Source: Euhalothece natronophila Z-M001 (GTDB lineage Bacteria > Cyanobacteriota > Cyanobacteriia > Cyanobacteriales > Rubidibacteraceae). Taken from it: DNA of 64,000 nucleotides. Location of the stretch: the NCBI RefSeq assembly GCF_007904085.1, contig NZ_CP042326.1, positions 2,976,001 to 3,040,000 on the forward strand. Direction: 5' to 3'. The notes under the pieces were generated by a model. The model saw nothing but the letters and a program-made list of their open reading frames with translations. It was not told the origin of the DNA and searched no databases. Positions within the stretch are counted from its first letter, which is position 1. Every line of letters begins with the position of its first letter. Shown piece by piece: positions 1 through 64,000 of the stretch. The position numbers and the translations under genes are program-made.

Positions 1-30
1 TGCCGTTTTAAAAACTCGGGAGTAATTATT

Positions 31-1419
31 ATGAATAATAACCATAACATAACAGTTTCTTCTTTTGACACAGAAACTCCCTCCCCTACTCGCAAGCGAG
101 CTTTTCCGAAAAAGTGGCTTTATGGGGCGGGTGCTGTCGGATTAGTTGCCCTGATTGCTTATACGTTGCGCCCTCAACCCCTGAGTGTGGATTTAGGAGA
201 AGTGGAACGAGGAACGCTACAATTAACGGTGGATGCAGAAGGACGAACACGGGTGCGCGATCGGTTTACGGTGTCAGCCTCAGTGAGTGGGAATTTGCAA
301 CGGATTTCCCTACAAGCAGGAGATGAGGTAGAAGAGGGGATGATTCTTGCCCAAATTGATCCCCTACCGATTACCAGCCAAGTGGAGGCAACACAGGCGC
401 AATTACAAGCCTTACAAGCAGAAATGAGTGGTGTTGAAACCCAACGCCCTAAACCTGAAGCCCTGAGAGAGGCAGACTCTCGCATTGAATCCGCTTTAGC
501 CAGAAAACGGCAAGCGCAAGCCCAAGTAGAAGAAGCAGAATCGGCATTTAATCAAGCCCAGCGCGATCGCGATCGATCCCAAACTCTCTGGGAAGAAGGG
601 GTGATTCCTCGCCAAGACTTAGAAAATGCTGAACTCAGAGAAACGCAACGGCGACGGGAGTTAAACACAGCACGGGAACAGGTGGCAGTCGCAGAAGCTG
701 ATATTCAGGGAGCGCGAGAACAACGGGCTAATCTAGAAGCGCAACAACAAGATCCCGATTATCTACTGGATGTTTATCAATCTCGGATGGCGGCAGTGGA
801 AGCAGAGTTAGAGCAACTTTCTGCTGATGCTGAACGAACCAATATTGTAGCTCCCAGTTCTGGTCAAGTTTTAGAGGTGCTAGAAAAAAGTGCGCGTCAT
901 GTTAATGCTGGCACTCCTCTCATTGAAATTGGCAATCCAAATCAACTAGAAATCGTGATTGATGTTCTCTCCACCGAAGCCGTGCGAGTTCAACCAGGAG
1001 CGACGATTCAAGTAGAACGCTGGGGAGGAGATACCCCTCTGCAAGCCACAGTACGCAAAGTTGAACCCTCAGCATTTACAAAAACCTCTGCTTTAGGAGT
1101 AGAAGAACAGCGAGTTAATGTCATTGCTGATTTTACTGAAGATCAAGTGCCATTAGGCGATGGTTATCGGGTAGAAGCAAGAATTGTAACTTGGGAGGAA
1201 GATGAGGTTCTGAAAGTTCCCATTAGCGCATTGTTTCGCTGTGAAGAAGACTGGTGTGTTTTCGTGAAAGAAAATGGACGCGCCCAACGGCAAAAAATTG
1301 ATATTACTCAGCGCAGCGATCGATTTGCGGCTGTCAAATCAGGATTAAATGCAGGAGATTTAGTGATTCAACATCCCAGTGATGAAGTTACCTCTGGAAC
1401 TCGTATTCAGGGTGAATGA
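31..1419 (+). CDS. HlyD/MFP-family efflux periplasmic adaptor
   Basis: This is a membrane-fusion protein of the HlyD/RND-adaptor type, which links an inner-membrane pump to an outer-membrane channel. The 462-residue product has a basic cytoplasmic start, one membrane anchor at about residues 29-46, a lipoyl-like half-motif around 85-110 (GDEVEEGMILAQID), a long Gln/Ala/Glu-rich coiled-coil hairpin at about 115-270, the second lipoyl half (IVAPSSGQVLEV) near 275, and a beta-barrel/membrane-proximal C-terminus. The start is supported by a GGGAG about ten bases upstream. No pump gene lies downstream, so any partner must be to the left of the window or elsewhere. The substrate cannot be inferred. 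Confidence 0.85.
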   Translation: MNNNHNITVSSFDTETPSPTRKRAFPKKWLYGAGAVGLVALIAYTLRPQPLSVDLGEVERGTLQLTVDAEGRTRVRDRFTVSASVSGNLQRISLQAGDEVEEGMILAQIDPLPITSQVEATQAQLQALQAEMSGVETQRPKPEALREADSRIESALARKRQAQAQVEEAESAFNQAQRDRDRSQTLWEEGVIPRQDLENAELRETQRRRELNTAREQVAVAEADIQGAREQRANLEAQQQDPDYLLDVYQSRMAAVEAELEQLSADAERTNIVAPSSGQVLEVLEKSARHVNAGTPLIEIGNPNQLEIVIDVLSTEAVRVQPGATIQVERWGGDTPLQATVRKVEPSAFTKTSALGVEEQRVNVIADFTEDQVPLGDGYRVEARIVTWEEDEVLKVPISALFRCEEDWCVFVKENGRAQRQKIDITQRSDRFAAVKSGLNAGDLVIQHPSDEVTSGTRIQGE

Positions 1420-1448
1420 TATTATCCCATTTTGCTCATTGATTACTC

Positions 1449-1943
1449 TTACTCAGGTAGTTCTGAAGAGTGATGACTAACAATTAACCATTCTGAGCCA
1501 TCCCATTGATAAGTATAGCTATAGCGCGCCGTAACTATTTCCCCCGTATCAGCAAAGGTGAAGGTGTAAATACCAGCATCTACTGCAGTATTACAGTGAA
1601 TTTTAATGTTGCGAAAATTAATTTCTCCAGATGGACTTTCCTCTAGAAAATCATCAAAGTAATCCTTCTTTTCTTCTCGGGTGAGGCGGGGTTGATTTGA
1701 AACAGTGGGTAAAAGAGTTGATTCCTCTGCGTAGTTATCAGCTACTTTACTTGGTTCACCTGTTTCTAACGACTCATTCCAACGCTCAAAAAGTGAAGCG
1801 ATTTCCTCTTCCGAAGTTGCTTTACAAGTTTCTTCCCGTGTCTCTTCGTTATTAGTGTTATTAGTCTCTGCAACTCCATGAGAGACATAGCCCACTAAGG
1901 TAGCAGCAAGGAAAGATACACTTAAGGTTATAATTTTTTTCAT
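1449..1943 (-). CDS. Secreted SnoaL/DUF4440-like protein (SgcJ/EcaC type)
   Basis: The protein has 164 residues. It begins with a signal peptide (about residues 1-25, ending near GVAE), followed by an acidic linker and a cone-shaped NTF2/SnoaL-like domain. The pattern EEEIASLFERWNESLETG, then YAEESTLLPT, then a C-terminal YTYQWDGSEWLIVSHHSS strand, is typical of the DUF4440/SgcJ family. Members bind small ligands or act as assembly domains, and the function here is unknown. The start is well supported by AAGGAG seven bases upstream of the ATG. It is convergent with the HlyD gene. Export to the periplasm is inferred from the leader. Confidence 0.7.
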   Translation of the reverse strand: MKKIITLSVSFLAATLVGYVSHGVAETNNTNNEETREETCKATSEEEIASLFERWNESLETGEPSKVADNYAEESTLLPTVSNQPRLTREEKKDYFDDFLEESPSGEINFRNIKIHCNTAVDAGIYTFTFADTGEIVTARYSYTYQWDGSEWLIVSHHSSELPE

Positions 1944-2309
1944 AAAATCTCCTTTGATTTGGTTAAGGTATTAAAAGAGCCACAATTATAGCAATCCTAA
2001 ATCAGAAGACGAAATAAAGCAACACTACTAAGGATAATTTCTGGGGAAAAGGTAATAACTGATAAAACCAGTTTTCCTGTTCAAGGAAGCAGGTTGATTT
2101 AAGAAATGGAGAATATTTGCCCAAACAATTTCAGACCAAATGTGAGCAAAGAGAGTGACGAGAAGCGCGATCGCGCATAATTTTTAAGTTACGCGATCGC
2201 GGTTTACATTGACAATTTTACCCCCAGTGATCTGTTATCAGTTTCACTTAATGCTTTCAGTCGCTAAAGATGGCATAATATGAAAGTATCGGGGCTACGA
2301 TCCAACATA
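1944..2309. other. Intergenic region with two HIP1 octamers
   Basis: No gene is seen here. Two exact GCGATCGC octamers lie 26 bases apart, at 2167-2174 and 2193-2200. A CATAAT/TAATAT hexamer at about 2274-2281 could be a -10 element for the gene to the right, but the -35 is weak. HIP1 copies are general features of cyanobacterial genomes rather than local regulators. Confidence 0.5.
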
Positions 2310-2379
2310 GTGTCCGAAAACGTTCAACAAACCTACTTGTACAAACATTCAATGGAGGACGCGCTTTCCTAATGGGCTA

Positions 2380-2769
2380 TTGTCTGCGCTTAAATCCGTA
2401 GAACTAATGGGAGTCTCCAGCGCGAAGATGCAGATGAAAGATTCTGATAATACACTTAATAAAGTTGTTTATATTGATGTTTCTCATCAGGGTGAGTTGG
2501 ATTTATCGCAGTTAGTAGATAATTCAACTATTTATTTAAAAAATGAGTCTTTTCATCCTCATAACTTTAATTTAGAAAATTTAAGTGAGATTTCAGTGGG
2601 AACAACTTTTTGGGTAGTCTATGAGGGAGAATATAGCTTAATTTTAAACTTTTATGAAGCAAAATTAATTCCTATCCAACATAATGAAGAGGAATTAAAG
2701 TTACCAGAATCAGCAGCCTTTATGATTCGGAAACTTGATAATCTTAAATGGATGATATTTTTTGGGTAA
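2380..2769 (+). CDS. Hypothetical protein, possibly frameshifted at its 5' end
   Basis: I do not recognise this family. The open frame is 129 codons from a TTG, and no good ribosome site fits that TTG; an ATG at 2407 is an alternative. The product is soluble, beta-rich and acidic (for example VVYIDVSHQGELDLSQL). An upstream frame opens with GTG at 2310, encodes 20 residues ending in EDALS, and meets TAA at 2370. Skipping one base there joins it smoothly to the main frame (NGLLSALKSVELMG). A GGAGG sits about 11 bases before that stop. The true gene may therefore be 2310-2769 with a frameshift. The coding status is moderately convincing because the frame stays open to its stop with plausible composition. 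Confidence 0.5.
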   Translation: MSALKSVELMGVSSAKMQMKDSDNTLNKVVYIDVSHQGELDLSQLVDNSTIYLKNESFHPHNFNLENLSEISVGTTFWVVYEGEYSLILNFYEAKLIPIQHNEEELKLPESAAFMIRKLDNLKWMIFFG

Positions 2770-2773
2770 TTAA

Positions 2774-3022
2774 TTATTGAGTTTCTTCAAAACACTGTAT
2801 TGGGGGAGAAGATACTCGTAAAATAGCCTCATAAGCCCAATGATCTGGTCGAACATCGGAAAAGGGAGAAGGAAACTGCCCTTCCGGACAAGTCACCATA
2901 TCCTCTTGCACTATCTTCCTAGTATTATTCTCTTGTGCTGAGAGAGGTTTTGCTACTCCTAGTAGTGAGATAAAGATAACTAGTGCTAACATTAATCGGT
3001 TCATTTTAATTAGTCTTTTCAC
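2774..3022 (-). CDS. Small secreted protein with a partial SLH motif
   Basis: The protein has 82 residues, with a signal peptide (about residues 1-29, cut after LSAQ). A short mature region contains CPEGQFPSPFSDVRPDHWAY, which is the start of an S-layer-homology domain (FxDVxxDHWAYEAI). A complete SLH domain is about 55 residues, so only the first half is present before the stop. It may be a trimmed remnant of an SLH protein or a genuine mini-protein. The start is either GTG (used here) or the ATG six codons later. It is convergent with the upstream hypothetical gene, five bases away. Confidence 0.55.
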   Translation of the reverse strand: MKRLIKMNRLMLALVIFISLLGVAKPLSAQENNTRKIVQEDMVTCPEGQFPSPFSDVRPDHWAYEAILRVSSPPIQCFEETQ

Positions 3023-3041
3023 AAATCTTCTATCTACTCTT

Positions 3042-4214
3042 CTAGTTTAACCTGAGTAAAGATAAAATTTCTTGAGCTGCGCGATCGCGCACTCCTGTTT
3101 GTCCTAAAGTTTTTCTGATTCGTTGATATCCTTGTAACATTTCTTCTCGTTTGTGGTCGTTAGTTAGTAAAGTAAGAGCTTCTGTAACGACTGTAGAAAC
3201 TGTAGCGTTTTCCTGTAATAATTCGGGAACAATCGCTTCTTGAACAACGATATTTGTCGGAGAAATAAAAGGTACTGAAAAATTTAATAAATTTCGCCCT
3301 ACCCACATTGTTAGAGGATTTACACGATATAACACCACTTGTGGAACATTTAACAAAGCTAATTCTAAGTTAACTGTTCCTGACTTGGTAATTGCTAAAT
3401 CGGCAGCCGCGATCGCGCTTAAAGTATCTTCAGGAATAATCCTGACAGGTAACTGATAGCGTTTAATTTTTTCTTGAATAATCAGCGAAAATTTAGGGGT
3501 AGATAAGGGTAATAATAGCTGTAATTGCGGGAATTTTTCCTGTAAAATCGCTGCAGCTTCCAGAATAACAGGCAATAACAACTGAAGCTCTTGTTGACGA
3601 GAGGCGGGAATTAACGTGACCACCGTTGCCTCTTGGGAAATATTTAACTGTTGACGTGCTTGTTGCCGATTTGGAGCAGTTTCCATCCGATCCAACAAAG
3701 GATGACCCACCCAAGTTACATTCACTCCCTTGCTCGCAAAAAAACGGGCTTCTTCAGGAAAAATTGCCAAGAGACGATCACTGAGATCAATAATGGCCTG
3801 GGTATTACTAGGAAAAGGAGACCAGACCCAAGATTGGGGAGCAATATAGTAAACAATTGGCAATTGGGGAAAAAATCGACGCACATAATTGCCAATAGCA
3901 ATATTGGGTCCCATATAATCAATCAGCACCAGCACATCAGGGGGGGAGTTTCTTAAATAAGCCTTAGCCCGTTTTTGAACCTTCATCGTAGGTAAGATAA
4001 AGGGAAGGGATTCTAGGATGCCCACTGAGCCAATATTGGTGGTATTGCCCAACAAATGAGCCCCTGCTTGCGCCATACGATTGCCGCCTAAACCAATAAT
4101 ATTTAAGGGGATTCCCAGGGCTTCCCCTTGCTTATGGAGGGCTTCCACTAACAAGGCGCCATGTAGATCCCCAGAAACTTCGCCGGTGCTGATAAAAATT
4201 GTTTTCGTCTTCAT
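3042..4214 (-). CDS. lpxB: Lipid-A-disaccharide synthase
   Basis: LpxB transfers lipid X onto UDP-2,3-diacylglucosamine to make the lipid A disaccharide, on the cytoplasmic face of the inner membrane. The 390-residue protein has the family length and a GT-B fold. The N-terminus reads ISTGEVSGDLHG, followed by VLIDYMGPN, YYIAPQSWVW and a C-terminal nucleotide-binding region with TKSGTVNLELALL. It is the last gene of the minus-strand cluster bamA-lpxC-fabZ-lpxA-lpxB. Its ATG overlaps the stop of lpxA by four bases, suggesting translational coupling. The second half carries the usual LYRVNPLTMWVGR signature. Confidence 0.95.
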   Translation of the reverse strand: MKTKTIFISTGEVSGDLHGALLVEALHKQGEALGIPLNIIGLGGNRMAQAGAHLLGNTTNIGSVGILESLPFILPTMKVQKRAKAYLRNSPPDVLVLIDYMGPNIAIGNYVRRFFPQLPIVYYIAPQSWVWSPFPSNTQAIIDLSDRLLAIFPEEARFFASKGVNVTWVGHPLLDRMETAPNRQQARQQLNISQEATVVTLIPASRQQELQLLLPVILEAAAILQEKFPQLQLLLPLSTPKFSLIIQEKIKRYQLPVRIIPEDTLSAIAAADLAITKSGTVNLELALLNVPQVVLYRVNPLTMWVGRNLLNFSVPFISPTNIVVQEAIVPELLQENATVSTVVTEALTLLTNDHKREEMLQGYQRIRKTLGQTGVRDRAAQEILSLLRLN

Positions 4215-5017
4215 CGCGATCGCCTTTCTCCTGGCATTAACCCTCGACGACCTGTTTGTTGAGAGTCCTCAATAAATTCATAAAACTCTTGCAAGGGTTC
4301 CGAACCCGAAAGGAGCTTTAATTTCCCCAAAGCTTCTTCTAAGGTATAACCAGAGCGATATAAAATACGATAAGCCCTTTTCAGACTAGAAATTGCTTCA
4401 TCGTTATATCCACGCCGTTGCAACCCAATTAGATTCAAAGAACGCACTCGCCCCGGATTACCTGCTACTAGAAGGTAAGGAGGAATATCGCGATCAATCC
4501 GACTCATGCCCCCTACCATTACCAATTTACCAATTTGAACAAACTGATGAATCCCTAATACACCACCGATGGTTGCTTGTTCTTGGATTTTGACGTGACC
4601 GGCAAGAGCAACATTATTCGCAATGACAACTTCATCCTCAATTACACAATTATGAGCCACATGAACATAAGCCATTAAGAGAGTGTGATTACCAATAAAA
4701 GTCACTTCTCCTTCATCAGTGGCTCGATTAATAGTGACATATTCTCGAATGAGGTTATCATCACCAATTTTTACCCAACTTTGAGCCCCACGATATTTTA
4801 AGTCTTGAGGTTCTAAGCCAATAACCGCCCCTGGAAAAATACGATTATTTGTTCCAATTTCTGTAGGCCCTTCAATCACCACATGAGGTCCTACAACGGT
4901 TTGAGAGCCAATTTTTACTTTTTCGCCAATAACTGCATAAGCCCCAACTTCAACACTTGGGGCTAATTCTGCCGAATTTGCAATTACAGCAGTGGGGTGA
5001 ATTAATGATGTACCCAC
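4211..5017 (-). CDS. lpxA: UDP-N-acetylglucosamine acyltransferase
   Basis: LpxA is the first lipid A enzyme and adds a 3-hydroxyacyl chain from ACP to UDP-GlcNAc. The 268 residues are mostly hexapeptide repeats forming a left-handed beta-helix (for example IGEKVKIGSQTVVGPHVVIEG in part), followed by a helical C-terminus. The catalytic His is visible in AYVHVAHNC, and the downstream GGVLGIHQFVQIG segment is typical. The gene lies between fabZ (33 bases upstream) and lpxB (four-base overlap). The start ATG is the natural one, since HPTAVI follows at once. Confidence 0.95.
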   Translation of the reverse strand: MGTSLIHPTAVIANSAELAPSVEVGAYAVIGEKVKIGSQTVVGPHVVIEGPTEIGTNNRIFPGAVIGLEPQDLKYRGAQSWVKIGDDNLIREYVTINRATDEGEVTFIGNHTLLMAYVHVAHNCVIEDEVVIANNVALAGHVKIQEQATIGGVLGIHQFVQIGKLVMVGGMSRIDRDIPPYLLVAGNPGRVRSLNLIGLQRRGYNDEAISSLKRAYRILYRSGYTLEEALGKLKLLSGSEPLQEFYEFIEDSQQTGRRGLMPGERRSR

Positions 5018-5050
5018 AAAGTTTCTCCTAACCTTTCCTTTTGATTCAGG

Positions 5051-5560
5051 CTATTCAAACAAGGAAAATAGCATAACTCCTTGGGCTGCCACTTGATCCT
5101 CAACTGTGGCACACCCTTGTACCTTGCCAAACCCTCGTTTGAAAGACAATAGTTCAACATTCATAATCAATTGATCCCCAGGTACTACAGGACGACGAAA
5201 ACGAATTTTGTCAATACCGGCAAAGGCAAAGAAACTTCCAGCCACCTCTGGTAATTGGGTTAAAACTACACCACCAACTTGCGCCATTGCCTCAACAATT
5301 AACACTCCTGGCATAATGGGACGATTCGGAATATGGCCCTGAAAATGAGGCTCATTAAAAGTAACATTTTTTAGCCCCACTGCCCGTTCACCAGGAACAT
5401 ACTCAATGATACGGTCAACAAGGGCAAAAGGGTAGCGATGAGGAAGAAGTTTTTGAATTTCCTCAACGGTATAAATCGTTTTCTTGGGATCACTAGAGGT
5501 AGAAGGAACAGAAGATTGTTCAGATTCAAGGTGAGTGGTTTCGGAAGTTACTGAAGACAT
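5051..5560 (-). CDS. fabZ: 3-hydroxyacyl-ACP dehydratase FabZ
   Basis: FabZ dehydrates beta-hydroxyacyl-ACP in fatty acid elongation and competes with LpxA for the same substrate, so the gene order is meaningful. The hot-dog domain starts near residue 28 ([21 protein letters not shown], first half). The catalytic His is in LLPHRYPF and the Glu is in [10 protein letters not shown], after [11 protein letters not shown]. The first 27 residues are a Ser/Glu-rich extension that is not conserved in short FabZ proteins. The length is 169 residues. The 155 bases upstream separate it from lpxC. Confidence 0.94.
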
Positions 5561-5715
5561 AAGTAATGTTTACAAGAGTCTAATTTTAATTATTGAAGAT
5601 AACATTGGGAACTATCTTCACATTTGTTTCTCGTTAAGTTAATTTTAAGGGAATTAGGGGTGATTTCAATAACTAAGAGACTAGAAAAGAGTAAAACTAG
5701 CAAAAAGTAGGCATT

Positions 5716-6546
5716 TTAGGTAGTCCTCATTAATTCCTTAGCTAAACGGATATGTAGATGATGACTGGCTTTATAGGCAAAAATATGCGCTTGGGGAAAA
5801 ATTCCCAACAAACTTAAATCACCCACTAAATCCAGTAGTTTATGACGAACTGGCTCATTTGCAAAGCGTAAAGGTGGATTTAACCAACCCTGTTCACCAC
5901 AAACTAAGGCATTATCAAGACTACCTCCCTTAATTAATCCCGCTTGTTGCAAGGCTTCTATTTGTTTAGCAAGCACAAAAGTCCTTGCTGGCGCGATCGC
6001 GCTTTCATAGTCTCCTTTTTCAGGATACCAACTTAACCACTGTTGACCAATAGCATCAACGGGATAATCAACAGCGTAACTTAATTGCGTTTGATCTGCT
6101 GGAAACGCTGCAACAATGGCATCTTTCTCTTGCACTGACACTGGAGAATTGAGAACTAAGCCTTTTTGTTTTGGGACTTGACAACTTACCCGTCCTACCC
6201 GCTGAATTTGTTGTGTCCAACTGAGAGCAGAACCATCTAATAACGGAACTTCTGGACCATTAATTTCAATGCGAGCATGATCAACACCTAACCCAAACAG
6301 TGCCGATAATAAATGTTCTACCGTTCGCACTGTTGCCTGACCTTGTTGTAATTCGGTGGACAGTTGGGTTTGACTCACCGCTTCTACAGTGGCAGAAATA
6401 GACGGCGCTTCGGGTAAATCAGTCCGAACAAAATAACGTCCCTCTCCTGCCTGTGCTGGTTTAACTGTAACCGTTACTTCCTCGCCTGAATGTAATCCCA
6501 CTCCCGAACTTGTAAAAGAAGTGGCAAGGGTTTGCTCTTCTACCAT
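5716..6546 (-). CDS. lpxC: UDP-3-O-acyl-N-acetylglucosamine deacetylase
   Basis: LpxC is the zinc deacetylase that commits precursor to lipid A. I start it at the Met giving MVEEQTLATSF, for 276 residues, the normal length. A longer frame begins at 6606 but its extra 20 residues lie inside the end of bamA and are unlikely. Zinc ligands are seen in EHLLSAL and in HKLLDLVGD (HxxxD), with the catalytic region at SHHLHIRL. The ATG comes one base after the bamA stop codon, so translation is probably coupled to bamA. Confidence 0.93.
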   Translation of the reverse strand: MVEEQTLATSFTSSGVGLHSGEEVTVTVKPAQAGEGRYFVRTDLPEAPSISATVEAVSQTQLSTELQQGQATVRTVEHLLSALFGLGVDHARIEINGPEVPLLDGSALSWTQQIQRVGRVSCQVPKQKGLVLNSPVSVQEKDAIVAAFPADQTQLSYAVDYPVDAIGQQWLSWYPEKGDYESAIAPARTFVLAKQIEALQQAGLIKGGSLDNALVCGEQGWLNPPLRFANEPVRHKLLDLVGDLSLLGIFPQAHIFAYKASHHLHIRLAKELMRTT

Positions 6547-6547
6547 C

Positions 6548-8554
6548 TTAAAACCGTTCTCCAATGCCAAAATGAATGCGATTATCCCCTTGATCATTAA
6601 TCCCATAATCTAAGCGAAGAGGACCTAAAGGAGAATCAACTCTCACCCCTAAGCCATAACCGAAACCACTACCAGGCTTATCCCGAACCTCTGCCGGTTG
6701 TCCAGGAACATTACTACCAGTGCCTAAATCCGTTCCCACATCCACGAATAAAGCACCACCAATAATATCAAAAACGGGAAAACGATATTCAGCAGTTGCC
6801 TGGAGAAAACTACGTCCAGCTCCGACATCTCCTTGTTGATAACCTCGTACTGAGTTAGTCCCTCCTAAAGAAAACGCTTCATAGGGGGGTAAATCTCCAA
6901 AAACCGTTCCTGCTTGTACATTAAACGCTAAGGTTTCAGCGCCATCAGCAAAATTTGTCCAATCCACAGGGAAAAATTGACTGTAACCCGCTTCTAAGCG
7001 ATTAAAGAAAATACTCCCAGAGCCAATGGGAACTGATTGATCCACCCCTAGTCGTAAAACCGACCCACTTGTGGGTTGCCGAGGATTATCACGTAAATCG
7101 CGTCTTGCTCCTAACTCCAGCACCACCAAATCATCACGACCGCTTTCATCAAAGGATAATTGATTATCGTCTTCATCTCTAGGGGAAATCTGTCCATCAC
7201 TATCTTCAATTTGAACTCGTTGATAATTTAAGCCTGCGGAAACATTCCACTCAGCCCGAGTAAAGGGGTCTGGTGCTAAGGGACGCGCAAACTCAACTCC
7301 TCCACCTGTTCTAATCACTCGCGGGGTGTCACCATCAGGCAAAGTAACATTTGTTTCTCCACCGTCAAAAATCACCGAAAGAGAACGACGGCGGAATAAA
7401 TCAGCAGTATAAGACGTGCGATAAGGATCCCCAGCAATCCAAGGGTCTTGAAAACGAGCATTAAATAACAGCGTCCGACCACCCACTTGTAATTCTGTGG
7501 ATAAGTTTTGATTATTGCCACCTAAATTCTGTTCTTGGTAACTAACTGTGCCAAATAATCCTGTTGCAGAACTAACACCAGCCCCAGCACCAATTGAGCC
7601 AGTATCCCCTTCTACCATTTCAAAGTTAAGCACTACCTTACTGGGATCATCTCCCGGCTCAAAAGATAAATTACCATCTTCAAAAATTCCTAAGCCAAAA
7701 ACCCGCTCTAAATCAGCACGAGCCGTTTGCCGTCTAAACACATCCCCTGGTGAAAGTTCAACTTCTCGGGTAATAATAAAATCGCGAGTTCGCCCGTCTA
7801 TCTCTTCCCCAGTTTCATCAAGGAGACGAACTTGGATATCTTCAATGACTCCTTCAGCAACAGTAATGGTAACGACTCCATCTTCAGAAACTTCTGGAGA
7901 ATCCACTACTTGAGCAAGATCATATCCGTTTTCTTGATACCACTGATTTAACTGTTCGATATTATTTTGTAATTCTTGGAAATTGAGAAGTTCGCCATAT
8001 TGATCCCGAAATATTTCATCCACTACTTCATCTGGTAAAACTCTTTCTTCTTGATCAGCAGGAAGAGTATTTACTTGCACTTCTTCCAAAGTGGGGTTTG
8101 GCTCTACTACAAAAGTAACTCGAACCCCTAACGGGGTATCTTCTGGAACCACTCTCACATTAGAAAATAAACCAGTGGCAAAAATGGCATTCACATCTTC
8201 TTGTAATCGAGAACGAGTGGTTATTCGTCCTGGCTGGATATCTGTTGCATCAAAGACAATGTCCTCTAATTCTCCTTCTACCCCTTCTACATCTACCTCA
8301 ACGACCAGTACTTCTGGCTCATCTGCTGCGTCACCTTCAGGCATCTGCTGTTGGGGCGATTCCATCTCAGGAGGGGCTGGAGAGGGAGCTTCTTCCCCAT
8401 TACTGGGAAGCGCTGGTGAGGGATCTGTAGGAGCTTGAACTTGTAGCGCAGTCACTTCCTCTGGCTCTGATTGCGTCTCAGCATAAGCGACACCCTGCCA
8501 ACCGATGAAAGCAAGGACTGTCGCAGTTGAAATAATTGGAGATAAATGAGACAT
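6548..8554 (-). CDS. bamA: Omp85/BamA outer-membrane assembly factor
   Basis: This is the central subunit of the machinery that inserts beta-barrels into the outer membrane. It has a signal peptide (cut near GVAYAET), a Pro/Glu-rich linker to about residue 80, then POTRA domains (for example VLVVEVDVEGVEG, TFVVEPNPTLEEVQV and VTITVAEGVIEDIQV), and a 16-strand barrel from about residue 330 ending in IGERF with the expected C-terminal Phe. The barrel contains the conserved GGTNSVRGY motif. I prefer the ATG at 8554 (MSHLSP), which gives a clean leader; a GTG at 8578 is in frame upstream. The linkage to lpxC-fabZ-lpxA-lpxB is a known cyanobacterial order. Confidence 0.93.
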   Translation of the reverse strand: MSHLSPIISTATVLAFIGWQGVAYAETQSEPEEVTALQVQAPTDPSPALPSNGEEAPSPAPPEMESPQQQMPEGDAADEPEVLVVEVDVEGVEGELEDIVFDATDIQPGRITTRSRLQEDVNAIFATGLFSNVRVVPEDTPLGVRVTFVVEPNPTLEEVQVNTLPADQEERVLPDEVVDEIFRDQYGELLNFQELQNNIEQLNQWYQENGYDLAQVVDSPEVSEDGVVTITVAEGVIEDIQVRLLDETGEEIDGRTRDFIITREVELSPGDVFRRQTARADLERVFGLGIFEDGNLSFEPGDDPSKVVLNFEMVEGDTGSIGAGAGVSSATGLFGTVSYQEQNLGGNNQNLSTELQVGGRTLLFNARFQDPWIAGDPYRTSYTADLFRRRSLSVIFDGGETNVTLPDGDTPRVIRTGGGVEFARPLAPDPFTRAEWNVSAGLNYQRVQIEDSDGQISPRDEDDNQLSFDESGRDDLVVLELGARRDLRDNPRQPTSGSVLRLGVDQSVPIGSGSIFFNRLEAGYSQFFPVDWTNFADGAETLAFNVQAGTVFGDLPPYEAFSLGGTNSVRGYQQGDVGAGRSFLQATAEYRFPVFDIIGGALFVDVGTDLGTGSNVPGQPAEVRDKPGSGFGYGLGVRVDSPLGPLRLDYGINDQGDNRIHFGIGERF

Positions 8555-8655
8555 TCTAATTAGTTTTAACACTTCCACGCACCCAATCTATGATTGATTA
8601 TTAGCGATTGGTTATCTATAAAGAACCAATTAATCGCTATCTGCTATATTGTTTG

Positions 8656-9402
8656 CTATGACTCTTTAGTTGTCAATTGCAGTTGTGACAATATTCGGGT
8701 TTGCACTTGCTGATAGGCATTCTCCACTTTGCCTAAATCTTGGCGAAATCGATCTTTATCCATGACACGGGCTTCTGGATCAGGTTCATTTTGATCCCAT
8801 AAACGACAGGTATCAGGGCTAATCTCATCAGCTAATAAAAGATTCCCCTCTTTATCAAGTCCAAATTCCAACTTGAAATCTACTAGGGTAATGCCACATT
8901 GGCTAAAAAAGGTTTTCAGGTGAGTGTTGATAGCAAGAGCCTTAGTTTGTAGTTGTTCGAGTTGATTGAGGCTGGCAAGATTAAGAATTAGAATCCGATC
9001 GCGCGTTAAAATAGGGTCGCCAAGTTCATCTTTTTTATAATAAAATTCTACTAGAGGAAATGGCAAAATAGTGCCCTGCTCCAGTCCTGTTTCTCGACAT
9101 AGGCTACCTGCGGCAATGTTTCTCACCACAACTTCTAGAGGCAAGATAGTAACTGATTTTACTCGCATTTGCTGGGGGGTAGGTTGATCAAGATAGTGTG
9201 TGGCAAGTCCTTGGTTTTCTAAAAGCTGGAACAAGGCACTACTAATTCGACAATTGATTGCTCCTTTCTCTGTGATAGTGCCTCGTTTTTGGGCATTAAA
9301 AGCGGTGGCATCATCTTTGAAGTGGGTTAATAGAATCTCGGGATCCTCAGTGGAGTAAATAATTTTGGCTTTTCCTTCGTATAACTTTTCCATTTGCTTC
9401 AT
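8656..9402 (-). CDS. purC: SAICAR synthase (purine synthesis)
   Basis: PurC joins aspartate to CAIR with ATP in de novo purine synthesis. The 248-residue protein opens with LYEGKAKIIYST, the ATP-binding glycine loop of the family. It has FKDDATAFNAQK, VVVRNIAAGSLC and VDFKLEFG, then the DEISPDTCRLWD signature near residue 190. The Met at the fourth codon (MEKLYEGK, 9393) is an equally good start. The gene is transcribed toward bamA with an approximately 100-base gap. It is divergent from the small gene on the plus strand. Confidence 0.95.
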   Translation of the reverse strand: MKQMEKLYEGKAKIIYSTEDPEILLTHFKDDATAFNAQKRGTITEKGAINCRISSALFQLLENQGLATHYLDQPTPQQMRVKSVTILPLEVVVRNIAAGSLCRETGLEQGTILPFPLVEFYYKKDELGDPILTRDRILILNLASLNQLEQLQTKALAINTHLKTFFSQCGITLVDFKLEFGLDKEGNLLLADEISPDTCRLWDQNEPDPEARVMDKDRFRQDLGKVENAYQQVQTRILSQLQLTTKES

Positions 9403-9459
9403 CTACTGTTAAGTTACGCTAAAGTTGAACTAAAACTTCTTATTGGAGTCGTCTATAGT

Positions 9460-9732
9460 ATGGCAGAATATAACTCTGATAAAAAAAAAGAGAAAAACAA
9501 TTTCCTTTACCCACGTTACTCCTATCGTGGAGACGTTAAGCCTGAAAATATGATTTTTAATTCTAATTTACAAGAGTTTGCTCAGCGAGTGAATTATATT
9601 TGTAATTTAGAAACTGCTGGTAAAATGGACCCTGAAGAGGCTTATCAAGATATTAAGCAATTATGGAAGCAATTAAAATCTTCCCGCAAAAGTCTCGGCA
9701 TTAATGAGCAAAATAGTTCCTCTGATTCCTAA
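9460..9732 (+). CDS. Conserved small cyanobacterial protein (DUF7219-like)
   Basis: I know this only as a conserved cyanobacterial hypothetical of about 90 residues. The best start is the ATG giving MAEYNSDKKK; an earlier in-frame Met overlaps purC and is unlikely. The core reads FLYPRYSYRG, FNSNLQEFAQRV, YICNLETAGK and SPEEAY-like DPEEAYQDIK, followed by a basic helix KQLWKQLKSSRKSLGI and a Ser-rich tail. It is soluble with no leader. The function is unknown. Confidence 0.75.
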   Translation: MAEYNSDKKKEKNNFLYPRYSYRGDVKPENMIFNSNLQEFAQRVNYICNLETAGKMDPEEAYQDIKQLWKQLKSSRKSLGINEQNSSSDS

Positions 9733-9799
9733 AAGTTAGGGTAATTATCTACTCTTTTGTTTGTTTGTCCAAGTATTGATTTTTAGCACGTTAAGGTTA

Positions 9800-10180
9800 A
9801 TGACTAGCATTAGTAGCCCTTTATTTTGGCTAGCGCTTTCCCTATTTTTAGTCTCTGTCAGTCTCACGGCGGTGTTAATGGCTGCTTTTCCTGCATTTCT
9901 TGAGTTGGCTCGAGCTGCCCGTAATGCAGATAAGTTCATTGATACTTTACACCAAGAACTGCCCTCTACCCTAAAAGCAATTCGGCTAACCGGGGAAGAA
10001 ATTACTGAACTGACCAATGATGTGAATACCGGGGTAAAAAGTGCTTCCAAAACTGTCCAACAGTTCGACCAGGGAGTAACAACTGCTAAACATCAAGCAA
10101 AAGGGGTAAAAAAGCAAACTCAGGGAGTAATTACTGGTCTTAAAGTCGCTTGGAAAACTTGGCAAGGAAATCAAAGGTAA
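9800..10180 (+). CDS. DUF948-like membrane-anchored coiled-coil protein
   Basis: The 126-residue product from the ATG at 9800 has one N-terminal membrane helix (PLFWLALSLFLVSVSLTAVL), a second amphipathic stretch, and then a helical tail with TLHQELPSTLKAI and TNDVNTGVKSASK. This layout resembles DUF948/YtxH-like general-stress proteins. An earlier TTG at 9761 is possible but unsupported. It follows the previous small gene by 67 bases on the same strand and may be cotranscribed. The gene ends two bases before the argF stop, so the two are convergent. Confidence 0.7.
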   Translation: MTSISSPLFWLALSLFLVSVSLTAVLMAAFPAFLELARAARNADKFIDTLHQELPSTLKAIRLTGEEITELTNDVNTGVKSASKTVQQFDQGVTTAKHQAKGVKKQTQGVITGLKVAWKTWQGNQR

Positions 10181-10181
10181 C

Positions 10182-11093
10182 TTAATCTACGCCAAGTAAT
10201 TTTGCCAATAGAGCCTTCTGGGCATACATTCTATTCTCAGCTTGTTGCCAAACTCGGGATTGTGAAGATTCTAAGACGGCTTCAGTAATTTCTTCTCCCC
10301 GATGAGCTGGGAGGCAATGTAGAACAATTGCTTCTGATTGGGCTTGTTTTAAGAGCTTTTCATTAATTTGATAAGGCTGAAAAATTGGGAAGCGAGTGGT
10401 AGCCGAGTCTTCTTGCCCCATACTTGCCCAAACATCAGTATAAAGAATTTCTGCCCCTTTTACAGCCGCTTCCGCGTCAGTAGTAAGTACAATTTCAGTT
10501 TCTGAAGCTAAAGCCTTAGCTTGTTCAACAATCGTCGTATCTGGCTGGTATTCCTTTGGGGTCACTACTCGAATATTGACTCCAGCCATGGCACAGCCTA
10601 AAAGGAGTGAATGAGCAACATTGTTCCCATCACCCAAGTAGGTTAAAGTGAGTCCTTTTAATTGTCCAAAGGTTTCTTTAATGGTTAAAAGGTCAGCAAG
10701 AACTTGACAAGGATGAGCGCGATCGCTGAGAGCATTAATTATAGGAACTTGAGCGTAATGGGCAAAGGTTTCAAGCTCACTTTGAGCAAAGGTACGAATA
10801 GCAATTACATCTAAATATCCTGCTAAAACTCTAGCGGTATCCTGAATTGGTTCACCGCGTCCTACTTGCATAAATTGGGGGTTTAAGTCAATAACTTGAC
10901 CCCCTAGTTGGTACATGGCAACACTAAAAGAGACTCGCGTTCGAGTAGAAGCCTTATAAAATAATAGTCCTAATACTTGCTTTGAGGGCAACTGGGGACT
11001 GTATCCCCCTTTCATTTTTTGCGCTAAGTCCAATAAGGCTTGTAATTCGGTTTGATTGCAGTCAGTGAGACTGAGTAAATTTCTTCCCTTCAT
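10182..11093 (-). CDS. argF: Ornithine carbamoyltransferase
   Basis: ArgF makes citrulline from ornithine and carbamoyl phosphate in arginine synthesis. The 303-residue protein carries the carbamoyl-phosphate loop STRTRVSFS (about residues 50-58), HPCQVLADLL in the middle, and the ornithine loop with HCLPAHRGEEI near residue 260. Length and motifs are complete. It is divergent from hemC, with about 196 bases between the two starts that must hold both promoters. Confidence 0.95.
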   Translation of the reverse strand: MKGRNLLSLTDCNQTELQALLDLAQKMKGGYSPQLPSKQVLGLLFYKASTRTRVSFSVAMYQLGGQVIDLNPQFMQVGRGEPIQDTARVLAGYLDVIAIRTFAQSELETFAHYAQVPIINALSDRAHPCQVLADLLTIKETFGQLKGLTLTYLGDGNNVAHSLLLGCAMAGVNIRVVTPKEYQPDTTIVEQAKALASETEIVLTTDAEAAVKGAEILYTDVWASMGQEDSATTRFPIFQPYQINEKLLKQAQSEAIVLHCLPAHRGEEITEAVLESSQSRVWQQAENRMYAQKALLAKLLGVD

Positions 11094-11289
11094 GGGTGAT
11101 TCAATCGGGTTAGTTATGTGTTAAGCGAGGTATTTCCTGAATATAGCTTACCAAGGCTTCGAGAATAACTGTTAGTAAGCTGAACCAACTCTTGAGCCAA
11201 GCGAGAGGAATCAGTTGCTGAAAAGTTATTCAGAACTTAAGCATTTGTATGTAAGAATGTAAAGTGGGTGAAATTAACTTAAAGGTAAG

Positions 11290-12255
11290 ATGACAGTAAC
11301 GACCTCTTCTGGCAGTAAACTGGTTCGCATTGGCACAAGAAAAAGTAATTTAGCAATGGTGCAAACCCATTGGGTACGGGATGAACTACAAAAACATTTT
11401 CCTGATCATCAGTTTGAAATACAAGCGATGAGTACCCAAGGGGATAAAATTCTTGATGTTGCCCTTTCTAAAATTGGTGATAAAGGACTCTTTACCAAAG
11501 AATTAGAGTTAGGGTTACTGAATGAGGATGTAGATTTAGCAGTTCATTCTCTTAAAGATTTACCGACACAACTGCCAGAAAACTTAATGTTAGGCTGTGT
11601 TACCAGTCGCGAAAATCCCGCCGATGCTTTGGTTTTAAATGAGAAAAATCAAGGCTATACCATTGAGACGTTGCCAGAAGGGGCAATTGTGGGAACATCC
11701 TCTCTTCGTCGGTTAGCGCAATTACGGTATCATTTCCCTTATCTTGAATTTAAAGATGTACGAGGAAATCTCAATACTCGGTTGAAGAAACTAGATGCGG
11801 GAGACTACGATGCCCTAGTATTAGCTGTAGCAGGGTTAGAACGGTTAGGAATGGCCGATCGCGTTTCCCAATGTATCCCAGGGGATATTTCCCTTCACGC
11901 CGTCGGACAAGGGGCTTTAGGCATTGAATGTCGAGAAGGAGATCAACGGATTTTAGACTTATTAAAAGCGATTGAAGATGACAAAACGCGCGATCGAACT
12001 CTTGCTGAACGATCCTTTTTAAGAGAATTAGAAGGAGGCTGTCAAGTTCCCATTGGGGTTAATAGTTGGATAGAAGGAGATCAATTAACCTTAAAAGGAA
12101 TGGTGGCAAGTCTCGATGGTAAACAATTGCTAAAAGATACAGTTAGCAGCGATCGCGCAAATTATGACAACATAGGAAAAGAATTAGCGCAGAAAGTGAG
12201 AGATCAGGGCGCACAAGCCATTTTAGATGAAATTTTTGCCCAAATTGACCGTTAA
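11290..12255 (+). CDS. hemC: Porphobilinogen deaminase
   Basis: HemC polymerises four porphobilinogens to hydroxymethylbilane, feeding heme, chlorophyll, bilins and corrinoids. The 321-residue protein opens with [11 protein letters not shown], has [10 protein letters not shown] and VGTSSLRR for substrate binding, and carries the dipyrromethane cofactor Cys in [10 protein letters not shown] near residue 250. The start is supported by AAAGG seven bases upstream. It is about 100 bases before dnaK on the same strand, but this gap contains promoter-like AT-rich sequence, so the genes are not obviously one operon. Confidence 0.96.
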
Positions 12256-12357
12256 AAGCAAAAAATTCCCTCATCCTTTGTAGGAGAATAGCAACAATTC
12301 GATACAATATAAGCCAAACTTAAGTTAACTTAGATTGCAGAACATTTAAGGAGTCTC

Positions 12358-14448
12358 ATGGGGAGAGTTGTCGGGATCGACTTAGGAACAACCAACTCAG
12401 TTGTCTCAATTACCGAAGGAGGCAAACCTTTAGTAATTGCCAACGCGGAAGGAACACGGACAACCCCCTCTGTGGTCAGTTTTAACAAAGATGGGGAATT
12501 ATTAGTGGGGCAAATGGCAAGACGACAATCTGTTCTCAACCCCCAAAATACTTACTTTGGCGTTAAACGCTTTATTGGGCGTAAATATTCCGAATTAAGT
12601 GAAGCCAGTAAGCGTGTTCCCTACACCATTCGTCGCAACGATGAGGGCAATATTAAATTACGCTGCCCTCGTCTCAAAAAGGAATTTTCCCCAGAAGAAA
12701 TTTCAGCACGAATTTTACAGAAATTAGTCCAAGATGCCAGCCGTTATTTAGGGGAACCTGTTACCGAAGCAGTCATTACTGTTCCCGCCTATTTCAATGA
12801 CTCTCAACGTCAGGCGACCCGAGATGCAGGGCGTATTGCAGGGTTAGATGTGTTACGCATTCTCAATGAACCCACTGCAGCCGCTTTAGCTTACGGGTTA
12901 GATCAAGAAGATAATAGTTTAGTATTAGTCTTTGACTTAGGGGGCGGCACCTTTGATGTTTCTCTCCTAGAAGTGGGAGACGGGGTTTTTGAAGTCAAAT
13001 CCACCAGTGGGGATACCCAGTTAGGAGGGAATGATTTTGATGAGAAAATTGTCAATTGGCTAGCCGATGACTTTTTAGAGAAAGAAGGCATTGATCTCAG
13101 ACGGGACAGACAAGCCCTACAACGCCTCTCTGAAGCCGCCGAAAAGGCAAAAATTGAACTCTCTGGGGTGGGTACAACTGAAATTAATCTCCCCTTTATT
13201 ACCGCCAGTGAAAGTGGACCCAAACATATTGAAACTCAATTAACGCGATCGCAGTTTGAAGGGCTTTGTGCTGATCTCATGCAACGGTTACGCCGTCCCC
13301 TAAAACGAGCGTTTAAAGATGCCCAACTGCGACCCGATGATATTGATGAAGTGGTCTTAGTCGGTGGCTCAACTCGCATCCCCATGGTACAGGATATGGT
13401 GCGAGATTTAATTGGCTTAGAACCCAATCAAAACGTTAATCCTGATGAAGTTGTCGCTGTGGGGGCTGCTATTCAAGCAGGGATTCTAGCAGGAGAAGTG
13501 AAAGACGTTTTACTCCTCGATGTCACTCCCCTTTCCTTTGGTATTGAAACCATTGGTGGCGTGATGAAAAAACTAATTCCGCGCAATACCACCATCCCTG
13601 TGCGACGTTCTGATCTCTTCTCCACCAGTGAAAATAATCAAACCATGGTTGAGGTTCACGTCTTACAAGGGGAACGGGAAATGGCAGAAGAAAATAAATC
13701 CCTTGGACGCTTTAAACTCACAGGCATTCCGCCAGCACCGCGTGGTGTGCCTCAAATTCTAGTTTCCCTTGACTTAGACGCTAATGGCATCTTAAACGTC
13801 ACTGCCCTTGATAAAACCACAGGACGGGAACAAAGTGTTACCATTCAGGGAGCTTCTACCCTATCTGAAAGTGAAGTAAATCGCATGATCCAAGATGCTG
13901 AAGCCAACAGCCGTGCGGATCAAGAACGGAAAGAACGAATTGAAAAACGTAATCGTGCTGAAGCCCTTGCTGATAGTTCCCAACGTCGCTTAAAAGAAGT
14001 TGCCCTTGATTTTGGCACGCAATTTGCTAGCTATTATCGACGACGGATTGAAGCCCTTATTGAGGAATTACGAGAAAGTTTAGCCCGAGATGACGAACGA
14101 GGAATTGATCGCGCTCAATCTGATCTCCAAGATGCCCTCTACGAGCTAAATCGGGAAGTTCGTTTACAATATGAAGATGAGGAAGACGACTTCTTTGGCT
14201 CGATCAAGCGCACCTTCTTAGGAGATGAAGAAGACCGTGTTCCTCCCTACCGCACCCAATCCCGAGAACCCCGAGAACCCCGAGAACCCCGAGAACCGCG
14301 ACCTTCCTCCCGTCCCCGTAGTCGTCCTCGCTATGAACCTGAATATGATGATGACTATTATGAACCTCGTCCCCCCCGTCGTTCCTCCCGTCGTCGTCCG
14401 TATGAATATGAAAATGATTGGGATGAGGAAGACGATGATTGGTTTTAA
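12358..14448 (+). CDS. dnaK: Hsp70 chaperone DnaK (DnaK1-like paralogue)
   Basis: This is an ATP-driven Hsp70 chaperone. The 696-residue protein opens with [13 protein letters not shown], has the second phosphate loop [11 protein letters not shown] near residue 190, and a substrate-binding domain with [17 protein letters not shown]. The lid is followed by an unusual acidic/arginine-rich tail of about 70 residues with a tandem Arg-Glu-Pro repeat. Tail and sequence are more like cyanobacterial DnaK1 than the canonical DnaK2; this is from memory of the families. AAGGAG precedes the ATG. It is followed 45 bases later by a type II dnaJ, its likely co-chaperone. No CIRCE operator was seen upstream. 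Confidence 0.95.
14263..14298 (+). repeat. Nine-base tandem repeat encoding Arg-Glu-Pro
   Basis: Four consecutive CGAGAACCC-type units (the last ends in GCG) encode (REP)4 in the dnaK tail. The near-identity of the units at the DNA level indicates recent slippage expansion. Confidence 0.8.
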
Positions 14449-14493
14449 AGCCAGTGTTCCTAAGCTAAACTGAGCAATCAGGTGGTTTCTAAA

Positions 14494-15501
14494 ATGAATA
14501 ATTTGCCCAATTACTACGAACTGTTAGATGTTCCCCCTGATGCGACAGTGGAAGAAATTAAGCGAGCCTACCGTCGCATGGCTCGAAAATACCATCCTGA
14601 TCTTAATCCTGGGGACAAACAAGCTGAAGAAACTTTTAAAAATTTAGTGGAAGCCTATGATGTTCTCTGTGATCCACAGCAACGAGAAAAATACGACGAA
14701 ATAAACCAAACCAAGAAGAAAAGTAAGAAAAACCGACGCAATACCAAAGTCTCCAAGGGAAAAGCCCGTCGCAGTAATAGTGTTACCGATTATCAGCAAT
14801 ATGGGCCCGATTTTAATCGCTTTGTGGAGCAAACCTTTGCTAAAAAACGCAGTCAAGCCAATCAAAATCCTCAAACCTCTCGCCGTGTTGCCCCTGATGA
14901 CCGTCAAGCCTATCGCCCTGGAACCCGAAAAACTGCCTATAAGGTACAAGGAAGAGACGCTGACTACACGGAAAAGGAACGTCCTCGGGATGTAGAAGCA
15001 CGGCTGAAATTGCCCTTAGAAAAGGCTTATCGGGGGGGTAAGGAACGCATCCGATTAGAAGATGGACGCTCTTTAGAGATTGATATGCCTTCGGGGATGA
15101 TCGATGGGCAACAGATGCGTTTACGCGGACAGGGACTGGATGGGGGCGATTTATATCTCACTATTACCATTGCCGATCATTGCTTTTTTAAAATACAGGG
15201 GAAAGATATCTTTTGCAAAGTTCCTGTTACCCCCAGTGAAGCAGTATTAGGTAGCGCGATTAAAGTTCCCACTCTTGATGGGTTGGTGCAGATGTCGGTG
15301 CCAAAAGGGGTTAAATCTGGGCAACGCTTACGATTAGCAGGGAAGGGCTACCCTGTGGAAGGAGAACGGGGGGATCAGTTAGTGGAGATGCAAATTGTTG
15401 TGCCTAGTGAACCCAGTGAAGCAGAAAGAGAGTTATATGAACAACTCAAAGCAGTAGAAACCTTTAATCCTCGTGATTCAATCATGAAATCGGACAAATG
15501 A
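14494..15501 (+). CDS. dnaJ: Type II DnaJ/CbpA-like co-chaperone
   Basis: This is a J-domain protein that stimulates DnaK ATPase. From the ATG at 14494 it is 335 residues; the AGGTGG about eight bases before supports this over the GTG at 14482. The J-domain holds KYHPDLNPG with an intact HPD. A basic linker follows in place of the Gly/Phe-rich region, and there is no CxxCxGxG zinc finger, so it is of the CbpA class. The two C-terminal client-binding beta domains include KVPVTPSEAVLGSAIKVPTL. Its stop codon overlaps the pepP start (ATGA). Confidence 0.92.
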   Translation: MNNLPNYYELLDVPPDATVEEIKRAYRRMARKYHPDLNPGDKQAEETFKNLVEAYDVLCDPQQREKYDEINQTKKKSKKNRRNTKVSKGKARRSNSVTDYQQYGPDFNRFVEQTFAKKRSQANQNPQTSRRVAPDDRQAYRPGTRKTAYKVQGRDADYTEKERPRDVEARLKLPLEKAYRGGKERIRLEDGRSLEIDMPSGMIDGQQMRLRGQGLDGGDLYLTITIADHCFFKIQGKDIFCKVPVTPSEAVLGSAIKVPTLDGLVQMSVPKGVKSGQRLRLAGKGYPVEGERGDQLVEMQIVVPSEPSEAERELYEQLKAVETFNPRDSIMKSDK

Positions 15502-16868
15502 CACTATCTTTACAAACCATCCTCAAACAACGTCGCCAGCGATTAGCGGAAAAATTCCCTGATAAGGCTTTATTATGGTCGGGACGCGCTCCTGCTCGCA
15601 ATTTTCCAGCGAATACCTTTCCTTTTCGCCCCAGTAGCCATTTTTTGTATTTTGCTGGCTTGTTTTTAGAAAATGCGGTGATTGAGTTAGAGCAAGGAAA
15701 GCTCACCCTGTTTATGGATAATCCTTCCTCAGAAAGTATTTTATGGGGCGGTGAACAACCGAGTCGTGATGATATTGCCACTGAAATGGGGGCAGATCGA
15801 GCTTATCCCCTAGCAGAATTATCCCCCACGAATGAGGAAATCGCAACGATCGCGCTGTTTGATTCCACTACTTATCAAGAACAATGTCACTATTTACAAC
15901 GGACAATTCCCCAGCCGAGTCAGGCAACAGGAAAAGATTTAGCATTAATTGAGGCAATGATTGATCTGCGCTTGTGTCATGATGAAGGCGCGATCGGGGA
16001 AATTCGTCAAGCAGCAGAAGTGTCAATCCAAGCCCATCAAGCAGGAATGGAAGCTACTCAAGCAGGGAAAACGGAAGCCGAAATTCGGGCAGCGATGGAA
16101 GCGGTAATGATTGCCCATAACCAAACGCCAGCCTATGGCAGTATTGTCACTATCCATGGAAACGTTTTACACAACCACGACTATTCCCACACCCTACAAG
16201 AAGGAGATTTACTCTTAGCGGATGTGGGCGCAGAAAGCAAAGGGGGATATGCCTCTGATATTACTCGTACTTGGCCAGTGAGTGGTCAATTTTCCCCCAC
16301 CCAACAAGAAATTTATGATTTAGTGTTAGCCGCCCATGATGCTTGTATTGCTATGGTTGCCCCCGATGTAGAATATAAAGACATTCATTGGCAAGCCGCG
16401 CGGATCATTACGAAAGGATTAGTAGAAATTGGTATTCTCAAGGGGAATGTTTCTGATTTACTGGCTAACGATGCCCATGCTTTATTTTTCCCTCATGGTG
16501 TGGGACACTTACTGGGCTTAGATGTCCATGATATGGAAGATTTAGGGGATGTAGCAGGGTATGCCCCAGGTAGGCAACGCAGTGAACGCTTTGGCTTAGG
16601 AAATCTGAGGCTCGATCGCGCTTTAAAACCTGGGATGACAGTTACCATTGAACCGGGCTTTTATCAAGTGCCAGCAATTCTTAATGATCCTCAAACGCAA
16701 GAAACCTATGGGGATGTAATTAACTGGGAGCGATTACAACAATTTTCTGATGTGAGAGGGATTCGGATTGAAGATGATGTCTTAGTCACCTCAGAGGGTG
16801 CAGAGGTATTAACCGCTCCTCTTCCTTGCCAACGGGATAAAATCGAGGCAATGACTTTAATCCCTTAG
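15498..16868 (+). CDS. pepP: Xaa-Pro aminopeptidase (M24B)
   Basis: This enzyme cleaves N-terminal residues before proline using two metal ions. The 456-residue protein has an N-terminal creatinase-like domain (starting near RAPARNFPANTFPFR) and a pita-bread catalytic domain. Metal ligands are recognised in LADVGAESKGGYASDITRT (Asp, Asp), HGVGHLLGLDVHD (His), TIEPGFY (Glu) and RIEDDVLV (Glu). Its ATG overlaps the dnaJ stop, so it is translated from the dnaK-dnaJ transcript, or at least from the dnaJ one. Confidence 0.9.
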   Translation: MTLSLQTILKQRRQRLAEKFPDKALLWSGRAPARNFPANTFPFRPSSHFLYFAGLFLENAVIELEQGKLTLFMDNPSSESILWGGEQPSRDDIATEMGADRAYPLAELSPTNEEIATIALFDSTTYQEQCHYLQRTIPQPSQATGKDLALIEAMIDLRLCHDEGAIGEIRQAAEVSIQAHQAGMEATQAGKTEAEIRAAMEAVMIAHNQTPAYGSIVTIHGNVLHNHDYSHTLQEGDLLLADVGAESKGGYASDITRTWPVSGQFSPTQQEIYDLVLAAHDACIAMVAPDVEYKDIHWQAARIITKGLVEIGILKGNVSDLLANDAHALFFPHGVGHLLGLDVHDMEDLGDVAGYAPGRQRSERFGLGNLRLDRALKPGMTVTIEPGFYQVPAILNDPQTQETYGDVINWERLQQFSDVRGIRIEDDVLVTSEGAEVLTAPLPCQRDKIEAMTLIP

Positions 16869-16937
16869 AGGAAGAAAGCTAGTTTTTTTTGTATTCATTT
16901 CAACCCCTTCTGCGAATTTTTTAGCAGAAAAGCTTAA

Positions 16938-17855
16938 GTGATGTTTCCGAAACAGGGACGAGTTTTAATTATTTTACTACTGGGAGTAGTTGGGGTTTCC
17001 ACTGCTGCCATTTTTATTCGTCTTTGTCTGCAAGTTACGGGAGAAAGTGGACTCGGGTTTAGTTTGTTTATTGCGGCAGTACGATTAACTTTTGCCTCCG
17101 TAGCATTACTTCCTGTTTTAATTAATCAATTTCCAATTCCTGTTTCTCGTCAGGGCTATCAATACGCGATCGGTGCCGGAATGACTTTAATGTTTCATTT
17201 CGCTTTTTGGATTACCTCTCTCTCTTTTACCTCTATCGCGGCTTCTACTACGATTGTTACCACGAATCCAATTTGGGTAACTCTTTTATCTTGGTTTTGG
17301 CTAAAAGAAAAACCCACGCGCTTCACAATTTTAGGAATTGGAATTTCTTTATTAGGTGGATTTTGTATTGCGATTGGGGATGCTGGTAGCCTCTCTGGTG
17401 GTACGAATCCGCTATTAGGAGATGCTTTAGCTTTACTAGGGGCATGGTCGGCAAGTTTTTATCTATTATTAGGAAAACAAGCGCAAGCCTCAGGATTAAG
17501 TATTGGTCATTATAGCGCGATCGCGTATAGCACCGCTGCCATTTTATTATTACCTTTGCCCTTGTTTTTTGGGATTAATTACTGGGGATATCCCCGAGAA
17601 GTTTATGTTTATTTATTAGGAATGGCTCTGTTTTCGCAAGTTTTAGGGCATACTAGCTTTAATTGGGCGGTACGGTTTATTTCTCCTACTTTTGTCACCC
17701 TTGCCCTTTTATTTGAACCAGTGAGTGCTAGTATTCTAGGCTTTTTTGTCTTTGGAGAAGTTCCCAGTATTTTAGTCTTAATCGGCGCAATCATTTTATT
17801 AACAGGAAGCGCCATTGCGATTTTAGGGGCAGACTCTCAGCGTAATATAAATTAA
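16938..17855 (+). CDS. EamA/DMT-family transporter
   Basis: This is a drug/metabolite-type exporter of 305 residues with ten predicted membrane helices arranged as two EamA repeats. The first begins at VLIILLLGVVGVSTAAIFI and the second near LLGDALALLGAWSASFYLLL. The typical proline-containing end of helix 9-10 (FEPVSASILGFFVFGE) is present. The substrate is unknown. It stands 69 bases after pepP. It ends beside a 500-base gene-poor stretch preceding the tnpB element. Confidence 0.85.
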   Translation: MMFPKQGRVLIILLLGVVGVSTAAIFIRLCLQVTGESGLGFSLFIAAVRLTFASVALLPVLINQFPIPVSRQGYQYAIGAGMTLMFHFAFWITSLSFTSIAASTTIVTTNPIWVTLLSWFWLKEKPTRFTILGIGISLLGGFCIAIGDAGSLSGGTNPLLGDALALLGAWSASFYLLLGKQAQASGLSIGHYSAIAYSTAAILLLPLPLFFGINYWGYPREVYVYLLGMALFSQVLGHTSFNWAVRFISPTFVTLALLFEPVSASILGFFVFGEVPSILVLIGAIILLTGSAIAILGADSQRNIN

Positions 17856-18189
17856 GATAACTCCTGTTGCCAATGCAAAGGAAAATTATTTATAATAAAA
17901 TCAGTACCATCGGGAGGATGGGAATTGACGCTTGAGGAGCTAGTTGAAAGACTAGGATAGCACTGCGAATAGCATGTGCGCCCAAGAAGTCACCTAGCGT
18001 GGCACTCCACTCATTTTTTGTCCACACCACAAGCGTTACTGCTTAATATTGCAGTCGCTTTGCTGGTGTGCTAAAGTATTTATATCCCCCTCACCTAATT
18101 CCCCCTTATTCCTAGGTTTAGGGAAACCCCCATTTCCCCCCTCCCTATTCCTAGGTTGGGGGATATCTTTTTTTAAAGCTGATTGATTA
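17856..18189. repeat. Non-coding region with long imperfect palindrome and CCTAGG repeats
   Basis: No gene is seen. At about 18023-18073 a long imperfect inverted repeat pairs CACACCACAAGCG with CGCTTTGCTGGTGTG, and an inner ACTGC/GCAGT pair closes on TTAATATT. At about 18104-18165 the phrase ATTCCTAGGTT occurs twice within C-rich and G-rich flanks. This looks like decayed mobile or repeat DNA on the left of the tnpB element. Confidence 0.5.
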
Positions 18190-18359
18190 TTGTTAAACCG
18201 GTTTATCTTGATGCGATGAGAAGATGCTCACGCTTTGCTCCGCCCCATTATACCGTCAGGTTAATGGGAGATGAATCGTCGCCCAAAAAAATAAAGTCCG
18301 ACAGGACAACCTTAAATCTTTTGTGTTAGAATTAATTTAACCACAAAGTTCAGCATAAG

Positions 18360-19583
18360 ATGTTTGTCTTAGAGTTTAAGGTCAAAGCCAAAAAAGCTCA
18401 AACTCAAGCCATTGACGAAGCAATTCGGACGACACAATTCATCCGAAATAAGTGCATTCGTTACTGGATGGACAATCAAGGCGTTAATAAATACGCTCTC
18501 AACAAACTCTGTAAACAATTGGCAGAAGAGTTTACTTGGGCTAAACAACTAAACTCTATGGCTAGACAGTCCGCTGCTGAACGGGCTTGGTCTTCAATTA
18601 ATCGGTTCTACGATAACTGTAAGAAAGGAATTAAAGGAAAGAAAGGGTATCCTCAGTTCCAAAAAAACAACCGCAGTGTTGAATATAAAACATCTGGCTG
18701 GAAGCTCGACCTAAATACCCGAAAACATATAACTTTTACTGACAAAAAAGGCATTGGTCGGGTTAAGTTAGTTGGAACTAGAGACCTTCATTTCTACCAT
18801 CCTGATGAAATTAAACGAGTACGGTTACTTCGCAGGGCTGACGGTTACTATTGTCAATTCCTGATTAATACAGAGGTAAAAGAACAACTAGAACCGACCA
18901 AGAGAACCATAGGATTAGATGTTGGTTTAGAATCCTTCTACACTGACTCTGATGGTCATAAAGAGCCTAATCCTCGTTTCTTTAGAGAGGGGGAACAGAA
19001 ATTAAAACGGCTTCAACGCCGTCTTTCTAAGAAACAGAAAGGATCATCTAATCGCAGAAAAGCTAGACAGAAGTTAGGTAAAGCACATTTAAGAATAAGT
19101 AGGCAACGTAAAGAACACGCCTTGAGACTGGCGCGTTGCGTAGTGAAGTCTAACGACTTCATCGCCTATGAAAACTTAAAGGTGTCTAACATGGTTAAGA
19201 ACCACTGTCTAGCTAAGTCAATCTCAGATGTTGGTTGGTATCAGTTCCGAGTGTGGTTAGAGTATTTTGCACAAAAGTTTGGGAAAGTAGCGGTGGCTGT
19301 TCCTCCTCACTACACTTCTCAAGAATGCTCTAATTGCGGTCGAATTGTGAAAAAGTCTCTATCAACTAGAACCCATGCTTGTCAGTGTGGGACTAAATTG
19401 GATAGAGATGAAAATGCCGCGATTAACATTCTGAGAGAAGGACTCCGTACAGTCGGGCGGACTGGAACGGCTGGCTTCGAGCCAGACTCAAAGCTTGTGG
19501 AGAGACCCGCTTCTACTTCAGTTGTTTCCGAACAATTGGGGCAAGCGGACTCGTCTGCTGGAAACCTAGTTTCTAGTAGTTAG
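18360..19583 (+). CDS. tnpB: RNA-guided nuclease TnpB
   Basis: TnpB is the compact RuvC-like, omega-RNA-guided nuclease ancestral to Cas12. The 407-residue protein has the N-terminal helical/WED region (FKVKAKKAQ, WSSINRFYDN) and a complete RuvC triad: Asp187 in GLDVGL, Glu271 in AYENLKV, and Asp348/Asp350 in LDRDENAAINI. The zinc ribbon CSNC...CQC is at residues 323-343. A roughly 45-residue Ser/Gly tail follows and probably overlaps the omega-RNA. All catalytic residues are present, so the nuclease is likely intact. It ends 16 bases from the stpA stop on the opposite strand. Confidence 0.9.
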   Translation: MFVLEFKVKAKKAQTQAIDEAIRTTQFIRNKCIRYWMDNQGVNKYALNKLCKQLAEEFTWAKQLNSMARQSAAERAWSSINRFYDNCKKGIKGKKGYPQFQKNNRSVEYKTSGWKLDLNTRKHITFTDKKGIGRVKLVGTRDLHFYHPDEIKRVRLLRRADGYYCQFLINTEVKEQLEPTKRTIGLDVGLESFYTDSDGHKEPNPRFFREGEQKLKRLQRRLSKKQKGSSNRRKARQKLGKAHLRISRQRKEHALRLARCVVKSNDFIAYENLKVSNMVKNHCLAKSISDVGWYQFRVWLEYFAQKFGKVAVAVPPHYTSQECSNCGRIVKKSLSTRTHACQCGTKLDRDENAAINILREGLRTVGRTGTAGFEPDSKLVERPASTSVVSEQLGQADSSAGNLVSSS

Positions 19584-19650
19584 AAGCAAGAATCTCCCAC
19601 TATAATCTCTGATTTAGTGGGAGAGCGTCAACTGACAGGCGACGAGTTGC
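19470..19650 (+). ncRNA. Predicted omega-RNA (reRNA) of the tnpB element
   Basis: In IS605-type systems the guide RNA is made from the 3' end of tnpB through the right-end hairpin, and the guide is the 16-20 bases beyond the element. Here the right-end hairpin is plain, and the guide would start at about 19632 (CTGACAGGCGACG), which is stpA antisense. The 5' limit is arbitrary. This is an inference from family knowledge; only the hairpin is seen directly. Confidence 0.35.
19593..19624. terminator. IS right-end hairpin between convergent tnpB and stpA
   Basis: TCTCCCACTA and TAGTGGGAGA pair perfectly over ten bases, with a 12-base loop. The hairpin contains the stpA stop codon and its last seven sense codons. 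It may also end transcription in both directions, although no T-run follows. Confidence 0.6.
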
Positions 19651-20901
19651 TACATCACGGAAAAAAGCCGTATATTGAGAAGCCCCTTGGGGGAAAATAA
19701 CATCTAATTGCAAGGGATCGGTTGTATCTTGGGGATCACAGGGGCCAGAAATTACCTTTTGTTTTCCAGTGGGCGTGGTTTCCACTTCTACAGCTTTACG
19801 ATTTTTCACCTCTCCCCCACTGCTATCAATATAAACGACAAGATTTTGGGGATGAATATCTTGGATTAATTGAAGAAAAGCGCGATCGCTGCCGCCTCTT
19901 CGGATTTCTGGTTTACCATTGGTGTAAGTAACACTGCTATTAACCGTATCGCCCACCCCAACCATAATCGGCATAATATCAGGATCAAAAGAATCATGAA
20001 CTAATTGTCGTAATTGGGAATAGTCCGCCGGTGCATGACGCACACTAAAATGTTTTCCGAGAGGATAGTTGCCAGTGCGTTGATAATAGTAATGATTGAG
20101 GAGATATAAAACCCCTGCTTCCTTAATTGCACCACGAAGCATAAACTGGAAATCCGTAGTTCCCGAATCCGTATCTTGAACTGGACGCAAAATCTCTTTT
20201 CCTGTTTCATCCCGTCCCAAATTGGGGGCATAATGAACAAAGAAGGACTCTGCTAAGCCTTGTTCTTCGGCTTCTTGTAGCAGTGTTTCCATTAAGTGTC
20301 TCATGGTTTGCTGTAAAGCCAAATAAACCTGTGGCTGATTTTGTAAGGCTTCATACAACGTATTTAAGTTCGCTGTGGGAGAAGCAACATTATCTAAAAT
20401 TGAGGCTTCAATTCCCGATTCTATTTCCGTTGCTGAGAGGGAAGTTGAATGTTGAGTAAAAAACTCTTCTAATTGGCGTTTAATCCGTTGGGGAATTTGG
20501 GCTAAAAACGTTAACTCTTGTTCTGTGACTCCTGGATGAGCAATATTTCCCCGTCGATCCTGCCATTGTACTCCACCAGCCGCTAAACCGGGTAAATAAA
20601 GGGCATTTTCTCGCACAAAATGACTATCCCCAAAAGCGCGATCGATAATTCCATTTACCCCCCGTTTACCAATATGTTCCCCATTAGTTAAAACATAGAA
20701 ATGACCAGCAAAGGCTTTTGTAGCCTGTACATAGTCAGGATTAATTGTGCGATTAAGGGGATCTTTTACCAGTTCCATACAAACCCCATCTAAATCCTGA
20801 ATTAGGAGAACATTCTCTTGTTGGCTTAAAATCATTGCCAGTTTCTCATGATTGAGAGAGGGAGTGATTTCTTGTAGAAGCGGATGGATGGAATGTTGCA
20901 T
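19600..20901 (-). CDS. stpA: Glucosylglycerol-phosphate phosphatase
   Basis: StpA removes phosphate from glucosylglycerol-phosphate, the last step of the major salt-stress osmolyte of many cyanobacteria. The 433-residue protein has the HAD-like nucleophile motif DLDGVCMEL near residue 36, the lid-side FYVLTNGEH, and a late VGVGDTVNSSV segment. The C-terminal residues (about the last ten, VDALPLNQRL) appear to be encoded by the right end of the neighbouring tnpB element. The ggpS synthase is not in the window. It is divergent from the sucrose synthase gene, so both may answer to salt. Confidence 0.85.
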   Translation of the reverse strand: MQHSIHPLLQEITPSLNHEKLAMILSQQENVLLIQDLDGVCMELVKDPLNRTINPDYVQATKAFAGHFYVLTNGEHIGKRGVNGIIDRAFGDSHFVRENALYLPGLAAGGVQWQDRRGNIAHPGVTEQELTFLAQIPQRIKRQLEEFFTQHSTSLSATEIESGIEASILDNVASPTANLNTLYEALQNQPQVYLALQQTMRHLMETLLQEAEEQGLAESFFVHYAPNLGRDETGKEILRPVQDTDSGTTDFQFMLRGAIKEAGVLYLLNHYYYQRTGNYPLGKHFSVRHAPADYSQLRQLVHDSFDPDIMPIMVGVGDTVNSSVTYTNGKPEIRRGGSDRAFLQLIQDIHPQNLVVYIDSSGGEVKNRKAVEVETTPTGKQKVISGPCDPQDTTDPLQLDVIFPQGASQYTAFFRDVATRRLSVDALPLNQRL

Positions 20902-21099
20902 AATCCTCTGTAATCGCTGATTCCTATAAATTATAAAATTTTAAGGATCAAAAAGAAAAAATTAAACCTTGCTGATAGCAGAAAGTTCACAATTGCGCTT
21001 TGTATAATGAACAAGGGAATTACTCCTGAAGAAAGTAGAAGCACATTCTAGATTCACCGATACTGAGTAAGTGAAGTTGTAAGTAAAAAGGAAATATTG

Positions 21100-23523
21100 A
21101 TGTCTGAGTTACTACAAGCAGTTGTCGAAAGCCAAGAAAAAAAGGATTTACGAGACTTTATTGATCTCTTACGTCGTGACGGTTCTCATCGCTATTTACT
21201 ACGCAATGATATCCTGAATGCTTTTTCAAACTTCTGTGAGGATCACCAAAAAGAATCAGATTATTCCCAGACATCAGCTTTGGGTCGCCTCATCTACTAT
21301 ACACAGGAACTCATTTTAGAATACGAAACGCTCTATTTAATCGTGCGGCCGCAAATTGCTAAACAAGAAAGTTATCGGGTTTTTGATGATCTTAGTTTTG
21401 AACCCCTAACTATCCAAGAATTACTAGATGTGCGCGATCGTTACGTCAACCATTATCACCCAGAAGAAGGGGATGTGTTTGAAATTGACTTTCAGCCTTT
21501 TTATGATTACTCTCCAATTATTAAAGACTCTAAAAACATTGGGCGTGGGGTAGATTTTCTCAACCGCTATATGTCCAGTAAACTATTCCAAGACCCCAAC
21601 CAATGGCTAACAGCAGTTTATAACTTTCTCAGTCTTCATCACTACAATGGCATAACGCTTCTCATCAATGGGCGTATCCGTGACCAAAAGCAACTTTCAA
21701 CGCAAGTCAAACGGGCCCTTGCTTTTGTTAGCGATCTTCCACAAGATAAACCTTATGAAGACATCCGCTTTGAGTTGCAAGATTTAGGGTTTGAACCAGG
21801 TTGGGGAAACACCGCGGGACGCATTAAAGAAAGCCTAGAAATTTTGGATGAACTAATTGATTCTCCTGATAATCAGAGTTTAGAGGCTTTCCTCTCTCGT
21901 ATCCCGATGATCTTTAGAATTGTCCTTGTCTCCGTTCATGGTTGGTTTGGACAGGAGGGGGTTTTAGGACGACCTGATACTGGCGGTCAAGTGGTATATG
22001 TGTTAGATCAGGCAAGAAGTTTAGAAAAACAATTAGAAGAGGATATTGAATTAGCAGGATTACAAGGGTTAGGTGTCAAGCCCAAAGTTTTAATTCTCTC
22101 TCGATTAATTCCTAATAATGATGGAACACGCTGTAATGAACGTTTAGAAAAGGTTTATGGTACAGAAAATGCTTGGATACTGAGAGTGCCTTTCCGTGAA
22201 CGAAATCCTGAGATTACTGATAATTGGATTTCTCGCTTTGAAATTTGGCCCTATTTAGAAACCTATGCCATTGATGCCGAAAAAGAAATTTGTGCTGAAT
22301 TTGAAGGTAAACCTGATCTAATTATTGGAAATTATTCTGATGGCAATTTAGTTGCTTTTTTATTAGCCCGTCGCCTCAATGTAACGCAGTTTAATGTCGC
22401 TCATGCTTTAGAGAAATCAAAATACTTATTTAGTAATCTCTACTGGCAAGAATTAGAAAAAACTTACCACTTTTCCATTCAATTTACGGCTGATTTAATT
22501 GCCATGAATGCAGCGCAATGTATTATCAGCAGTACCTATCAAGAAATTGTGGGACGACCCGATAGTGTCGGGCAATATGAGTCTTATCAGAACTTTACTA
22601 TGCCTGATTTATATCATGTGGTGAATGGTATTGAACTATTTTCACCTAAGTTTAATGTTGTTCCCCCAGGCGTAAATGAAAATATTTATTTCCCTTATAG
22701 TAAAACTGAAGATCGCATTCCGAGCAAAATTGAACAAGTTGAAGAATTGCTCTTCTATAGTAATGATGAATCGCAAGTTTTTGGGAAGTTAGATAATCCA
22801 GAAAAACGCCCTCTTTTCTCCATGGCGCGTTTAGACCGCATTAAAAATTTAACGGGTTTAGTGGAATGTTTTGGCAAATCGCCACAATTGCAGGAACACT
22901 GTAACCTAATTTTAATTGCAGGGAAACTGAGTACTTCAGAAACCACAGATAGCGAAGAACGAGACGAAATTGAGAAAATGTATCGTCTCATTGATGAATA
23001 TAATCTTCATGGCAAAATCCGTTGGTTAGGAGTGCGGTTGCCAAAAAGTGATTCTGGGGAAGTTTATCGTGTTATTGCGGATCATCAGGGGATCTTTGTT
23101 CAGCCAGCTTTATTTGAGGCGTTTGGTTTAACGATTCTTGAAGCCATGATTTCAGGTTTACCCACATTTGGGACACAGTTTGGGGGCCCACTAGAGATTA
23201 TTCAAGATCAAGTGAATGGCTTTTATATTAACCCCACTAAACCAGAGGAAACGGGACAAAAAATTCTCGATTTTGTGCAGAAATGTGAAAAACAAGCAGA
23301 ACATTGGAACAGGATTTCAGAAAAAGCTATGGAACGAGTTTATAGCAGTTATACATGGAAAATTCATACCACAAAACTCCTCTCTTTAGCTCGAATTTAC
23401 GGCTTTTGGAACTTTACTTCTAAGGAAAATCGGGAAGATATGTTGCGTTATATTGAATCGCTGTTTTATCTGATTTATAAGCCTCGCGCCCAGGCGTTGC
23501 TGGAAAAACATAAAGCTCAATAA
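21100..23523 (+). CDS. susA: Sucrose synthase
   Basis: Sucrose synthase reversibly splits sucrose with UDP or ADP into nucleotide-glucose and fructose. The 807-residue, full-length GT4-family protein has an N-terminal regulatory region of about 270 residues. Two Rossmann domains follow, with HGWFGQEGVLGRPDTGGQ (about 278), ARLDRIKNLTGLVE (about 590) and the EAFGLTILEAM donor-site motif (ExxxxxxxE, about 674). The ATG at 21100 follows AAAAAGGAAAT; the in-frame TTG one codon before is not needed. Paired divergently with stpA, it suggests linked osmolyte and carbon-storage metabolism. Confidence 0.94.
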   Translation: MSELLQAVVESQEKKDLRDFIDLLRRDGSHRYLLRNDILNAFSNFCEDHQKESDYSQTSALGRLIYYTQELILEYETLYLIVRPQIAKQESYRVFDDLSFEPLTIQELLDVRDRYVNHYHPEEGDVFEIDFQPFYDYSPIIKDSKNIGRGVDFLNRYMSSKLFQDPNQWLTAVYNFLSLHHYNGITLLINGRIRDQKQLSTQVKRALAFVSDLPQDKPYEDIRFELQDLGFEPGWGNTAGRIKESLEILDELIDSPDNQSLEAFLSRIPMIFRIVLVSVHGWFGQEGVLGRPDTGGQVVYVLDQARSLEKQLEEDIELAGLQGLGVKPKVLILSRLIPNNDGTRCNERLEKVYGTENAWILRVPFRERNPEITDNWISRFEIWPYLETYAIDAEKEICAEFEGKPDLIIGNYSDGNLVAFLLARRLNVTQFNVAHALEKSKYLFSNLYWQELEKTYHFSIQFTADLIAMNAAQCIISSTYQEIVGRPDSVGQYESYQNFTMPDLYHVVNGIELFSPKFNVVPPGVNENIYFPYSKTEDRIPSKIEQVEELLFYSNDESQVFGKLDNPEKRPLFSMARLDRIKNLTGLVECFGKSPQLQEHCNLILIAGKLSTSETTDSEERDEIEKMYRLIDEYNLHGKIRWLGVRLPKSDSGEVYRVIADHQGIFVQPALFEAFGLTILEAMISGLPTFGTQFGGPLEIIQDQVNGFYINPTKPEETGQKILDFVQKCEKQAEHWNRISEKAMERVYSSYTWKIHTTKLLSLARIYGFWNFTSKENREDMLRYIESLFYLIYKPRAQALLEKHKAQ

Positions 23524-23614
23524 AGTAACACAGAGGCATTTTTTGCCTTGATTACATTAACCCGTACTGAGAGACTATTCCTCAAGAAAATCTAAAATAA
23601 ACCATTGAAGCAAA

Positions 23615-23651
23615 AATCTCCCGTTATAGCTGTTACGCTTAACGGGAGATT
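23615..23651 (-). terminator. Terminator of the psbEFLJ operon
   Basis: AATCTCCCGTTA and TAACGGGAGATT form a perfect 12-bp stem with a 13-base loop. Read on the minus strand it runs into TTTTTG, giving a classic intrinsic terminator after psbJ. On the plus strand it is followed by A-rich sequence, so it is less likely to stop susA. Its left arm resembles the arm of the tnpB right-end hairpin (AATCTCCC). Confidence 0.75.
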
Positions 23652-23785
23652 CAAAAAAAAGGAAGGGGAGTTTAAAGCCAATTCACAGGTACAAACTCAA
23701 ACTTAGTTTTTCACCCCTTTATAGGTTAATCAAAACTGAAGCATTTTAATTAATGTTTTTTTGACAGCAGTAAGTTAAAAACAGC

Positions 23786-23905
23786 TTACACAGCAGAACC
23801 AACTCCAGCATAAGCCCCGTAGAAAAATATCCCTACCACAGCAATTACGCCTAAACCAGCAATCGTTGCAACAATCCAAAGTGGAATTCTTCCGTCTCCA
23901 GACAT
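23786..23905 (-). CDS. psbJ: Photosystem II protein J
   Basis: PsbJ is a single-helix subunit next to cytochrome b559 that affects QB and PSII assembly. The 39 residues read [17 protein letters not shown] at the start, then a hydrophobic helix with [13 protein letters not shown] at the end. AGGAGG lies eight bases before the ATG. It is the last gene of psbE-psbF-psbL-psbJ. Confidence 0.96.
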
Positions 23906-23960
23906 GATTTTTTCCTCCTATATTGATCTAGACAATTTTGACACAAGTATTAAATGGGTT

Positions 23961-24083
23961 TTAGTTAAAGAAATAGCTTGAGAACAGAATTCCCAACACA
24001 AAAACCAGTAATAATCCCAAATAAAGGGAAGTCCGATTGAGTTCAACCGGTTGCTTATTTGGGTTTTGATTGCGATCTACCAT
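23961..24083 (-). CDS. psbL: Photosystem II protein L
   Basis: PsbL is a single-helix PSII subunit at the monomer-monomer interface. The 40 residues start with the hydrophilic [20 protein letters not shown], continue as one membrane helix ([14 protein letters not shown]) and end with SSYFFN, which is diagnostic. It begins nine bases after the psbF stop and is followed by psbJ after 55 bases. Confidence 0.96.
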
Positions 24084-24092
24084 AAATTCCTC

Positions 24093-24251
<159 letters not shown>

Positions 24252-24497
24252 CTACTTATTAAATTCTTGTACTTCTTCGCTTGCCTTAAAGCGATCGCTG
24301 ATAATGGGTAATTCCTGCCGTTCTTGCGTAAAATACTCGTCGGGACGAGGAGTCCCAAAAGCATCATAAGCTAAGCCAGTGCTGACAAAAAGCCAACCTG
24401 CAATAAATAGCATTGGGATAGTAATGCTATGAATTACCCAATAACGAACGCTGGTAATAATATCAGAAAATGGACGCTCTCCTGTATCTCCTGCCAT
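24252..24497 (-). CDS. psbE: Cytochrome b559 alpha subunit
   Basis: PsbE is the larger cytochrome b559 subunit and an early nucleus for PSII assembly. The 81-residue protein has the cytoplasmic start [18 protein letters not shown], with the heme His in [10 protein letters not shown]. One membrane helix ([18 protein letters not shown]) and a lumenal tail with [14 protein letters not shown] follow. It leads the psbE-F-L-J run. A GGAG lies a short distance before the ATG. ycf48 and rubA are directly upstream on the same strand, as is usual in cyanobacteria. Confidence 0.97.
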
Positions 24498-24571
24498 CAG
24501 ATCTTTCTCCTTTTACAAAAAATGTTTCCTTACTTAATATATGATAAGAAATGTTTTAACAATTGGCATGG

Positions 24572-25582
24572 TTAAGCCGCATCAGCAGAAGGCTTATATT
24601 TTAACACTGTGCCGCGATCGCCGAGAATAAATCCTTTTTCAGGATTCATAAATTTCACTTCATAGAAGTTCCCCGGCACTTCTTCTACCGCACGATCTTT
24701 TTTCCAAATCCCCTCTGATTGAGAGCGACACAACAAGTTACCGCCGCCACCGGCAACCCAAAGCTCATCCTCATTGCGATAACCAATATCCAATAACCCC
24801 CAAGAGGCTGAAAATTCTGGATATTCTGGCTCTAACCAACTCTCAAAGTCTTCGGACTCAGTAAACTGAATTTGACCACCGCGGGCGAGTAACCACACTC
24901 GTCCATCAGGGGTGAATCCCATATTTTGAACGCGACGAGAAGTATTTCGTTCATGGGGTTGCCAGGCCTTATCCCCAGGAGTCCAAGTGGAGTAAAAATT
25001 TCCCCGAGCAGAGACAGCCACATATTTGCCATCCTCCGAACGAGAGATATTTCTAGAGACTCCTACTGCTTCTTCCACAAGGGCTTCCCAATTTTTACCA
25101 CCATCAGTAGTTTTATAAATTGCACCCACATCTGTGGTCATTTCAGCAGTATTCTCTCCAAGGGCAGTAATACTGTAAGGTTCTCCTGGCAGCTTTTTGC
25201 TGAGAGCAATTCTAGACCAATCCTTTCCGCCATCATTGGTATGCAATAAGATTGAAGGTTCTCCAACAATCCAACCCTCTTCCCCGTAAAAACTTACCGA
25301 GAGAAGATCTACTTTGTCCCCTTCTTCTAATTGCAGTTCTTTGGCTTCCCAAGTGTCTCCCCCATCATAGGTTTCTAGTAAGGTGGCTTTGTTCCCCACC
25401 ATCCAACCATGATCAGGATTTCCCGTAAAACCAATATCTAGGAGACTTTCTTCAGTTGGTATATTGCTCAAAACTTGCCAAGGGTTTGACTCAGTCGAAG
25501 GAACATCACTACAACCGAACGTAAAAAGCGCGATCGCGACTAAAAGCGCGATCTGCTTAAACAATTTTAACAATCTACTCAT
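24572..25582 (-). CDS. ycf48: PSII assembly factor Ycf48 (HCF136)
   Basis: Ycf48 is a lumenal seven-bladed propeller that stabilises newly made D1 during PSII assembly and repair. The 336-residue protein has a lipoprotein-type leader with the lipobox Cys in LFTFGCSD, then BNR-like blades (DGGDTWEAKE, DGGKDWSRIA, DGGKNWEALV). It ends with EVKFMNPEKGFILGDRGTVLKY. It sits between rubA (68 bases upstream) and psbE (74 bases downstream), the conserved assembly block. The lipid anchor is inferred from the lipobox. Confidence 0.94.
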   Translation of the reverse strand: MSRLLKLFKQIALLVAIALFTFGCSDVPSTESNPWQVLSNIPTEESLLDIGFTGNPDHGWMVGNKATLLETYDGGDTWEAKELQLEEGDKVDLLSVSFYGEEGWIVGEPSILLHTNDGGKDWSRIALSKKLPGEPYSITALGENTAEMTTDVGAIYKTTDGGKNWEALVEEAVGVSRNISRSEDGKYVAVSARGNFYSTWTPGDKAWQPHERNTSRRVQNMGFTPDGRVWLLARGGQIQFTESEDFESWLEPEYPEFSASWGLLDIGYRNEDELWVAGGGGNLLCRSQSEGIWKKDRAVEEVPGNFYEVKFMNPEKGFILGDRGTVLKYKPSADAA

Positions 25583-25650
25583 GCTTGTTTTTCTTCAAAC
25601 TTAGTCACGGAAATCATCCCAACTTAATTAGCGTAGCAGGTTTTGCCCCT

Positions 25651-25998
25651 CTAACCAAGACCATATAAGCTAATAAACATTAAAAATCCAAGTCCTAAGG
25701 CTCCAAAAATGAGAATATTTTTTTGTTTGGGTGTTAAACGATTTACCCCAAAGCCATAGGAAAGATTTTCTTGAAAGCCCGAGGGAGCATTAATTGCCCC
25801 AATATCATCAAATACATTGCGCCGGGCCCCACAAACTGGACACCGCCAATTTTCTGGCAAATCTTCAAATTTTGTTCCCGCTGGAACATTCTGGCCACTA
25901 TCACCTTTATCCGGTTCATAAACATAGCCACAGCTACGACATTCAAACCGAGAAGGGGCGGCTTCAGCTAGGGTTTTTTCTTCAGCAGGTTCAGTCAT
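25651..25998 (-). CDS. rubA: Membrane-anchored rubredoxin RubA
   Basis: RubA is a one-iron protein required for photosystem assembly. The 115-residue protein has an acidic start and a rubredoxin domain with the four iron ligands as CRSCGY and CPVCGA (residues about 21-24 and 54-57). A linker and one C-terminal membrane helix (ILIFGALGLGFLMFISLYG) follow. This layout is specific to the photosynthetic RubA. It is the first gene of the rubA-ycf48-psbEFLJ block. Confidence 0.95.
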   Translation of the reverse strand: MTEPAEEKTLAEAAPSRFECRSCGYVYEPDKGDSGQNVPAGTKFEDLPENWRCPVCGARRNVFDDIGAINAPSGFQENLSYGFGVNRLTPKQKNILIFGALGLGFLMFISLYGLG

Positions 25999-26040
25999 TG
26001 TCTTAATTCCTGAGAACTCTGTAAAAAATTATGACATAGA

Positions 26041-26093
26041 TTAGTCATTAGTCATTAGTTTACAAACAACAAAGGACGAAGGACAAAGGACGA
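26041..26093. repeat. Short tandem heptamer-type repeats
   Basis: TTAGTCA is repeated twice and then partially. It is followed by an AAAGGACGAAGGACAAAGGACG run. Such low-complexity STRR-like repeats are common between cyanobacterial genes. They lie between rubA and the ABC permease gene. Confidence 0.6.
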
Positions 26094-26098
26094 ATAAT

Positions 26099-26890
26099 TT
26101 ATTCCTTAATTCCTGTACTACTAATTCCTTGCACAAATTGTCGTTGTCCAACAAGGAATAAAATAACAATAGGGATCGTAACAATAATTACGGCTGCCAT
26201 TAGCAAAGACCAATCACTGGTAAACTGTTCTTGAAATTCAGCTAACGCGAGTTGAACAGTTTGTAACTCAGGACGAGTTGTAAAAACCAAAGGCTTAAAT
26301 AAATCATTCCACTCACCGATAAAGGTAAACAGAAAAACAGTTACTAAAGCTGGTCGCGCCAAAGGTAACATAATTTCTTTAAGAATTTGCCAGCGATTTG
26401 CCCCATCTAAAGCCGCTGCTTCTTCTAACTGTATAGGAATAGTTGTAAAATACTGACGCATGAGAAAAATACTAAAGCCATTAACTGCAGTCGGTAAAAT
26501 TAACGCTCCATAAGTATTAATTAAGTTTCCCCACTTTAAGACTAAAAAAATCGGAATTACTAAAAGTTGAAATGGAATTACTAAAGTGGCTAAAATTACT
26601 AGCAATAGCATACGACGACCGCGAAATTTGAGTCGCGCTAAGGCATATCCTGCCAACGAAGCAGTGATTAATTGAAAACCTGTAACAGTGAGGGCAACTA
26701 ACGCTGAATTGCCAAAAGCAAGCAAAAAATTAGCTTGTTGCCATGCTTCCCAGTAATTATCTAAAGTCAAAGAATCAATATTAATATCAAGATAGCTGGG
26801 AGTTCCTTCAGGAGCTAAAGATGTAATTAAGATGATAGCAATCGGGGATAAGAGAATTCCAGCGCCGAGAATTAAAATTAAGAGTCGCAT
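26099..26890 (-). CDS. Sugar-type ABC transporter permease (MalG/UgpE family)
   Basis: This is an inner-membrane permease of 263 residues with six membrane helices. The cytoplasmic EAA loop contacting the ATPase reads LEEAAALDGANRWQILKEIMLPLARP (seen in two overlapping halves). The N-terminus (LLILILGAGILLSPIAIILI) is a full first helix, so the gene is complete. No partner permease, binding protein or ATPase is adjacent, which is unusual because MalF/MalG types act as pairs. The substrate is unknown; the glucosylglycerol transporter permease GgtD is a candidate given stpA nearby, but this is only a guess. Confidence 0.85.
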   Translation of the reverse strand: MRLLILILGAGILLSPIAIILITSLAPEGTPSYLDINIDSLTLDNYWEAWQQANFLLAFGNSALVALTVTGFQLITASLAGYALARLKFRGRRMLLLVILATLVIPFQLLVIPIFLVLKWGNLINTYGALILPTAVNGFSIFLMRQYFTTIPIQLEEAAALDGANRWQILKEIMLPLARPALVTVFLFTFIGEWNDLFKPLVFTTRPELQTVQLALAEFQEQFTSDWSLLMAAVIIVTIPIVILFLVGQRQFVQGISSTGIKE

Positions 26891-27065
26891 CGTGTTTTGA
26901 AATTACCCATTTGCCACAAAGAAAGTTAAGATAGACTAGGATAGATAAGATAAGGCTAATTGTTTCTATAGAAAGATTCAAAGCGATATTACCGAAAATC
27001 TTGGCGAAAACGCCTCAGCTAAATATATTATTGGTGGTAAAGAAGCCATAGGAGACTAGAAACTT

Positions 27066-27761
27066 ATGCCAGATGTTGCAACTACCCCAACTCTAGATTA
27101 CACTAGCGAAACCTATAAAGATGCTTATAGTCGTATCAATGCTATTGTAATTGAAGGGGAACAAGAAGCAAAAGACAACTATATTCACTTAATAGACTTG
27201 CTTCCGGATAGTAAAGATGAGTTAACCCGTCTTTCTAAAATGGAAGCACGACATAAAAAGGGATTTCAAGCCTGTGGCAAAAACTTGAATGTGACTCCTG
27301 ACATGGAATTTGCCCAGGAATTTTTCTCGGAATTGCACCAAAACTTTCAGCAAGCCCTCGCAGAAGGGAAAGTCGTTACGTGCTTATTGATTCAAGCTCT
27401 GATTATTGAATGTTTCGCGATCGCCGCGTATAACATCTATATTCCTGTGGCTGATCCCTTTGCTCGTAAAATCACAGAAGGGGTGGTTAAAGATGAATAC
27501 AGCCACCTTAACTACGGCGAGGAATGGTTAAAAGCCAACTTCGACAGTGTTAAGGAAGAATTGGAACAAGCCAATAAAGAAAATCTTCCCCTCGTGTGGA
27601 AAATGCTCAACAAAGTGGCTGCTGATGCGGAAGTCTTAGGGATGGAAAAAGATGCCCTCGTCGAAGACTTTATGATTGCCTACGGGGAAGCCCTCAGTAA
27701 CGTTGGGTTTAACACTCGTGAAATTATGCGGATGTCTGCCTACGGCTTACGAGAAGGTTAA
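27066..27761 (+). CDS. ado: Aldehyde-deformylating oxygenase (alkane synthase)
   Basis: ADO converts fatty aldehydes to alkanes/alkenes plus formate using a di-iron centre. The 231-residue, all-helical ferritin-like protein has iron ligands in IEGEQEA (Glu), KMEARHKKG (Glu, His), LIIECFAIA (Glu) and [15 protein letters not shown] (Glu, His). The length is the family norm. The reductase that supplies its aldehyde substrate is the next gene, 207 bases downstream. The promoter should lie in the 175 bases before it. Confidence 0.96.
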
Positions 27762-27968
27762 TTTTTTCTCGTTACCAGCGTCATTGGTGCTAAACCTGTG
27801 ACTAATTGATTATCCTAGTTATCTTCGCGATCGCGGGGATTCTAGGATATGACTTACACTTTAATTCTTCCCAAAAAAGTTTTAAGATTAGTGAAGTGGG
27901 TTTAATTGACCCAAAACGAGATTTATCATTTATAACCACCTGATTGCTAGGTGTTGCACGAGAAATTC

Positions 27969-28997
27969 ATGTTTGGTTTGATCGGTCATTTGACCAGCTT
28001 AGAACACGCCCAAAAGGTTGCTAAACAGCTTGGCTATCCTGAATATCATGAGCAGGGATTAGATTTTTGGTGTTCAGCACCACCGCAAATTGTTGATGAA
28101 ATTAAAGTAACCAGCTTGACGGGAGAAACGATTACTGGCAAGTATGTAGAATCCTGTTTTCTTCCGGAAATGCTAACACAGCGTCGCATTAAAGCTGCTA
28201 TTCGTAAAATCCTCAATGCCATGGCGCAGGCTCAAAAAGCCAACATTGATATTACTGCCCTTGGTGGCTTTTCCTCCATTGTTTTTGAAAATTTTAATCT
28301 TCAGAATAACCGTCAAGTTAGGAATGTAGAGTTAGATTTTCGACGATTCACCACGGGCAATACCCATACAGCATACATCATTTGTCAACAAGTGGTGCAG
28401 GGGGCGCAACAAATTGGAATCGATATCTCCCAGGCAACAATTGCCGTTTGTGGGGCAACGGGTGACATTGGCAGTGGCGTTTGTCGCTGGTTAAACACCA
28501 ATACCGCAGTTAAAAATTTACTGTTGGTAGCTCGCAATCAAGAGCGTTTAGATACTCTCCAATCAGAACTGGGACGTGGTAAAATTCTACCCATGGACGA
28601 AGCCTTAAGCCAAGCTGATATTGTGGTTTGGGTGGCAAGTTTACCTAAAGGGGTAGAAATTAGTGCCGAAGCCCTGAAAAAGCCCTGCTTAATTATTGAC
28701 GGCGGTTATCCGAAAAATTTTGATTCCCAAGTTCAACATCCAGAAATTGCCATCTTAAAGGGAGGAATTGTCGAGCATTCCCTTGATATTGAATGGAAGA
28801 TTATGGAATTAGTCAATATGGAAACCCCAAATCGGCAATTATTTGCTTGTTTTGCCGAAGCAATGATTTTGGAGTTTGAAAAATGGTACACTAATTTTTC
28901 TTGGGGACGCAATGAAATTACAGTCACCAAAATGGATCAGATTGGTGAAGCTTCCCGCAAGCATGGCTTTCAGCCTTTATTATTACTTGATAAATAA
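27969..28997 (+). CDS. aar: Long-chain acyl-[ACP] reductase
   Basis: AAR reduces fatty acyl-ACP to aldehyde with NADPH, feeding ADO. I start it at the ATG giving [15 protein letters not shown], for 342 residues, the family length; an earlier GTG/TTG adds six residues. The catalytic Cys is in [10 protein letters not shown] and the NADPH-binding loop reads [15 protein letters not shown]. It lies between ado and accA on the plus strand, so alkane synthesis and malonyl-CoA supply are neighbours. Confidence 0.96.
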
Positions 28998-29048
28998 GTT
29001 AACCTCCTAAAAATAAGAAAATTTTATTAGCGACTGATCAACTCTTCT

Positions 29049-30125
29049 ATGTCAAAATCAAACCGCAGAACCTTTCTACTTGACTTTGAAAAGCCCTTAT
29101 GTGAACTAGAGTCACGGATTGAACAAATTCGTGAACTAGCCACAGAAAATCAAGTGGATGTCTCTGATCAAATTCAACATCTCGAAGAAAAAGCTGTTCA
29201 GCTGCGTAAGGAAATTTTTAGCACCTTAACCCCAGCACAAAGATTACAGTTAGCTCGTCATCCTCGTCGCCCTAGTACCCTAGATTATATTCAGGCGATG
29301 AGTGAGGAATGGTTTGAACTACACGGCGATCGCGCTGGCGATGATGATCCTGCTTTAGTGGGAGGCATTGCCCGTCTCAATGGTCGCCCTGTGATGATGT
29401 TAGGGCATCAAAAAGGACGGGATACTAAAGATAATGTTGCTCGTAACTTTGGTATGGCTTCTCCCAGTGGTTATCGTAAGGCAATGCGGTTGATGGAACA
29501 CGCTAACCATTTTCGGATGCCCATTTGCACCTTCATTGATACTCCCGGAGCTTGGGCAGGGGTAGAAGCAGAAAAAACGGGACAAGGGGAAGCCATTGCC
29601 TATAATCTTAGACAAATGTTTAGTCTAGATGTTCCCATTCTCTGCACGGTGATTGGTGAAGGGGGATCAGGAGGCGCTTTAGGGATTGGTGTCGGCGATC
29701 GCATTTTAATGTTAGAACACGCTGTTTACACCGTAGCAACTCCCGAAGCCTGTGCAGCCATTCTCTGGAAAGACTCAGGAAAGTCAGAACAAGCCTGTGA
29801 AGCCCTAAAAATTACCGCTTGGGACTTAAAAGACCTCGGCATCTTAGATCAGATTCTCAGTGAGCCAGTACGGGGCGCTCATGCTGATCCTATTACGGCA
29901 GCCAACTTCTTAAAAGAAGCCTTAATTAGTAATTTAGATGAACTGATGCAGTTGTCACCACAGCAGAGAAAAGAACAACGTTATCAAAAATTCCGTAATA
30001 TTGGGAAGTTTACGGATTTAGCAGCCAATGGTCAACTGCAACTTCCCAGTGAAAACGAAACTAATGGGAAGAGTTATCATCACATTGAAGAGGAAACTTC
30101 TTCCTCCCATTTCTTAAGTTATTAG
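29049..30125 (+). CDS. accA: Acetyl-CoA carboxylase carboxyltransferase alpha subunit
   Basis: AccA is half of the carboxyltransferase that makes malonyl-CoA. The 358-residue protein has the N-terminal coiled coil ([14 protein letters not shown]) and the crotonase-like core with [23 protein letters not shown] and [12 protein letters not shown]. It ends in a roughly 35-residue Ser/Glu-rich extension not found in the shorter enterobacterial form. It is 51 bases after aar and may be cotranscribed. Confidence 0.95.
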
Positions 30126-30145
30126 GCTCCAAATATTTGTGTTTT

Positions 30146-30829
30146 ATGCAACCTCTTAGCCTCAATATACTTGCGATTGGCGTTTTTGCCATGACCATGT
30201 TTGCTTTAATTGCTCCCATTTTTAATATTCCCGTAATTTATCCTGCTGGAGTTACCTTGACTGTGATGGGGTTGCTAACAGTAGATACATTAGCTTGGGA
30301 AAATCGTGGAGTTACCCTTTTTCTAGATTTATTTTCTACAGCAAAACAACGAGAAAGAGTATTACATCATGAGGCGGGGCATTTCCTTGTCGCTTATTTT
30401 TTAGGCATTCCGATTACGGGTTATAGTCTCACAGCTTGGGAAGCCTTTCGTCAAAAACAACCGGGAAATGGGGGAGTCCAATTTGATACGACACCATTAG
30501 AGAATAGTGGTACTCAGCCCAATCAGATTAACTTAATGTTAGATCGCTTTTGCACTGTTTGGTGTGCTGGTATAGCTGCGGAAATTTTATACTATGGTCA
30601 AGCCGAAGGAGGAGCCGACGATCGCGCTCAGTTACAATTAGTCTTAAGTGAGTTAGGCTACCCTCAAAGTCAAAGACAACAAAAAGAAGATTGGGCAAAA
30701 CTACAAGCAAAATCGCTTTTAGAAAGACATGAGGAAACCTATCAAGCCTTAGTAAAAGTGATGAGGCAACGAGCTTCGGTAGAAACTTGCGAGCAAATTA
30801 TTCAGTATAATAGCCAACTCCAGGCTTAA
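30146..30829 (+). CDS. FtsH-like M41 peptidase domain protein lacking an AAA module
   Basis: The 227-residue product has two N-terminal membrane helices (LNILAIGVFAMTMFAL and FNIPVIYPAGVTLTVMG) and an M41-type zinc protease domain. That domain has HHEAGHFLVAYFLG (HEAGH at about 75-79) and the distal acidic zinc ligand in EGGADDRAQ (about 158). There is no AAA ATPase domain, unlike FtsH, so it cannot unfold substrates alone. Similar proteins are found across cyanobacteria and plastids. The ATG at 30146 is a better start than the TTG three codons earlier. It is 20 bases after accA. Confidence 0.8.
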   Translation: MQPLSLNILAIGVFAMTMFALIAPIFNIPVIYPAGVTLTVMGLLTVDTLAWENRGVTLFLDLFSTAKQRERVLHHEAGHFLVAYFLGIPITGYSLTAWEAFRQKQPGNGGVQFDTTPLENSGTQPNQINLMLDRFCTVWCAGIAAEILYYGQAEGGADDRAQLQLVLSELGYPQSQRQQKEDWAKLQAKSLLERHEETYQALVKVMRQRASVETCEQIIQYNSQLQA

Positions 30830-30832
30830 ACA

Positions 30833-31873
30833 CTAACGAATAGAAATCAATCCTTGATTACGAAGTAAATGTTGTCCTTGTTGTGTTAAAAGGAGTTTGG
30901 CATAAGTTCTTCCTGCTCGCTCATTATGCCGCCCATTTTTATTAAAAACAATAAACCAAGGGCGAGTGAGGGGATAGTCTCCATTTTGAAAAGCATCTCT
31001 GTTAATTTGGTGGGCTGCTCCTGTTTCACGACACTCTTCTGGGGAAACAAGAGATCCCTGATAAGGAGCAACTAATTCATTTTCTTGATTTTCTAAAGGA
31101 AGGGGTTTAATATCACAATTTCGCAAGATTTGTAGAGCTTTACCATAATAAATTGCTCCTTCATTTTCTGATACTTTTCTAAGAGCGACAGTAGGATTTT
31201 CAACAGTTTCAACTTCAGGACTTAAATTTTCTTCATCAAGAACATCCTCTAAGAAGAATCTGACAGTGAGTTTTTCTTCTTCAGGATCAGAGTAAGGAAT
31301 AATTTCTAAATTAGGGCCACCCACTTCTTCCCAATTGCGAATTTCTCCTGTATAAATGCCTTGTAATTGTTCTAAACTTAAACCGCTAATATCTAAGTTG
31401 CGATTAACAGCAATGGCAATAACATTTAAGGCAATTGGAATTTGCTCAAGGGAATTACCATCAACTTCAATCGTTGTAGCGCCTTGTTCATTGGTAAGTG
31501 GGCTAGAGACTTGGGAAAAAGCGATTTGATTATTTTTTAATTGTTCTACAATTTCACTCTCTTGCTCAGAAGTTTGGCTAAGAAAAGTGCTATAGCGAAT
31601 TTGAAATTGAGGATGAATTTCTCTGATAATGGGATCAATGCCTTCTTGTATAGATCCCCAAGCAGGATTACCGAAATAAGAAAATGAGCCAGAGGGGACG
31701 TTTGAAACTTCTCCAAGGGTGTTAGGAGCCCTCAGAGAGGAATCATCAGTGTTTTCTGTATATTGTTCATTATCATCAACATTTTGCCAAAGCCACCAAA
31801 CGCCAACGCTAAGAATAGTAAGAGTTATTAATAATGTTGGCACTAGAATTAAGTTTTCATTCTTTTGCGCCAT
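30833..31873 (-). CDS. Membrane-anchored PstS-like substrate-binding protein
   Basis: The protein has about 346 residues. One N-terminal membrane helix (LVPTLLITLTILSVGVWWLW) is followed by an acidic spacer and a PBP-like phosphate-binding fold. The family signatures are IPIALNVIAIAVN, LSLEQLQGIYTGEIRNWEEVGG and a C-terminal YPLTRPWFIVFN. There are no transporter genes nearby. It lies 65 bases after a Ser/Thr kinase gene on the same strand, suggesting a sensory role rather than uptake. Ligand identity as phosphate is inferred from the fold only. The start used is the second Met of the frame (MAQKNEN). Confidence 0.75.
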   Translation of the reverse strand: MAQKNENLILVPTLLITLTILSVGVWWLWQNVDDNEQYTENTDDSSLRAPNTLGEVSNVPSGSFSYFGNPAWGSIQEGIDPIIREIHPQFQIRYSTFLSQTSEQESEIVEQLKNNQIAFSQVSSPLTNEQGATTIEVDGNSLEQIPIALNVIAIAVNRNLDISGLSLEQLQGIYTGEIRNWEEVGGPNLEIIPYSDPEEEKLTVRFFLEDVLDEENLSPEVETVENPTVALRKVSENEGAIYYGKALQILRNCDIKPLPLENQENELVAPYQGSLVSPEECRETGAAHQINRDAFQNGDYPLTRPWFIVFNKNGRHNERAGRTYAKLLLTQQGQHLLRNQGLISIR

Positions 31874-31938
31874 AAGCAATAAGTTAAAGTGATTGATTTA
31901 TTGGTAGCTTAACAATTTTTGTGAAGTTCAGGAGAAAA

Positions 31939-33510
31939 TCAACGAGCCATTAGTTGTAATATGAGACGGAGAAGGGTTACTAGCGCGATCGCGCCTGCTC
32001 CCGCAACCACTGTTGCCACCACGACGATTAAAGCTGGCGGATTACTCAAAGGAGGAATAAATATGACTAATCCTAAAGTCATTCCTCCTAAAATTAATAA
32101 ATCAAACTTCTCAATCCATCGTTTCCACTGAGCATAAATTAACCCTCCCATAGTCATTCCCCAAAGCCCCACACTAATTGCTGGAAAGGAAAAAACACTG
32201 GTTAAAGCGATTAATAATAAAGCTCCTTCTGAACCTGTAAATCCAACATTGGCTAAAATCTCCCATAAAGGAAAATTAGAACGTTTAGAAGGCGTTTTTT
32301 CAAGAGGGGGATCTGATCGCACAGAAGATTGATGGGTTGTTTTCACTTCTGTTGGTGCATTCTCTGAAACTTGCTTCTCTGTGGAGGGGGAAACATCTTT
32401 TTCGGAAGATTGTACAGGAGTTACCTCTTGTTCTTCTTTTTTTTCTGGGGGATTAGTCTGTGGCGGTTGAGAAACTGACAATAAGGACTGTAAATTAGCA
32501 GGTTGCTTTAAGATAGACTCTTCAGAAGCATTAGACTCAGTAATTTGTGCTTTCACTTCTGTATTTTCTTCTTCCTTGAAAGCACTTAAAACCCCTTCGG
32601 CAGAGGCAAAACGATCTTTAGGGGTTGCTAATAGCATTTTTTGCAGAATCTGGCATAGTTTCTCACTAATTTCAGGACAAATATCCCACCGCCACTGATT
32701 ATTATAAGAATCGTATAATTCCTGAATGGGTTGTCCAGTGAGTAAACACATACAAGTAGCCGCTAAAGCATATAAATCGGTAGAGGGATAAATTTCTCGC
32801 CCATGCATTTGTTCAGGAGGGGCAAACCCCATTGAGAAAATTCCTGTGGAATAATTATTGCCTGTGCTTGCTCCTGTTACTCGTTTAACTGCCCCAAAAT
32901 CTAACAGATATATCTTTCCTTCGCGATCGCGTATAATATTAGAAGGTTTAATATCACGATGAATCGAATTATGTTCATGGACAAACTTTAAAATAGACAG
33001 TAAATTCTCTAATAAATCCCAAATTTCTGCTTCCTGTAACCTTCCCTTTCGCTGCAACTCTTGTTCTAAAGTTTCCCCATCAATATACTGTTGAACAATA
33101 TAAAAAAATTGCTTTTCCTCTTCTCCTTCTGATGCAATTAACGGGAAAAAAGCATATAAATCAGGAATTTGTGGATGATGATTTCCTAAACTCTCTAGCA
33201 CTTCCGCTTCCCGACGAAATAATTTCTCGGCTGTTTTTAAGTGCTTTTCCCGAAAACTAGCAGAAGGCTGAAATTGTTTAACCACACATTGACGAAGCTG
33301 GGTACTATAACGATCAATTGCGAGATACGCAGCCCCAAACCCCCCTTTTCCTAAGAGTTGTTGCGGAATATATCGCCCTGCTAAAATTTGAGGCATTCCA
33401 CAACAATTGCAATATTTTTGTTGACTGGTTTGTAACTCAGCGCGATCATCTAACTCAGAAAACTCATTAATCGGCTGGGAACAGTTTGGACGAGTGCAGT
33501 AAGTTTTCAT
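31939..33510 (-). CDS. Ser/Thr protein kinase with Cys-rich N-terminus and membrane C-terminus
   Basis: This is a eukaryotic-type kinase of 523 residues. A Cys cluster (Cys5, 10, 34, 36, 37) begins the protein like a small zinc finger. The kinase core spans about 45-310 with the GKGGFGAAY loop, Lys78 (CVVKQF), HRDIKPSNI (Asp186) and LLDFGAVK (Asp204). A Ser/Glu/Pro-rich linker (about 310-415) leads to a C-terminal part with three to four membrane helices. All catalytic residues are present. It is likely cotranscribed with the PstS-like gene. Such kinases are common in cyanobacteria; the target is unknown. Confidence 0.88.
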   Translation of the reverse strand: MKTYCTRPNCSQPINEFSELDDRAELQTSQQKYCNCCGMPQILAGRYIPQQLLGKGGFGAAYLAIDRYSTQLRQCVVKQFQPSASFREKHLKTAEKLFRREAEVLESLGNHHPQIPDLYAFFPLIASEGEEEKQFFYIVQQYIDGETLEQELQRKGRLQEAEIWDLLENLLSILKFVHEHNSIHRDIKPSNIIRDREGKIYLLDFGAVKRVTGASTGNNYSTGIFSMGFAPPEQMHGREIYPSTDLYALAATCMCLLTGQPIQELYDSYNNQWRWDICPEISEKLCQILQKMLLATPKDRFASAEGVLSAFKEEENTEVKAQITESNASEESILKQPANLQSLLSVSQPPQTNPPEKKEEQEVTPVQSSEKDVSPSTEKQVSENAPTEVKTTHQSSVRSDPPLEKTPSKRSNFPLWEILANVGFTGSEGALLLIALTSVFSFPAISVGLWGMTMGGLIYAQWKRWIEKFDLLILGGMTLGLVIFIPPLSNPPALIVVVATVVAGAGAIALVTLLRLILQLMAR

Positions 33511-33533
33511 GGGGCTAAACTGAATAATTACTA

Positions 33534-34562
33534 TTAGGTTATTTCAGGATAAGGAGAATTTTCAATTACTGACTCTGGAAAAGGGCGTTGGCTGGGATCA
33601 TGGGCAGGATGAGGCGTAACTTCTGTTCCAGTAAACCAGCCATTTGTACAGAATTGTGGCAAAATTTCTTGAATAAAGGCAGCAGCAGCTTTAGATCGAT
33701 AGCGATGGGGATTAATAATTAACGAAAGTCTCCGTTTAACCACTACTTCTTCAATATTAATACGATAAAGAGTTCCCATTTGTAATTCTTTTTCAATTGC
33801 CGAAATGGACGCAAACGCCACGCCTAAGCCAGACTGGACCGCATTTTTAATCGCTTCAATCGAATTTAATTCCATCTCAATATTCAGACGCTTGGGATTA
33901 ATTCCAGACTGAGTTAAAACTTGATCAATGACTTTGCGAATTGTTGATTGCGAGTCAAGGGTAATAAAATTAAGTTTATATAAATCTTCTTTGGGAATTG
34001 CCGTTTCTTTTGCCATGGGATGGGAACCCGACATAATTAAGGCGAGTTCATCCTCAGCATAGGGAAAAATTTCGAGGGTATCTTGTAATTCTGTGGGAAT
34101 TTCTCCACCGATAATCGCTAAATCAACTTGTCCATTGGCGACACTCCAAGAGGTACGCCGTGTCGAATGAACTTGTAACTGCACAGAGACATCTGAATAT
34201 TTCTGTCGGAAAGTCCCTAACATTCGCGGTAAGAGATACGTTCCAGTTGTTTGTGAGGCACCAATGAGTAAGGTTCCTCCTTGTAGATTTTCTAAATCTT
34301 CGATCGCGCGACAGGTTTCTTGACACAGAGAGAGAATCTTCTCACCATAAGTAAGTAGTAGTTGTCCTGCTTCTGTGAGTTGCGCCCGTCGCCCCCCGCG
34401 ATCAAATAAGGGAACATTCATCTGTCGTTCTAAATTTTGGATTTGCAAGCTAATCGCAGGTTGGGAAACATAGAGGGTATCGGCAGCACGTTTAAAGCTA
34501 CCCTCAGCCGCGATCGCTTTTAAGATTCGCAATTGATCCAAAGAAAACGGTAAGTCTGACAT
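33534..34562 (-). CDS. rbcR: LysR-family regulator RbcR
   Basis: This is a CbbR-type LysR regulator, expected to control Rubisco and carbon-fixation genes in response to metabolites. From the preferred Met ([13 protein letters not shown]) it has 342 residues. The helix-turn-helix is at about 18-40 ([20 protein letters not shown]). An effector domain with [13 protein letters not shown] and VHSTRRTSW is highly characteristic of RbcR. An ATG eight codons earlier is possible. It is divergent from the NnrU-like gene, and the 160 bases between likely hold both promoters. Confidence 0.88.
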
Positions 34563-34723
34563 CTCGCCAAAGCTAGAAGAATACAAGGGATAAAGTTAAG
34601 AGATTCTACGTCAACAATTGAAGATAATTATCTCTTCTGAATTGACATTAACACGAAATCCTCTTGATTTAAGGAGAGTTTCGCTAGGATTGATTGAGAG
34701 ACGGTAATGAGTGTGATAGCATC

Positions 34724-35437
34724 ATGGAAACATCTTGGTTCACCAGTAGTCACTGGGTTATGTTAGGGTTACTTTTAGGATTTGCAGTTGCCCATAGCGG
34801 ATTAGCCGCTTTACGCCCGTGGGCAGAAAAACTAATCGGGGCGCGTCTCTATCGCGTGGGCTTTGCTCTCATTAGCATCCCCCTAGCTGTTATTTTAATC
34901 GTTTACTTTTTTAATCATCGCTACGATGGCCTACAATTATGGCAAGTGCAAGGGCAACCTGGGGTGTTTTATCTGGTTTGGACGCTCTCAGCGATTTCGT
35001 TTCTGTTTCTCTATCCTGCAACTTTTAATTTATTAGAAATTGCCGCGATTCAAAAACCGCAAGTTCATCTCTACGAAACGGGAATTATTCGCATTACCCG
35101 TCATCCGCAAATGGTGGGACAAATTATTTGGTGTATCGCCCATACGTTGTGGCTAGGAACATCTTTTACCTTAGTGACTTCTTTGGGATTAATTGCTCAT
35201 CATTTGTTTGGGGTTTGGCACGGTGATCGTCGCTTAACAAATCGTTACGGAAACGCCTTTTTAGAGGCAAAAGAACGCACTTCAGTGATTCCTTTTTTAG
35301 CAATTTTACAAGGTCGTCAAACTTTAAAATTACAAGAATTTCTCCGTCCAGCTTATTTAGGCGTTGCTCTTTTTACTTACGGGTTATGGAAGGCGCATCC
35401 TTGGCTAATGGAGGTGACAGCAAAGGTAAATTTTTAA
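34724..35437 (+). CDS. NnrU-family membrane protein (Z-ISO-like)
   Basis: The 237-residue protein has about six membrane helices and belongs to the NnrU family, which includes the zeta-carotene isomerase Z-ISO of plants and cyanobacteria. Seen motifs are AVAHSGLAALRPWAEKLIGARLYR (two parts) and GIIRITRHPQMVGQIIWCIAHTLWLG in the second half, with the conserved heme-candidate His residues (HSGLA, RHPQ, HTLW, HHLFG). I use the ATG at 34724; an earlier Met adds ten residues. A role in carotenoid isomerisation is inferred from the family, not shown. Confidence 0.75.
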   Translation: METSWFTSSHWVMLGLLLGFAVAHSGLAALRPWAEKLIGARLYRVGFALISIPLAVILIVYFFNHRYDGLQLWQVQGQPGVFYLVWTLSAISFLFLYPATFNLLEIAAIQKPQVHLYETGIIRITRHPQMVGQIIWCIAHTLWLGTSFTLVTSLGLIAHHLFGVWHGDRRLTNRYGNAFLEAKERTSVIPFLAILQGRQTLKLQEFLRPAYLGVALFTYGLWKAHPWLMEVTAKVNF

Positions 35438-35575
35438 TCTTTCAAGTAAGATGATTTAGGAGAATGCCAAGTTATAATCAATTACTACAAGCTCTTGTCC
35501 TTAGTCAGTAAGTATCAACTCAATTGCTTTCTCAAGCTATCTGAATCTATCAATTTGCTTAATTTTACTTAAACA

Positions 35576-36412
35576 ATGGAAACTAAAATTGAAACTAAAC
35601 AGCTAAAAATGCTTCTCAAACTTCTAGGCGAAGAAGGATATAACGCTAAAATTAGAGCAGTGAAACCTAACTCTAAAAGTACAATTTCAGAATGTAATCG
35701 GATTTGTTATCAATTGCGCGATCGCGGTTGGGTTGATTTAACTGAAACCATCGAAAAAATTAAAATCACGCCTTCGGGAAAAGCTCTACTTAAGGTTGAT
35801 CCTTCAGAAGTCCCGATGAGTAAGAAAGAACTCAAAATTCTCAACCGTTGTCAATCGAGAACAATAAAAACGACCGAAGCTGAGACTAAAGTAAAACCTA
35901 CTGAAGAACGGAATAAGCTAATTAACAGTTTAATTGATCGTGGCTTTATTGCCGTCGCGCAAGCCAAGCCCGAAACCATTACTCTAAACGAAGCAGGAAA
36001 ACACTTTCTCTTAAAGGAATATAACCCTAAGGGAACAAGTCCAACATTTACTTTAGATATGTTGGGGAATTACATTAACTTTTTACGCCAACATCAATCT
36101 TCCGTGATAACAGAGACAAAACCCGAACCAGATCATCATCAATTAAGCGATTCCGAAATTTTGGAGTTAATTATTCAATTAGATAAAGAATACAATACCA
36201 ATAATTATTTACCGATATTCTACTTACGGGATAAACTCCAACCCCCATTAAAAAGAGAGGAACTCGATCAAGCCCTTTATCGTTTAGAAGAAAATGACAA
36301 AATCCAGTTAAGTTCTTTAACTGAAGCAGAACACTATACTCAAAAACAAATACAAGCAGGGATCCCACAACCTATTGGTGGTTCTTTATTTTTCATACAA
36401 GTCGTTCGCTAA
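35576..36412 (+). CDS. Multi-winged-helix protein of the accessory nuclease operon
   Basis: I do not recognise a named family. The 278 residues contain three segments that look like winged-helix units. These are ETKQLKMLLKLLGEEGYNAK with GWVDLTETIEKIKITPSGKALL; a second with RNKLINSLIDRGFIAV and ITLNEAGKHFLL; and a third with LPIFYLRDKLQ and LDQALYRLEENDKIQL. It is soluble. It is followed 11 bases later by an AAA ATPase and then the nuclease-translocase fusion, so it probably gives DNA recognition or partner contacts. The coding sequence is AT-rich. Confidence 0.7.
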   Translation: METKIETKQLKMLLKLLGEEGYNAKIRAVKPNSKSTISECNRICYQLRDRGWVDLTETIEKIKITPSGKALLKVDPSEVPMSKKELKILNRCQSRTIKTTEAETKVKPTEERNKLINSLIDRGFIAVAQAKPETITLNEAGKHFLLKEYNPKGTSPTFTLDMLGNYINFLRQHQSSVITETKPEPDHHQLSDSEILELIIQLDKEYNTNNYLPIFYLRDKLQPPLKREELDQALYRLEENDKIQLSSLTEAEHYTQKQIQAGIPQPIGGSLFFIQVVR

Positions 36413-36423
36413 CTTTTTCAAAT

Positions 36424-38253
36424 ATGTCAGACTTAGATACAATTATTAAACAATCTATTAATCCTTTTGACACAGTTAGTTTTAAACAAGGGAACTTTTG
36501 GGAAGAAGAGCAATCACCAACATTAACGGTTAATTCGATTCACCAAGAGGAAATTAAATCAATTGCAACAACATTAGCACAAGTAGCAAAGGATAAAACA
36601 AGTCGTACAATTTTATTAAAAGGAGATAGCGGTTCTGGAAAAACTCATCTTTTAGGTCAACTTAAGAAAAAATTAAATAATAAAGCCTTTTTTGCCCATA
36701 TTATTGCGTCCATTCAAAATGATTATATCTTTCAATATACACTTCGTAAAACAATTGAAAGTTTAATGTTTATTCCAGAGGGGGAAAAAGAATCACAATT
36801 ACTCTTATGGTTAAAAAACATTATTAACAAGCAAAATAAAGGAGTTTTCGAGAAATTACAAGGACAACAAAAAGCCTTTGTTAGTAATATGAAGGCAGCT
36901 TATCCCAGTGGTATATGGAAGCCAAATGCCTTTTTTAGGGTTTTGTACGCTTTAACACAACCTGAATTATATTATATCGCTTGTGATTGGTTAAAAGGAG
37001 ATGACATTGATGAGGAAGATGCTAAAGCCTTAGGAACAAAAGAAAGAATTAAAACAGAACAAGATGCTATTGATGTTCTCGCTAGTTTTAGTCGTATTTC
37101 AAGTTCAACACTCCCCATTGTATTATGTTTTGATGAAATTGATATCAGTAATAATCGGAAAGACTTACTAGAGTCAATTCTTAAATTAAACATGATCATT
37201 AAAACTCAGAAATTGAAAAACTTTCTGGTCATTGTTAGCGTCATTACTGATACATGGCAATCTTATGAGGGGTTTATAGAGTCATCTTTAAAATCCCCCA
37301 TTAATCAAACGATCAATTTAAAGCCAATCACATCAGAACAAATTAAATCATTATGGTCAACTCGTCTTTCTCCTTTACATCAGCAAGTTCAACCTCAGCC
37401 TAAGTCTAATATTGCACCTTTAACTGAACAAGATTTAAGGTTGTATTTTCCTAGTGGAAAAGGCAATCCCAGAAGTGCTTTAAGAGCTGGTCATCAGCTT
37501 ATTCAAAAGTACAAAACAGGTCAAATTATTGAACCTGATGCGATTGCCTCCTTTAAGTTACTTTGGCAAGAAGAATTAAATAAGAATGAAAGTAATATAA
37601 AACAGGTTAGCCAATTATCTTCTGCTGAATTAATTAATATGCTAAAAAACGTAATGGAAGCCTTACAAGTAAGTTCCATTCAATTTGATATTTTTAATAA
37701 AGGAAACTCTTTTGCTACTAAGTCATTTTATTATTTTGATCGTTTTAGTAACAAAATCGGAGTTATTTGGTATGAAGAGGCTAATCTCGGAAGTTTTTGT
37801 ACATTAATGAAATCTTGTGAAAAATTATTAAATGATAAATTATATCAAAAATTAGTTTTAATTCGGGCTAGAAGTATTGGCAACAAAAAAAATAAAGGCT
37901 ATAAGCTATACCAAAAAATATTTAATTTTTCTCCCAATTATCATATTATTCCAGACTTAAAATCAGTGCAAATTTTAGCCACTTACCACAATCTTTATAG
38001 TTATGCTACAAATAAAAATTTAACTGTAGGCTATGAAAACCCAAATATTATTAGACTGCAAGAGTTAGTTTGTCAAGCTGGCGTTTTGAAAAATTGTGAT
38101 TTGCTAAAGGGATTAAATCTTATCCAGAAAGATGAAGAATTTAGCAATTATAATCATAAGGATGAAGATAAGAATAATAATAAAAATAACAATGAGGATG
38201 ATAATCCACCGAATCAAGACCTAGGAAAATTCAGGAATTTCTATCAAATTTAG
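36424..38253 (+). CDS. AAA-type ATPase, frameshifted near its 3' end
   Basis: This is a P-loop ATPase of the ORC/Cdc6-AAA type. The 609 residues have Walker A GDSGSGKTH at 67-75, Walker B VLCFDEIDI at about 234-242, and a sensor/Arg region GKGNPRSALRAG near 350. The end of the frame (Asn/Asp/Lys-rich from about 577, then FRNFYQI) looks like out-of-frame translation. In the -1 frame an uninterrupted stretch runs from about 38205 to a stop at 38435 and encodes a further winged-helix-like domain. The restored gene would be about 670 codons and end eight bases before the next start codon. The middle member of a three-gene operon. Confidence 0.75.
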   Translation: MSDLDTIIKQSINPFDTVSFKQGNFWEEEQSPTLTVNSIHQEEIKSIATTLAQVAKDKTSRTILLKGDSGSGKTHLLGQLKKKLNNKAFFAHIIASIQNDYIFQYTLRKTIESLMFIPEGEKESQLLLWLKNIINKQNKGVFEKLQGQQKAFVSNMKAAYPSGIWKPNAFFRVLYALTQPELYYIACDWLKGDDIDEEDAKALGTKERIKTEQDAIDVLASFSRISSSTLPIVLCFDEIDISNNRKDLLESILKLNMIIKTQKLKNFLVIVSVITDTWQSYEGFIESSLKSPINQTINLKPITSEQIKSLWSTRLSPLHQQVQPQPKSNIAPLTEQDLRLYFPSGKGNPRSALRAGHQLIQKYKTGQIIEPDAIASFKLLWQEELNKNESNIKQVSQLSSAELINMLKNVMEALQVSSIQFDIFNKGNSFATKSFYYFDRFSNKIGVIWYEEANLGSFCTLMKSCEKLLNDKLYQKLVLIRARSIGNKKNKGYKLYQKIFNFSPNYHIIPDLKSVQILATYHNLYSYATNKNLTVGYENPNIIRLQELVCQAGVLKNCDLLKGLNLIQKDEEFSNYNHKDEDKNNNKNNNEDDNPPNQDLGKFRNFYQI

Positions 38254-38435
38254 TTAAAACTCAGCTATTTATTGGCAGACAAGCGGTAATTGATAAAACT
38301 TTAAGCCAATTTCAAGATGAAGTAAGTCAAGAAGAGATTGATCGCGCTCTCAAAACCTTAATTGATGAACAACAGATTAAAATTATCAATCCTCAAGCTA
38401 AACCAGAAGAACAAAGCATTTGCTTACCAAAATAA
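38205..38435 (+). pseudogene. Out-of-frame winged-helix tail of the AAA ATPase gene
   Basis: This frame (offset by -1 from the ATPase) has no start codon of its own, yet reads as good protein: KIQEFLSNLVKTQLFIGRQ, then AVIDKTLSQF, EEIDRALKTLIDEQQIKII and a stop. The pattern (helix, helix, recognition helix, wing) resembles a winged-helix domain like those in the first gene of the operon. The shift must fall between about 38205 and 38250. The cause could be a real mutation, a base-call error, or recoding. Confidence 0.65.
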
Positions 38436-38443
38436 AACAAAAA

Positions 38444-40969
38444 ATGTATTTTAATCAGCCTGAAAGCATTAAAGAGATCATCAACAAGCTCCGCGGATTT
38501 TCTATTCTCTGGTTAGATACAGAAATCGCCGATTGGCAAACCTCTAATCCTAAACTCTCCCTGATTCAAGTTTTGAGTGATCCGAAGGAAACCTCAGGAA
38601 ATAATGCTTATGTTTTAGATGTGTTAGAAAAGCCTGAATTAATTAATCTGTTTATCCAGCAGATTATAAGAGAAGCAACCATTGAAAAGGTGTTTCATAA
38701 CGCTGCCTTTGATCTAAAATATTTAGAAAAGGATACAGCCAAAAATATTACCTGTACTTATAAAATTGCTCAAAAGATATCAAAAAAGAATCTAGGAACG
38801 TCTAATCTTAAACTTAAAACCCTTGCCATTGAACTTTGTCAATTTTCCAAAAATGAAGTTGATACGCAACAGCAGACAAGTGACTGGGGTACACGCCCGC
38901 TGAGTGAAAAGCAATTATATTATGCTGAAATGGATGTTGTGTATTTAGCTCATGTTCATCAGTATTTACTCAATTTTAAGCCAATGTCAGATCAAAACTC
39001 TTTTCCTAAATTTACGGTTAGTGATGTTCGAGTTGCATTTGAATGTCCTCGCTTATTTTATTTAAGTAAGCACTTTGGTGGTAGAACATTATTTGTTCCT
39101 AGTAATCAACCGAAAGGAATTGGTCAACCCTTTCATAAATTGGCTGATAAATTTATTAAACTAGCTAAAACAAATCCTGAGTTTAAAGAACTTTTTAAGC
39201 CTAGTGCTAAAGACTTAGATGTTGAATACATTTCTCAAGAGATGCAACGTCTTTTTTATGAACAGACTTTTTTCCCTATTTTAGAGAAAGTTGCCACAAG
39301 TAAACCTGAAACTGTTCCTGCTTTGCAACAAGTGTGGGAAGGGTTAAGAGGATTAATTAACCATTGGGCTGAATTATTAGTGAGTAATCGCTTTTACTCC
39401 AATTACCATAATGTCATTAGTAAAACTTTTGTCTCGCAAGAACTTTCAATGACTTGTGATTATCCCCTCCCGAAAAAGAAAACGCAAAAAATCGAAGGAA
39501 AATTTGACACTTTAATCCGTGACTTAAAAAAAGATCGCTTTTGCATGGTTGAGTATAAAACCTACGCGCCCGTTGATTCTGCTGCCCAGTTAGCACAGGT
39601 TGCTTTATACAGTTATATTTTACATTTACAGAAACAACAGCCAGTAGATAGTGCCGTTTATTGTGTTTTACCTGAGTTTAAAAATTATTACTATACTTGG
39701 GAAGAGCTCAAAGATACGGTTCACGAATTAACTCCATTTAAACTTCAACAAATGCGAGATTGGCTACAATGGGAGCCATCACAACCTGATCCACCGCCTG
39801 AAACCAATCAGCCTGAAAAACTTTGCCCAATTTGTCCACAAAAAGAAACGTGTCAAAGTTATTTCCCAAAAGAAAATCAAATTATTCCTTCACCTGCAGT
39901 AGAAAAAGAAGAAGAAATAATAACTCCTTCCGATGAGCCTATTGAAACTGAAGAATTAGGAAAGCAATTAGAAAACATTTTACAGGCTTATGGGGTTGGT
40001 GTGGACTATCAAGGGGCAATTGTTGGTGCGTCATTTATTCGATTAAAATTAAAACCTCATTTAGGGGTAAAAGTAGTTTCTATTCTGAATCGGGCGACAG
40101 ATATTCAAGTTCAAATGGGGTTGTCTAATTTACCATTGATTGCGCCTCAAGCAGGTTATATTAGTGTTGATTTGCCCCGAGAAAAGCGTCAAGTTCTTCC
40201 ATTTCAAGATTATATTCAGAGAGAAAATAATGGTTTTGACATTAAAATTGCTATTGGTGTTGATTTAGAAGGAAAGCTAATTGAAGCAGACTTATCTGAT
40301 GCGAATACTTGCCACTTTTTAGTGGGAGGAGGAACAGGAAGTGGTAAAAGTGAGTTTCTCAAATCTCTGGTATTAAGTTTAATTGAACGCCATACACCAG
40401 AACAGGTAAAAATTGCACTAGTTGATCCGAAACGGGTAACATTCCCTGATTTTGAAAATAGTGATTGGTTAATGTCTCCAATTATTAAGGAGCGCGATCG
40501 CGCTATTGAATTTATGGAAGAATTAGTAAGCAAAATGGAGGAACGTTATCACCTTTTAGAAAAGGCAAAATGTGCTGATCTCAAACGTTATAATCAACAG
40601 TTAACTCAACAAGGAAAAAACCCTGTTCCCCATTTAGTCTGTGTTTTTGATGAATATGCCGATTTTATGGCAGATAAAGAAATTGCCAAACAACTCGAAT
40701 CTAGTATTAAACGGCTAGGGGGAATGGCGAGAGCAGCAGGGATTCATTTAATTATCTCTACACAACGCCCAGAAGCTAAAATTGTCACTCCCATTATTCG
40801 ATCTAATCTTCCCGGACGAGTCGCTTTAAAAACCAATAGCGAAGGAGATTCCAAGATTATTTTAGGGGGAAATCAAACTGAAGCCGCTTATTTATTAGGA
40901 AAAGGAGACTTACTATATTTAGGAAGTGGAAACCTGTTACGTTTACAAAGCCTCTTAGCTTCTACCTAA
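38444..40969 (+). CDS. Triple fusion: DEDD 3'-5' exonuclease, Cas4-like nuclease, FtsK translocase
   Basis: I start the gene at the ATG giving MYFNQPES, for 841 residues; a TTG lies eight codons upstream. Domain 1 (about 5-180) is an RNase D-like DEDD exonuclease: LDTEIAD (Asp25, Glu27), NAAFDLKYL (Asp90) and YAEMDVVYL (Asp164). Domain 2 (about 190-480) is a Cas4/RecB-like PD-(D/E)XK nuclease with Fe-S cysteines: ECPRLFY (Cys201), His231, EGKFDTLI (Asp355), VEYKTY (Glu370, Lys372) and CPICPQKETC (Cys461, 464, 470). Domain 3 (about 500-841) is an FtsK alpha plus motor region with GGGTGSGKS at 628-636 and VFDEYADF. All active sites look intact. There is no FtsK gamma domain and no membrane segment. 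Confidence 0.85.
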   Translation: MYFNQPESIKEIINKLRGFSILWLDTEIADWQTSNPKLSLIQVLSDPKETSGNNAYVLDVLEKPELINLFIQQIIREATIEKVFHNAAFDLKYLEKDTAKNITCTYKIAQKISKKNLGTSNLKLKTLAIELCQFSKNEVDTQQQTSDWGTRPLSEKQLYYAEMDVVYLAHVHQYLLNFKPMSDQNSFPKFTVSDVRVAFECPRLFYLSKHFGGRTLFVPSNQPKGIGQPFHKLADKFIKLAKTNPEFKELFKPSAKDLDVEYISQEMQRLFYEQTFFPILEKVATSKPETVPALQQVWEGLRGLINHWAELLVSNRFYSNYHNVISKTFVSQELSMTCDYPLPKKKTQKIEGKFDTLIRDLKKDRFCMVEYKTYAPVDSAAQLAQVALYSYILHLQKQQPVDSAVYCVLPEFKNYYYTWEELKDTVHELTPFKLQQMRDWLQWEPSQPDPPPETNQPEKLCPICPQKETCQSYFPKENQIIPSPAVEKEEEIITPSDEPIETEELGKQLENILQAYGVGVDYQGAIVGASFIRLKLKPHLGVKVVSILNRATDIQVQMGLSNLPLIAPQAGYISVDLPREKRQVLPFQDYIQRENNGFDIKIAIGVDLEGKLIEADLSDANTCHFLVGGGTGSGKSEFLKSLVLSLIERHTPEQVKIALVDPKRVTFPDFENSDWLMSPIIKERDRAIEFMEELVSKMEERYHLLEKAKCADLKRYNQQLTQQGKNPVPHLVCVFDEYADFMADKEIAKQLESSIKRLGGMARAAGIHLIISTQRPEAKIVTPIIRSNLPGRVALKTNSEGDSKIILGGNQTEAAYLLGKGDLLYLGSGNLLRLQSLLAST

Positions 40970-41087
40970 GATAATCAAAAACAAAAATTTTTCAGTACAG
41001 CTTATAAATTCAGTAAAAATGTCAGTGGATATGAACTAAAAATCTGCTACTATATTCAACATAAATAATTTAGATTACAATTAAGCA

Positions 41088-43904
41088 ATGATTAGTTTTT
41101 TAACTAAGTCCAAATTGTTATCAGCTTCTCAATGTCAGAAACGTCTATGGCTGGAAACGTATCAGGGAGAAGCAAGAGAAGAACTTTCCTATAGTCAACA
41201 GCGACGCATTGAACAAGGCTTGGAAGTGGGAGCTTATGCTCGTCAGTATTTTCCCCAAGGAACCCTCATTGAAGGTGAAACCATCGAAGATCAAATTGAG
41301 CAAACACAAAACGCCATAGAAAAAGGTGAAAAATGTTTATTTGAAGCCACCTTCATGTTCGATAATATTGTTATACGATGCGACATTCTCCTACGAGAAG
41401 AATCAGACAAATGGCAACTCATTGAAGTTAAATCATCGACGAAAGTAAAAGATGAACATCTCCAAGATTTAGCAATTCAAAAATATGTGTTAGCTGGGAA
41501 TGATCTCTTCCTAAGTAATATCCAAGTAATGCATATTAACAGGGATTGTGTTTATCCAGACTTCTCCAATTTATTGATCAGAGAAGACGTGACTCAGCAA
41601 ATAAAAGGAGTCTTTTCTAATCTTCCTCAACTGATTCGTCATTCCCAAAACACTTTAGAGAGAGAGGAAATTCCTGATATTAACATCGGGAAACATTGCG
41701 AAAAGCCTTATCCCTGTCCATTTAAATCTTTTTGTTGGGAAGGAATCGAAGAGCCAACTATTTTAAGCATTCCCAACTTGAGAGGAAGAAGACTGGATCA
41801 AATTAATGACTTGATCGCACAAGGAATCTATAGTTTGCGCGATTTACCTGAGGATTTTCCGCTAACAGAGAAGCAAGCCGAAGCAGTGAGAGAAAAACTC
41901 AACCCTGAATTAATGATTAATGAACAGGGGATTTTAGAGAAATTTTCACAGTTAGAGTATCCGCTTTATTTCTTCGATTTTGAAACCCTTGATCCAGCGA
42001 TTCCCCGCTTTGAAGGATTACAACCTTATCAACATTTCCCGTTTCAATATAGTTGTCATATTCTCCATCAAAATGGCGAGTTAGAGTATCACACTTATTT
42101 ACACGAAAATGAAACTGATCCCAGAGAAAAAGTTATTGAATCCCTGTTAGAGACGCTAGGGGAAAAAGGCTCAATTATTGTTTACTATCAGTCTTTTGAA
42201 GCGCAACGTTTGGGAGAATTAGCCGAGCAATTTCCAGAGTATAGCACGCAGTTAAATCAGATTAAAGAACGGTTATGGGATCAATGGAAAATTTTTAAAG
42301 ATGACTATCAGCACCCAGACTTTGGCGGTTCAACCTCTCTAAAAAAAGTGTTACCTGTCTTAGTTCCAGAAATGAGTTACGACAACTTAGATATACAGGG
42401 AGGAGACGAGGCGCAAGCGCTCTGGGATTTAGTGATTCAGGGAAAAGCTGGTAATCAAAGAGAGAAAATGCTCGCCGATTTAAAGGCTTATTCTGAACAA
42501 GATACTTATGCCATGGTAGCGATTCACCAGATTTTTATTAATCAAATTCTTCCTGAAATGGAAGGAATAACTAATGAACTCTTAGAAAAGCTTAAAATCG
42601 TAACAGAACATTCTGCTGGACTCGAAACACTGAAAGAAAACTTAAACAGCGCTGATCAAGAAATACGACTCATTGCATTACACCAACTTCATAACTACGG
42701 TGAAGAGGGGTTAAAATTATTAGATTTAGTGAGTTTAGAAGATAGAGAAAAACTAGCTCAAGATAAAGCCACGTCAGAAGAAATTTTATCTTGTCTTGCT
42801 AATGATCAAAGTTCGTGGATTCGCGAACAAGTGGCAAGTAACGAGAAGACTCCTGATTACCTTCTCGAAAGACTAGCAGAAGATGAACATTATCGGGTAC
42901 GCGCAGAAGTGGCAATCAACCAGAAGACTCCGTTGACAGTTTTGGACTGGCTTATTGTTGATGCTGATTATGATGTAGTAGAGGCAGTTCTGGATCATCC
43001 TAGTTATTCAGTACACCGTTTACAAAAAATCGCTAGCGATCCAAACACTCCAGAGGAGTTCTTTGAAAAACTCGCTAATTGTGGAGACCCTAAAATTTGT
43101 CTTCAAGTTGCTAATAATACCGACATTTCACCAAAGTTACGAGAAAATTTATTAGAAAACTTCCTGGAAAGCGATATTGAAGAGGAAGAAGAAGTAGCTA
43201 CTTGGTTACGGGAAATAGCCAGCGACCCCAAAACTCCAGAGGAATTACTTGAGAAACTTGCTAATAGTAAAAACTTGACAGTGTGTCTTGAAGTTGCCAA
43301 AAATCCCAATACATCAGAAGAATCACTTGAGAAACTTGCTAAAAATGAACACTGGGAAGTGCGTCTTGAAGTTGCTAAAAATCCCTATATTTCACCTGAA
43401 TTACTGGAAATTCTAGAGGATGATGAAGATTTGGATGTACGAGAAGAAGTTGCTTTTCAGAAGCTGGATATGCAAGAAATTGACTCGGATTTAGAGAAGC
43501 TGATTTACCACGATTATGATGAAGATCTTGCAGAAAGGTTAGACGAACTTTCTCCAAGAGTGCTGAGATCCCTCGCATGGTCTATCAATCCCGAAATTGG
43601 TGAGAGTATCGCAAAATATAAAAATCTTCCATCACAAATATTAGAAGAGTTGGCTTTTGAATCCCCAGTTTTTGTACGAGCTGAGATAGCGGGAAGAAGT
43701 GATCTCTCAAACGAAATTTTTAATAAGTTAGCGACTGATGAAGATACTGAAGTACGCGCACGAGTGGCAAGAAACCAGAAGACTCCTGCTCCAATTTTAG
43801 AAAAACTAGCAGAAGATGAACATCATTGGGTACGCGAAGAAGTTGCTGCTAATCCTAATACTCCTAATTACGTTCTAGAAAAACTAGCAAATGATCCAAA
43901 TTAA
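41088..43904 (+). CDS. DUF2779-type Cas4-like nuclease/DEDD exonuclease with LRV repeats
   Basis: The 938-residue protein starts with a Cas4/RecB-like nuclease: Cys16 (SASQCQKRLW), Asp99 (VIRCDILL), Glu113/Lys115 (LIEVKSST) and Cys204/210/216 (HCEKPYPCPFKSFC). A DEDD exonuclease of DUF2779 type follows at about 290-490: FFDFETLD (Asp297, Glu299), YYQSFEA and YSEQDTY (Asp472). From about 565 to the end there are ten or more leucine-rich-variant repeats of the form LAxDxxxxVRxxVAxNxxTPxxxLExL. The LRV superhelix is probably a binding platform. It is 118 bases after the FtsK fusion gene, on the same strand. Confidence 0.85.
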   Translation: MISFLTKSKLLSASQCQKRLWLETYQGEAREELSYSQQRRIEQGLEVGAYARQYFPQGTLIEGETIEDQIEQTQNAIEKGEKCLFEATFMFDNIVIRCDILLREESDKWQLIEVKSSTKVKDEHLQDLAIQKYVLAGNDLFLSNIQVMHINRDCVYPDFSNLLIREDVTQQIKGVFSNLPQLIRHSQNTLEREEIPDINIGKHCEKPYPCPFKSFCWEGIEEPTILSIPNLRGRRLDQINDLIAQGIYSLRDLPEDFPLTEKQAEAVREKLNPELMINEQGILEKFSQLEYPLYFFDFETLDPAIPRFEGLQPYQHFPFQYSCHILHQNGELEYHTYLHENETDPREKVIESLLETLGEKGSIIVYYQSFEAQRLGELAEQFPEYSTQLNQIKERLWDQWKIFKDDYQHPDFGGSTSLKKVLPVLVPEMSYDNLDIQGGDEAQALWDLVIQGKAGNQREKMLADLKAYSEQDTYAMVAIHQIFINQILPEMEGITNELLEKLKIVTEHSAGLETLKENLNSADQEIRLIALHQLHNYGEEGLKLLDLVSLEDREKLAQDKATSEEILSCLANDQSSWIREQVASNEKTPDYLLERLAEDEHYRVRAEVAINQKTPLTVLDWLIVDADYDVVEAVLDHPSYSVHRLQKIASDPNTPEEFFEKLANCGDPKICLQVANNTDISPKLRENLLENFLESDIEEEEEVATWLREIASDPKTPEELLEKLANSKNLTVCLEVAKNPNTSEESLEKLAKNEHWEVRLEVAKNPYISPELLEILEDDEDLDVREEVAFQKLDMQEIDSDLEKLIYHDYDEDLAERLDELSPRVLRSLAWSINPEIGESIAKYKNLPSQILEELAFESPVFVRAEIAGRSDLSNEIFNKLATDEDTEVRARVARNQKTPAPILEKLAEDEHHWVREEVAANPNTPNYVLEKLANDPN
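42790..43895 (+). repeat. Tandem LRV protein repeats
   Basis: The repeats are diverged at DNA level but regular at protein level, roughly 24 residues each or multiples of that. Examples are TPDYLLERLAEDEHYRVRAE, TPEELLEKLANS and TPAPILEKLAEDEHHWVREE. Some units are degenerate between about 43430 and 43600. Confidence 0.65.
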
Positions 43905-43910
43905 AATAAC

Positions 43911-44030
43911 ATGACAGTAGATCAATTAAAGAATCTAGCCAAAGAAAGAGGAATTACTGGATATAGTAATAAGAAGAAACAAGCATTAATAAAATTTCAT
44001 AAAGATTGGGATAAAAATCAAAATAATTAA
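43911..44030 (+). CDS. 39-residue Rho_N/SAP-like small protein
   Basis: A short frame begins with ATG six bases after the stop of the DUF2779-LRV gene and encodes 39 residues: MTVDQLKNLAKERGITGYS, then a basic helix NKKKQALIKFHKDW. The pattern LKxLAKxxGIxGYSxxKKxxLI matches the Rho N-terminal/SAP-like nucleic-acid-binding helix-extended loop. It could be a separate small protein or a frame-displaced C-terminal domain of the LRV protein. The tight spacing suggests coupling. Confidence 0.55.
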   Translation: MTVDQLKNLAKERGITGYSNKKKQALIKFHKDWDKNQNN

Positions 44031-44067
44031 CTTTTCCTTGCTGTAATCTCACTTGTTAAACATGGGA

Positions 44068-45027
44068 TTACTTTTTCTTTTTCTTACCAAAGAGTCCACC
44101 TAGTAAACCACCACCTTTATTGGATTTTTCCTTCGACTCTTTTTTGCCACTGCTATTGCTCCCCTTGGAATCCCCTGAAAGACGTTGTAAAACCTGTTTT
44201 CCTTCTAAAGCCATCTCGTTTTCTGGATCAAGTTGGAGGGCTTTATTAATATGCACTTTTGCCATTCCTAACTGATTTTGCTTAACATAAGCTAAACCAA
44301 GAAGGGTATGAGCTTTAGCATTTTTTGAGTCAATTTTGAGAGCTTCTCGTAAATCAATTACTGCTTTTTGATAGTCTTTTTTATTAATAAAGTTTTGCGC
44401 TCGACGCAGATAGGGATCAATTAAATTGGCAGTTGTTTCTTCTGGTGTTGTTTCCTGATTTTCCTTTTGAACTTCCTCAATTTCTTTTTGTGAAGTTTTT
44501 TGAGTTGCAGAAGAAGGAGTTGTTTCTGTAGTTAATTTATCACTCTTTAGCATTAAGTAAACTAAGTTAAATTCACTTATTAAGGCAATTCTTTCTAGAG
44601 TTTTATGAATTTCTTGATATTCTTTTTTTGCAATAGTATTTAAATATTTGCGATAATTTAGATCAATTTTAGTTTCACCACTGCTTAAAAGTTCTTTGGC
44701 TGCTTTACTCTTGAGGATGCTTTCTCCAAGGTTGGAAGCGCGATCGCTGATTTGATCTAACACTAACAAATAATCCCGCCGAGCCGCTTGATCTTTCACC
44801 AACGTTTCATAGGAAGGATTAACCAGTTTAGACAGTAATTGATCCGCTAATTTTTCCTCCTCTTGGGTTTCTAACTTCCTAACATCAGGAAAAAGAATCC
44901 GAGTCACTTTCAGATAATTTTTGCGTACTTCTTCCGGAGAAGCCCCAAGGGGAACTCCTAAAATGGCATGATAGTCGGTGATATCAAACTGAAATAATCC
45001 ACATTTTATAGGCGGAATTGTTGGCAT
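44068..45027 (-). CDS. J-domain/TPR protein with degenerate HPD
   Basis: The product has 319 residues from the ATG at 45027, which has GAGGAG about eight bases upstream; a longer start at 45057 is less likely. It has an N-terminal J-like domain (DYHAILGVPLGASPEEVRK) in which HPD is replaced by FPD (ILFPDVRK), so DnaK stimulation is doubtful. A helical middle and a Ser/Thr/Glu linker follow. Two to three TPR units come next (AQNFINKKDYQKAVIDLREAL in part; AKAHTLLGLAYVKQNQLG). The C-terminus is GGLLGGLFGKKKKK. Similar proteins are conserved in cyanobacteria. The function is unknown. Confidence 0.8.
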   Translation of the reverse strand: MPTIPPIKCGLFQFDITDYHAILGVPLGASPEEVRKNYLKVTRILFPDVRKLETQEEEKLADQLLSKLVNPSYETLVKDQAARRDYLLVLDQISDRASNLGESILKSKAAKELLSSGETKIDLNYRKYLNTIAKKEYQEIHKTLERIALISEFNLVYLMLKSDKLTTETTPSSATQKTSQKEIEEVQKENQETTPEETTANLIDPYLRRAQNFINKKDYQKAVIDLREALKIDSKNAKAHTLLGLAYVKQNQLGMAKVHINKALQLDPENEMALEGKQVLQRLSGDSKGSNSSGKKESKEKSNKGGGLLGGLFGKKKKK

Positions 45028-45070
45028 GGGAAACTCCTCTGAGTCAAAAGTTGGCAAAAAAACTTAACTT

Positions 45071-45892
45071 TTAGCTTAGTTTTATTTTTATAGGCGGGGT
45101 ATTACTTAAAGCCTCAGTTAACTGTTGATGTAGGACTTGGTTGCTTGCAACGACTCGCCCTGCCGCTAAAGATACATCACCTCCATCATAAGCCGTAACT
45201 TCTCCCTGTGCTTCCCTAACCAGAACCATACCAGCAGCCATATCCCACGGAGAAAGTCCTCGTTCCCAGTAACCATCAATACGCCCACTTGCAACCGCGG
45301 CTAAATCCAAGGCTGCCGAACCACTACGACGTACCCCTTGGCTTAAATGAGTGAGATAACAAAACTCTGCATAATTATTATCTTCTGTTTCACGGCGATC
45401 ATAAGCAAACCCGGTTACTAATAAACTGTCTTCTAGGGTTTTTGTGGTAGAAACTCGCATCGGGCGACGATTAAATGTTGCACCTAACCCCGTAGCCGCA
45501 CGGAATAATTCTCCCTGGGCAGGATTATAGACCACTCCCACCTCCGGAACGCCATTAATAATTAAACCAATGGAAACCGCATAAATCGGGTATTGATGAG
45601 CATAATTAGTTGTGCCATCAAGGGGGTCAATTGCCCAAAGATACTCGGCTTGAGCTTCTCCTTGTTGTCCAGACTCCTCAGCTAAAACGCTGTGATCTGG
45701 GAAATGACGTTGGATAATTTCTAAAATTACCTTCTCTGAAGCGCGATCGGCATTAGTCACTAAATCTCCTGATCGTCCTTTTTCTTCCACCTGGTTTAAA
45801 TTTCCCCAATAATCTTGGAGAACTTGACCCGCTGCTAAAGCTGCCTCAGTTGCAATATCGAGATAGGTTTGGAGATTGTAAGTAGATTCCAC
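45071..45892 (-). CDS. Inositol monophosphatase family protein
   Basis: This is a lithium-sensitive-type phosphatase fold of 273 residues. Metal ligands are in LAEESGQ (Glu), AIDPLDGTTNYAHQYP (Asp, Asp) and the later LSPWDMAAGMVLVREAQG (Asp). Substrates in this family include inositol-1-phosphate, histidinol-phosphate and fructose-1,6-bisphosphate, and sequence alone does not decide. It lies 13 bases upstream of the end of the J-domain gene region on the same strand but is followed by its own intergenic gap. Confidence 0.9.
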   Translation of the reverse strand: MESTYNLQTYLDIATEAALAAGQVLQDYWGNLNQVEEKGRSGDLVTNADRASEKVILEIIQRHFPDHSVLAEESGQQGEAQAEYLWAIDPLDGTTNYAHQYPIYAVSIGLIINGVPEVGVVYNPAQGELFRAATGLGATFNRRPMRVSTTKTLEDSLLVTGFAYDRRETEDNNYAEFCYLTHLSQGVRRSGSAALDLAAVASGRIDGYWERGLSPWDMAAGMVLVREAQGEVTAYDGGDVSLAAGRVVASNQVLHQQLTEALSNTPPIKIKLS

Positions 45893-46127
45893 AAAGAATA
45901 ATAAAGCAATGGACTGCGTTCATATTTTAAACCGAATTGCAGTGAGTCTCTAGTCTCATCTTCATCTTTTCCCAATCGGTCATCAACATGATAGAATCTA
46001 AGCGCAAAGATTTTGGGGTAAGTCCTATTCTTCTTTACCGCTTTGAAGGCTAGGATGGTAACTCAAGACTGAACCATTTTTTATCGGCCATGAGTCTCGT
46101 AGAAAATCCCAAAGTCGAATACAGTAG

Positions 46128-47621
<1,494 letters not shown>

Positions 47622-47640
47622 TTGCCAACTAAGGGCTTTC

Positions 47641-47660
47641 GAGGGGAACTGCTCCCCCTC
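47641..47660. other. Hairpin between atpB and atpC
   Basis: GAGGGG pairs with CCCCTC around an eight-base loop, 20 bases after the atpB stop. There is no T-run, so it more likely affects mRNA stability or relative expression than ends transcription. Confidence 0.4.
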
Positions 47661-47704
47661 TCCCTCTTAAATTAAGCTGTTAATCATTAATTGAAAGAAA
47701 TAAA

Positions 47705-48121
47705 ATGAGTTTAAATGTGCGTGTGATTACCCCAGATAATACAGTCTGGGATGCAACAGCCGAAGAAATTATTTTACCGAGTACCACAGGACAATTAGGA
47801 ATTTTAAGTGGTCACGCTCCCCTATTAAGCGCCTTAGATGTTGGGGTAATGCGGTTACGTCCCCAAAAGGATTGGCTGAGTATTTCTCTTGCAGGTGGCT
47901 TTGTTGAAGTGGAAGAAGATGAAGTCACGATCTTAGTCAATAGTGCGGAACGGGGAGATAATATTGATCCAGAAGAAGCGCAAAAAGACTATGATCAAGC
48001 GAAACAACGTTTAGAAGTTGCCCAAAGTAGCGATCAACGGCAAGAGATTATTCAGGCAACTCAGGCTCTAAAGAAAGCGCGATCGCGCTTACAAGCAGCC
48101 ACTGGCAAAGCTCCAGCATAA
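47705..48121 (+). CDS. atpC: ATP synthase F1 subunit epsilon
   Basis: Epsilon is part of the rotor stalk and inhibits wasteful ATP hydrolysis. The 138-residue protein has the N-terminal beta-sandwich ([37 protein letters not shown]) and the two-helix C-terminal domain with [27 protein letters not shown] precedes the ATG. It is the second gene of the atpB-atpC pair. Confidence 0.97.
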
Positions 48122-48186
48122 TAAATTTTTATGGAGGGGAAGGGAGATAGTGACATAATTAACTCACCTGATCCCCTCTCATTTGG

Positions 48187-48510
48187 TTAATTACTCCCGG
48201 CAAAGATAACATTGGGAAAATGCTGTTGGGCATCAGCCATGGGAGTATGCTTAATATTTTCTTGCCAATAATTAATCACTTCTGTTGCTTTATTAAGCAA
48301 CTCAATTTTTTCTTCTTCTGAAATCCAGCTTTTCGATTCTAGCTCCTCTTTTAGCTGTTCCCAAGCATCATTACGGGGCCAAAAGAAATAAGCGGTTAAC
48401 GGGCTAGTTCCTTTTCCAACTACTTGATCAACTGCGACAGCAACGTTTTCATCTAACCAGAGAACTTTTAAAATAAAACGCGATTCAGAAGAAATTTCTA
48501 CGGCTTCCAT
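48187..48510 (-). CDS. ycf65: Ribosomal protein PSRP-3/Ycf65 (cS23)
   Basis: This is a small-subunit ribosomal protein specific to cyanobacteria and plastids. The 107-residue protein shows [18 protein letters not shown], then [18 protein letters not shown] and [22 protein letters not shown], the family hallmarks. The ATG at 48510 is chosen; a TTG three codons earlier is in frame. It is convergent with atpC and divergent from the HAD gene. Confidence 0.88.
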
Positions 48511-48565
48511 TGAGTTCAATCATTCTTTCTAATTGTACAGTCCTTCATTTTAACGGATTTTCTTC

Positions 48566-49345
48566 ATGTCATCACCGCAAGCAATTATAATTTTTGATAT
48601 TGATGGAGTGGTGCGCGATGTGGCTGGTTCCTATCGACGCGCCCTCGCTGACACCGTCGAACAATTTACTCAAGGGGCTTATCGTCCTACTCCTGAGGCA
48701 ATTGATGATCTCAAGGGGGAAGGCATTTGGAATAATGATTGGGAAGCCTCGCGAGAGCTAATTTATCGCTATTTTGAAGGACAAGGCAAACCGAGGAAAA
48801 ATCTAGAAATTGACTATGAGGAATTAGTTGCTTTTTTCCAGTCTCGCTATCGAGGGAGTGATTCTCACAATTGGAATGGTTATATTGCTCAAGAACCCCT
48901 TTTGATGAGTAAAAATTATTTAGATAGCCTGACAGAAAATAACATCTTATGGGGGTTTTTTAGCGGCGCAACCCGAGATTCCGCTGAATATGTCTTACAA
49001 CACCGTTTAGAATTATTATCTCCTGTTTTAGTCGCTATGGAGGATGCCCCCGGAAAACCTGATCCCACAGGCTTATTTAGCGCGATCGCGCAATTATATG
49101 AGGAAAATACCTTACCTGTGGTTTATGTGGGCGATACGGTTGCTGATATGCAAACCATTACAAAAGCGAAAATCGCGCAACCTGAGCGTCTTTGGCTTGC
49201 CATTGGGGTGTTACCCCCTCATGTTCTTTCCTCCTCGCGGTCACAAGACTATGCTCAACGACTACAAGAGGCAGGGGCAATGATGGTTTTGAACAATGTG
49301 GAAGAGTTATCTCAACAGGTAATCCAAAACTTGATTACAACTTAA
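48566..49345 (+). CDS. HAD-superfamily hydrolase (TIGR01548-like)
   Basis: The protein is a 259-residue haloacid-dehalogenase-type phosphatase. Motif I is FDIDGVVRDV at about 9-18 with the nucleophile Asp, motif II is FFSGATRD, and the distal acidic motif is PVVYVGDTVADMQT. It matches the cyanobacterial/plant TIGR01548-type family. The substrate is unknown. The last 31 codons are duplicated as a fragment 1.2 kb downstream, after the Rpn-type gene. The ATG follows TTTCTTC without a good Shine-Dalgarno. Confidence 0.85.
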   Translation: MSSPQAIIIFDIDGVVRDVAGSYRRALADTVEQFTQGAYRPTPEAIDDLKGEGIWNNDWEASRELIYRYFEGQGKPRKNLEIDYEELVAFFQSRYRGSDSHNWNGYIAQEPLLMSKNYLDSLTENNILWGFFSGATRDSAEYVLQHRLELLSPVLVAMEDAPGKPDPTGLFSAIAQLYEENTLPVVYVGDTVADMQTITKAKIAQPERLWLAIGVLPPHVLSSSRSQDYAQRLQEAGAMMVLNNVEELSQQVIQNLITT

Positions 49346-49436
49346 ATAACCCGAGTCGCTACCGACCGTTTTTAGTTCTCCATTAATAATGGGATCCGAT
49401 ATCACAAGACCGATCGCGCTATAAGCAAATCAAAAA

Positions 49437-50411
49437 ATGGCAAACCAAGACGCGATCGACCATGATCGTCTATTCAAAGAATTAATTTCCACCTTTTTTC
49501 TCGAATTTCTAGAACTTTTCTTTCCGCAAGTTTTAGACTATCTTGAACCTGAATCCGTCACCTTTCAGGATAAAGAAGTCTTTACCGATGTCACAAGGGG
49601 AGAACGCTACGAAACCGATTTATTAGCAGAAGTTCGGTTTCAAGAGGAAGATTCTTATTTTCTCATTCATTTGGAAAATCAAGCCTCCTCCGAAAGCAAC
49701 TTTAACCAAAGAATGTTCCGCTACTTTGCACGGTTGCATGAAAAATTCAATTTACCGATTTACCCCATCGTCATTTTCTCTTATGACCAACCGCAAAAAC
49801 AAGCGATTCATTATTACCAAGTTGAATTTCCTGATTTCCAAGTCTTACAATTTAATTATCGGGTGATTCAGTTAAATCGTTTAAACTGGCGAGATTTCCT
49901 GAATCAAGCTAATCCAGTGGCTTGTGCGTTAATGTCAAAAATGAACATAGCCCCTGCCGAACGTCCGCGTGTGAAATTAGAATGTCTGCGCTTATTAGCA
50001 ACTTTACAGCTAGACCCAGCCCGAATGCAACTCATTTCTGGGTTTGTTGATACTTATTTACGCTTAAGCGCAAGGGAATTGGAAGTATTTAATCAAGAAT
50101 TTGAACAAATCGAATCAACAACAGTTAAGGAGGAAATTATGGAAATTACAACTAGCTGGAAGGAGGAAGGAAAACGAGAAGGAAAACGAGAAGGAAAACA
50201 GGAAGGAAAACAGGAAGGAAAACAGGAAGGAAAACAGGAATTAATCCTTAACTTACTAACTTATCGTTTCGGAGAGTTATCCTCCCAAACACAAGCCGAA
50301 ATCATGAGCTTAAACAGTTCTCAGTTAGATGAATTGGGTTTGGCATCATATAATTTAGAAAATGAGCAGGATTTAAGGCGTTGGTTGGCTAATTCTTTAG
50401 GCAATAATTAA
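49437..50411 (+). CDS. Rpn/PD-(D/E)XK family protein with DUF4351 tail
   Basis: This belongs to the Rpn (recombination-promoting nuclease/putative transposase) group common in cyanobacteria. The 324-residue protein has the nuclease-like core at about 5-170 with VTRGERYETDLLAEVRF (Asp) and YFLIHLENQAS (Glu-x-Gln in place of Glu-x-Lys). A helical middle and a charged repeat KREGKREGKQEGKQ follow, then the DUF4351 C-terminus (LLTYRFGELSSQTQAEIMSL, LDELGLASYN). It sits between two copies of the HAD gene 3' end, suggesting arrival by insertion or duplication. Confidence 0.8.
   Translation: MANQDAIDHDRLFKELISTFFLEFLELFFPQVLDYLEPESVTFQDKEVFTDVTRGERYETDLLAEVRFQEEDSYFLIHLENQASSESNFNQRMFRYFARLHEKFNLPIYPIVIFSYDQPQKQAIHYYQVEFPDFQVLQFNYRVIQLNRLNWRDFLNQANPVACALMSKMNIAPAERPRVKLECLRLLATLQLDPARMQLISGFVDTYLRLSARELEVFNQEFEQIESTTVKEEIMEITTSWKEEGKREGKREGKQEGKQEGKQEGKQELILNLLTYRFGELSSQTQAEIMSLNSSQLDELGLASYNLENEQDLRRWLANSLGNN
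50166..50237 (+). repeat. Six 12-base tandem repeats in the Rpn gene
   Basis: The unit GAAGGAAAACRR is repeated six times in frame, encoding EGK(R/Q). Two units end in GA and four end in AG. The near-identity suggests ongoing slippage that changes the linker length without breaking the frame. Confidence 0.85.
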
Positions 50412-50475
50412 TACTATTTCTAAAAATATAAGTTACAGTTTATCCCCCTAGTAAGGATTATTACCACTTAATTAT

Positions 50476-50568
50476 TATGCTCAACGACTACAAGAGGCAG
50501 GAGCAATGATGGTTTTGAATAATGTGGAAGAATTATCTCACAAACTAATCAAAGAAACTGTGATCTAA
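50476..50568 (+). pseudogene. Duplicate 3' fragment of the HAD hydrolase gene
   Basis: This 93-base stretch encodes YAQRLQEAGAMMVLNNVEEL, then a different end (SHKLIKETVI, stop). The first 64 bases match 49250-49313 with three substitutions. It has no start of its own and lies between the Rpn gene and dnaE. Confidence 0.85.
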
Positions 50569-50592
50569 AAATTATCCTAAGGACAAACATTA

Positions 50593-51921
50593 CTAAATAA
50601 GTGACTGTGCTTTAACAGCAAACCCTTCCTCTTGTAATTGTTCAGTTACAGTGCTTGGATCTTTTACCCAATACTGTTCTCCAAAACGCACCAACTGTTG
50701 TTGACCCCCCATTTTAACTCGACCAATAACAGGGGTTTTTGCCTCATTTTTTTTGGCAGCATTGGCTTTGAGAAGTTTTTGGAGTTTTTCTTGGTTAGCG
50801 CGATCGCGCACTTGTTGAACATCAAAATCGACAATCACCATTTTTACCTGCTCCACAGGTTCAGCATCATCAATAATCATCTGTAGGCGATCTTCTTTTT
50901 CATCAATTTTTCCCCAAACAATTAAGCGAGCATCTTCCTCTAAATAAGGGCTAATTCGTTCATAAGAACTCGGAAAAATAACCCCCTCAATTTGCCCTGA
51001 AATATCTTCTAACTGCACAAAAGCCATCGGATCATTATTTTTAGTAATAATTTTTTTAATTTCACTCACTAATACAATGGCACTAACCGTCCTTTTTTTC
51101 GGAATAGTTTCCTTATCGCCTAAGACAATAGGAGATAAAAATTGATTCGCATTTTGTGCTGATTTTAAGGGATGATCTGATACATAAAATCCTAATAATT
51201 CTTTTTCTCGTTTTAACTTTTCTGAAGCTGTTAAGTCTTCCACTGGCGAAGCTTTAGGGGCATCTTTATGGTTGATTTCACTTCCTTCATTTCCTGCATT
51301 ATCAAATAGATTAGTTTGACCACTTGCGCGATCCTTTGCTCGACTTTGCGCCCAACTTAAAATCGGCTCTAAATCATGAAGTAATTGATTACGATTACTC
51401 ATTAACTGATCAAAAGCACCACAATAAATTAATGATTCTAACGCCCGACGACTGACAGTATGCAGATCAACTCGCGCACAAAGATCTGCCAACGAAGCAA
51501 ATTTGCCACCAGCCTCTTCTCTTGCTTTTAAAATATTTTCAATAGCTCCTAATCCTAAATTTCTTACTGCTGATAAACCAAATAAAATTTTTTCATTATC
51601 AGGGGTAAAATCTACTTGAGAACGATTAATATCAGGCGGTTCTACATCAATTTTCATCCGCCGACAGGTATCAATATATTTCTCAACTTTATCTGTATTA
51701 TTGCTACTAGCCGTTAGCAACGCTGCCATATATTCGACGGGATAATTCGCTTTTAAATAGGCAGTTTGATAAGTAACATAAGCATAAGCAGTAGAGTGAG
51801 ATTTATTGAAACAATTAGAAGCTACTAATCCGTTGGCTAAAATGAAATTATGATCCGTTTCCACCCCAATATCATAAACATTTTGTCTCCCAAGAGACTG
51901 CCGACTAATAATTTTAACCAT
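50593..51921 (-). CDS. dnaE: DNA polymerase III alpha, C-terminal part with C-intein (split DnaE)
   Basis: This is the downstream half of the cyanobacterial split replicase. The first 36 residues are the C-intein (MVKIISRQSLG, VYDIGVETDHNFIL, GLVASN), ending in the essential Asn36, followed by Cys37 of the CFNKSHSTAYAYV extein. Trans-splicing joins it to the N-half made by another locus. The extein part (about 406 residues) has the helix-hairpin-helix region (LFGLSAVRNLGLGAIENIL) and an OB-fold (AIVLVSEIKKI, EDISGQIEGVIFP). It is convergent with the HAD fragment. Confidence 0.95.
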   Translation of the reverse strand: MVKIISRQSLGRQNVYDIGVETDHNFILANGLVASNCFNKSHSTAYAYVTYQTAYLKANYPVEYMAALLTASSNNTDKVEKYIDTCRRMKIDVEPPDINRSQVDFTPDNEKILFGLSAVRNLGLGAIENILKAREEAGGKFASLADLCARVDLHTVSRRALESLIYCGAFDQLMSNRNQLLHDLEPILSWAQSRAKDRASGQTNLFDNAGNEGSEINHKDAPKASPVEDLTASEKLKREKELLGFYVSDHPLKSAQNANQFLSPIVLGDKETIPKKRTVSAIVLVSEIKKIITKNNDPMAFVQLEDISGQIEGVIFPSSYERISPYLEEDARLIVWGKIDEKEDRLQMIIDDAEPVEQVKMVIVDFDVQQVRDRANQEKLQKLLKANAAKKNEAKTPVIGRVKMGGQQQLVRFGEQYWVKDPSTVTEQLQEEGFAVKAQSLI

Positions 51922-52094
51922 AGGAAGAATTCTAATCTTATTGCTGACTCTAGAAAGTGATAGGGTCTATTATCTTAGCAAATCTATTGCCTTGATTGCG
52001 CTTTTACAGTTCATCATCCTCCTGCTAGGGACTCGGATAATCTTGATTAAGTATGCTAGAAACAAAATAGCTGTCAATTAAAGGATGCATTCTA

Positions 52095-53090
52095 ATGAAC
52101 TTAGTCGTTCTAATACTAGGAATAATCATTACTCTCTTGGTCATTGGTATTGTTTTATACTTTATCACTGCCCGCCGTTATCAATCAGGGAATTCTGTTG
52201 CCAACTCCTATGATCAATGGACAGAAGATGGAATTCTTGAATTTTACTGGGGAGAACATATCCATCTGGGGCATTATGGATCACCTCCCCAGAAGAAGGA
52301 CTTCTTGCAAGCTAAATATGATTTTGTCTGTGAAATGGCAAATTGGGCAGGTTTAGACAAACTTCCAGCCAGCACAACCGTTTTAGATGTAGGCTGTGGA
52401 ATTGGTGGAAGTAGTCGTATTTTAGCCCGAGATTATGGCTTTGATGTAACAGGAGTGACCATTAGTCCCCAACAAGTAAGACGTGCCAAAGAACTTACCC
52501 CTGAGGAGGTTAACGCTAGTTTTGTAGCAGGTGATGCCATGTCGCTTTCTTTCCCTGATGAGAGTTTTGATGTGGTGTGGTCCATTGAAACTGGGCCTCA
52601 TATTCCTGATAAAGATAGTTTTGCCCGAGAATTACTGCGTGTTTTAAAGCCTGGGGGAATTTTAGTGGTAGCTGATTGGAATCAACGAGATGAGCGCAAA
52701 AAGCCTCTCAGGTGGTGGGAAAAACCTGTTATGCAGCAATTATTAGACCAATGGTCTCATCCGGCTTTTTCTAGTATTGAAGGCTTTTCTGAGAGACTGG
52801 AAGGTACTGGCCTGGTAGAAGGAAATGTCATAACCGACGATTGGACAGAAGCAACCCTTCCCTCTTGGCTAGATACCATTTGGCAAGGAATTATTCGCCC
52901 TCAAGGCTGGATGCGTTATGGGATTCGAGGCTTTATTAAATCTATTCGAGAAGTCCCCACTATTCTGTTGATGCGATGGGCTTTCGGAACCGGACTTTGT
53001 CGCTTTGGAATGTTTCGGGCGGTTCGTGCTAATACCGAGAATCAATCTCAGCAATCTTTAGCGGCTTCTGCTGATACTGCCACTTCCTAA
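52095..53090 (+). CDS. MPBQ/MSBQ-type quinone methyltransferase
   Basis: This is a SAM-dependent methyltransferase related to Synechocystis Sll0418, which methylates 2-methyl-6-phytyl (or solanesyl) benzoquinone on the way to tocopherol and plastoquinone. The 331-residue protein has an N-terminal membrane helix (LVVLILGIIITLLVIGIVLY), then YDQWTEDGILEFYWGEHIHLGHYG. SAM motif I is VLDVGCGIGGSS and the post-motif is GDAMSLSFPDESFDVVWS. It ends with a Ser/Ala-rich tail. The membrane anchor suits a lipid quinone substrate. It is transcribed alone. Confidence 0.88.
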   Translation: MNLVVLILGIIITLLVIGIVLYFITARRYQSGNSVANSYDQWTEDGILEFYWGEHIHLGHYGSPPQKKDFLQAKYDFVCEMANWAGLDKLPASTTVLDVGCGIGGSSRILARDYGFDVTGVTISPQQVRRAKELTPEEVNASFVAGDAMSLSFPDESFDVVWSIETGPHIPDKDSFARELLRVLKPGGILVVADWNQRDERKKPLRWWEKPVMQQLLDQWSHPAFSSIEGFSERLEGTGLVEGNVITDDWTEATLPSWLDTIWQGIIRPQGWMRYGIRGFIKSIREVPTILLMRWAFGTGLCRFGMFRAVRANTENQSQQSLAASADTATS

Positions 53091-53153
53091 CCGTTAATCC
53101 TATTCTTGGGAAAATTTGGTTACTATGAGTAAGGGGGGTGAGGCTGATCTTGT

Positions 53154-54269
53154 TCACATTTCAAAGTCGGGGAACAATTGCTTAACCAAGGGACTAACGG
53201 TAAGAATGTTTCTCTTACCATCAAATAACACGGATCCCACCTGAACTGTTTTCTCAGCGTGTTTACGAATATAATCTTGAGCGCGTTGATCAATCGATCG
53301 CGCGATCGCGCTATAAATCCTTTCTACCATCTCACCCCCATTTTCTTGTTCTCGTAACAGCTTTAAGGCAGCTTCTGTTGTCTCACTAGCTAATAGTTTT
53401 TGCAAGAGATCAGTAGAAAGCCCTACTTTTGCCCCCATTGCGGTTAAAATCTCTAAACGGGCATCAGCAAGATGATGATGAGTGTGGAAAATTGCCCCAG
53501 CTAGTTTAATCAGCTTTCCGTGGTAGCCAAACAACACTAATGACTGCACCCCTTGTTCTCCTGCTGCCACTAATAATGGGCCCATCCAATTCGCTGTTTT
53601 AACTAACTGTTCAGGATTAAAGCCCTGTTTTCTCGCTAAATCTAAGCCATTTTCTCCCACACAAAAGACTAATGTGTCGAATTGCTGTGCTTTTTGCGCT
53701 AATTCTTCCTGAAACTCTGTTAATTGACCAGGGGCAGTTAAGGGTTGAGAAATGCCAGTGGTTCCTAATAATGATAACCCTTCTACCACCCCAAAGGCAG
53801 CATTAGAGGTACGTTGGGCAAGTTGCTTTCCTTCGGGCAAAATAATGGTAACTGTCACTTGCTGATTAGGATGTAATAAAGGCTGTAAATTCCCTTGTAA
53901 CAACTCCTTAGCATAGCGATAAATGGCAGCTTTCCCGTCACGGTTTAACTGCTTTCCTACCCCTTCTCCCCCTTGAATAATAATTGCTTCCTCGACAGGG
54001 GGCTTTTCTTGTAAACTGACTACAGCCCAAATGGGAGTATTAGCAGTTAAATCTAAATTATCCCCTGGATCACTACGAGTAATCGCTAAGGCTTTATTTT
54101 CCTCTAATAACGCAATCTGTTCGATAGGAATACTCACCTGTTGTGGTGGTTTAATGAGATCAATTTCTACTGCTTCTAAAGGCTGCTTGTCTTGCAAATA
54201 GTTTAATGCTGCCACTGCTGAAGCACAGGCAAAAACAGGTAAAGTATAACCAGAACGGGCTTCACTCAT
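53154..54269 (-). CDS. cbiD: Cobalt-precorrin-5B C1-methyltransferase
   Basis: CbiD methylates C-1 in the anaerobic (early cobalt) cobalamin pathway. The 371-residue protein begins MSEARSGYTLPVFACASAVAA and has PGDNLDLTANTPIWAVV and GTTGISQPLTAPGQL, with the ending GVGKQLNRDG placed earlier as usual. It overlaps the antiporter stop by eight bases, so the two are cotranscribed. cbiB is about 4 kb to the right, on the same strand. Confidence 0.92.
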   Translation of the reverse strand: MSEARSGYTLPVFACASAVAALNYLQDKQPLEAVEIDLIKPPQQVSIPIEQIALLEENKALAITRSDPGDNLDLTANTPIWAVVSLQEKPPVEEAIIIQGGEGVGKQLNRDGKAAIYRYAKELLQGNLQPLLHPNQQVTVTIILPEGKQLAQRTSNAAFGVVEGLSLLGTTGISQPLTAPGQLTEFQEELAQKAQQFDTLVFCVGENGLDLARKQGFNPEQLVKTANWMGPLLVAAGEQGVQSLVLFGYHGKLIKLAGAIFHTHHHLADARLEILTAMGAKVGLSTDLLQKLLASETTEAALKLLREQENGGEMVERIYSAIARSIDQRAQDYIRKHAEKTVQVGSVLFDGKRNILTVSPLVKQLFPDFEM

Positions 54270-55860
54270 GATTATTTTCTTCCACTAAAATTACTGGGAT
54301 GGGACTCCTTTCTAATACAGCCTGCGAATTTGAACCCAGTAAAACTTCTTCTAGGGGTTGGTGTCCTCGTTTTCCCATGATAATATCGCTCACCTGGTGG
54401 TATTGGGCGGTTTCCACAATCGCGTTTGCCACAATATCATTAGCAGTGAGAAAGCGGTAGGGAATGTCAGCAAGGAGACGCTGGGTTAGTTGGCGTAATT
54501 CGGTTGTTTCTTCGTCTTCTTTGTGACTAATAACATGGAGAACAATCACTTCTGCGTTGGTTTCTCGGGCGTAACTTGCCACTTTACTTAAAACTTCTTT
54601 AGCTAGAGGAGATGTATCAACCGCTGCTAAAAGTCGAATTTTTTGTTTTACGCTGACTTTAGTGGGATCAACTTCTCCTTTTTCCAAGAGTTTTGGGGCA
54701 AAGGTGGGAATTGCCCACGCGCCTACAGGGGCAGTCACTAAAATCGATAATACCGCGATCGCGAGAATAATGTCTCCTCCCTCTAACCCCATAGATAGGG
54801 GAATTGCCCCTACCGCAGCTTGTACCGTTGCTTTTGGTGAGTTACCAGGTAATAAAAAGAGTTTCTCTCGCCAATTCCAGTTACTTCCCACAGTGGAGAG
54901 ATACCACCCAATACTGCGTCCAATTAATAATCCTAAAAGAAGGAGTGCTAAACCGGGAAGTAAGACAGCTTCTAAAACACTTAATTCTAAGTTTGCTCCT
55001 AATAAAACAAATAAAACAATTTCAGCAACGATCCAAAGGTGATTAAATTCTACTCGTAATCGTCTTGCTAAAGGGGCATCAAATTCAATCAAGAAAAACC
55101 CTAAGCCCATGGTGGCAAGATAGCCAGAAAAATAAGGGAATGTTTCAGCAAGGGCAATTAAACCCAGAGCAATGCTCCCCACAATCATAACTTCATGGAC
55201 AGGATTTTGGGCAAGATTTATCTTAGCCAGAATCACAGTGATTAATTTAGCCACTGCTAACCCAATGGCAATTCCGAGAACAATTTGTAAGACAATTTGT
55301 ACAGGAAGGAAGGCTAAAGCATCTGTCTCAATTCCTTGTTCGAGTAAGTTCAGTAATAGGGAAAAAATTAGAAGTACAAAAACATCAGATAAGGCACTTC
55401 CAGTTAAAATTGCATCAGCAATCCCTTTATCTACGCCCCAACCACTACTTTTCAGCCGTAGCATCCCGGGCACAATCACAGCAGGAGATTCCGCACTAAT
55501 AATACATCCCAGTAAAAGACCTATTTCCCAGTTAAAATCAAAAAGAAGGGTCGCAAAAAGCGCGATCGCGCTCATCTCTGCTAAAGCGGGGAGAAATCCT
55601 AATCTTAGGGCAACACTTCCCTGTTGTAAAAGTTTCTCCCGATCTAACCCTAACCCCGCCCGCATGAGAATAATCATTACTGCCGTGGTGCGTAAGTCAG
55701 GGGCTAATTCTAAAACCGTGGGATCAAGGAGATTCCCCATTTCCTCTCCCATGAGGATGCCCACGATAATCATCCCTAAAAGGGGAGGCGCACCGATGCG
55801 GCGGACAATTTCGCCGCTGACTAATCCCAACAGTAAGACAAGGATAGCGCTAATTAGCAT
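54262..55860 (-). CDS. CPA2-type cation:proton antiporter with USP domain
   Basis: The 532-residue protein has about twelve membrane helices of the KefB/NapA antiporter class (LISAILVLLLGLVSGEIVRR at the start, the ESPAVIVPGML region with an acidic residue near residue 125). A C-terminal universal-stress-like domain is at about 395-530 (LLAAVDTSPLAKEVL, EVIVLHVI, DIIMGKRGHQPLEEVLLGS). The likely role is Na+/H+ or K+/H+ exchange. The USP domain may sense nucleotide. It is coupled to cbiD by an eight-base overlap, with no evident functional link. Confidence 0.85.
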   Translation of the reverse strand: MLISAILVLLLGLVSGEIVRRIGAPPLLGMIIVGILMGEEMGNLLDPTVLELAPDLRTTAVMIILMRAGLGLDREKLLQQGSVALRLGFLPALAEMSAIALFATLLFDFNWEIGLLLGCIISAESPAVIVPGMLRLKSSGWGVDKGIADAILTGSALSDVFVLLIFSLLLNLLEQGIETDALAFLPVQIVLQIVLGIAIGLAVAKLITVILAKINLAQNPVHEVMIVGSIALGLIALAETFPYFSGYLATMGLGFFLIEFDAPLARRLRVEFNHLWIVAEIVLFVLLGANLELSVLEAVLLPGLALLLLGLLIGRSIGWYLSTVGSNWNWREKLFLLPGNSPKATVQAAVGAIPLSMGLEGGDIILAIAVLSILVTAPVGAWAIPTFAPKLLEKGEVDPTKVSVKQKIRLLAAVDTSPLAKEVLSKVASYARETNAEVIVLHVISHKEDEETTELRQLTQRLLADIPYRFLTANDIVANAIVETAQYHQVSDIIMGKRGHQPLEEVLLGSNSQAVLERSPIPVILVEENNHE

Positions 55861-55973
55861 AAGTTCTAAAAAAACGAGAGAAACTTAATGTTAGCAGTTA
55901 GGACAGAAGAAACTCAATACTATGGAGGCTTAAGAAAACGGCACTTTAGCCAGATCATCATGTTTGTCTTGGG

Positions 55974-57977
55974 TTAATTTTTGCTTCTAACCTTCCCCAT
56001 ACCAGTGGTGATAGCGTAACTAAAACTTAATCCCCGTAACCAAAGTTTAGGAAAGCGTTTTTCCAGCCAAGATTGATTATTTTTAAGCCACTGGGGAAAC
56101 CATCCTCGAAATAGGAAGCTAATGAAAGCATCAAACGTAAAGCTAAGATAGCTACCTACCCAGCGAATGAAGTCTTTTCCCCCAGCTTGTTCCCAAATCC
56201 AACCAAGGAGTGCAGGATTCATCTTCGCCGCTTTCAGGGCGAGACGATTAAATAATACCCAAGTGGCGCGATCTTTAATAAAGGTTTCAGCAACAACAGG
56301 AGGTTCATTAGCAAGTAAACCAAAAAAGGTGTTTAACATGGCATTAATCCGTTGGGGGGGAAGCGTTTTTCCTGTGGGAACCATCATTCCTTTAGAAAAT
56401 AGCCAAGTGACAGCAACATTACTTTGATAGGCACGCACTTGGTTTAAACTGTCTGCCTCTAATAAATCATGTTTGAGGGCGGTATCAAGTAGTGTCGTTA
56501 AACGCTCTAAATTACGGATGAGAGAGCCAAATCCAGTGAAAACAAGGGGGGATTGTAAACAAGCGGCATCTCCAAGGGCAAGGAGACGATCAAAAGCTAC
56601 AGCGCGATCGCGCTTCCCAACACTAAAATGCCCAGGAATATAACCAAAGGTTGCTTTCTTCCATTCCAATTGTTCCATGTCGCAACGCCGATACTCAGGC
56701 AAAATTGTAAAGAAGTCTTCATACATCTCTAATAAAGAGCCAGGGTTATCAGGATGCACTTCATGGTAATGGAATAAATAAATGGTGAATTCTTCCTCGG
56801 TTGCTGGAAATAACTCCCAAATCAGTTGTCTTCCGCGAGAAATATCGCCATGAGAGTTTAAAACATCCCCATAATTAGGATCCCAAACCCCTTCAGGAAA
56901 GCCCCGTTTAATGGTTGCTCCCACCGTTGGGCAGACACTATCAAAAGCGCGATTCCCGTTGAGTTGCCAGGCAATAGGAGAAGCCGAACCCATAGCATCA
57001 ATTAAGAGTCTTCCCACTGCTTTCTGGGTTGTCTGCGTTGGTAAATGTTTGCCCTCAACCGTTACAGCAGTTTTACTAATATTAGCTTCGACAAATTCGG
57101 TTTCGTCCCAAATTTCGCCTCCAGCCTCTCGTAATTTTTCCCCACATACTCGTAAAACCTTCTCAGAATCAAGGGCAATATTTAAAACGTTAGGGGTATG
57201 TAACACATCTCCTTTGAGATGAGGGGGGTTATTGCCATCAAAAAACTTATTGTAACCATCAAGATATTCTTTGGCGATGACAGCTTCAAATTCTGCTTCT
57301 GTAAATAAGCCCAGATCAATTAACGCCTGAAATTCCTGACGAGAAATATTCCATTCCCGATTCATGCGTCCAAAAGGGAGACGTTCTAATAATAAAACTC
57401 GATAGCCCCGTTTTGCCATGACTGCAGCATGAATAACCCCTAAAGCTCCCCCAACATAGATTAAATCATACTCAGGATCACTATTAGGCTCAGTGGCAGT
57501 TTGTTTAATCACTGTTTTTGGTTCTTGGGGATGACGCACTTCTTGTCGCCAGCGTTGTTCCCACCAATACACGCGCTTCAGGGCAGATTCACCATTGGGA
57601 ATTTTTTGGAAGAAATGTACTGTTTTTGGGTAATAAGGAGCTAAAGCAGAAAAAATCGACTCTTTAGAGAGATCAATTTCTGGGAGTTCAGGATAGCTAG
57701 GGGGAAAGGCTTGTTCAATAGAATATTTGAGATTTTGAGCAACTCGACGACCAAAGGAAGCGGGAAAGTTCCCCCAGCGAAAGACTTTCAGATAAGTGGT
57801 ATTTTGAAGTGACCAAATAAAAATCGAAAGCTCTCCAGGAGTATTAATAAACTGTAACCTTACCCCTTGACGGGTGAGCTTTTTTTGATTACAGTCAATT
57901 TCCCACTGTTGCTGTAACCACTGATACACTAATTTGGAATCACTAACGGGGATTTCAATGTAGAGAATTTCTTCCAT
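55974..57977 (-). CDS. cruA: Lycopene cyclase, CruA type
   Basis: This is a FAD-dependent lycopene cyclase of about 667 residues (CruA/CruP family). After an N-terminal region of about 170 residues comes the dinucleotide fold DLIYVGGALGVIHAAVMAKRG in two parts, then LLLERLPFGRMNREWNISRQEFQ. Later segments are LLIDAMGSASPIAWQ and LALGDAACLQSPLVFTGFGS. The length fits CruA more than the shorter CruP. I start at the second Met (MEEILYIEI). It is transcribed alone, with the next gene divergent. Confidence 0.8.
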   Translation of the reverse strand: MEEILYIEIPVSDSKLVYQWLQQQWEIDCNQKKLTRQGVRLQFINTPGELSIFIWSLQNTTYLKVFRWGNFPASFGRRVAQNLKYSIEQAFPPSYPELPEIDLSKESIFSALAPYYPKTVHFFQKIPNGESALKRVYWWEQRWRQEVRHPQEPKTVIKQTATEPNSDPEYDLIYVGGALGVIHAAVMAKRGYRVLLLERLPFGRMNREWNISRQEFQALIDLGLFTEAEFEAVIAKEYLDGYNKFFDGNNPPHLKGDVLHTPNVLNIALDSEKVLRVCGEKLREAGGEIWDETEFVEANISKTAVTVEGKHLPTQTTQKAVGRLLIDAMGSASPIAWQLNGNRAFDSVCPTVGATIKRGFPEGVWDPNYGDVLNSHGDISRGRQLIWELFPATEEEFTIYLFHYHEVHPDNPGSLLEMYEDFFTILPEYRRCDMEQLEWKKATFGYIPGHFSVGKRDRAVAFDRLLALGDAACLQSPLVFTGFGSLIRNLERLTTLLDTALKHDLLEADSLNQVRAYQSNVAVTWLFSKGMMVPTGKTLPPQRINAMLNTFFGLLANEPPVVAETFIKDRATWVLFNRLALKAAKMNPALLGWIWEQAGGKDFIRWVGSYLSFTFDAFISFLFRGWFPQWLKNNQSWLEKRFPKLWLRGLSFSYAITTGMGKVRSKN

Positions 57978-58112
57978 AATCATTCATCCAAGAGGAGTAA
58001 GTTCTTAAAAGTGACAAAGTCAAATTTTGCCAAAGTACGCTAAACTTTTTATACTTAACATTAAAACCTTTTAACAAAAATTTACATTTAGATCATTTTT
58101 ATTAAGAAAGTT

Positions 58113-58394
58113 ATGTCAACGAAACCAGAAATGAATTATCCCATCCCAGCCACCCTCGAAGAAATAGAGGCTCTGAAAAAAAAACCGGTTGATGAAGAAC
58201 TGATCGCTGCCGCGATCGCTGGTGTAGTACAAATCGCCCGCGCCCAAGGGCAAACTCTTGATGAGCTCACCGCCCAAGTGCTAGCTGATGATCATTGGTT
58301 AGAGCCAGCCCAAAGACGATGGCTTAGTGCTATTGTGGCGCAAGCATGGCAAAGTTTTGGGAAGGAAAGTTCCTCAGCCAACTGCTCCACTTAA
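58113..58394 (+). CDS. Conserved small cyanobacterial protein
   Basis: This 93-residue acidic, helical protein (PATLEEIEALKKKPVDEEL, IAGVVQIARAQGQTLDEL, WLEPAQRRWLSAIVAQAW) is familiar as a cyanobacterial hypothetical with no assigned role. The ATG follows TTAAGAAAGTT. Its last 21 bases overlap the end of cbiB on the other strand. Confidence 0.7.
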   Translation: MSTKPEMNYPIPATLEEIEALKKKPVDEELIAAAIAGVVQIARAQGQTLDELTAQVLADDHWLEPAQRRWLSAIVAQAWQSFGKESSSANCST

Positions 58395-59342
58395 GGCGAC
58401 TCCCAACACAAGCCAACTTAAGAAGCAAGTGCGAGTTAAGCCTAAAGCCTGTTCAATTTTGGCTTCTGTAATTTGAAAATCAGGATTTCCTAACAACGGT
58501 TTCTTTTTCACGAGGCCTTGATAGGTATTTTCTCCCCCTAATTGTACACCTAAAACCACTGCATAAGCACATTCACTCCAGCCAGCATTGGGGCTGGGAT
58601 CTTGAGTTGCGTCTCGTTTTCCTACTTGCCACACCTGTCGCGGTTTTCTCCCTAGTAAGCCAATGGTGAGTACCGTTAAACGACAAGGTAGCCACGTCAA
58701 AATATCTTCAAATTTAGCACTAAACCAGCCAATATCAGTAAAGGGTTCTCGTTGATATCCAATCATCGAATCAAGGGTGCTAGCGGCTTTATAAGCAAGG
58801 GCAAAAGGAACAATACCAACAGGGGGAATTAATAGCCCCACAATGGCGTAAAATAGAGGGGCGGTAACGCCATCGGTGGTGTTTTCGGCAATGGTTTCTA
58901 ATACAGCTCTTAATATTTCTGGGGGAGATAAATTGTTGGTATCTCTTCCCACGTAATAACTGAGTTGAGTGCGGGCAGTTTCGATTTCATTATTTTTTAA
59001 AGGAGTTAAAACCGCGATCGCGGCGTTACGTAAACTACGAGCAGCAAAACAACTTGCTAAAAGGATTACTTCTATGGTCAACCCCAACCAAATTGAAATC
59101 TGTTTACTAAAATAAACCAGTCCCCATCCTAAGCAACCACTCCCGATAATTAATCCCAGCCCTAAGACAACTCCTGCAATTCGACGTAGAAGAGAATTCT
59201 TAGTGAAATTAGTCACGGTTTTACTAACAAAGGAAATAACCATTCCCATTCCTTGCACTGGATGAGGAAGAAATGGGGGATCAGCTATCAGATAATCAAG
59301 GAAAGCTGCAATTAATAACGCTACTGTAGCAGAATTAATCAT
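58374..59342 (-). CDS. cbiB: Adenosylcobinamide-phosphate synthase
   Basis: CbiB/CobD is an inner-membrane enzyme that attaches aminopropanol phosphate to adenosylcobyric acid. The 322-residue protein has several membrane helices and signatures ADPPFLPHPVQGMGMVIS, LSYYVGRDTNNLSPPEILRAV, ETIAENTTDGVTAPLFY and AYKAASTLDSMIGY. The full length is present. It starts six bases after the Rrf2 regulator gene stop, so the two form an operon. Confidence 0.92.
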   Translation of the reverse strand: MINSATVALLIAAFLDYLIADPPFLPHPVQGMGMVISFVSKTVTNFTKNSLLRRIAGVVLGLGLIIGSGCLGWGLVYFSKQISIWLGLTIEVILLASCFAARSLRNAAIAVLTPLKNNEIETARTQLSYYVGRDTNNLSPPEILRAVLETIAENTTDGVTAPLFYAIVGLLIPPVGIVPFALAYKAASTLDSMIGYQREPFTDIGWFSAKFEDILTWLPCRLTVLTIGLLGRKPRQVWQVGKRDATQDPSPNAGWSECAYAVVLGVQLGGENTYQGLVKKKPLLGNPDFQITEAKIEQALGLTRTCFLSWLVLGVALSGAVG

Positions 59343-59348
59343 TATCGA

Positions 59349-59792
59349 TTAAACAACAAAATTGGTTTCTTCTCCCTGGGCAGCTTGCCAACTGCGAGCA
59401 TCATAATAAAGATCAGCAAGGCTAATACTATAAAGAGCTTCTTTTAATTTTTGAGATAATTGTCGCCATAAACTATAAGTCACCCAGTCTTCTGCTTGCT
59501 TAACATCAGGGCTATGACGGGGTAAAGGATCAATCGTTTCTCCCACGGCTTCTAAAATTTGTCCTAAAAAAATTTCCCGTGGTTCTCTCGCCAGTCGATA
59601 TCCTCCCTGCGCTCCTCGCGCTGACTTAACTAAGCCCCCTTTTCGCATGGCAATCAAGAGTTTTTCTAAATAAGCTGCTGGAATTCCCTGACGACAAGCA
59701 ATTGCTCTTACGGAAGTGGGAGTGAGAGTTGATTGTAAACTTAAATCAAGGAGAGCTTTAACGCTGTAGTGTCCACGAGTCGTTAATTTCAT
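59349..59792 (-). CDS. Rrf2-family transcriptional regulator without Fe-S cysteines
   Basis: This 147-residue regulator has the Rrf2 winged helix (MKLTTRGHYSVKALLDL, IACRQGIPAAYLEKLL, GAQGGYRLAREP). The three-cysteine cluster of IscR/NsrR types is absent; only one Cys (in the recognition helix region) is seen. It therefore probably binds no iron-sulphur cluster. It sits just upstream of cbiB on the same strand. The target genes are unknown. Confidence 0.85.
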   Translation of the reverse strand: MKLTTRGHYSVKALLDLSLQSTLTPTSVRAIACRQGIPAAYLEKLLIAMRKGGLVKSARGAQGGYRLAREPREIFLGQILEAVGETIDPLPRHSPDVKQAEDWVTYSLWRQLSQKLKEALYSISLADLYYDARSWQAAQGEETNFVV

Positions 59793-60169
59793 GTTCGGGA
59801 ATTAATAAAAACCAGAGTAACTAAACTGCGATCGCGACGTTTAGCTTATTAATATTATCAGCATATCATTGATTGATGAAGTTAGGTCTCACCATTAAGT
59901 AGCTATTGGCTTTTTCGGTAAAATTTGCGTCATTGTTAAAATGACTCTCCGTAAGTGAATTTGATAGGAATGTAGAAACTGTTACCTGCACTAAGAATCG
60001 AATCGATTTTGATGTTTTTCAAAAAAGAATTGGTAATGATTGATTTATTCAAATAGATGTAATATAGTTTTTAAAGGTTGCTTATCCTGAAGTTAATATT
60101 TTATTGCACTTGGGGATAAAAACCAGCTAAAGTAGAAACATGAAAATAAATAATTAAGAGTTCCAGTTG
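59793..60169. other. Intergenic region upstream of cyAbrB
   Basis: No gene is seen. One GCGATCGC lies near 59828. The right half is AT-rich (for example TTGATTTATTCAAATAGATGTAATATAG) and must hold the cyAbrB promoter, but no specific -35/-10 pair is certain. Confidence 0.4.
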
Positions 60170-60559
60170 ATGGCACAGAAAAAAGGAAATCCTCTAACTG
60201 GTGAGGCTTTACTCCAAAAAGTTAAAGACTTAGGAAACCTCAGTAGGGAAGAAAAAGCAAAGGCTTGTGGATACTACACCGAAACAAAAAACGGTGTCCA
60301 ACGAGTTAATATGATGAAATTTCTAAATGCCCTCATGGATGCAGAGGGAATTCACCTTGATAGTAATGGAAATGGTCGAGGACGAGGGGGACGCTCGGCT
60401 AGTTATAAAATTAGTGTACAGTCTAATGGCAACTTATTAATTGGAGCCGCTTACACGAAAAAAATGGGCTTAAAACCCGGAGATGAATTTGAAATTACCC
60501 TCGGGCGTAAACATATTCATCTCAAACAAGTAAGTGGTTTTGATGATGATGACGAGTAA
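60170..60559 (+). CDS. AbrB-like regulator (cyAbrB2 type)
   Basis: cyAbrB proteins are abundant DNA-binding regulators of nitrogen, carbon and redox genes in cyanobacteria. The 129-residue protein starts MAQKKGNPLTGEALLQKV, has the cyanobacterial CGYYTETKNGVQRVNMMKF segment, and the C-terminal AbrB-like swapped hairpin KMGLKPGDEFEITLGRKHI. The NMMKF and GRGGRSASYKISVQSNG segments resemble cyAbrB2 more than cyAbrB1. The ATG at 60170 is used; TTG one codon earlier is not needed. Confidence 0.88.
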   Translation: MAQKKGNPLTGEALLQKVKDLGNLSREEKAKACGYYTETKNGVQRVNMMKFLNALMDAEGIHLDSNGNGRGRGGRSASYKISVQSNGNLLIGAAYTKKMGLKPGDEFEITLGRKHIHLKQVSGFDDDDE

Positions 60560-60654
60560 CCTCTTGTCACTTCCCCCCCATCACAAGTTATGATCAAAAC
60601 TAAACACAGGTACTTACTGCAACGTTGGTGACTGCCAATAATGTTTTTTGATCT

Positions 60655-60839
60655 ACAAGTAAGACCTATAAGGGAACCAACCCCTCTTGTGGCAGTAAAC
60701 CGGGCATAGTACCCGGAAACTTAAAGCAAGATGTCGGTGCCCACCTGACAACAGGAAGGTCAGAAGCTGAGGTAAAACGGCGTTGCGGTAATTAAAGAAA
60801 CTACCCTCTTAGCATTGTGCTAGGGGGGTTGTTTTGTTA
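60655..60839 (+). ncRNA. ssaA: Probable 6S RNA
   Basis: This approximately 185-base unit has no open frame and strong structure. CAACCCC (60678-60684) can pair with GGGGTTG (60825-60831) to close the molecule. Inside are CCGGG/CCCGG (60700-60716) and a conserved-looking GTCGGTGCCCACCTG. The length and a closing stem with internal bubble fit cyanobacterial 6S RNA, the regulator of RNA polymerase. I identify it from length, structure and recall of the GGTGCCCACCT segment, not from alignment. It lies between cyAbrB and an M16 peptidase gene. Confidence 0.55.
60804..60839 (+). terminator. Intrinsic terminator of the 6S-like RNA
   Basis: CCCTCTTAGCA and TGCTAGGGGGG form an 11-bp stem (two G-U pairs) on a three-base loop, followed by TTGTTTTGTTA. 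This is a textbook terminator and fixes the 3' end of the RNA. Confidence 0.8.
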
Positions 60840-60881
60840 TTTTGAGACTAATCATTGTAAAGTAAACCACAGTTGTCGGTT

Positions 60882-62144
60882 ATGAAGGATGTGAAGTCTC
60901 CTGTTACTAAATTTCCCGCAACGGTTACACAGCTTGCTAATGGCTTAACCGTGATTCATCAGCAAATGAAAACTACCCCTGTGGTGGTGACTGATATTTG
61001 GGTAAATGCAGGGGCAAAACGAGAACCTTGGTGGGGAGTCGCTCATTTTTTAGAACATTTAGTTTTTAAGGGAACCAAGCGGATTCCCCCAGGGTGGTTT
61101 GATTATATTGTGGAAAATTATGGCGGAATGGCAAATGCCGAAACTAGTTATGATTATGCCCATTTTTTCCTCACTACGGCAGCGAGTCATTGGGAGAAAA
61201 TGTTGCCTTATTTGGCAGAGTTACTTTTACAAGCGGAAATTCCTGAGGAAGAGTTTTTATGTGAGCGTGGGGTGGTGTTAGAGGAAATTCGGCAAACGGA
61301 AGATGATCCCGATTGGTTTGCGTTTCAAGCCCTATGTGAGAGTTTATATGATCAGCATCCTTATGGGCGATCCATTTTAGGAACAGAAGAAGCTGTCTTA
61401 GCGCGATCGCCGAATCAAATGCGCTGTTTTCATCGCACCTATTATCAGCCAGAAAATATGACAGTGGTAGTGGTAGGAGACATTGAGCAAGAAACTGCCT
61501 TAAAAACTATTGATGCAGCGTTTCATCCGTTTACTGTGCCCTCAGAATGCCCCCCTCTAGAGATCCCGTCGCAACCCACCTTGAGAGCCCCTCAACGTCG
61601 CGAAATTCGTCTCCCTCGCTTAGATATTGCCCGTTTAACTATGGGATGGCGTGGGGCTGGAATTGAGGGCTGGGAAGATGCAGTAGGATTGGATTTATTA
61701 TCAGTATTACTGGCTCAAGGAACTTCCTCCCGTTTGGTGCGAGAATTACGAGAAGAGAAACAGTTAGTCTATGACGTAGGAAGCGGGTTTTCTCTGCAAA
61801 AAGATTCTAGTCTGTTTACTCTCAATGCTTGGTTACCGCCTCAACATTTACAGCAGGTAGAAGAAATTTTGCGCGATCGCGCTCTCGAATTACAAACCCA
61901 ATCAGTTAGTGAAAAAGAACTCAATCGTGCTAAACGGTTAATCTGTAACGATTATGCCTTCTCCACCGAAACCCCAGGACAAATTGCTGGATTATATGGT
62001 TATTACAGTATTTTAGCCCAGCCACAATTATCTTTACAGTATCCCCATCGCATCCAACAGTTACAACCAGAAGAGTTAAAACGCTTGGCGCAAACCTATC
62101 TTTCTCCGGAACGATATGCCTTAACCACTATGAAACCGCTTTAA
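60882..62144 (+). CDS. M16 family zinc metallopeptidase
   Basis: This is a processing-peptidase-like protein of 420 residues. The inverse zinc motif HFLEH is at about 55-59, with the distal Glu in ERGVVLEEIRQTEDDP. The second M16 domain begins after about 210 and includes GTSSRLVRELREEKQLVYDV, the conserved Arg/Tyr segment. The active site is complete, unlike the inactive partner subunits often found next to M16 genes. No partner lies adjacent. The start is the ATG at 60882. Confidence 0.88.
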   Translation: MKDVKSPVTKFPATVTQLANGLTVIHQQMKTTPVVVTDIWVNAGAKREPWWGVAHFLEHLVFKGTKRIPPGWFDYIVENYGGMANAETSYDYAHFFLTTAASHWEKMLPYLAELLLQAEIPEEEFLCERGVVLEEIRQTEDDPDWFAFQALCESLYDQHPYGRSILGTEEAVLARSPNQMRCFHRTYYQPENMTVVVVGDIEQETALKTIDAAFHPFTVPSECPPLEIPSQPTLRAPQRREIRLPRLDIARLTMGWRGAGIEGWEDAVGLDLLSVLLAQGTSSRLVRELREEKQLVYDVGSGFSLQKDSSLFTLNAWLPPQHLQQVEEILRDRALELQTQSVSEKELNRAKRLICNDYAFSTETPGQIAGLYGYYSILAQPQLSLQYPHRIQQLQPEELKRLAQTYLSPERYALTTMKPL

Positions 62145-62307
62145 TCCTAAGTTTTCAGCTAGCCGACGATCTCTCTGCCGAAATTTTCTGAATTAGTGAC
62201 TTTTAATAAACCGTATCATTTTTGCTGCAAGATAACGGGCAATATGACAGTTGGATTCCAAAATGCAGGTTTTATAGTGATTCCAAATAAAAAACAGCAA
62301 CCTAAAA

Positions 62308-62356
62308 GTAGTGGGAGCATCTTGCTCCCTAGTAGCAGCCAAGATGGCTGCACTAC
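62308..62356. repeat. REP-like cloverleaf repeat
   Basis: GTAGTG and CACTAC at the ends pair. Inside are two hairpins, GGGAGC/GCTCCC (loop ATCTT) and GCAGCC/GGCTGC (loop AAGAT). The whole unit folds as a three-way junction. The two loops are reverse complements of each other apart from register. Such elements are dispersed in many cyanobacteria. Confidence 0.7.
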
Positions 62357-62388
62357 GGAACTGAATTGGAACGACTATAAGTATGATA

Positions 62389-64000
62389 CTACGCCTGTAG
62401 AATTAACTGTGCGCCCCAAATAGCAGCCCCAACTGCAATCATTGTTACCCAAATCGGGTAGTGGGCTTGTATAGAGTGACGTTGATTATAAGTAATCCTT
62501 TCTACATCTAACCAAGGAATAACCCCTCTTCGTAACCATCCTGAGACAATGACAGGCTTTTGGATAAATTGGTTAGGACGAGAAAAGTTTGGTAAAGTAT
62601 TGCCAATTATTCCTAGACGGGAAGAAAAATGTAAGGGAATGATTCCTCTTTTTGTTTTTAAGATTAAATCTTGTCCTAACCAGTTACTAATCCCACTTCG
62701 TCCCAAAAGTTGACCTTCAATGCGGAGAGAAGCCACTTCTTGTGGATGAGTCATTTGAGTTAACCATTGCGAAAGATTAGGGTTATTATTTTCCTTAGAG
62801 AGTTTTAAGTTCGGGAAATAGTGGTTAATTCCAATTAGTAAGGAGAGACTAAAGGCAAAAAGAATACTCCCATTTAAGATGGTTTCTGCTTCGGTTAACC
62901 AGCTTAAATAGAAAAAATCGAGTTGTTCACTAATGATTCCCATTCCCCAGAAAATTAGTCTTAGGATTACTCCTAAAATAATCCCTAGATAGACGCTCTT
63001 TTGTAGTAAGGGGAAGACTCGATAAGCACTAATTAAGGTTTTAATTTGATCAATCCAGCTACGTGAGGAAGGATGGGGGTTGGTAATTTCTAATTCTAAG
63101 GGGAGTTGGTATTTTGTGGCAAATTGGAGTAAATTAAAAGCGCGATCGCTGATTGGGGGATGACTATGAAAACTATTTAAGTAATGGCGATAGGGTTGGG
63201 AAAGTTCCCAATTTAAAATGGTTTCTAAGGCGATATGCTCACTTAAACTTCCTAAAGATAATCCTTGACGATAGCCAATAGGAAATAAGGGATTAAAACT
63301 TTCTAGGAAGTAAGGGGTTTGTTTTTCTACTTCTATTCCATGAGTCATACCAAAGGTTAATTTTATTAGCGCTCTCACTTTTGCATTAGGATTTCCAGTG
63401 AGAGAAACAGAAAACTGATCGCGATAGAAATGTTGAGCTTGAAATATCCAATTTAAAGGGAGTTGCCACAGGCGATAGGCTAAATAAAAAAAGTTAGAAA
63501 TAATTGCACCACTATTGCGAATTAGGGGAGGGATATCACGCCAGATCCAATTAGGAATAAAACGTGGTGATCTTTTAGGTATCTTCTGATAACTCTTTTC
63601 TCCCCAATAGGCAATTTGATAATAGAGGCTATAGGGAATTTGCAAAAACGCGATCGCGCTTGATAAAATTGGAAATAATCCATAACGACTCATTGCCAAT
63701 TCTCCTGCTAATAAAGTGGCAATTTCTTCATCCTCTAGCTGACTTAATAATCCTTCACTAACTATAATTCGAGTATTTTTCGGTAAATGTCCATAACTAA
63801 AAATAACAGGAGAGGTAATATGTAAAAGACCCAAATAAGGAAATGGAATTTTATGCTGGCGACAATAATTTCTTAATATTTTGCCACTGTCAGGACACCG
63901 AGTCAGAAATTCCGACAAAGATAGTTTTCGTCGCTGATAAAGTATTGACATTACCCCATCTAGCCACCAAGGAGAAATAATACAAACGATAACTAGGAAA
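62389..64000 (-). CDS. M48-like membrane protease, N-terminus beyond window
   Basis: The frame is open to the right edge, so the gene is partial at its 5' end. An internal Met at 63951 is not the likely start, because the preceding codons encode a membrane helix (FLVIVCIISPWWLDGV). The protein resembles cyanobacterial HtpX/M48-type proteins: LHITSPVIFSYGHLPKNTRIIVSEGLL and DEEIATLLAGEL, where the usual HExxH is changed to LAGELAM. The later SHPPISDRAFNLL matches the HPPxxxR motif. At least four membrane segments are present. The zinc-binding His residues seem lost, so it may be an inactive homologue. Confidence 0.7.
   Translation of the reverse strand, partial: FLVIVCIISPWWLDGVMSILYQRRKLSLSEFLTRCPDSGKILRNYCRQHKIPFPYLGLLHITSPVIFSYGHLPKNTRIIVSEGLLSQLEDEEIATLLAGELAMSRYGLFPILSSAIAFLQIPYSLYYQIAYWGEKSYQKIPKRSPRFIPNWIWRDIPPLIRNSGAIISNFFYLAYRLWQLPLNWIFQAQHFYRDQFSVSLTGNPNAKVRALIKLTFGMTHGIEVEKQTPYFLESFNPLFPIGYRQGLSLGSLSEHIALETILNWELSQPYRHYLNSFHSHPPISDRAFNLLQFATKYQLPLELEITNPHPSSRSWIDQIKTLISAYRVFPLLQKSVYLGIILGVILRLIFWGMGIISEQLDFFYLSWLTEAETILNGSILFAFSLSLLIGINHYFPNLKLSKENNNPNLSQWLTQMTHPQEVASLRIEGQLLGRSGISNWLGQDLILKTKRGIIPLHFSSRLGIIGNTLPNFSRPNQFIQKPVIVSGWLRRGVIPWLDVERITYNQRHSIQAHYPIWVTMIAVGAAIWGAQLILQA

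What the first reader, a model, noticed from the sequence alone, without database searches (positions are those of the whole stretch)
35576..40969. Candidate undescribed system: winged-helix protein, AAA ATPase and exonuclease-Cas4-FtsK fusion
Three genes lie on one strand with gaps of about 11 and 8 bases. They encode a multi-winged-helix protein, an AAA ATPase with an extra winged-helix tail, and a fusion of DEDD exonuclease, Cas4-like Fe-S nuclease and FtsK motor. A DNA-recognising ATPase module coupled to a motor-driven double nuclease would suit invader DNA destruction or recombination-end processing. The combination does not match Dnd/Dpt, BREX, Wadjet, Zorya, Druantia or HerA systems as I know them. 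The block is AT-rich, with about two exact HIP1 copies in 8.4 kb.
Basis: partly seen in the sequence, partly recalled or inferred. Interest (0 to 1): 0.88.

Follow-up and report, generated by a model that had tools for sequence, protein, structure and literature searches.

The report
Predicted cyanobacterial DNA-destroying defence operon
Three neighbouring genes in a cyanobacterium encode a DNA-binding protein, an origin-recognition-like ATPase and a motor protein carrying two nucleases; together they look like a machine for finding and destroying invading DNA, of a class already predicted in print but, as far as was found, not yet tested.

Summary
The three genes are real. ORF1 (35576-36412) has three winged helices; ORF2 (36424-38253) is an ORC/Cdc6-like AAA+ ATPase; ORF3 (38444-40969) is a DEDD exonuclease + Cas4-type nuclease + FtsK-alpha + FtsK motor. 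One correction: the winged-helix tail of ORF2 is out of frame here (38205-38435), so the "8-base gap" exists only across a frameshift that relatives lack. The order ORF1-ORF2-ORF3 holds in 65 of 69 testable cyanobacterial loci. 39 of 41 ORF3-bearing genomes of 386 also have ORF2, three of them unlinked. The module is patchy, plasmid-borne once, differently placed in two congeners and sometimes decayed. It is not SspFGH (only the motor is shared). It fits a class predicted in 2024, the Orc/Cdc6-type "HerA/FtsK capture" systems (PMC10853773). So: a well-conserved, apparently untested member of a published predicted kind. Features seen here: the ORF2 Walker B glutamate is Q, N or H in 87 of 90 readable copies; the exonuclease is dispensable but the Cas4 site is lost in 1 of 96 sequences, from a genome with a separate Cas4 gene upstream. 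Enrichment near known defence genes was inconclusive.

The parts
35576..36412 (+). ORF1, 278 aa, three winged-helix-like units (about residues 1-75, 80-150, 190-276, read from the secondary structure); putative DNA-recognition subunit
   Evidence: AF2 mean pLDDT 91; MarR-like wHTH, best Z 10.8, rmsd 2.4, 72 aligned; Foldseek alone gave no match at E<=0.001
36424..38253 (+). ORF2, 609 aa open frame, ORC/Cdc6-like AAA+ ATPase (AAA about residues 1-369, Walker A K73, Walker B D237-E238)
   Evidence: (orc1/cdc6 model E 6.6e-8, far below its own cut-off)
37606..38148 (+). middle alpha/beta region of ORF2; order of elements would fit an REase-like fold, no ExK motif seen; candidate inactive REase
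   Evidence: secondary structure of the L122 homologue 400-530; sequences; Pfam finds nothing; inconclusive
38205..38435 (+). tail of ORF2 (winged-helix-like pattern in the L122 homologue), in a different frame from ORF2 in this genome; in frame in relatives
38444..40969 (+). ORF3, 841 aa (ATG 38444), exonuclease-nuclease-motor fusion
38453..38971 (+). DEDD-type 3'-5' exonuclease domain (D25, E27, D90, D164), NrnC/diDNase/RNase D-like
39011..39856 (+). Cas4-like PD-(D/E)xK nuclease with four cysteines (D355, E370, K372; C201, C461, C464, C470); that the cysteines bind an Fe-S cluster is inferred from the Cas4 family
39926..40177 (+). FtsK-alpha domain
   Evidence: PF17854, E 2.1e-8
40217..40966 (+). 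FtsK/SpoIIIE motor domain (Walker A GGGTGSGKS, Walker B VFDEYAD)

Best explanation
The operon encodes a modification-independent anti-invader DNA machine of the 'HerA/FtsK capture' type. ORF1 (three winged helices) and the ORC-like AAA+ ORF2 recognise and encircle or mark particular DNA, perhaps an origin, replication or transfer intermediate of an invader. In most family members ORF2 works as an ATP-bound switch or clamp rather than a fast hydrolase. The assembled site recruits ORF3; its FtsK motor pumps DNA past the Cas4-type nuclease, which makes the essential cut, while the fused DEDD exonuclease, where present, trims 3' ends. Shown here: gene order, domains, conserved catalytic residues, co-occurrence, patchiness and mobility. 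Inferred: DNA recognition, complex formation, slow hydrolysis, target, defence function. The window's own copy may be impaired by the frameshift that separates ORF2 from its tail.
For: Order ORF1-ORF2-ORF3 in 65 of 69 loci with at least 3.6 kb of contig upstream of ORF3 (80 loci fetched; 10 cut by contig ends, L076 fell out of the table). ORF2 in 39 of 41 ORF3 genomes against 7 of 345 others (not corrected for kinship); the two exceptions, G024 and G042, hold only C-terminal ORF3 fragments. In G051, G231 and G099 ORF1-ORF2 and ORF3 lie apart on one contig, yet both are kept. Cas4 site over 96 ORF3 sequences (redundant copies included): four cysteines 96 of 96, D355 95, E or D370 96, K372 95; the one exception, L131, has a separate Cas4 ORF with these residues upstream. 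Mobility: three-gene copy on a plasmid typed as conjugative, of Pseudanabaena PCC 7367; none of the six window neighbour genes tested lies within the 17-kb stretches around the module in the congeners G119 and G366; ORF3 is closer to G119 (82%, residues 151-840) than to G366 (72%), while AccA is closer to G366 (93 against 90%). Partial copies at one site in family f6. Class predicted as anti-invader in PMC10853773.
Against: No experiment. The neighbour test was inconclusive: PADLOC models at E<=1e-10 were hit in 118 families by 134 near proteins and in 50 families by 148 far ones, but one protein can hit many models, the number of proteins hit is not given, and only 25 families of each list were shown (near: Cas12f/TnpB-like 3, Csx1 2, PDC-S03 2, mad2 2, one each DpdE/ZorD helicase and type IIG; far: mad3 2, one each PD-T4-6, MzaA, LmuB and others). 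In family f6 the module often sits at one conserved site, which also fits long vertical residence of a housekeeping function. The window copy carries a frameshift. The inactive-REase part and the kinship of ORF1 with DndG/SspB/FokI could not be shown.
Confidence: 0.7

Rival explanations
1. A chromosome or plasmid maintenance or DNA-repair machine: ORC-like loader plus FtsK motor resolves or trims DNA ends at replication termini or during natural transformation; not immunity.
For: FtsK-alpha and motor resemble cellular FtsK (2iuu E 6.3e-67); a + strand ParA-like gene (label by eye from its P-loop motif) occurs in 39 of the 80 fetched loci, and ParA-like and/or ParB-like genes on the opposite strand lie within 2.7 kb of the module in 13 of 80.
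Against: Present in 41 of 386 genomes at E<=1e-60, no match in the congener G324, partial copies; the 294-aa ParA-like gene is found in 14 of 14 genomes tested, 9 without and 5 with a full module, so it is not tied to it.
Confidence: 0.17
2. A cargo or selfish module that uses the motor-nuclease to exclude competing plasmids or elements (inter-element competition), carried by plasmids and islands.
For: Copy on a conjugative plasmid; different positions in congeners; GC lower than the window.
Against: Only 1 plasmid record of 72,556 carries ORF2 at E<=1e-3; many copies sit at one chromosomal site in family f6; no integrase was identified as part of the module.
Confidence: 0.12
3. A diverged SspFGH system dependent on phosphorothioate marks.
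For: PADLOC SspH is the best defence hit of ORF3 (207.9 bits); an ORF2 profile scores L137 SspF at E 0.0036, 5.4 bits.
Against: The SspH match is confined to the FtsK part (model 1410-1736 of 1766); the SspF match is confined to the P-loop region (profile 32-77) and hhalign gives at most 4.1% for SspF; no significant match to SspG; the long N-terminal part of SspH has no counterpart; no SspD homologue in the own genome.
Confidence: 0.01

Closest known systems
'HerA/FtsK capture' systems, Orc/Cdc6 class (Krishnan et al. 2024, PMC10853773; predicted by comparative genomics)
   Same: Orc/Cdc6-like AAA+, active REase-fold nuclease, HerA/FtsK with FtsK-alpha, separate multi-wHTH protein, 3'-5' exonuclease fused to FtsK
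   Different: The inactive REase domain and the wHTH nature of the tail are only suggested here; which of their two active REase families holds the Cas4-like four-cysteine nuclease could not be read (figure and supplement not held); Walker B loss in this ORF2 family is not in the sections read, which mention a disrupted Walker B for a second Orc/Cdc6 protein of other neighbourhoods
SspFGH (PMC8092258, passages seen)
   Same: three genes, one with Walker A, one with a C-terminal FtsK motor
   Different: ORF1 and ORF2 unrelated to SspG and SspF beyond a P-loop; no SspH N-terminal part; exonuclease and Cas4 domains instead; no SspD in the own genome
DndFGH
   Same: triple wHTH subunit plus an FtsK/HerA nuclease protein (from PMC10853773)
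   Different: no Dnd model among the PADLOC hits of the three ORFs at E<=0.1
NrnC/diDNase dinucleases (PMC11706625, passages seen)
   Same: closest solved relatives of the exonuclease domain (9qrf E 9.3e-17)
   Different: here fused to Cas4 and FtsK

Membership tests
HerA/FtsK capture system, Orc/Cdc6 class | Orc/Cdc6-family AAA+ ATPase | tested here: met
   Foldseek best 1fnn Cdc6 E 3.7e-6; VIA: RdrA 8hr8 Z 13.8 (rmsd 6.4, 277 aligned), ORC1 7tji Z 13.2 (3.7, 242), TnsC 7mcs Z 13.1 (4.4, 262), tied
HerA/FtsK capture system, Orc/Cdc6 class | C-terminal wHTH on the AAA+ protein | tested here: inconclusive
   helix-strand pattern at 592-659 of the L122 homologue would fit a wHTH, not searched alone; in the window the stretch is out of frame
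HerA/FtsK capture system, Orc/Cdc6 class | inactive REase domain between AAA+ and wHTH | tested here: inconclusive
   alpha/beta region at 400-530, no ExK in the ten sequences printed, no Pfam hit for two stretches; domain could not be folded and searched alone
HerA/FtsK capture system, Orc/Cdc6 class | active REase-fold nuclease | tested here: met
   PDDEXK_1 2.1e-13; catalytic residues and four Cys conserved; activity itself not tested
HerA/FtsK capture system, Orc/Cdc6 class | active nuclease belongs to one of the two families named by the authors | not testable with these tools
   figure and supplementary data not held
HerA/FtsK capture system, Orc/Cdc6 class | HerA/FtsK motor, one set with FtsK-alpha | tested here: met
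   PF01580 and PF17854
HerA/FtsK capture system, Orc/Cdc6 class | subset: extra protein with 2-4 wHTH related to DndG/SspB/FokI | tested here: inconclusive
   three wHTH-like units met; kinship with DndG/SspB/FokI not shown
HerA/FtsK capture system, Orc/Cdc6 class | subset: 3'-5' exonuclease fused to FtsK | tested here: met
   PF01612 1.4e-26
HerA/FtsK capture system, Orc/Cdc6 class | anti-invader activity | not testable with these tools
   needs phage or plasmid challenge
SspFGH | SspF and SspG homologues | tested here: not met
   against two cyanobacterial loci (14 proteins): ORF2-SspF BLASTP E 0.038 at best and profile E 0.0036 (5.4 bits), P-loop only, hhalign at most 4.1%; ORF1 gives no BLASTP hit to SspG at E<=10 and hhalign at most 0.4%
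SspFGH | SspH with long N-terminal region and C-terminal FtsK | tested here: not met
   only the FtsK part matches significantly
SspFGH | phosphorothioate-modification genes (SspBCD, IscS) alongside | tested here: not met
   SspD: no match at E<=1e-10 in G000, G119, G366 or G298; present in G118, G004 and G338; SspB, SspC and IscS not sought
Wadjet | MksE/JetB-like subunit with SMC and nuclease partners | tested here: not met
   ORF1 hits MksE below cut-off (23.5 against 27 bits, 49 residues); no SMC model among the hits of the three ORFs
BREX | BrxC ATPase with PglZ and methyltransferase | tested here: not met
   ORF2 BrxC/D 17.3 bits, below cut-off 22.2; no PglZ or methyltransferase among hits of the three ORFs and the next gene

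The most novel reading that the evidence does not exclude
An ORC-like AAA+ that mostly binds but does not efficiently hydrolyse ATP (natural Walker B E to Q, N or H in 87 of 90 readable copies) acts with a triple-winged-helix partner as an 'invader origin-recognition complex': it marks replication or transfer origins of invaders and loads an FtsK-Cas4 motor that destroys the DNA without any self-modification mark. ORF1-ORF2 would be a general recognition module with exchangeable effectors, as the ORF1-ORF2 pair without ORF3 in G107 and the ORF1-ORF2-ORF2' operons in G002 and G116 suggest.
Probability: 0.25. Interest if true: 0.75.

Novelty: new member of a known kind. Interest (0 to 1): 0.45.

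Why it matters
It gives a compact, strongly conserved three-gene version of a predicted and apparently untested defence class (the titles and abstract starts listed by searches show no experimental study of it), with clear active-site residues to mutate. If it works, it shows restriction by a motor-nuclease without a DNA modification mark, and ties origin-recognition-type ATPases to immunity in cyanobacteria.

Tried and rejected
SspFGH membership: rejected. Wadjet and BREX: only sub-threshold hits. The 294-aa ParA-like gene as a fourth subunit: rejected, since it is found in 14 of 14 genomes chosen with (5) and without (9) a full module. Viral copies: of 99 pattern-matching stretches in viral contigs none is a relative of ORF2; the 20 phage hits listed for ORF3 (of 183 records) cover only the C-terminal part, from residue 451 on. 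PDB sequence search with ORF2 alone gave nothing, and as a profile only weak matches at E 0.19 or worse, mostly P-loops; with ORF1 mainly wHTH proteins, best E 3.8e-5. Absence from VIA lists is not used as evidence: DndG, SspB and FokI are not in the 50 rows shown for ORF1. FtsK motor tree (17 sequences, FastTree): ORF3 copies split from SspH, phage, plasmid and cellular FtsK at 0.99, with weak inner support; a small sample. An IQ-TREE run gave no tree and was not repeated. Defence-island test: inconclusive. A search for cyanobacterial defence papers listed nothing of use; PMC10907252 holds none of the terms sought.
Full report
What is there. Three + strand ORFs lie at 35576-36412, 36424-38253 and 38444-40969. 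Pfam finds AAA_16 (and KAP_NTPase) above cut-off in ORF2, and in ORF3 a 3'-5' exonuclease, a PD-(D/E)XK nuclease, FtsK-alpha and FtsK/SpoIIIE. ORF1 has no Pfam hit above its cut-off; an AF2 model from a 55-row alignment (mean pLDDT 91) shows three winged-helix-like units. Foldseek gave no match at E<=0.001; VIA matches single MarR-like wHTH domains (7wze Z 10.8, rmsd 2.4, 72 aligned). The block is AT-rich (33.9% against 40.6% GC) with 2 of the window's 41 HIP1 sites, but four other HIP1-free runs of 4.2-4.7 kb exist in the window.

A frameshift. The tail attributed to ORF2 is encoded in another frame, open 38205-38435. In the relative L122 (77% identical over residues 1-599) ORF2 is a single 662-residue frame, and the DNA alignment places the length differences in the low-complexity linker before the tail. 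Of the 58 ORF2 matches in a 386-genome search, 56 end at profile position 679-683; the window copy ends at 616 and a G383 fragment at 119; the stops-inside column reads none for all 58. Whether the shift is a mutation, a programmed event or a sequencing error is not known.

Conservation. A genome-contig scan found 141 relatives of ORF3 and kept the best 80 loci, all with cyanobacterial names in their titles, best-segment identity 51-58%. Of these, 69 have at least 3.6 kb upstream of ORF3, and 65 of the 69 carry ORF1-ORF2-ORF3 in order. The four misses are L025 (ORF2 but no ORF1), L074, L082 (ORF1 and ORF2 further upstream) and L083. Ten loci were cut by contig ends and L076 fell out of the table. 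In two searches of 386 cyanobacterial genomes, drawn the same way and with coinciding handles, ORF3 matches in 41 at E<=1e-60 and ORF2 in 46 at E<=1e-20; 39 have both, and the two ORF3-only genomes hold C-terminal fragments. Fisher p is 8e-44 without correction for kinship. In G051, G231 and G099 ORF1-ORF2 and ORF3 lie apart but both persist.

Residues. Over 96 ORF3 sequences (redundant copies and one stand-alone Cas4 included) the four Cas4 cysteines are invariant, D355 holds in 95, E or D at 370 in 96 and K372 in 95. Twelve of the 96 have no residue at D25/E27, and L074 has others there. Of the twelve, some are exo-less in an open frame (plasmid L138, L129, L080, L081), L122 is broken in the exonuclease, L131_1 is the stand-alone Cas4 and L073 starts at a contig end. 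In L131 ORF3 has D355N and K372E and carries a kinase-like insert (the window's own kinase gene matches it, 36%, E 1e-34; sequence), while a separate Cas4 ORF of 287 aa that keeps these residues (D at 370) lies upstream of ORF1. The Cas4 site is thus what selection keeps. In ORF2 Walker A K73 holds in 89 of 89 readable copies, but the Walker B glutamate is Q in 53, N in 33, H in 1 and E in only 3 of 90 readable copies, all three from the window's genus. That E-to-Q at this position slows hydrolysis is recalled knowledge.

Structure of ORF2. The L122 homologue folds with mean pLDDT 86.4. Its AAA+ part resembles RdrA (8hr8 Z 13.8, rmsd 6.4, 277 aligned), ORC1 (7tji Z 13.2, 3.7, 242) and TnsC (7mcs Z 13.1, 4.4, 262), which are tied; Foldseek ranks Cdc6 first (1fnn E 3.7e-6). 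The region 400-530 is alpha/beta and may be an inactive REase domain, which was not proven; Pfam is silent. The tail has a winged-helix-like order of elements, not tested further.

Mobility and decay. In the congeners G119 and G366 none of the six window neighbour genes tested lies in the 17-kb stretch around the module. The window's left neighbour NnrU is present in all six genomes tested and has no module beside it in the stretches opened in G119, G366 and G324. ORF3 identity ranks G119 (82%) over G366 (72%), AccA the reverse (90 and 93%). A three-gene exo-less copy sits on plasmid pPSE7367.01, typed as conjugative, of Pseudanabaena PCC 7367 (Pseudanabaenales by its record), whereas all 41 genomes with ORF3 belong to the window's own order. 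Of nine such sites in genomes without a full module, G070 keeps ORF2 only and G042 and G024 keep ORF3 ends, each beside a longer ParA-like gene on the other strand; G072 has such a gene and no module part; G066, G076, G019, G089 and G085 show no module part. In G197 a ParA-like gene and a ParB-like one follow an ORF3 cut to its exonuclease. This is gain and loss as expected of accessory systems, defence among them. The neighbour test does not decide: PADLOC models of 118 families are hit by 134 near proteins (of 180 clusters) and of 50 families by 148 far ones (of 155), but one protein can hit many models, the number of proteins hit is not given and 25 families per list were shown.

What it is. 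The best PADLOC match is the SspH motor; mad8, HerA and Cas4 models hit single domains. Two cyanobacterial SspFGH loci were compared: ORF1 has no counterpart there, ORF2 matches SspF only weakly at the P-loop (profile E 0.0036, 5.4 bits) and ORF3 shares only alpha plus motor. The own genome has no SspD homologue at E<=1e-10. The published description that fits is in PMC10853773, section 22 (read in full) and section 26: Orc/Cdc6-coupled HerA/FtsK capture systems, with an FtsK-alpha set, a multi-wHTH gene in a subset and a fused 3'-5' exonuclease in others, predicted by comparative genomics to intercept invader DNA. The 2026 BREX paper (PMC12839542, passages seen) repeats the model. Searches listed no experimental paper on this class by title and abstract start; subscription papers are not in that library.

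Mechanism. Most likely ORF1 and ORF2 recognise invader DNA, ORF2 acting as an ATP-gated clamp or switch, and recruit ORF3, whose FtsK motor feeds DNA to the Cas4 nuclease; the exonuclease is an accessory trimmer. Domains, order, residues and co-occurrence are shown; recognition, assembly, target and defence are inferred.

Noticed in passing
L004, L006, L012, L017, L027, L029, L036, L053, L055, L056, L069, L073, L077; L174, L175, L176, L178, L190: A longer ParA-like and/or a ParB-like gene (labels by eye; sometimes with a third small HTH-like gene) lies on the opposite strand within 2.7 kb of the module in 13 of 80 loci, on both sides in L053. Such a gene also stands where parts of the module are missing in G070, G042, G024 and G197; it may belong to a mobile unit that disrupts the module.
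   Followed up: partly
L131:3925-4788 and 8511-11873: Variant with a kinase-like stretch between exonuclease and a degenerate Cas4 domain, plus a separate Cas4 ORF with the catalytic residues upstream of ORF1.
   Followed up: partly
L183:7918-12903, L184:5169-10358, L080:1758-6877: ORF1-ORF2-ORF2' operons; in L183 and L184 without ORF3 beside them, in L080 directly upstream of a full module; tandem ORF2 copies also in L056 and L069.
   Followed up: partly
L189:8570-11406: Diverged ORF1-ORF2 pair in G107, which has no ORF3 match: the pair may serve another effector.
   Followed up: partly
window 41088-43904: RecB-like nuclease (TM0106 family model, below its cut-off) with DUF2779 and leucine-rich-variant repeats next to the module; a broken copy lies about 30 kb from the module in G119.
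   Followed up: partly
L135:7463-17432, L137:1770-16930: Cyanobacterial SspFGH loci with SspD-like and IscS-like genes; in L137 SspF carries a long N-terminal extension with kinase-like matches.
   Followed up: partly
L168:3431-5509: The closest motor outside the family in the comparison set is a cyanophage FtsK-like protein (Cylindrospermopsis phage Cr-LKS4, 38.6% over 337 residues).
   Followed up: partly
window 60611-60795: 6S RNA gene (Rfam RF00013, 97.3 bits).
   Followed up: no
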